From assembly GCA_964019415.1 (NCBI GenBank), contig OZ025870.1, positions 10,631,955 through 10,695,954 on the forward strand: a DNA stretch of 64,000 nucleotides, given 5' to 3'. Each line of letters begins with the position of its first letter. Positions within the stretch are counted from its first letter, which is position 1. The position numbers and the translations under genes were made by a program. The notes below the pieces were generated by a model. It was not told the origin of the DNA and ran no database searches. It was given only the letters and a program-made list of their open reading frames with translations. Source of the stretch: Ianthella basta. Taxonomy: Eukaryota; Porifera; Demospongiae; Verongiida; Ianthellidae. Positions 1 through 64,000 of this stretch are shown in pieces.

Positions 1-3000
1 AAGTCCTCATCAAGAATGGTCAGTCCTATATACTGCATGAATGACTACTACTATGAACTATGAAAACTAGCAAAATACAGCTGTACATATGATATATATT
101 GCTGTATGCACTAATGTACAGACTAGCAAACTGCATGGAGCATAGGGCTCCACCCTCAGTGTTCTCCCAGTGCCTTTCCGAATGGGGGCCCTCTATGCAA
201 TTCTCTTTGATGTGGTAGTGGGTGTGGCTGAAATCTTTTGATATCACCTCAAGATCTCACCCTGCCCCTATGCCTTGCTAATTTTCTGGGAAGCCCACTG
301 AGCCCATGTCAACACCCCCCATGGAGCCCAGTATGGCTTCTGTGTTCCCTCAATGAACAGCCACAGCAATTCGTGTCGAAGATAGTGGTGAGAGAGGGGC
401 TCCTGGGTGGCATCCATGATGCGTCGTCCGAGGTCGCGGATGAAACTGAAGGCTTCTGGGCCAAACACACCAGGGGTCTCCACTGCTATGGGCACGAATG
501 GTGACTGGGCTCCAGATGGGTGTTCTTGGCTTTTTTAACCCTCTCGGCCTCACTTGCTGCTGCCTCCGCTTCTCTGGCTGCAACTGCACTGTACGAGGCG
601 CAGGGCCAGGGTGTCACAAGGATTGTTTTGTAAAGGTCTGTGGCTAGCTAGATTGTCCTGCCAGGAAGCATCTCCATTTATGTAGGTGTCGAAACACTGG
701 AATTATTTAATTCAAAGTGTCTGCTCTGCCACACTTACTATGTAGACTGCAAAAAGAATAAAATGAAGCACATAAAATACCTTAGCACAATATGATCATT
801 ACCAAATTACTGCAAAAAGTGCAGAAATTGCATTTTAACTGGAGTTTAGTCAGATGTACGTATGTACATTCACACCCATTCTCTACTTTGTGACCTAAAT
901 GTTTTGCCCACACTATACTATACCCTGGCCTGCTCCGTGAACTCCACTCCTGCTTTCTGCTGCATTGCCATGCATACATACAGGAGCCAAAACCAACTTC
1001 CTGAATCACAGGAACCAGACTCCTCTGCATATGGCGGCCAAGGGAGGAAAGGAAGAACTTGTCAGGGTTCTCCTAGACGAGAAGGCAGACCCCAACCTTA
1101 CTGATTTGGATGGAAACTTCCCACTGGACCTTGCTGCTGCGGAGCAACATGAGACAGTTGTCAACATCCTCCTTGAGCACTCAACCTCTTTCAAGACTGA
1201 TGATATTTGGAAGAAAGCATTTAGAAATGCAATGAAGTCAGAAGGGGTTGACGATAGCTACGTCAAGGAAGTAATAAAAGGAATGTCACCACCAAGGTGC
1301 GAATGTTAGCTGCATGCTGTGACTGCATAAAATCCTTTGCATTATATACCTCCCTCCCCTCCCCCTTGACTTCCACAGTGTGGTCAGTCTGTTCAGGTCC
1401 AAGGCATGTGGTGGAGAGGGGTATAAGTTTGTGAAATTCATCAACAATCCAAAGCTCAAGGTGACGCACAGTCAGGGTATAACCTGGCTATCTTTACATG
1501 CATAACTAGTGTGAAAGCCACCTTTAGCAGGCATGCCATGTTCCAGCTCGTCAATGGCATTGTCGAGCAGAATGTTGTTCAGATGCACTACTGGAAAGTG
1601 CCCTGCTGGTGCTGCTTGTATGGCACTTGTCATTCTACTGTTCTTGCCTACATATTCATATACAGGGCATTAAAAATTCTGCTGTTCTCTTCGACCAGAA
1701 GTCAAGAGAGCAATAATTAATAAAATGGCGTCAGCCAGGATGAAAAACCGGAAATAGAAGGATATCTCTTCAAGAACTGCAAGGCGGGCGATTTCAACCC
1801 GTGGAGGACACTCGCGGAGCCCCACTTTATAATCCCTAAGAGTTTGGTGGCGTTCTGTGCAGTAGTTTTGCCCGAATCGCAAACGAACAGACAAACAAAC
1901 AAACAAACAAACGAACTGAATTATATATAATATTATAGATATACTAAATGAGAAAATCACAATTCTTCTCACTCATCCAAGTACAAAGCTTTTATTTCAT
2001 CAATCTTAGTTTGTCTCCACAGGAATCAACCAAGGCCATCATGGACCGCTTTATGCTGGACAAGAAACATGTCTACTGCGAGATCATTGAGGCTGACGTG
2101 TCAGGAACTCCCCCAAATGACCCCCATTTTGATGAAAACTGCCAGACTGTGCTGGATCGCATTATGGATGACAAGGTGGGAATCTTCACTCTGTGTATAC
2201 GTACATGTAATTCATTGTGTTTGAAGGCCTCATGCAACTTCTTTATGTACGAAAAGCTGATCATAATTTAGTATGACTGGCATCCACGATACTACTGAGT
2301 TTGACAGGATTGAAGTGACTATTCATGCATTCAGTGAGAGGCAGTTCATGGTCACTCCCTCATCTCGTTTATTCCTTTCCCAGGAGCTAGCCCAACATCC
2401 TACCATTAGGGCTATCCTGGACTACAAATGGAGAAAATTTGCAAGATGGCATTACATGTGAGGTTGCAGAGAATCTGGCTATAGTCATGCACCTGTTCTG
2501 TGTTGTAGTGATGACATTGTATTCTTGCGTTCTCCCATTCAGGCGTTCACTCGTAGTGTATGCTCTCCGCATGCTATTTCTTGCACTCGCTCTGCTCATT
2601 GCTGCACGACCTGACCTGGACAACCCTGGCTGCTACAGAAATGTATGGGATTACGTCAGAGGAGTTTGTGAGGGGATTTGCATCATCCTATTTCTGGCCA
2701 AATTCGTTGATGAGATGCAAGAGATGTGCAAGTACATATATGTCTGCACTTACTGCTCATCTGCATTTGTATGTATGCATAGCTTCATTATGTGAATTGT
2801 TCTTGCGCTTCACAATACACATCATTAATACAATGTCTGCCTTTTGCAGCTTAAGGAAGAAATACTTCAAGGACTACTACAACTACATGCAACTGCTTGC
2901 AGTGTTCCTCCCCGTTTTGATCATCCCCTTCCGAGCAGCCACCGCATGGTGTGCCTCCACTGGAGATGGATACTGTGTAGACCCCACTCTCCTACCAAAT

Positions 3001-6000
3001 GCTACCAATGCCACACTGGACATCAACCAGGCTTGCATTGATGCATCGAATGTCCAGTGGATTATTGCCGCTCTGGCCTACATGGCCAATGCCATTCTGA
3101 TCTTTGAGCTCTTATCTGTGTTCAGGTATAAAATTTACATATACCTATAACTATTGCATATACCTGTGCGGGTAGCCAGAGCACTATACACGTCTCTACA
3201 TTCCTTCTGCAGGACAACGGGTGTGTACGTGAGAGTTATTCTAAAGATTATTGTGTCCGACCTGCTGAAGTTTATAGTGATCTTTGTCGTTGTCCTATAC
3301 ATCTTTGTTGGGTCCTTTTATCTGTCCCTGAGGGCCGGAGTGACCGTCAACATGTCAAATGGAGTCACCACATCAGACTTGGAGCGATTCAGACTAGATA
3401 CCCTGTAAGCGGCAGAAGTGATGCACAAGCAGTTTGCCCCTGCATGTGAAGTTTGTTCCATATACATGTGCACATCATACAGGTACCCCTGGAACGTGGT
3501 GTTCACTGGTATCCGCATCCTAATTGAGGGTGGAGATATCTTTAGAGGCCAGTACTTTAATGAAGAGTCAGGCTACCAGTGGGTGTACATGCAGTGATAC
3601 CACCTGGTCCTGCATGCCTGTCCATTTGTGTGACTCTCCTTCACATCACTCCCTCCCTCCACAGATGGCTCTCTGTTGTCTTGTACCTAGCCTTCCTGTT
3701 TAGTATGACTGTGATCCTGCTGAGCATGCTGATTGCCCAGATGAGTGATACGTATAGCAAAATACACGAAGGTGTGAAGAAGAGCTTTGCTATTGTAAGG
3801 GCTACAGGCATTAACAGGATCCAGAAAGAAAACTGGTTGCCATTTTGTAAAGAAGTGAGTGCAGAATACAGGCAATATTGCTAAGCATGTGCATGTGTTA
3901 AAGTGCCTGACCTGCATCTTTCTTTTTTACCTGCAGACGTACAGGAAGCGCTACTACTGCCCAATAGTAGAGACAGGTTAGTCATTTTGTTGCTCTTGTA
4001 AATGTTACATTTGTAATGAATCTGGAATTTCTCACATTGGTCTGATCAGTACCAGTACTAGAGATCTACGCATTTTTTACAATCTGAAAGTATTAAAATA
4101 TTAAAGCGAAGGGCACAGATGAGGGGCTATCAGCTTGTTACTTTCCAAGGGGTACCAGTATATGGGTCTCCTTGTGTTATGAGATGTGATGTAAGCTAGT
4201 CTAATAGAGTAGTCTATTTGCGCCCCTTTATTCTACAAGACTTAGACACTAAATTCTAAGCTGCATGAGCTCTACATATCCATAATATCTTCATTAAAGG
4301 TCACTGTGTATTGCATGAACCTGAATTGTGTTAATGCTATATCTTACGCTCATTTCGTGAGTCCCCTTACAAGCTGTTAGATATTAGAAGGATGCAGGGA
4401 AATCAGAAAATTTAATTCACAAAATATCCTCAGGTGCATCATGCATGACCTGCAAAGTACCCATCTAAACGACCACCTCTTTGAAAAGACCACCTTAAAA
4501 AATAGGACTGCTTTGGTTTCTAAATCAGTCCCAAATTCATGTATGTATTTAGTCAGGTGTCGCGTGACCCCTCCTCACAGAAGGGTCAGGTTAAGTCTAA
4601 TACATTGACTTGTCCACGTGGAATGCAATTATCTGCTGTGGAATGTAATTATTGTGCAAGATTATGCCTTGCTTGTGGCTGCAAGTATGCGCAACGGCTC
4701 GCGACATTTACCTAATTTTTCATAATAGCCGTCAAAGGAGCGACAGCAAAGACTATCGATGTCCCTTCGACCGGCAACACCAGGACAAACACTGTCGGCG
4801 GGCACACGTAGCACAGGCTCTTACCAAAGCCGGTTGGCAAAACAGCGAAAACATCCCTCCTAGAAACGATGCCAGACACGACCTGAAGTTGCTCTGGCTT
4901 CATGGTATAATAACCAAGGCGCTGAATGGCTTCCGTCGCAACATATAACACTCTCTGGTCCATGCTCGGGTCTGCTGCCATTTGCAGATACGCAAGGGAT
5001 AAATATTTCACACCTTTCCTGCAATCGGATTGGGCACGCAACCATTGTGGCGTGCTACACACTTCAATGTATTAGACTTAACCTGACCCTTCCGCGAGGA
5101 GGGGTCACGGGATGCCTGACTAGTATGTATTATGATTTTCAGAATTAAGACCACCTCAATAATAAGACCACTTTGCATGGCCGGACCATGGTCTTAATTC
5201 TGAGGTTCCACTGAACTTACCATACATAGCCACTCCTCTATCCTCAGTGCTCACTGATAAAGAGTTGAGACCACACGAACAGGAGGCTGAGCAGAGATTT
5301 GTGTGAGTTTGTTCATATTGTAATAATAACATTAATATAATATGCACAAAATACCAACCGAACATTTTGTGAATGGCTGTCAATATATGTATGGGGTCTG
5401 AGATGTTTCCAAAAAGTCACAAAGGAAGCTGGCTATGGTACATTGTGACTTACTGGCCAAAGCTTGTTAGGAATTACTGAACAAGGCCAACGCATGTGCA
5501 TGGTGGGCATCTGATTGGACGAATGATGCAGAGATAGCCACACCTTAAACACTGGCCATTTTCAGCAGCTATTTTAATGATGTTATATTGTATGGGCAAA
5601 TTTCTTGGAAGAAAAATTGGCTCAATCTGTGATGCCTAGTGGCCATTTTGCCACTGCACAGCGATTAGGTCCCTGCATGATTGTGTTTTTGATGTGCATG
5701 TAAGCGGTTTTCTTGGTACGTGTGTGTACCAATCTGAAAATTCATGCAGGCACCCTTGCTTAATGTGCAGTGGAACCCCACTAAAGGACCACCTCTGTAA
5801 AATGACCACCTTAACAATAGGACCACTTTGGCTTAGTCCCAAATCTATGTATACATGAATAATGGTACTCAGAATTAAGACCACATTGAAAATGCAGTGT
5901 AACCTTAGAAATAAGATCACCATCCAGGCCATGAAAAGTGTTCTTTTTCGATGTGGTCTTTATTCTGATAGCCATTATTCATGTATACATGAAATTGGGA

Positions 6001-6504
6001 CTAAACCAAAGTGGTCTTATTATAAAGGTGGTCGTTTTATAGAGGTGGTCGTTAGCAGAGTTCCACTGTAAGGCCACTTTTCATGGCCCGGATGGTGGTC
6101 TTATTTCCGAGGTTCCACTGTACATGTGCTGTGCTGCTTATCCCAGCTTGCATCCTCCTTGTGCATACAGCACAATGTACTTTAGAGTTACCAAACTGTT
6201 TGAAGAGCAGCAGCAGGAGCTGAAGAAGGAAGCCAAGTTGATGCAACAGCGATTTGACCAGCTTGAGAAAGTGATGGCTGAAATCACCAGAAGACTGCCG
6301 CCGGATATCACTGCCAGAAGACTGCGACACGTTACCATTGTCAGAAGATTTCCGCAGAATACTGATGTAGAGCGGGACGGCCCTACCTGCAATCAACCTG
6401 ATGGTGCAGAGGACCAAAGTGATACCAACAGCTGTGCCATTAAATGGAGTGACACTGATGATGACCTTGATGATGGAGATGCTGGTGGTGGCCGGGATGC
6501 ATAA
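1..6504 (+). CDS. Gene A: ankyrin-repeat TRP-like cation channel, 3' part (5' end outside window)
   Basis: Predicted membrane cation channel with cytosolic ankyrin repeats. Exons by splice-site and paralogue comparison: 1-18, 984-1296, 1379-1460, 2023-2175, 2384-2457, 2543-2731, 2850-3125, 3213-3404, 3483-3578, 3665-3854, 3937-3976, 5248-5302, 6171-6504. The join from base 3 is open for 669 codons and ends in TAA. Seen: ankyrin motifs (QTPLHMAAKGG, NFPLDLAAAEQ); S1 near ALRMLFLALALLIAARP; S2 near GICIILFLAKFVDEM; S3 near LLAVFLPVLIIPF; an extracellular loop with CASTGDGYC and NATNAT sites; S4, S5 (YIFVGSFYLSLRAG), a pore segment YPWNVVFTGIRILIEGGD, and S6 ending LLSMLIAQMSDTY. The C-terminus is a coiled coil (EEQQQELKKEAKLMQQRFD) and an acidic tail. 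Oddities: the exon 14 acceptor sits 9 nt upstream of the paralogues' site, and the exon 8 donor is GTACAT. Family assignment (TRPV/TRPA-like) rests on layout and the post-S6 helix; the subfamily is uncertain. Confidence 0.85.
1712..1913 (-). repeat. Dispersed repeat, copy 1, ending in an (AAAC)n tract
   Basis: This stretch of gene A intron 5 is about 80% similar to 12258-12412 in gene B intron 2. Shared landmarks are GGATATCTCTTC, GGGCGATTTCAACCCGTGG and TTATAATCCCTAAG. This copy continues into a short AAAC-type tract at about 1890-1913, like the tail of a SINE or LINE. Reading the minus strand gives a similar peptide in both copies (PRVEIARLAV), but no protein family is recognised. Confidence 0.6.
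4550..5122 (-). mobile_element. RecQ-helicase-carrying DNA element 1 (9-bp target duplication)
   Basis: A 573-bp element with inverted ends of about 60 bp starting TAGTCAGG (left TAGTCAGGTGTCGCGTGACC, right end the complement of TAGTCAGGCATCCCGTGACC). It is flanked by GTATGTATT at 4541-4549 and again at 5123-5131, an exact 9-bp duplication. Removing the element restores the host MITE sequence seen intact at 5768-6068, which fixes both boundaries. Inside, on the minus strand, is the first part of a RecQ-type helicase. A 9-bp duplication is typical of Mutator-like elements, but no transposase remains, so the superfamily is open. Confidence 0.8.
4712..5062 (-). pseudogene. RecQ-type helicase N-terminal fragment
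   Basis: A 116-codon reading frame resembling the start of a RecQ superfamily-2 DNA helicase. The Q/0 motif reads RLGYYTMKPEQLQVVSGI, motif I (Walker A) is LPTGFGKSLCY, and motif Ia is AVAPLTAIMKN. Nothing beyond motif Ia remains: the DEAH box, helicase C-terminal lobe, zinc-binding and winged-helix parts are absent, against several hundred residues in a full RecQ. It lies wholly within the TIR-bounded element 4550-5122, with its start next to the right end, and is cargo of that element and not a host gene. Confidence 0.75.
5768..6068. mobile_element. Fold-back MITE, CAGTGGAACC ends (intact copy)
   Basis: The element has arms of about 120 bp. The left arm starts CAGTGGAACCCCACTAAAGG and the right arm is the complement of CAGTGGAACTCTGCTAACG, followed by TA. 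The internal arms match through TAGTCCCAA and ATGTATACATGAATAATGG. A related fragment follows at 6069-6120, ending GGTTCCACTG. It lies in gene A intron 14, immediately upstream of the last exon. The ends suggest mobilisation by a pogo/Tigger-type transposase (inference). Confidence 0.7.
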
Positions 6505-8640
6505 CTGACACTTGATTAGTAACTGGTCTAGGGAATAGGGATATATCATGTATAGAGGAGACCAAGTGCACATGTACTTGTGTAGACCATTTTGTACATT
6601 GTTTTATATATATATATATACTGGCTATGGTGGCAGATCTTTATAGACAGGCCTAGCTATTGTATACATAGGAGCTTAATTTTGTATCCTTGCTTATTAG
6701 TGTGTTTACATACTATTTTGAGCTAATGGTCTTGATGATTAATTTTAATGGAGTTTTTGGACAGACCTTGACAAATTGTCATGATTCGCTTCTTCGAAGT
6801 ATATATGTATAGTGTAGCAGCACAAGTGATTGCTGTATAATTACACTCCATATTTGCAAAGGACTGCATAATACATTCACCACAGTATAATTATGCTTTG
6901 AACAATAAGTTTCAAAGACTTACACTATAATTTATAATTACCACTGTTCAGTCATGAGTGTGTATACTGTCAGCCTTACTGTATGTGGTTTACTGTTTAA
7001 TTGTCTATACCACTTAAAATGACTTTTGTATCCATTGATAATCTGCTTCAGGTTGCAGGCTGCATTCATACATACCATGTAGTGGCCATGCATGTATGTT
7101 TGTGATGGTACTGTACAATGTGTAGATGTGTAACAGGGCCATATGTGTAGCTGCATGGTGCGTAAAGTTGACTGTAGAGCTTGGTAGCTATAGGAAGCTC
7201 GTGCTACTACATGCATGCCAAAGGTCAGAAGGGACAAGCACACCCCAGTCTGATTACCTGTGAAAGTAAAGTGGGAAAGAAAGCAGCATCAATTGCAGGT
7301 CCTGTGATTGGCTGTGATCCTGGGTGCGAGACTATAGGCATTGTCTGCTATGTATTCAGCTGTCTTCACATAATTATATATAGCTTGTGGGGCTTATAGG
7401 ACAGTTAGTGCATAAATATCATAATAATTATGCACTAACTGTCCTCAGCCAGCAGATAGCCCTGGAGTAGCAGCACTTCATGCAGCACTGACAAAGAATA
7501 CCCATCGATATCAAGCTTGTCCTAGTAGCTAGCTTTTCACTTCTGATACTGAAGAGACACTCTTATTTCTAGCTGTCTCCTACTGTACATTCTCGGACAT
7601 TACTTGGATGCTCACAGTGTTAAACATCCATGTAATGAGAAAGAGCACTGCATAATTATGGAGATCACATTTTGATTTTGTTTCTCACTGAAGTGCATGT
7701 AAACTGCACAATACTACTATGTCTCATGCCTTGGCAGGCTTCCTGCTACAGCATTCACATTCACATGCAGCTGGTCAAGCCCTGAACGCTGTAGCATATG
7801 TATTGACTATGCAGAGTTGAGTAGCACCAAATCAAATAAACCAATAGCCAGGGGAAATTATTGACATGTGATGATTATGGTGGTTGGGACTGAAGGAAAT
7901 TATAATCAGAAATTGAAGGATTTCGCCAAGAATTAAACCAGTAGGATGTATTATACCGTATTATGTATACTCTATATGTGTATGTATGTTACGCGCATAC
8001 CTCCAACTGGGGCAAACCTCCAACTCTTGACCCCAAAGTGGACACTTTGCGAATGGGGATGGGGTGCATGGGTATATGGATCGATGCGAGATTATAGCCA
8101 GGTGTGAGTAGGCCTAATATAGCTAGTGGAGATCAACTATAAATATTAGGAGAGAAATGCTGGCTACACCTACAATCTAGAAGACGTGTATGGATTATTG
8201 ACTGTAGGAGTATTTCACTAGCAAAGACTGTTGTTTGAAATGAGCTATTATAGGATAATCTGTTTTGATACTAAGCTATAAAGGTATTCAGAAGCACAGT
8301 CATGCAAAACAAAGTTGTGGACTCACATTTAATGCACAAATAAAGGAAGTAAAGTGGTGTAGTACTAAAACAGGAAGCGGCAGCACAAATCATGCATGAC
8401 AATTAAAGCGAAGTGTTTCATGCATGTCGAGGAGAGAATATTAAATATTCAATTAGAATTGGTTAAACTACATCCTGTTGACAATAATAGCTCCCAGGTG
8501 TATTGCTCGTAACACCTTAGTGACCTAAGTGATAGTCAACCAAAAAGGATGTAATCTAATGAATAAAGAAGCAAAATTAATTTTATCTTCCACATGCTTC
8601 CTCTGATTATCAGAATACCTAAGCTATTGTGGCTGATGTC
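6505..8640. other. Array spacer between genes A and B, homologous to the B-C spacer
   Basis: No convincing gene is seen. Much of this spacer aligns with 20900-22400 downstream of gene B. Shared landmarks are TATCCATTGATAATCTGCTTCA / TATCCATCGATAATCTGCTTCA, TGGCAGGCTTCCTGCTACAG and GGAGATCAACTATAAATAT. A short part (about 8280-8400) also matches 33830-33960. It contains one strong hairpin at 7399-7444. The homology indicates that the duplicated unit included spacer DNA. Confidence 0.65.
7399..7444. repeat. 17-bp perfect hairpin, 12-nt loop
   Basis: The arms GGACAGTTAGTGCATAA (7399-7415) and its exact complement (7428-7444) flank an AT-rich loop. The homologous spacer at about 21440-21470 keeps only the right-arm sequence ACTAACTGTCC, so the hairpin arose or decayed after duplication. 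It could be a MITE remnant or a small-RNA hairpin; there is no evidence for transcription. Confidence 0.7.
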
Positions 8641-9155
8641 ATGACTTGTGGTCAGGAGATCCGTTCGGCTGGGAATCTCACTGGCAAGGAGAACAATGTC
8701 AGCCAGCTTGAATACAGAGGTGGCTGACATTGAAATGGCAGAGAATTTTCGAAGGGAGAGGATCAAGCTGATCCACACTACACTCCGACAGTGGAAAAAA
8801 TAGCGACAGAGTCATGTTACAAGGACAGGTTTAAGACCATTATGAAGGCTGACTATATACATGCAGAAACAAGAAGATGTGGTAGAACATTGTGGAAGAG
8901 CTGCTTAAGAAGGATGTGAACTTTAGAGAGAAAGTGAGCCACTATACCTTGCTACATGTACATGCATGCGTATCAAATGTATGCACGCAGCAAATTGCAT
9001 GCTTAATGTATAAAAAACTTTTAGCTTATAATTATGTTCATATGCTGTTGTCGCCTGTATATATATGCAGGTTGCAGCAAAGTCGCATCAGCACCCTGAT
9101 AAGAAAGGAGAAGCAGGTCATCACTGAAAGTATGGCGGACAAAATGTTAAAATGA
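8640..9155 (+). pseudogene. Relic of exons 1-2 of the channel family
   Basis: The stretch 8640-8945 matches gene C exon 1 and its flanks closely (GACTTGTGGTCAGGAGATCC, GGCAAGGAGAACAATGTCAG, GAGAGAAAGTGAGCCACTAT). The frame is broken: after the aligned ATG (about 8697) it runs into a TAG in the region of the exon 1 midpoint. Part of the exon 2 equivalent follows at about 9072-9155 (GTTGCAGCAAAGTCGCATCA) and is also frameshifted. The 57-bp minisatellite starts soon after. This is a dead 5' end of an additional array member. Confidence 0.8.
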
Positions 9156-9230
9156 AAACCACAATTATTGGGGCTGCCTGTGGCAGCCTCAAAGAATGAT
9201 GTCACTAGGATTGATAACCAATAACTGATT

Positions 9231-10165
9231 GCATCAGGATCCCTGCAAACATTAATATAGGGCATCTGGTGCCCCAGTGAGCTTCACCGGGGAATATGGC
9301 ATCCCCTGCAAACATTGGGCATCTGGTGCCCCAGTGAACCTCACCGGGGAATACAGCATCCCCTGCAAACATTGGGCATCTGGTGCCCCAATGAACTTCA
9401 CCAGGGAATACAGCATCCCCTGCAAACATTGGGCATCTGGCGTCCCAGTGAACTTCACTTGGGAATACGGCACCCGCTGCAAACATTGGGCATCTGTGCC
9501 CCAATGAACTTTACCGGGGAATATGGCATCCCCTGCAATCATTGGGCATCTAGTGCCCCAATGAACTTCACCTGGGAATGCGGCATCCCCTGCAAATATA
9601 GGGCATCTGGTACCCCAATGAACTTCACCAGGGAATACGGCATCCCCTGCAAACATTGGGCATCTAGTGCCCCAATGAACTTCACTTGGGAATACGGCAT
9701 CCTCTGCAAACAGTGGGCATCTGGTACCCCAATGAACTTCACCAGGGAATACGGCATCCCCTGCAAACATTGGGCATCTAGTGCCCCAATGAACTTCACT
9801 TGGGAATACGGCATCCTCTGCAAACATTGGGCATCTGGTACCCCAATGAACTTCACCAGGGAATACGGCATCCCCTGCAAACATTGGGCATCTAGTGCCC
9901 CAATGAACTTCACTTGGGAATACGGCATCCGCTGCAAACAGTGGGCATCTGGTGCCCCAATGAACTTTACTGGGGAATACGGCATCCCCTGCAAACATTG
10001 AGCATCTGGTACCCCAATGAACTTTACCGGGGAATACGGCATCCCCTGCAAACATTGGGCATCTAGTGCCCCAATGAACTTCACTTGGGAATACGGCATC
10101 CCCTGCAAACATTGGGCATCTAGTGCCCCAGTGAACTTCACCGGGGAATACGGCATCCTTTGCAA
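9231..10165. repeat. 57-bp minisatellite, about 16 units
   Basis: Sixteen units in register with core CCCTGCAAACATTGGGCATC, then GCCCCAATGAACTTCAC and GGGAATACGGCAT. Consecutive ccctgc starts are spaced 57 bp from about 9247 to 10159. In the middle of the block, units alternate between CACTTGGGAATACGGCATC and CACCAGGGAATACGGCATC forms, a 114-bp higher-order repeat. As 57 is 19 codons and no unit carries stops in several frames, long reading frames appear on both strands (up to 286 codons); these are products of the repeat and are not called as genes. Confidence 0.92.
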
Positions 10166-10199
10166 CACAATGTACCTAATAAGATACAATTAAAATGCA

Positions 10200-10770
10200 C
10201 AAATGGCATAGCTACTTAATTAGAGGAGGTCCTCCCAGAGTACACAACATATATACCATTAGGCTTAGCTGTGTCCTGGGTAGCTATGTACTTACATAGC
10301 TTGTATAGGATTCCAAATAAACTCTTGTCATCTTTAGTTTTGGTTATGAATTACTTCAAAGTCCATTAATCTACCAGAAATGACATGGCAGTGTAGATAC
10401 TGGTGTTAGTGTGAACATTACACTAAAGTAAAATTATGGTGTGACTGATCACACCCTAACTTGGTGTGAGCACTGACTGGTGTTATGGTCACACCATATT
10501 TTTAACGATGTGTAGAGATTATATATAATATTATGTGAATGCAAGGACAACCATCTAAATGGTGCATACCTTTCAGATCTCAACCTGAGCTGAGCTACAA
10601 CCAATCTCAGCTAAGAGCCCACGGTACCAGATTGGAACTGACTTTGTCGAGCATGAGATGGCATCTGCAGTTTCACCTTCGATCAGACACGGATGCGGCA
10701 CCATTTAGTAACTTGCTTCTTCAATGGAAAAATTCACCTTTCCAACGCTTGCATGAGCTGCAATGATGCA
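10200..10770. other. Spacer with a small palindromic repeat
   Basis: No gene is recognised. At 10430-10503 an inverted repeat pairs AAAATTATGGTGTGAC with GTCACACCATATTTTT, with further GGTGTGAG/CTCACACC-like repeats between the arms. This looks like a short hairpin MITE. Nothing else stands out in this stretch. Confidence 0.5.
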
Positions 10771-10950
10771 GCAGGAAGGAGATAAGTGACACGAAGATCA
10801 AGCTGTTCTGCAAGTGCTTTGTGCCAGACATGCATGCATGTGGGATAAGAATATGATCATGTGTGACAGGTGTGACGAATGGTTTCACTTTATGTGCCAA
10901 GCAAACAAGAACAGTGGTTCTGTAGTGGTTCCGCATGTTAGCTAGCAACA
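10771..10950 (+). pseudogene. PHD-finger-like zinc motif fragment
   Basis: One forward frame reads FCKCFVPDMHACWDKN followed by MIMCDRCDEWFHFMCQANK. The spacing C-x-C-x8-C-x8-C-x2-C-x4-H-x2-C fits most of a PHD zinc finger, a histone-tail-binding module also found in some animal transposon proteins. There is no upstream coding continuity (in-frame stop just before) and it ends about 30 codons later, so it is a fragment, probably from a decayed transposon. It could be chance, but the residue spacing argues against that. Confidence 0.5.
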
Positions 10951-11641
10951 TTGTCCAAGTACTATTGGACACTATTTAGTTATCCTATGTATTATTTGAC
11001 GCTGTACTATTATAATCTACCTTGTACTAAAAATAATAATTATAAATTATGCATACATAGCTATTATAGCTATTTCTAGAATTATATCATCCTGCCTAAA
11101 GGGACCGAAATTTTCAGGGTAGGACCAATATTAATATATTTTCAGAAAAGTCTGGTCCGAGGGACCAATATTTATTTTTTCAGGACCAATTTTCCAGTGA
11201 CTGGGCGCTTGCGAGTTGAAGGAGTGTGTCGAGTCATGCCTACGGTTGCCGTGGTAGAAGCTCGCGAACTTCAAAGATCCCAGCAGTGGGTACAACGTCC
11301 TCCTGGAATGATCGGAAAACCGAAGTGCGCTGCTGCTTCTTGCTACTAGTAGACTTGCATGAGGACTTTGACCTGTACCTTGTGAAGCCATAGACACAGG
11401 ACGGTGAAGCCAAGCGCGTTTCGAAGTGGTCTGTGAGACTATCCTGAAGCCACTTAGACAGGGCTTATCGGCGAGGTGTGGCATTTACATTAATTTTCTG
11501 CTAGACCCAACACTTTCTCGCCCACGCGCAATCGGGGGCAGGAAGTTGGGGCTAACGGATCCGAACACAATACGAATATTTGGCCGTGAAAATATACGGC
11601 AGTACTACGGTGGAGTAGTCACTGGGCAAGGCCTAACAACT

Positions 11642-13222
11642 ATGTCAGGCGCCAACAATTGCAAGGGACGCCGAGACCTATTTGCCATTGAAATGGAGAG
11701 AGGAGAGGATCTGTCCTACATGGGCAGGTTCAGGATCATTCTGAAGGCCGACTACAAAAACAAGAAGGCGTGGTGGAGTGCTGTGGAAAGGCTGCTGAAG
11801 ACGGATGGCGACTTCAGGGAGAAAGTGAGCCACAGTGTTGGATTTGCCTTGCTAACGCGCGGCGAATTATTACCAGCTATAATGTTACATCTATAATGAT
11901 ATACGTAGGTTGCAGCGAAGGCGCAGCAGTACCCTGATAAGAAAAGGAAGCAAGTCATCATCGAAGTTATGGTGGACCTCCTCCTAGACATGGAGAAATG
12001 CACGAAGCACAAGGGATTGGTGTGGGTGGCGGAGAATTTGGATAGCTATCCGGTAAGTGCACTAGAGCATGATAAGTAGGAATTTAGCGGGATGGCCACG
12101 CCTGCTTCGGCGGCACAGCAGCGAGTCGGGTCCACGCAATTTTGAAGTATGTGAGCTTGTAGCAACAGAAGGTAGCTGCTATAACGACGGCCGTTAAATT
12201 CCATCTTTGAACAACAGTGAATCAAATCACGTCCGATAATCGGAAGTGTACGTAGCGATAATTAAGAAAATGGCCGTCAGCGCGAACGCAAAACCGAAAT
12301 TGAAGGATATCTCTTCGAAAACTGCAAGACGGGCGATTTCAACCCGTGGAGGACACTTCTGGAGATCTGTGTTATAATCCCTAAGGGTTTGGTGACGTCA
12401 TGTGCAACAGGTAGTGACGTCACATTCTGGTGGCTGACTAAATTACTGAGGACTGTGTAAGTGAGGTGAGTCGCAAATATTTAGGGGCTGCCGCAGGCAG
12501 CCCCTATATTGTTTTCAAATTGACGTTTTCATATGGCTTCATGTTACGGATATATATATAATACGCCAACCTACGGTTGTACGTCAATGCTTACATTTAT
12601 ATTGAATGTATTGGGCGAAGTATTGGGTATAGGGAATTTATATTGTCGGCCATTTTATTCGGCCAGAAGTGGACCGTGTGCGAGGCCAAGGGACTTTGAA
12701 AACCGGCTTCTAAGCGACGTCTTAGCAATCTTTGGTCGTTTTCTTCCACCTCTGATCCTGGAACAGACTCTTACAGCACTTCTGGCCGACGGGCAAAGAC
12801 ACAGCTTCGAGACAGCGCCCAACAGGTCATCGACTTCGCCCCGCGCCTTCTTCAATAATGGCCGCGCCCGCCTCAGAGGATTCACTCCGCCGCCTGGAAC
12901 ACATGACAGGAGCAACGTAGAAACTGGTGAACACCGTGATATGTAGACGCTAACATTCTTCAACCGTTTGTAGCGTTGAAAAGCTTAACTCGCACGGTTG
13001 CCCTTCTGAATGCTCTTCAGAACCTGGCCCACGCGTACTGCGCTGTAGCAAACGTACGTAGCTTTTGCCATCACAGACCACTAGCTACTCTGGCGACTGT
13101 GAGTTCCTTGGTACATTATGTTTCTGTAATGACTCACGGTAAATGCATGTGATACAAGCAGTCATGTGTCTGTCTTTGCTGGAGATTTCTCTGTGCATGT
13201 GTGTGTGTGCGTGCGTGTGTGT

Positions 13223-13270
<48 letters not shown>

Positions 13271-13349
13271 CTCATGTGTCTGGTGATAGTGGTGTGTGTG
13301 TGTGTGTGTGTGCGTGCGTGTGTGTGTGTCTCATGTGTCTGGTGATAGT

Positions 13350-13406
<57 letters not shown>

Positions 13407-16400
13407 AGGTTACTGAGGTATTAAGAAACGATGTCATGTTTACCTATTGTGAGTGACAGAGCTGCAACCGAAGGGAGCAAGTATTTCGAGTTGGGGCGGC
13501 AGCCCCACGAGTTTTTAACTTGAAATACTTGTTAAAATGGAGTGTCGTCTCGCGGAGAACGGTTGAAGGAGTCGCACTCTTCAGCCACAAGGCAGCTAGG
13601 TGAACGGCACCCCGCTAATAACACGCCTGCCCAGTCCCTCAACTGACATGGAGCATCTCGAGCCGATTCCCTGTAAGACGCTGATTTGATGAGGTAACAA
13701 ATAAACACAAGCAGAGATTCGATATTGTAAGATACTTTCACTGTGGAAAACATCAATATCCACTGGATGCATGTGACCATGCATGAACGTAACCAGTTTT
13801 GGTTGTAATTTGCAGATAAGGTCTGTGCATGGCATTTGGTATGCTGCAGGTAATTCAGTACTTTCCGTACTTACTTTAGGTTACTCTCACTATATATGCC
13901 TCTTCGTAATCCTACCATGTTTCGTGGCGTTTTGTCCAGAATTGAAGGAGTATATCCCGGACAACGAAATGTGTGTTACATTAATTAAAATATGATTTTG
14001 AAGTTGCTTTATCCACTTTGTCGAAAACTATAGTGATAGTGAAAGGTTGATATATCTCCATGGCCCCCGAATACTCTGCAGTCATGCCCTATAGCTAGCT
14101 GCATTGAAAAGTTGCACTATAATGGATGCGGTGTACTCTCCCCGGCCCTCTACTAGCTGGAATTCATGGCTTCTGAACTGCTAAAGCGTGAGGCAAACCC
14201 CTCAGAGAAAAGCCAGAAGAGGCACATGCGCACACCACTCCATCTTGCCATGGCCAAGCATAGACCGTGTCTGGATTTGGTGAACAAGCTGCTAAAAAGA
14301 AAAGGTGATCTGGAGGCAGAGGATGGTTTCGGCTGCACACCTCTCTGGGAAGCACTATACTGGAATGTGGATTATGAGATAATTGATCTACTCTTCAAGA
14401 ATGGTGTGAATGTGTTTATTGTCAATACGCATCAGACAAGCGCCCTGCACCTTACTGCTCGAAATAACAACACTTATGTGATGAGGCGACTAATTGAGGA
14501 AGGCCATCCAGTGGATGCTAGGAACAAACTTGGCTGTACCCCACTCCATGATGCAGTATACAATGGGAGTAAGGATGCAGCAGAAGTACTCATTGAGAAC
14601 GGTGAGTCTTCTGCATGTATATCTGCTTTAAGTTGCATATTAATAATTAATATTAATACACATAATGTATACAAAAATAGTAAGGATGTAGCAGGAAGGA
14701 AACAGCGTGACTGGTGCCATTGCAAGCAGCTGCTTGCAATGGCACCAGTCACGCTGTTCCCTTCGGTTGCATTACGTGCATGATCTGAAAGTGGTGTCCA
14801 CCTCGCTTGGCCAAGCAACATGGCGAGAGTCGTGACAAGCATGCAGTCAGCTGGGATGTCTAACTAAAGGCTCTGCGCTATTCAATTAGAAGGCTAAATA
14901 TAAATTGAGTGTTATTTCAGAAATCAATGAAGTTCAATGTGATGTCACGAGAGCTGCACACATGGTGGGGCACAAACATGTATATGGTAGTGGGGTACTT
15001 GCATGAAAGCCTGCCAGTCCCCACTGTCACCACTCTATAACTGCCACATGCCACCAGCCATGACACCACTTCCATGACACCACTACCACAACATAGTGCA
15101 AGTTACAATCTGCGCATGCAGACCACTGGTGCTAGTTGCCTAGGGTAACCACCCCATGTGCAGGTAGAGTGTAACACTTTGCGAATTGATGGAAAGAAAT
15201 TTAAAACACCACCAGTGCTAGCAGCTGCAGGTCAGGGAAACTGAGCACCAGCATCGAACGGCACAAGTTGGACGGGATGCAGCAGCAGTTATGGCACTTG
15301 CACTTGGGCACTATAATGAATACGTATAATGCAGTACAACTTATATATAGATAATTATATTATAATTATGTTAAGTAGAAGTGCATCTGACTGCATGTGC
15401 ATGCAATACTTTGGATAGTATGATATGGACTGAGTGGCTAGGAAGACTCATACTGTACTTCATGGAACCGCTAGCCAGATCATAACTCAAAGAGATCAAC
15501 ATGTCAGCAATACTTTGGAATCTAATTTTTATACCCTAGCATTGTATATCTCACTCACACATGGATATATATTCATGCATGGTTTCACTGTCATGCATGC
15601 AGGAGCTATAGTTAACTTCCGGAATCATATGCACCAGACTCCTCTGCATGTGGCAGCTAAACTTGAGAATCCAGAAGGAAAGGAGGAGCTCGTCAAGCTT
15701 CTCCTAGACAAGGAGGCAGATCCCAACATTTCTGATGTGAATGGAAACATCCCACTGGATCTTGCAGCAGCTGCTGAAGAGCAACATGATACAGTCACGG
15801 ACCTCCTCCTAGATCACACAACCTCTTCTGCCACTGATGAGATTTGGAAGGCAGCATTTAAAAGGGCCATGAAATCAAATAAAATCAATGATGTTCAACA
15901 CATATTCAGAGCGATGTCGCCAATAAGGTACGATATGACCACAGCGCTAAATGTGTGAGCTACAGTGAGAGCATGATAATTATAGTTATTCTAATGATCC
16001 CCCTCCACCTCTGGCTTCCACAGTGTGGTCAGTCTGTTTAGGTCCAAGGCATGTGGTGGAGAGGGATATCAGCTCGTGGAATTCATCAGCAATCCAAAGC
16101 TCAAGGTGATGCACTGTCAGGATAGCCTCAGGCCCTGCATGGGTGCACGTGTATACTTATGTATATGCATTGCAGTGAAACTTTTGGGACAGTTAACTGA
16201 CCTTTATAGAGAGGTATCTGCTCTAGATTGCTATGCTTTAATGCTATATATCTGGGGCTAAGGAGGTTGGTTGTTTAGAGAGGTAGCTGCCTAACACAGT
16301 GACCATCTTAGTCAGGTTCCACCGTGCCACCACATGAAATCAGCTGCAGCATCACTGTGAGCCACCACCACCTGTACCACACAGTCAAACTGCACAAGTA

Positions 16401-19400
16401 CAGCAGGGTATGCAGTAGTGCTGCTGGGAAAAGACCACTAGTGCAAGTTGCAAAGGTGGCCAACACAAAATAAGAATAATTTGATAGTTGATGGATGGAA
16501 ATACCACTAGCATATTTGCATACATAGCATAATAATTTTTGAAGACCAGGGGACTGCAGGAATGGCAAAAGTTGGAGCAGGAAGTGAAATATATATCCTG
16601 CAACTTGCATACATATGTAAGTTTGAAGTCTAATGGACGCGACTCTGAGAAAATGTAGGCGAGGAAAGGGAAATTGGCACCAGCCGGCATTGAACTTGTG
16701 ATGAGTAGGCCCGGTTGCGGGGTTTCAGCAGTCTAAGCCAGTTGCCATGACCCAAGACAAAATGCAAGAGTGTCAGTGGTCTAGATCTGTTTTTTTTTAT
16801 TAGGGGCTGCTGCAGGCGGCCCTTGTATTGTATTCATTTTGACATTTTGATGTATCATGGCTTTGTGTGCTGATGAATTATGCAAAATTAGTTGCAATAT
16901 ATAGCTACTATTATTGATAACACAGCAGTGACTGGAGGAAGCAAGTAATTCAAGTTGGGGTGGCAGCCCCACGAGTTTTTTGACTCGAAATATTTGTTTC
17001 CTTCTTGCATTCAGGGGTTAGGGTGAATTATAGGTAACCCCTTCTGCCATATTCTTTAATTATGTTCACATTGTTATTCCTTATTATTTGAAACTGACCA
17101 GTGGCAGCGGAACATGAAATGGTTTGAGGAGGGCGTGGCATGGTGGCAATGACAGTCAACCTTAAAGCCAATGTACAACTGGGAACAAGAATTTTTGATG
17201 GCTACATCCCATTATTCCCAGCCCTAGCAACATTAATTGACTACTGAACCACCTTATTATACAATCCAAGTAGTGGCCTATTACAGACATTCAACCCTCA
17301 AAAGTGAAACTCTAGATCTGTGTAGTTCAATCCAGTAGTATTCGGATTCCGAACTTAACTCAACAGTGTGTGATAAGCCAACTGGTTACAAAGTGATAGA
17401 ATGACACTAGCTGTTTCTCCTAGATGAAGCATTTAGTTGTTGATGGCCTCTTTTGGACTCTCCAGGGTCCAACCATGGCCATCATGGGCCGCTTTATGCT
17501 CGGCAAGACTGTTTATTGCGAGACTATTGAAGCAGACATGAAAGGAGTTCCCCCAGATGATCCCAAGTTTGATGAAAACTGCAAGACTCTGCTTGATGTC
17601 ATTGTAGAAAAAGATGACAAGGTATAGGAGTCCTCAATTCCACTGTATTTGATACAATGTGGTAAAGGCCTTGTTACATATATTCATACATGCTAAATAC
17701 ATCGCATCATGATACATATGACACATAATTTGCATCATTAGTATATATTTCAATTATAAGAAAGGATTGAATGGCACATATGTACACATTGAGAAGCAGT
17801 CTATATCTCTAAACCCCGTTCCCTTCCCAGGAGCTAGTCCAACATCCTACCATTAGGGCTATCCTGGACTACAAGTGGAAGAAATTTGCAAGATGGCACT
17901 ACATGTGAGGTTACAGATGCTGGACAATCACCAAATGAGTAATTGTTGTGCACTGTAATCATTGCATGGAACTCTCACTCTCTCCCATGCAGGCGTTCAC
18001 TCGCAGTGTATGCTCTCCGTATGCTGTTCTTCACACTGGCCCTGCTGATTGCTGCTCGGCCTGACCTAGATAATCCTGGCTGCTACAGAAATAATTCTGA
18101 TTACTTTAGGGGGATTTGTGAAGGAATTTCCCTCATCTTTTTTGTCGCCAAATTTGTTGATGAGATTCAGGAGATGTTCAGGTGTGTGACTGCACTTCCT
18201 TTGCAGTTACTGTATATTACATGCATATAGCTTCATCATATGGTTAACGTTCCTGTGCATGCCTTCCAACACATTATAGTAATGCTACGTCTGTACTTTC
18301 TGCAGCTTCGGAAAGAAATACTTCAAGGACTACTACAACTACATGCAACTGCTTGCAGTGTTCCTGCCCTTCTTAATCATCCCCATCCGAGCAGCCACCA
18401 CATGGTGTGCCTCCACTGGAGATGGATACTGTGTAGACCCCACTCTCCTACCAAATGCTGCCAATTCCACTAATATCACCTTGGACATCAACCAGGCTTG
18501 CATCTCTGCATCACAAGTCCAATGGATAATTGCCTCACTGGCCTACATAGCCAATGCCATTCTTGTATTAGAGCTCCTTGCCGTGTTTGAGTATGTACTG
18601 CAACCACCCTTGTAAGGTATGCCAAGAACCATACTTATATATTTGAAAATGCACTCCTCCTTCTGCAGGACTACTGGTGTGTATGTGAGGGTTCTCCTGA
18701 GGATTATTAAGTCAGACATGGTGAAGTTCACAGCGATATTTCTCGCTACTCTATGCATCTTTGTTGGGTCCTTCTATCTGGCTCTGAGGGCCGGAGTGAC
18801 CGTCAACATGTCAAATGGAGTCATCACATCAGACTTGGAGTTATTCAGTCTAGAAACCTTGTGAGCTGCACAATCTCTTGTGATAGTGATTCACAGTTTG
18901 TCCCAGAGTGTGTTATAATACTCATTGTGCTGCTTTAATTTGTGCAGGTACCCCTGGAATGTGGCATTCACTGGTATCCGAATCCTGATTGAGACTGGAG
19001 GGATCCTTGGTGGCCAGTACTTTGCTACTAATGTTGATGGACAATATATCGGCTACCAGTGAGTGTATTGCATGTAGTGATATCATCTGGTTCTGCATGC
19101 CCTATATATCCATTTGTGTGACTCCCCCTCCCCCCCCCCACTCCCTCCCTTCACAGATGGTTCTCTGTTGTTGTGTACCTAGCCTTCCTCTTTAGTGTGT
19201 CTGTGGTCCTCCTAAACTTGCTGATTGCCCAGATGAGTGATACCTACACCAAAGTGCAGGAAGATGTGAAGCGAAACTTTGCCATTGTAAGGGCCACAGG
19301 TATTATCAGGCTGCAGAGAAACAAATGGCTACCATTTTGCAAACAGGTGGGAGACTAGTGTTAGATTTATGACTTTAGGCACCTTGTATAGTGCTAGCCA

Positions 19401-20173
19401 TGTACATGTGATTATTAATGTGCATATCAGTATATACATCTCTTGCCTTGTTGCTTGCAGACAAACAGGAAGCGCTACTACCGGGCACAAATAGAGATAG
19501 GTAAGTTATACATAGTCTTATGGTTATAATATGGCCAAAAGCGTCCTTCATGGTGTATCTAATAATGCTCATAGTTACTGTATTGCATGGTTTGGCCCAT
19601 TTGTATTTATACAATTGAAGTCTAATTAATACTTGCAGCAAGTGTGAGCTGTGCACGTATGCCCACTCCTGTTCCCTTGCATCTCACAGATAAAGAGCTG
19701 AAGCCACAAGAGCAGCAAGAGAAGGCTGAGCAGAGATTTACGTGAGTCATTCCATAATTATAGGACAGTCACCAGTAGGAATCACAGATTAGTGAAAATT
19801 GGGCTTGATGTGTTGCAGCAATTGGTCACCCTGTGCTTCCCCTTGCATTGGATGCAGTATAATGGATACTAAAATGAACCGGCTCACCAGACTTGCTGAA
19901 ACACAGCGGCGGGAGCAGAAGAAGGCAGCTGAGTTGATTCAACAGCTGATGGAAATGATGGCTGAAGTCACAAGAAGACTGCCAAAGGATGTTAGTGAGG
20001 AGCAGGATGGACCTACCTCTGAAAGAGACACCGTTCATGCTGAGGGCAGTGAAGTTGATGGTACAGAAGACCAAAGTGACACTGCCAGCTGGGACGATAA
20101 ATGGAGTGACACTGATGATGATGATGATGATGATGATGAAGATGCCGGAAGTGATGGGGATGCATATGCATGA
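11642..20173 (+). CDS. Gene B: ankyrin-repeat TRP-like cation channel (927 aa)
   Basis: Exons: 11642-11824, 11909-12052, 14157-14601, 15603-15927, 16024-16105, 17466-17621, 17831-17904, 17993-18181, 18306-18590, 18669-18860, 18948-19058, 19157-19346, 19461-19500, 19690-19741, 19858-20173. All introns are GT-AG; the join is 2784 nt, an open frame ending TGA. Start chosen because this ATG (MSGANN) aligns with gene C's. Layout: N-terminal domain (FRIILKADYKNKKAWWSAV; VMVDLLLDME), ankyrin repeats (RTPLHLAMAK, QTPLHVAAKLE), S1 at ALRMLFFTLALLIAARP, S2, S3, a Cys/Asn-rich S3-S4 loop (NSTNIT sites), S4, S5 with YLALRAGVTVNMSNG, pore YPWNVAFTGIRILIETGG, S6 ending LLNLLIAQMSDTY, and the helix KVQEDVKRNFAIVRATG. 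The C-terminus is a charged coiled coil and an Asp-rich tail encoded by a GAT run (about 20113-20139). Likely a multimeric cation channel; the stimulus is unknown. Confidence 0.88.
12258..12412. repeat. Dispersed repeat, copy 2
   Basis: Homologous to 1712-1890. It shares GGATATCTCTTCGAAAACTGCA (differing by two or three bases), GGGCGATTTCAACCCGTGG and TTATAATCCCTAAGGGTTTGGTG. It lies in gene B intron 2. The (AAAC)n tail of copy 1 is absent. Confidence 0.6.
12483..13533. mobile_element. Hairpin-ended element 1
   Basis: The left end is a hairpin, GGGGCTGCC-GCA-GGCAGCCCC, followed by TATATTGTTTTCA. The right end is AAGTATTTCGAGTT, an inner hairpin GGGGC-GGCA-GCCCC, ACGAGTTTTT, then AACTTGAAATACTT, which pairs with the first motif; it closes GTT. 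The same two ends occur at 16802-16998, 42218-43263 and 54894-55744. No target duplication is visible. The interior holds CpG-rich unrecognised sequence (12533-12946 is open for 137 codons) and a long TG tract. Stem-loop ends without TIRs recall Helitron/Helentron-type elements, but the assignment is open. Confidence 0.65.
13195..13404. repeat. (TG)n microsatellite
   Basis: About 210 bp of nearly pure TG dinucleotides, interrupted by GC steps and by two copies of a CTCATGTGTCTGGTGATAGTGG insert (written here in two parts: CTCATGTGTCTGG, TGATAGTGG) at about 13270 and 13329. This shows slippage plus local duplication. It lies inside hairpin-ended element 1. Confidence 0.95.
13534..13690 (-). 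repeat. Dispersed repeat related to 55900-56060 and 56105-56222
   Basis: The reverse complement matches 55905-56058. Shared words are CGGCTCGA(G/A)A, GCGGGGTGCCGTTC(A/G)CCTAG, CTGCCTTG and CTCCGCG before a CCATTTT end. In both loci it lies next to a hairpin-ended element, so the two may belong to one composite unit. No protein is recognised. Confidence 0.6.
14702..14757. repeat. Perfect 28-bp palindrome with no loop
   Basis: The arm at 14702-14729 (ACAGCGTGACTGG, then TGCCATTGCAAGCAG) is followed without spacer by its exact complement at 14730-14757. With one mismatch the symmetry extends about 6 bp on each side. It lies in gene B intron 3. Such a zero-loop palindrome is unstable in cells, so it is probably very young, or an assembly fold-back. 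Confidence 0.85.
16173..16326. mobile_element. Degenerate CAGTGGAACC-type MITE
   Basis: The left end CAGTGAAACTTTTGGGAC and the right end complement CACGGTGGAACCTGACTAAG resemble the termini of 5768-6068. Internal GAGAGGTA(T/G)CTGC repeats are arranged around the centre. It lies in gene B intron 5. Confidence 0.45.
16802..16998. mobile_element. Hairpin-ended element 2 (short form)
   Basis: A 197-bp minimal copy. The left end is AGGGGCTGCTGCAGGCGGCC followed by TTGTATTGTATTCATTTTGAC. The right end is AAGTAATTCAAGTTGGGGTGGCAGCCCCACGAG (given in parts: AAGTAATTCAAGTT, GGGGTGGCAGCCCC, ACGAG), closing GACTCGAAATATTTGTT. It carries essentially only the two terminal stem-loops, so these may be all that is needed for mobility in trans (inference). 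It lies in gene B intron 5. Confidence 0.65.
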
Positions 20174-22446
20174 CTGTCTGGTTCCTGACTCTTGATTACA
20201 TAGTAGCTAATCAAGCTTTATATAGGAATCAACATGTTAACGCATCGGCCTAGGCCTTATTGCTTTAGGACTGGTACAATATAGCTATAGTGACAGATAC
20301 ATTGGCAGCGTAATTTTGTAACAAAATATACTGTATGCTCAGAATCTGCACCAAACATGTACTGCTTATAAATAATATAGCTGTAGCATTTCAGCACATG
20401 TATACAAATGCTATTGTATAGAATAGGTAATTTGGTACCAGAATGTATTATAATTCAACAATCACCCCTATATGTGCTATAGTCACACAGAACATGCATG
20501 CATGGTGACAGCCCTAATTAGCTAATTATGTATAATTCTATGTGCGATAGTCATGTATAGACATGCAGCCACCTTTCTAAAGCAGTCAGCCGCCCTGGCC
20601 CCAAATAGCACTACCATAGAACTAAAACATTGCAGTCTACCTCTGTAAAGCAGCCACCTCTCCATAGAGGTCGCCTATATATGGCCACAGGCGGCTGCCT
20701 TAGACAGGATTCACTGTATACTGCAGGGATCCAGCTATGTATTGTATGTAAGACATGCTGTAGGGCAAGTAGCACTACAAGGCGCGTACATGTAGATTAG
20801 GGTTAGATTAGGGCATGTGTGAATGTAGTCAGCCATGTGGTGTGGGCGTGTGGCGTCTTTGTGATGCATGTGAGCTGACACACACCCACATGCATGGGTG
20901 TTGGTTTCACTGCATTCTTGGGACATACATTCAACACACTATCATGCAACATTATGCTTTGAAGAATAACTTTGAAAGAGGGAATAATTATATAGTAGTA
21001 CATAATGGGTATAAATTGCATCATTATTGCTTACTCATGAGCATACGCTATGAACTTTAGACTGTAGACTAGTTTCCGTTTACTAGTATATAAACATAAC
21101 ATATGTTATATATGCTACTCTTGTATCCATCGATAATCTGCTTCAAGGTGCAGGTGCACTCATACATAGCACTGGCCATGCACATTGTGATGGTACTGTG
21201 TAGATCCCTGGTACAGTTGACTGTAAAGCTAGGTAAGAAGTTCATGCAACTGCATGGCAGGGGTTGGGAGGGACAAGCACAATCCAGTACAAGCTTAAGT
21301 ACACATCTGTGAAACAAGAAAAGGAAAGAAAGCAAATGTTGAAGGTTCTGTAAATAAATGGCTGGCGGACGGGTGGGGTGTGCGTGGGTACGATACTAGG
21401 CATTGTCTGCTGTGTCTTCAGCTGTCTCCACAGACACCTTGGCATAATACTAACTGTCCTTGGCCAGCAGGAAGCCTTGGAGTAGCTGCACTTCCATAGC
21501 AGCACTGACAATTATGTTCCATTTCACTACATCTAGCTGTTCACTTCTGATACAGAAGCTCTAGAGATACTCACTTTTTATATTTCTTTCTCTTGTACAT
21601 TCTTGATCATTTGGCTGCTCACCATGTTGAGCTTCCATGTAATGATTAAGAACATGTTTTCTGATTTGTTCACTGATTTGTTGTACTGAAATGCATATAA
21701 TGCATGTAAACTGCACAATACTAATATGGCTCATGCCTTGGCAGGCTTCCTGCTACAGCATTCACATGCATACAGTTGAGTCAGGCCATAAACACAAATC
21801 AAATCAACCAATATAACCAGAAGATACAGGGAAAATCATAGACATTTGATGATTATGGTGGTTGGCACTGAAAGAACAACCAGAATTAAATCCAAAGATT
21901 TCCAAGAAACCAGTAGGATGTATTACCGTATACTCTATACCCAAAGTGAACGCTTCACGGGAAGGTGATGGGGTGCATGGGTATTAGGATGCAAGATTAT
22001 AGCCAGCAGCTGCAGGTGTGAGTGTAGGCCTACCTGGCTAGTGGAGATCAACTATAAATATCAGGAGAGAAATTACTGGCTGCAGCCACAACCGAGCAGA
22101 TGTGTATGGTTGACTGACTATAGGTGTATTTCACTATCCAAGACTGTTATTTGAAGTGAGCTATGTTATAGGTCATAGCATTTATCTATTAATTTTAGAT
22201 ATATTGCTATAGAGCTATTCAGAGGTACAGTCATATAGAACAGAGTTGTGGACTCACTATTAAATACACTAATGAAGGAAGTAAACGGTGCAGTAACAGG
22301 AAGCGATAGCACAAGGCATGCATGAAAATTAAGTGAATTTCAATGCCGCGAGGGATTATAACTCAATTACTGGCTAAACTATATACAGCCTGATGTGACT
22401 TGTGGTCAGGAGATCCGGCCGGCTGCGGTCACTGGCAAGGAGAACA
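20174..22446. other. Spacer between genes B and C
   Basis: No gene is recognised. Most of it is homologous to the A-B spacer (about 6900-8640). At about 20570-20720 there is a further decayed CAGTGGAATCC-type MITE: GCAGCCACCT repeats, closing GGATTCACTGTA. No canonical AATAAA lies just after gene B's stop; the nearest AATAAA-type motif noted is near 21352. Confidence 0.5.
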
Positions 22447-23394
22447 ATGTCAGCTGGCTTGAATGGAGAGGTGGTCGATATTGAAATGGCAGAGGAGGGA
22501 GAGGATCAAGCCGATCCACACTACCCTCCAATAGTGAAGAAAAAGACGGCGGAGTCGTGGTACAAGGACAGATTTAGGACTATCCTGAAGGCCGACTACA
22601 GAAACAAGAAGACGTGGTGGAACGCTGTGGAAGAGCTGCTTAAGAAGGATGTGGACTTTAGAGAGAAAGTGAGCCACTATACCTTGCTACATGTACGTAT
22701 CATATGTATACACGCGGCGAACTGCATGTAAACTGTTAACGCCCGTATAATACAGGTTGCTGCAAAGTCTCTGGCGGACGCGGCTAAGCCAAGGAAGCAG
22801 GCAATCGCGGAAGTGATGGTGGACCTCCTCCTCGACTCAGAGGGAATCACAGTGCACAAGGGATTGGTGTATGTAGTGGAGAATTTGGAGAGTTATCCTG
22901 TAAGTGTTGTGGAGAATTTGCAGTGCACTATTATACTTAAGGCACGACCTAGGCAGCGGTCAGTTGGGTACACTTTTAGCCGCGCTCCACGTTTTGCTGT
23001 TCAGCAAACATTTCATATAGAATGGCTGTTTACTGCCATGCTAGCAGGTAAGAAGAACATTAATTCAGCAGGCCAAACCAAGTATTTAGGCATGTGTGAT
23101 AGTTAAGTCTATCCTTGCACTTTGTTGACAGAATGATACTTTCTGGTGAAAACACCAAGAAGTAGCAAACTTCCTGTGTTGCTGTGTGCTGTGAGTGTGA
23201 CTTTTTTGGGATCCTAAGTCATGCACATATACTAAGGGAGATTATGATGAGTGCTGCATGTAGGTATATGGAGAAGGATTGGGCTAAAACCCGTTGAAGC
23301 AAGCAAGTAAACTCTGTGTGTTTAAATCCATGTATGTGAATGGTTTTGATGGGAGGTGCTGCATGGAAGGTGCGCAGGAGAAGAGCCATGGAAG

Positions 23395-23700
23395 AGTCGT
23401 AATGATGCTGAGAGGTGGAACTTCCCTTTTGTGTAGATTGAGACTGATAGACGGAGAGGTGTAGGGAATGTTACTGAGATGAATGAAGTGGAAGGTTGCA
23501 ATCACTGGCTGTTACAATGTCCGAGGTGGGATCTATTGAAAGACGACATCTGCATGCTGACTAATGTTGGAAAACGGATCCCTTATTTTGCAGCTTTTGT
23601 AGTTGACAATATTCAATCTACTGCAATCACAGGCTTGGCTTGTAAGGACCCGGGGATTGCCCAGCTGCATGATCTATTCAACATGGACTGTGAGATATGA
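23395..23700 (+). pseudogene. LINE reverse-transcriptase-protein C-terminal fragment
   Basis: The forward frame 23479-23700 reads NEVEGCNHWLLQCPRWDLL, matching the C-terminal region of the minus-strand LINE nearby (NEVEDVMHWLLRCPAWNSL). Upstream frames keep traces of the preceding GGT...ETDRxRGV block with frameshifts. This conserved Cys/His-containing tail is typical of some animal non-LTR retrotransposon ORF2 proteins. It is a different, older insertion from the one at 23868-25682. Located in gene C intron 2. Confidence 0.7.
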
Positions 23701-23835
23701 ATGATTTAACCTAATAGTATGGCTTCATCTATATGGTGATTCTTTACAGTCATGACAGTGCCTCATTGGGCTGGTACCCTATAGTGCTTCTGTTCTGCAC
23801 GTGTGCACTCTAATATTGATATTGATATGTATTAG

Positions 23836-25747
23836 TTATAACACCTCCTTGAGGGATGTCGCTGATTCAATTCAATTCAATTCAATTATTATTAACGTGC
23901 ACCATGCCACATGGCGGCACTAGGACTCACTGTGGTCCAATGTAGCACACACAAACATAAGAAACATCATGTAAATAGTCAGTTGATGAGTTAATCAGGA
24001 TATGTGCCATAGCTAACAGGAAAAAGTGCTGTACCATTGTGACTACATCAGGAGCGGGAAAGAGATGAGAACAACACATAGAGTCTCAATTAAAACTTGC
24101 CAAACCGAGCATACCACATTGACATAATAGTGGACAAAATGTTATAGTTTCTACAAGCAAGGGACAATAGGTGAGCTGTGCCTTCTGCGTCTTCTGTGTG
24201 TGATCGGACTTCAGGCAACAATGGCTGTCGAAGACTGTTCCACGCTGGACATCTCAGAAGCCAATGCATCACATCTTCCACTTCATTACTGGTACACTCC
24301 TTGCACAGCCTATCCTCTCTCTTCACTCCCTGCCACCTGCCTGTCTCCACCTGAAAAGCTGCTGTGCCTCCCCTTAGCTTCAGCAAAACCCTCCTCTCCC
24401 ACTTTGCGTTCACATCTGCACAAGAAGACTCCTCACCACACTCGACAGCCCTCCTCAGCATTGACAACTTCGGTTTCATCTCTAAATCCTTGCTCCATTC
24501 TGCCTTCACTCTCCTCCATGCAACACTCTCTAGCATTCCTTTCAACTCCGTCTCTGACATGTTCTGTACCTGCTCAGCACCCACCTCCTGCCAACCAAAT
24601 TCCTACAACAACTCAGCATCTTCTGCATCCAACTGCCCTTGCCATATTTTACTGCCTCCACTGCCACTCTCCTCAGTATTCTCCCTTCATACACTTTGCT
24701 TGCCAGCACTTTGAACCAAAAGAGGGTGCATCGCATTCTTGCCAACCACACCATTGGCAGATCGCCCATTTCTAATAACAGTGACACTCTAGGGTGCAGG
24801 GTTCCAACACCGAAGAACATCCGACATGCCCTCAGTTGTATCTGGTCCACTGCTTCTAAGTTAATTCCAAGAGCACCCCCAAATCTCAGCTCCATATAGC
24901 ATTGAGGACTCCACCAGCGAACTCATCAGCTTCTTGAACGTCCCAATGCCTATATCTCCAACTTCTACTCTGCACCACTGAAACCAAGCCCCAAAGGCCT
25001 TCTTTCCTGCCACTACTTCATCTTGTATCATCTCCTTAAGGTCCAAGTGCTCATCTATCACACACCCCAAGTACTTGTAGCAGCTCACCATTGGAATCTC
25101 CTCACCGTCAATCATGTATCTTATCTCATTTCTCCTCACTTTCTTCTTTCTGATGTGCATGATACCACACTTGGCAACGTTAATCCTGATCCCCCAATCC
25201 TCACGCTACCGCACAAGTACATCTAGACTTTTTCTTAATCCCTCTTCGTCTGAGGCCACCAGGGTGGTGTCATCTGCAAAGAGGAGACCTGGTATGGTGT
25301 CGCCACCACACTCCACACCACAGCTATCCTCCCTCAGTCTGGACACTACACCATTAATGTAAAGGGAGAATAACAAGGGAGAGAGGACACAGCCCTGGCG
25401 AAGACCAGCATTGACCTGAAACTCCTCACTCTGTTCACCTCCCACTTTGACACGGCAGGTGGTTCCCTCATAAAGGGCCTTCAAGAAATGCAAGAACTTG
25501 CCATTTATCCCCAACCCCTCAAAGCACCTCCACAATTTCCTCCTGTCCACTTTGTCATATGCCTTAGAGAAATCTATGAATGCAACCATCATCCCATTTG
25601 CCATCTTCACCATTTCCATCTGTCCCAACAGCACCAACGTCAACACCTGGTCCCTGCACCCCCTCCGCTTCCTGAAACCTCCTGATTTATAAGCCCGAGG
25701 GGGGAGTGCTTATAAATCAGCGACATTCCGAAAAGGAGGTGTTGTAA
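23836..25747. mobile_element. Palindromic hairpin MITE split by a LINE insertion
   Basis: The left arm is 23836-23867 (TTATAACACCTCC, TTGAGGGATGTCGCTGATT) and the right part is 25683-25747 (TGATTTATAAGC, loop, GCTTATAAATCAGCGACATT, then AAGGAGGTGTTGTAA). Joining the two pieces across the LINE gives one continuous imperfect palindrome. TGATT occurs on both sides of the LINE (23863-23867, 25683-25687), as expected for a 5-bp target duplication. Confidence 0.7.
23868..25682 (-). mobile_element. 5'-truncated non-LTR retrotransposon (LINE)
   Basis: The minus strand encodes the last part of ORF2. Reverse-transcriptase blocks lie at 25206-25646: FIDFSKAYDKVDR, GLRQGCVLSPLLFSLYING and the catalytic LLFADDTTLVA. 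Further C-terminal sequence continues through 24861-25160 (KYLGCVIDEHL), 24542-24895 and 24090-24584 (LRGGTAAFQVETGRW; MHWLLRCPAW). The frame is broken by an in-frame TAG at about 25206 and by frameshifts, so it is dead. The 3' end is an (AATTG)n tail after GCACGTTAATAATAATTG. Endonuclease and ORF1 are missing (5' truncation). It lies in gene C intron 2; the clade is not determined. Confidence 0.85.
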
Positions 25748-27135
25748 GTGATTTATTTGCCGAACAAAGGGAAGCGTGGGCGAATGTTAATTGGTTTCTT
25801 GCCAAATAAAGAAAGCATTAGGGGAGCGCGGGCTAATCCAATTCATTTTTATTCATTACGAGAGCTAGCTAGCGAGGAGCCAAGCGAGTCAGGCAGAAAC
25901 GTCGGTACACCTCTGGAAACCTCTTCCTCTACGGAGGAGACGTCTTGCCCCGCTCCTGCAACGCGATCGAAGGCGCCAACAAGACTTTACTGGTGAATCG
26001 TGATCGGCGGAATGTGCGCCCGACGGCATTGGAGGCGGAGGGAGCCAAGCTGGCTCGGACGAATCTGACGGAGGGACAGCACGATGGATCGGTGATCAGC
26101 TGCGTCGGAACTGACCGTGATCTGAGACTCTATGTTCGTTCGGTAGCTAGCTAGCTACGTAGCTACGTACTTGAGATGTCTTTCCGACCGGGTCCTCTCG
26201 TGCGGAAGAATCGGCCACCCATCGACGCACAAATTTCGTCGAATCGACAGCTGTAGTACGGTAGAACGGCAGTAATCAGCTTGCTCAGTGCTTCCAATAG
26301 GATGAAGCTTAAGATTTTGTGCCCTTTTCCATGACTGAAACTACAGTGGCACCATAGATTTTCAAAACCCAACCATATTTAATGGTTGGGTAGTGTAGAG
26401 TTACTGTATACTTCATTGAACGGTTCTTGTGTTTTGATCTGAATGCATGCACTTGCATGTGAAGTGTTGCTGCTATTGATTGAATCACTCTGAACCCGAT
26501 TAGATATTTTCGTGAACCCGATTAGATAGTCTTGCTCTCCAATAAGATATAATCGCTCTCCTATAAGATATAATCGCTCTCCAATAAGATGTAATCACTG
26601 TCTGATAACAAATTGTCACCTCTCACTGCAAGTAGCACTTTTATAGTCACTCAATAAACATAGCAACCACATAGCAACGGCAAATAATGATATATAAAGC
26701 TTTACTTCCAGCAACACAAGCTGCCAAAATGCATTATTATATAATATTGGAACAGTGTGTATGTTTGAATTATGTTATTGTATATACACTGGCAGACTGA
26801 CATTATTATATGCATGTACACACACTAGACTAAGTGCATAAACACATAATAATTCATTGCTATGTAGGTAATATAAGCATGTCATATTGTGGTAAATGCA
26901 TAATTATTATAATTATACACAATATGAATTATAATTAAATCACCAGAATAAATTGATTGTGAATTTTCTTTCATTTGGCTACTTCACTGTAAACAAAGCT
27001 TGTATACCATGCAGGCCTTTAACCTTTAGAACTACTTAAAAATAACTCCTCGATCACAATTTGCAAACTTGTCTTAATCAACTCAATAACTATGTACAAC
27101 CTATATTGGTGATAACTGTACCTTCTCTTCATTAG
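25748..27135. other. Intron 2 remainder, with a 21-bp tandem repeat
   Basis: No gene is recognised. About 25750-26200 is CpG-rich and open in one forward frame (25748-25996), with no recognisable domain. At 26534-26596 three tandem units of GCTCTCCAATAAGATATAATC occur, with weaker copies on both sides. The rest (26640-27130) is very AT-rich. Confidence 0.55.
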
Positions 27136-30100
27136 TTGGAGTTCATGACTACTGAGTTGCTGAAGCGTGGAGCAAACCCCTCAGAGGTAGGCTACAATGG
27201 GGCTACACCGCTCCATCTTGTCATGAGTAAGCGCAAAGTCTGTCTGGATTTGGTGAAGAAGCTACTGAAGAAAGGTGCTGATCTGGAAGCAAAGGACGAT
27301 TGTGATTGTACTCCTCTCTTAGACGCACTCCACTTTCATGCGGCTAACTATAAAGAAATAGTTGATCTCCTTTTGATGAATGGTGCAGATGTGCTTGCTG
27401 TTGATTCAATTGGGATGACTGCCCTTCACCTAACAGCTGAGACTGATAGTGCAGACAATGCATATGTGATGAGACAACTGATTGAGAAGGGTGTTTCAGT
27501 GGATGCTCAGGACAACTCTGGCTGGACCCCACTCCATGAAGCAGCAAACAGTGGGAGTAAGGATGCAGCAGCAGTTCTCATTGAGAATGGTCAGTCCTTT
27601 AATTCTGCATGTATTGATGCTTCCAAACCTTGCATTATGATACAGAATATCATCCATCTCCTGCATGCCACACTTGAAAGGGAAATATCATGCACCGATA
27701 GTATATATCTCCTATCTGAAAGTGTATATTGTAATCTGTAGACCAATACCAAGAGTAAATCATGTCCAAATAGGAGTTTTGGGTTTGAGAAAACATGCAT
27801 GGTTTCCTTGGCAACAATGAGTATTAAATTATATACACTCACGCAGTCATTTGACATTGCTACCTACTGTATTGGTAGATGGTCATCTGGCATACTCTGA
27901 GTAATAATAATAATTATATTAAGTGGCTGTAAAGGTCTGAGTGGCTAGGTATAAACGTGATCCTTTTTGTTGGCTTGGCTACAGTGATTCTGACAGAAAG
28001 GATCATTATCATAAGTTAATCCTTAGCACCAATTGTAATTCCCACTCATGTTTTCATGGTTGCACTGTTACACATACATATATAGGAGCTACAGCCGATC
28101 TAAAGAATTACAAGGAGCAGACTCCTTTGCATTTGGCAGCCAAGCAGGGAAAGGAGGAAGTGGTCAGTTATCTTCTGGACATGAAGGCAGATTCCAGCTT
28201 TACCGATGTGGATGGAAACATTCCACTAGACCTCGCAGCCAAAGAGCAACACGAATCAGTTGTTGATCTCCTCCTGAAGCACTCAGTCTCTTCCAAGACT
28301 GAGGATGACATTAAGAAATTGTTTAGAAAGGAAATGCAGCCAAAATTGGTCCATGATGACTCTGTCAAAGAAATTATTAGAATGATGTCACCATTAAGGT
28401 ATGACCCCAGGATGAATTTGAGCTGCAGTGACTACATGTTGTTTATTCTAATTGTCCTTTCTGGTATGGGCCTTCACAGTGTGGTCAGTTTGTTCAAGTC
28501 TGAGACATGTGGTGGTGAGGGGTATAAGTTTGCAGAGTTTGTCAAAGACCCAAAACTCAAGGTGATGTACTGCTAAATATGGTAGCCTACATGTGTACTA
28601 TCTATCTAACTATCTCTCCATTTTTACCACTGCAACACATGCTATATATAGTTGTGGTGGGTAACATGCCAGAAAGGCAATCTTCAGCTAGCCATAATTA
28701 AGCTTCTTGCCCATCACATCAAAGGCCTTGCAGTAACATGTACCAGCATTCAGTGCCATTATCTGTATACTTATATGGGAAAATCGAGTGTTCAATCATT
28801 CGTAAAGCTATTCAGTTGATCAATCTCACCTTGACCCTCTAGCAATCAACCAAGGCCATCATGGACCGCTTTATGCTGGACAAGAAACATGTCTACTGTG
28901 AGATCATTGAGGCTGACATGGCAGGCATCCCTCCAGATGATCCCAAATTTAATGAAAACTGCCAGACTCTGCTTGATCTCATTATGGAAAGAAATGATGA
29001 GGTATAAGAATCACGTTCAGCAGCTGTCTATATATTTATTTCAATGCGTTTAAAAGCCTCATTATTGCTTAAACTCAAACTCATCCCTAGCTCTTCCCCC
29101 ATCCCAGGAACTAGCCCAACATCCTACCATTAGGGCTATCCTGGACTACAAGTGGAAGAAATTTGCAAGATGGCACTACATGTGAGGTTACAGATGCCGG
29201 ACAACCAACAATTGTTGTGCACTGTAATCATTGCATGGAACTCTCGCTCGCTCTCTCCCATGCAGGCGTTCGCTTGCAGTGTATGCTCTTCGTATGCTGT
29301 TCTTCACACTGGCCCTGCTCATTGCTGCTCGGCCTGACCTAGATAATCCTGGCTGCTACAGAAATGGATGGGATTACTTTAGAGGAATTTGTGAAGGAAT
29401 TTCCCTCATCTTTTTTGTTGCCAAAATTGTTGATGAGATTCAGGAGATGTTCAGGTGTGTGGCTGCACTTCCTTTACAACTGCTGTTGCATGCATATAGC
29501 TTCACATAATTATAGTTAATGTGCATGCCTTCCAACACATTATAGTAATGCAACGTCTGTACGTTCTGCAGCTTCAGAAAGAAATACTTCAAGGACTACT
29601 ACAACTACATGCAACTGCTTGCAGTGTTCCTGCCCTTCTTGATCATCCCCTTCAGAGCAGCCACCACATGGTGTGCCTCCACTGGAGACGAATACTGTGT
29701 AGACCCCACTCTCCTACCAAATGCTGCCAATTCCACTAATATCACCTTGGACATCAACCAGGCTTGCATCACTGCATCGCACATCCAATGGATAATTGCC
29801 TCACTGGGCTACATGGCCAATGCCATTCTTGTATTAGAGCTCCTTGCCGTGTTTGAGTACGTACTGCAACCACCCTTGTAGGGTATGCCAAATACCATTA
29901 CATATTTTCTTTGCAATGCACTCCTTAAATTCTGCAGGACCACTGGTGTGTATGTGAGGGTTCTCCTTAGGATTATTGTGTCAGACATGGTGAAGTTCAC
30001 AGCAATATTTCTTGTTGCTCTATACATCTTTGTTGGGTCTTTCTATCTGGCTCTGAGGGCCGGAGTGACCGTCAACATGTCAAATGGAGTCATCACATCA

Positions 30101-31720
30101 GACTTGGAGTTATTCAGTCTAGAAACCTTGTGAGCTGCACAATCTCTTGTGATATTGACTAACAGTTTGTCCCAGAGTGTTACATGTGCTGCTTTAATTT
30201 GTGCAGGTACCCCTGGAATGTGGCATTCACTGGTATTCGAATCCTGATTGAAACCGGAGGGATCTTCGATGGCCGATACTTTGCTACTAATGTTGATAGA
30301 CAATATATCGGCTACCAGTGAGTGCATGGGCATGTAGTGATATCATCTGGTTCGACGCATCCATTTGTGTGACTCCCCCTCCCCCCCTACTCCCTCCCTT
30401 CACAGATGGTTCTCTGTTGTCGTGTACCTAGCCTTCCTCTTTAGTGTCATTGTGGTTTTGCTGAACTTGCTGATTGCCCAGATGAGTGATACCTACACCA
30501 AAGTGCAGGAAAATGTGAAGCGAAGCTTTGCCATTGTAAGGGCCTCAGGTATTATCAGACTTCAGAGAGAAAATGGCTGCCATTTTGCATGAAGGTGAGG
30601 AACCAGTATTGTATTATGCATTAGTGATAGGCATGTGTATGTGCTAATGTGACCTGGATTTTGGCTTAAATGTTGCATTCAGTCATTCAGGAAGCAGTAC
30701 TACAAGATGATAACAACAGGTTAGTCATACTGTATGTGGTTGTACATGACTTAAAACAGGCCATGATGAAATTTACATTGCTCATGTATATTTCATGCAT
30801 GGTCCCATCTATACTGTATGTAGTGACTTACAACTGAATGCCTGCCCTTCAGGTGTACTCTCAACCTGGCATCCACAAGTCAATGAAATTGTCTATTGTA
30901 TATAGTTGGGACCTTTCCAAAGGCTGTAATTGTAAAACTCTAGATGTGTGGGCACAAAATGTTCTTATGATGATTTATTTTATACAAAGAGGCAGCAGCA
31001 AAGGTGCCAACCACATTAATTAGGTGACTTACCAAATTGTTGTGAATCAGATGCAGTTTATATTTCTGTGTATATATAATATTTGAATAATGTGATCACT
31101 TGCAAGTGTATCTGTTATCAACTCCTTACATCTAACAGATGAAGAACTGAAGCCGCAAGACCAGGAAGAGAGGGCTGGGCAGAGATTAGTGTGAGTTCCT
31201 CTGTATGATTATTATAGCATTGTATGATTATTCAACTTTTACTATTTATTGTGTTATGTACAGCCTAATCATAAAAATGTATATAATATTATAATATAAT
31301 GTAATACATCCTGTGGAGGGTCTGTGGCCTGATTAACATGCACTCTGTTAATGGGCCCCCTTGTGTTCTCCTTGTGTTGGGTGCAGTATGATAGATTCCA
31401 GAGTTAACCGACTTGGCAAACTTGCTGAAGTCCAGCAGCAGGAGCAGAAGAAGTTAGCTGATTTGGTGCAACAGAGATTTGACCGGCTTGAGAAAATGCT
31501 AGCTGATATCACCAGACGACTGCCACAGGATACTGATTTAGAAGAGGAAGATCCTACCCCAGAAGGGGACACAGCCAACGCAATGGACAGTCAGCCTGAT
31601 GGTGTGGCGGACCAAAGTGACACTGACAGCTGGGATATTAAATGGAGTGACACTGATGACGAGAGTGATGATGATAAAGATGCTGGGGGTGATGGGCATG
31701 CTGTCCATGTACGTGTGTAG

Positions 31721-32515
31721 GCATAATATATACATTGCTTTAGGTACTAGTGATATATAGATCTATAAAGAGGGAATAACTGCAGGAATTGAGTGTACCC
31801 TTGCTTAATGTGTGCATCAAGAATAATTGTATACAGCTCCTTCTCTTGATGATTTAATTGAGTTGTTGGACCGTGCACTGAATTGTCTGATTTACTTCAA
31901 ATCTATAATGTACTTCCATTACTGTATTCTCCCTGGCTGCAAAAGTGACTGCTAGCTACATATTATAATTATGTACTACGTTATGTTCATATTCACTTGC
32001 AGCACCAATTAAACACCTCAATGAACAACATTGCATGCAAGCAAGTAAACCAATAATGTTACTGTAGGTTCAGTAATTCCTATAATTTCCAGAATCACAG
32101 CATGGAAGCACACTTTCATCAAACTAATGCCTACACACACAATATTTGTACTATAATATTAAACCACATATATAGTTTGCATTGCATTTGTGACAGCCAT
32201 TAAAAATTTTAATTCAACTTGCGAAAACTGACATAGGGAGAACCTGAGGAGTGAGAACCAGAACTCTCCATTTTTCCTTAAACTACTATTATAATTTTAT
32301 GTAGCTGGCCCAGAGGCGATGTTTAGGTTGATCATGTGCACGCCCACAACATAATTATATATATATATAGCATGCAGATCTAGATATGCATGCTATAATT
32401 TTACGTATGTAGGTGGACACTATGGAGCTAGTGATATGTACTGCGCACCATACAGCATGCATATGCATGCAGCAAATATAAGTCACTAATGGTGCATGTG
32501 TGCATTAATTAAAAT
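31721..32515. other. Spacer after gene C
   Basis: AT-rich sequence with no recognised gene; a few short ATAT and TGCATGCA tracts only. Confidence 0.4.
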
Positions 32516-32650
32516 TAAAACAAATCTGACAATGCAGAGGACCAAAGTGACTCCAACAGCTGGGACATTCACTGGAGTGAGTGATGATGAAGATGCTAGC
32601 CTGGTGATTAGTGTGCACGCATGATCATGACTGTCTGGATCCTGACTGGT
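32516..32650 (+). pseudogene. Relic of the channel family's last exon
   Basis: The sequence ATGCAGAGGACCAAAGTGAC, then CCAACAGCTGGGACATTCACTGGAGTGAG, GATGATGAAGATGC and GACTGTCTGGATCCTGACT, matches the end of gene B exon 15 and its 3' UTR (GAAGACCAAAGTGAC, CAGCTGGGAC, GACTGTCTGGTTCCTGACT). The long motif is given in parts. The upstream coiled-coil part of the exon is gone and the frame is broken. It marks a deleted array member between genes C and D. Confidence 0.75.
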
Positions 32651-32810
32651 CAATAAAATTAATATGCACACACGTGTAGGCCTTATTACTTTATAAATAA
32701 TTCTACTGACTATGGAAGGTGATAGATCATACAGGTGGTCTGTGTACTCATATTAACACTGTACGCTTGTGAAAACTTGATGCTGTAGGATAAGTAGTTA
32801 ATTAGTTGTT

Positions 32811-32842
32811 GGAATCACTGCATAGAATTATGCAGTGATTCC
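32811..32842. repeat. 14-bp perfect hairpin, 4-nt loop
   Basis: GGAATCACTGCATA, loop GAAT, then the exact complement. It sits in the spacer downstream of the exon-15 relic. No transcript evidence; too short an arm for a typical animal pre-miRNA. Confidence 0.7.
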
Positions 32843-61000
<28,158 letters not shown>

Positions 61001-62582
61001 CTGATACCTGACTCTAGCTGGATTAGTAGTAGACTTAGTGATTAGGTTAAGGAGACTATGTACATGTGTAGGCCCTTTATATATATTATGTATATATACG
61101 GATGTAGCTATGTTATAGAGACATGTATATCAGTACACATGCAGTATGTGGAAACCCTATATATATAATTATATAGCAGACATAATTATATACTTTGACA
61201 CTTGCCAATATTCTGTGATATGCTCGATCCGGTCCGGCCTGTCACTTGTCCAAGGTATGCATATAGCAGTGCAGAAAATGAGTAGCCATTCATTGGTAGT
61301 TGATCAAACTGTCTGGATTATCGGGTGAGAATTTTACAGTGTTGTATAGGAGCACTATCAGCAATATGAATTAACATGCATATGTCTGCATTTCAAGGAA
61401 AATTCGAAGTGTATATTGCTAAAACAGGGCCGTATATTGATATAAGAGCAATCGATCATGCATGGGAACTGTAAACTGTTTGAATCCGGCCATTCATACA
61501 AATATATGATACAGATTATATGGAATAATATTATGTATAGATATACGCCATACATCATAAGAAGGCTTTCTGTTCACGTATGATGCACAGCAAACATGGT
61601 GCAAATGTGTTTATACACACAATAACACAAACTGCTGCGATGCTGACACAATGCATACAAATCATGCATGCAGCAGCTGTCGCACATGCATCGAATCGCA
61701 GTTCCACTCAACTTCTAGCCATGTTCTCACTCAATGGACCATTGGACAGCTCCTAAAAGTTAAGTAAACAAACTACAATGAAGGCATGAAACTGGCGTCA
61801 AATTCACTACAGTACACATTACCAATTCAGTACAGATAATACATTTATTTTCTATAATTATCCACTAAACCATGTTATAGATGATTGTTCTCTATAACAT
61901 CATTTGTAGCAGTTTCTTGTACAACATGTGCAAATTTGTGTATACTTTGATGCATATCTATGCAACTATCTTGTATTTGACAGTCAATTTACCCTTTAGC
62001 CAAGCAGATAATCTATCATGCAGAGTGTAATTTTGGTGGCTGTTGGCTTATAAGCTTATGTTGTGAAGCAGCAAATCTAGAGTGTGTGAATGAGGCTATA
62101 TCGTGATGTGATTTGAGACCTGCATCGATACACAGTCTCTGTATGCCTCCTAACTTGTAGCACTTCATCTTATACACACGTTAACAAAAGGGATGGCTAC
62201 CTGAAATTAATGAATGGGTGCCTAACAAACATTGCAGATAAACAGTAAGAAAGTAAGTATATTCAATGAAGGATATGCGCATACGAAGCAGGTGCATATG
62301 TGCTTAACATGTACAACAGATCGGTATGGTATTGTCAGTACTATGTAATGTATTAATCCTACCCGCGACTCCTGTACTAAAGCACATGGATAACAGAAGT
62401 ATGTGGTGGCACAGTCAGACACAGTGGAGCCCTGTGGGGAAGAAGAGCCAAGGCAACAGCAAAGTGGAGGTAAACCTGCAGTTATATCATCCACTCAATT
62501 GCACTACACACTGTCACATAAAAGAAGGTTCCACATTATGTGGATTTTGATCCGTCATTCGTACACATACAAATATTACATA
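61001..62582. other. Spacer downstream of gene D
   Basis: No gene is recognised. About 61225-61450 is a decayed fragment of the pogo/Tigger-like element (compare 47490-47710: CCTGTCACTTGTC, GGATTATYGGGTG, GCATTTCAAGG). About 61690-61780 and 61990-62130 match the spacer upstream of gene D at 33190-33290 and 33650-33800, as expected for tandem array units. Confidence 0.6.
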
Positions 62583-63267
62583 CCGTATTCGCTCTATTAG
62601 ACGCCGCGGCTACTATTTATTTCGCTAGGCAATTTGGTGCGGCGTTTATTAAACTCAGTGGGCATCCGTTGGTGAAGTCTTTGAGAAAAGCCCCTACCTC
62701 AACTGGTGCCAAGACTTACACAGCCGCTGGGAATGTGCGTGCTCCCAGCAAAGCGTTGTGCCTCCAGTGGGTGAAGGAGTGCTGGGAGGCGCTTCCAACA
62801 GAGATCGTAAAGAAGTCCTTCCGCGAGTGTGGGATTTCCGTGCACACAGACGGCACGGAAGATGGAGAAATCCACTGTCTTAAGGAAGGCGAAGTGGCTG
62901 CAGACGCCAGGAAGACAATTGAAAGAGACACTGCCGCGCTTGCCACTGCAACAGATTCGCTCGAGGAATCAGACCCCTTCGCCGATGTTGAAGAGGACGA
63001 AGAAGAGTTGGAGAACGAACTTGTTCTAGAAGACTGCTAATTTATTATACTATGCTTTCTACAATCCTTAAAATGTAGCTACTGTATACTTTTGCTTGTA
63101 TTGCTATCTCTGCTATTGCCGTCGAGCGATCCCAAGGTTGTCTACTCAAATACTAGCCGCGGCTACTAATAGAGAGCGGCTACTATTTCTTTCAGCACAT
63201 CCGAAGGTGCGGCTACTATTAGAGAGCGGCGACTAATAGAGAGCGGCGTTTAATAGAGCAAATACGA
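62583..63267 (+). mobile_element. TA-flanked pogo-like DNA transposon remnant
   Basis: Ends CCGTATTCGCTCTATTAGAC and the complement of TCGTATTTGCTCTATTAAAC lie between TA dinucleotides. Subterminal GCGGCTACTATT / AGAGAGCGGC repeats occur on both sides. It contains the C-terminal part of a pogo-type transposase. Length is about 685 bp, so it is internally deleted. Confidence 0.75.
62682..63040 (+). pseudogene. Pogo/Tigger-type transposase C-terminal fragment
   Basis: The frame ends TAA at 63040. It has PSKALCLQWVKECWEALPTE, IVKKSFRECGISVHTDGTED and a very acidic end (DVEEDEEELENELVLEDC). This matches the helical region that follows the DDE domain in pogo/Tigger transposases, where a W-x5-P-x4-KSF-x2-CGI signature is common. 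The DNA-binding and catalytic domains are absent. Confidence 0.75.
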
Positions 63268-64000
63268 TATAATATATTATCCACTTGCAATTGTGTGGTC
63301 ATTCTAAGAAAACGTATTGACAGTGACATGACAATTGGACATTCTTTCAACTACCGTGCTAATAGTGTCTATAGTCTATACAGTGAAGTAGATACAGATG
63401 CGAGCTTATGAACTGGTTCTAGATCTACCATTAAGAGGGGAGGTGGCTTGAAGTAAGCCACTGCAGAGGCATATAGATCATAGGGTAAGTCACTGGACAT
63501 TATGCCTACTAGCTTGCTACACCAGTATTGGTGTGGTAGCAAGCTCGAGGGCCAACGTCTACCACATTACCGGGCACTTTGCATGAGTTACTGGTGAAGG
63601 GGACAAATTACATCGCCTCATCTGAATTCCCGAAACAGCCCCTGGTGAACATCACTAGAGATCATCAGATAACTTCATACAAATCACAACTGTCACCCCA
63701 TGTGGCTTTCAATCCGAACCTTGATCTTTTTCTCTGATCTGATCTTCTGTCGAATGAACACATGCAGTGCGCAGCTCACATCCACAAGGCACACTCGTCC
63801 ACAAGCATCAGATAAGCACCACGTCCAGTAATCTTCACCCACAGCCTTGGCATTCCTGCCAAGAACATGACAGGGACAGAGCAGAGCTAGGACACCTAGT
63901 GATTAGGGGAAGGAAGAGTAGAGTATTTAATATATGTATGATAGACTGACATACTCACATTTAACATGCCAATTGGTTGACCATTACCAACTAAACAAGA
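63268..64000. other. No gene seen; one weak hairpin
   Basis: No coding region is recognised. An inverted repeat AGCTTGCTAC (63511-63520) / GTAGCAAGCT (63536-63545) is present. Reading frames here are short and lack recognisable domains. Confidence 0.4.

What the first reader, a model, noticed from the sequence alone, without database searches (positions are those of the whole stretch)
4550..5122. RecQ-carrying transposon with exact 9-bp target duplication and a precise empty site
TIRs of about 60 bp beginning TAGTCAGG, flanked by GTATGTATT twice, inside a MITE whose intact copy (5768-6068) shows the pre-insertion sequence. The only coding content is the first lobe start of a RecQ helicase. 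A transposon family with RecQ cargo and 9-bp duplications is not one I can match to a named superfamily.
Basis: partly seen in the sequence, partly recalled or inferred. Interest (0 to 1): 0.75.

Follow-up and report, generated by a model that had tools for sequence, protein, structure and literature searches.

The report
Small relic of helicase-carrying DNA transposon
A 573-base jumping-gene relic, copied many times in this genome, keeps only the first exon of a RecQ helicase; it fits AcademH, an already described helicase-carrying transposon lineage, and full-length transposons of that type sit in the same genome.

Summary
Window 4550-5122 is a 573-bp element with 64-nt, 89% complementary terminal inverted repeats and an exact 9-bp duplication, inside a repeat whose paralogues read across the site. 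The genome search scored 40 near-full-length copies, the window's included. Of 20 others fetched, 12 have exact 9-bp duplications and 19 fit 9 bp best.

That no named superfamily fits is not supported. The same genome holds longer elements with a RecQ helicase gene and a DUF6589 gene, usually convergent. Three followed to both ends have TAGTC...GACTA termini and exact 9-bp duplications. A DUF6589 relative is predicted to fold like P-element and Hermes transposases and keeps candidate D-D-E residues. Helicase plus 9-10-bp duplications is what is reported for AcademH (passage in PMC10045372).

The element is best read as a non-autonomous AcademH-type family that keeps RecQ exon 1 with its splice donor; the exon drifts. 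No intact parent was found among the hits listed. A second such element lies at 50571-51327.

Open: no reference Academ transposase was available.

The parts
4541..4549 (.). left copy of the 9-bp target site duplication GTATGTATT
   Evidence: read directly
5123..5131 (.). right copy of the 9-bp target site duplication GTATGTATT
   Evidence: read directly
4550..4613 (+). left terminal inverted repeat, TAGTCAGG..., with an inner TGACCC/GGGTCA stem in the copy consensus
   Evidence: stem of 6 bp, reached by 22 of 100 shuffles, so weak on its own
5059..5122 (-). right terminal inverted repeat
   Evidence: 89% complementary to the left one
4715..5071 (-). 119-aa open frame: RecQ helicase lobe-1 start with Walker A LPTGFGKSLCY; start codon probably at the M of MAADPSMDQRV (inferred)
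4706..4711 (-). 5' splice donor after RecQ exon 1: TAG|GTAAAT in the window copy, CAG|GTAAGT in the copy consensus
   Evidence: the motif search matched in 12 of 20 copies, 10 of which read CAG|GTAAGT; window bases read
4459..5216 (.). older host repeat into which the element inserted (its flanks 4459-4549 and 5132-5216)
50571..51327 (-). second, different non-autonomous element of the same type: TAGTCTC at both ends, TSD CACAAAATG (50562-50570 / 51328-51336), RecQ exon fragment ending MRDQ|GTGAGG (last exon base 50868)
   Evidence: ends agree at only 13 of the first 20 bases

Best explanation
The element is a non-autonomous, internally deleted family of AcademH-type DNA transposons. Shown: TIRs, 9-bp TSDs, many copies, RecQ exon 1 followed by a splice donor. 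Shown for longer elements of the same genome: a RecQ helicase gene and a DUF6589 gene, with TAGTC...GACTA ends and 9-bp TSDs in the three followed to both ends. Inferred: the DUF6589 protein is the transposase, an RNase-H-fold DDE enzyme with a helical insertion before the last acidic residue. It binds the TIRs (perhaps the terminal GTCWGG motif and a subterminal echo of it), cuts the element out and joins it to target DNA cut 9 bp apart. The RecQ helicase would unwind or process DNA during transposition. The window family would descend from a parent that lost the transposase gene and all of RecQ beyond intron 1. It kept both TIRs and was mobilised in trans by a parent not seen among the hits listed for this assembly.
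Against: No element with TAGTCAGG TIRs and a transposase was found: none of the 150 listed exon-1 hits is within 20 kb of a DUF6589 locus (nearest 21 kb). The first 11 bases differ from the closest of these families by 2, one more than Repbase's rule of thumb allows (PMC4455052). Beyond TAGTC the TIRs share little sequence with the longer elements. DUF6589 was not compared with an Academ transposase, and no held paper mentions DUF6589. Foldseek gave no PDB match at E <= 0.001. D531 is as invariant as E535, so the third catalytic acid is not settled by conservation.
Confidence: 0.88

Rival explanations
1. The RecQ + DUF6589 elements are a RecQ-bearing superfamily of their own, distinct from Academ, and the window element is a derivative of that.
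For: Membership of DUF6589 in Academ was not tested; Pfam calls it a family of unknown function and no held paper mentions it.
Against: A helicase together with 9- or 10-bp TSDs is what is described for AcademH, which its 2020 paper title places in animals and fungi (citation seen). Two lineages sharing both would be a coincidence.
Confidence: 0.07
2. A Mutator-like (MULE) element that captured a RecQ exon (Pack-MULE style).
For: 9-bp TSD and long TIRs; MULEs do capture gene fragments (PMC9168764 abstract start in the listing).
Against: TAGTC ends and 9-bp TSDs are shared with longer RecQ + DUF6589 elements. No MULE domain at E <= 0.01 in the 6 DUF6589 ORFs or 5 DUF6589 relatives. The best match of the window RecQ among the 30 RecQ loci is a DUF6589-linked one (L047, E 8.6e-17), although loci without a listed DUF6589 hit nearby also match (L055 6e-14, L051 1e-12, L049 1.4e-7, L029 5e-5).
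Confidence: 0.03
3. A KolobokH relative (RecQ-bearing Kolobok).
For: KolobokH also encodes RecQ (PMC9587614 passage).
Against: Kolobok makes 4-bp TTAA duplications and KolobokH is reported from fungi only; here the duplications are 9 bp and of varied sequence.
Confidence: 0.01

Closest known systems
AcademH (Academ superfamily; Kojima 2020, Mob DNA 11:15, not held; features taken from passages of PMC10045372 and PMC10799480)
   Same: DNA transposon with a helicase (DEAD and Helicase_C domains per PMC10799480) and 9- or 10-bp TSDs; longer elements in this genome carry such a helicase, of RecQ type, and a predicted DDE-fold protein. That the AcademH helicase is itself RecQ-type is recalled.
   Different: the window element is non-autonomous, with only RecQ exon 1 and no transposase; its TAGTCAGG TIR family was not matched to a full-length element; Academ transposase identity not tested
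KolobokH
   Same: DNA transposon encoding a RecQ helicase
   Different: TTAA 4-bp TSD, fungi only (PMC9587614 passages)
AcademX
   Same: same superfamily as AcademH
   Different: 3- or 4-bp TSD and a nuclease instead of a helicase (PMC10045372 passage)
Mutator / MULE
   Same: 9-bp TSD, long TIRs, can carry gene fragments
   Different: no MULE domain found in the related longer elements

Membership tests
AcademH | 9- or 10-bp target site duplication | tested here: met
   window element exact 9 bp; 12 of 20 other copies exact 9 bp, 19 of 20 best at 9; 3 of 3 longer relatives exact 9 bp
AcademH | encodes a helicase | tested here: met
   only RecQ exon 1 in the element itself; DEAD and Helicase_C in the longer relatives (L036 ORF; RecQ-family matches)
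AcademH | Academ transposase | tested here: inconclusive
   none in the window element. Longer relatives encode a DUF6589 protein; a DUF6589 relative models like P-element and Hermes transposases with candidate D-D-E residues; no Academ reference sequence was available
AcademH | occurs in animals or fungi | tested here: inconclusive
Repbase rule for placing non-autonomous elements (a sufficient condition, not a definition) | same TSD length and alignment of bases 1-11 with at most 1 mismatch | tested here: not met
   rule in PMC4455052 (passage). TSD length is equal, but the closest ends, L050, L054, L055 and L057, differ by 2 of 11. The longer RecQ + DUF6589 families also fail it among themselves (L036 and L043 differ by 3, counted from the ends printed)
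KolobokH | TTAA 4-bp TSD | tested here: not met
   9-bp TSDs of varied sequence
Mutator | MULE transposase domain (tested on the longer relatives; the window element encodes none) | tested here: not met
   Pfam scans at E <= 0.01 of 6 DUF6589 ORFs and 5 DUF6589 relatives list DUF6589 and, once, a sub-cut-off DUF570
KDZ / Zisupton | KDZ transposase domain (tested on the longer relatives) | tested here: inconclusive
   the same scans list no KDZ domain; that Pfam holds such a model, and that KDZ TSDs are 8-9 bp, is recalled

The most novel reading that the evidence does not exclude
Two different non-autonomous families represented in this window (4550-5122 and 50571-51327) both keep the helicase side of the parent: the N-terminal RecQ exon region and a 5' splice donor (CAG|GTAAGT in the consensus of the first, CAG|GTGAGG in the window copy of the second). 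They could act as mobile 5' exon traps: inserted in an intron in sense, they would supply a start codon, a short RecQ N-terminus and a splice donor to downstream host exons. The shared retention may mean that the helicase-side terminus is needed in cis.
Probability: 0.1. Interest if true: 0.5.

Novelty: new member of a known kind. Interest (0 to 1): 0.27.

Why it matters
It ties a domain of unknown function (Pfam DUF6589) to a likely DDE transposase through gene neighbourhood, TIRs, TSDs and a predicted fold. It also shows that AcademH-type elements have given rise here to high-copy miniature families that keep the helicase exon and not the transposase. For the finding itself, an apparently unclassifiable element becomes an ordinary non-autonomous one.

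Tried and rejected
Parent search: I fetched 11 loci picked for long RecQ frames or odd TIR spacing. By none is a parent. L064 and L065 share a ~1.1-kb foreign insert; L066 and L073 carry inserts near element position 263-285; L067 and L071 are copies with other extra sequence; L068 is a copy of ordinary length; the frames of 188-214 aa in L063, L069 and L070 run into flanking or repeat sequence; L072 has two 28-base TIR matches in the same direction and no RecQ. One search lists only 100 of 369 TIR sites and one search scored 150 of 710 candidates, so a parent could still be missed.

RecQ exon under selection: not seen. Changes from the consensus fall evenly on codon positions (117, 132, 135), nonsynonymous/synonymous 2.15 against 2.46 expected with transitions weighted 4 (21 copies).

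Inner TIR hairpin as a diagnostic: of the six ends compared with 100 shuffles, only L036 (14 bp) was reached by none; L047 was reached by 8, the others, the window family included, by 22-27. L056 shows an 11-bp stem that was not compared with shuffles. Kept as a suggestion only. For L050, L051 and L054-L057 the ends were found by looking for TAGTC upstream of RecQ, so their starting with TAGTC is by construction; where there were several such sites (L050, L051, L054, L057) I took the one with the stem.

L031/L032: their match runs about 13 bases past TAGTC, so that pair does not by itself fix the end.

Second element at 50571-51327: only 13 of the first 20 bases agree between its ends, though a shared GACTTTCGCCAGGTACTCGTGGC lies further in; the TSDs of its genomic relatives were not checked.

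Literature: the AcademH paper is not held; I saw only passages that cite or describe it. Searches for prior description.

Full report
Observation. The element at 4550-5122 is real: 64-nt inverted repeats, 89% complementary, and GTATGTATT on both sides. A search of the window's own 209-Mb genome scored 40 of 247 candidates; all 40 are near-full-length, one being the window copy and the other 39 at 89-92% identity. The TIR start pattern has 185 forward and 184 reverse sites with up to 2 mismatches and none for the reversed control. I fetched 20 of the 39 others: 12 have an exact 9-bp duplication and 19 score best at 9 bp. The 21 copies lie on average 4.1% from their consensus, the window copy 6.5%.

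Empty site. The joined flanks of the surrounding repeat gave 40 scored matches out of 360 candidates; two are the window's own halves and the other 38 span the junction. The 13 paralogues that I aligned, and the local copy, carry no insert at the junction, with small length differences in the adjacent ATGTATAC tract. So the empty site is well supported, but the local copy at 5768-6068 is a diverged relative and not a letter-perfect one.

Coding content. The minus strand holds a 119-aa frame with the RecQ lobe-1 start (Pfam DEAD 6.4e-6; E. coli RecQ structure 8.4e-7). In the consensus the frame runs ...APLTAIMKDQ and then meets a splice donor, CAG|GTAAGT; of 20 copies searched the motif matched in 12, and 10 of these read CAG|GTAAGT. 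In the window copy the Q codon is a TAG stop. Of 20 public relatives whose sequences I fetched, from 120 listed, 16 are at 46-66% identity, and 12 of these 16 keep ...DQ at this place and then diverge from one another, as expected if an exon ends there. So the element seems to keep a whole first exon. It drifts: changes by codon position are 117, 132 and 135.

Full-length relatives. A RecQ-family search and ORF inspection showed a second gene next to RecQ. Pfam names it DUF6589 in 6 of 6 ORFs scanned. A genome-wide DUF6589 search gave 58 hits, which merge into 39 loci; 26 have a helicase hit within 6 kb, 21 of them convergent and 5 on the same strand, and 13 have none listed. Near-identical copies put the RecQ-side ends of five families at, or within about 14 bases of, TAGTCTCG or TAGTCTGG. 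I followed three elements to the far end: 5940, 5391 and 6878 bp, the same first 20 TIR bases at both ends, exact 9-bp TSDs TGTTGTTAG, GTGACCAGT and CGGCAGGAG. The window family (TAGTCAGG, 9-bp TSD, RecQ exon) has the same layout. In these ends the terminal TAGTCW... seems to be echoed by an inner GGTCW... motif, with A at the variable place in the window family and T in the others (ends printed); this was read by eye and not tested.

Second element in the window. A scan for TAGTC...GACTA pairs found 50571-51327 with an exact 9-bp TSD, CACAAAATG. It has relatives across the genome (40 of 191 candidates scored) and holds a RecQ fragment that ends MRDQ|GTGAGG, with only a weak Pfam DEAD match (E 0.0025, below cut-off). 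Its ends agree at 13 of the first 20 bases.

Comparison with what is known. AcademH is described as encoding a helicase and making 9- or 10-bp TSDs, AcademX as making 3- or 4-bp TSDs with a nuclease (passage in PMC10045372). [quoted passage not shown] That the AcademH helicase is RecQ-type is recalled. KolobokH has RecQ but belongs to a TTAA superfamily and is reported from fungi only (PMC9587614 passages). I conclude a new non-autonomous family of a known kind. The reading falls if a full-length TAGTCAGG element carries an unrelated transposase.

Limits. No parent of this exact TIR family was found. None of the 150 listed exon hits lies within 20 kb of a DUF6589 locus (nearest 21 kb), but only 150 of 710 candidates were scored and only 100 of 369 TIR sites were listed. 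Bases 1-11 differ by 2 from the closest of the longer families, just outside the Repbase rule.

Noticed in passing
window 50571-51327: A second non-autonomous element of the same type: TAGTCTC ends, exact 9-bp duplication CACAAAATG, RecQ exon fragment with splice donor.
   Followed up: partly
G000 C10:154605-160326; C3:4512448-4518147; C3:976476-979908; C6:7518220-7521652; C6:7529813-7533245: DUF6589 and helicase hits on the same strand instead of convergent: a possible variant gene order.
   Followed up: no
window 4459-5216 and 5768-6123: High-copy host repeat rich in GACCACCT/AGGTGGTC motifs with nested inverted repeats; 38 other scored places match the joined flanks, of 360 candidates.
   Followed up: partly
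about L064:247-1386 and L065:136-1257: A ~1.1-kb foreign insert inside two copies of the element (CACGGCTGTTTC at the left break in both), with open frames of 161 and 139 aa that have no Pfam match.
   Followed up: partly
window 6287-6367: Three 27-bp tandem units, possibly in coding sequence.
   Followed up: no
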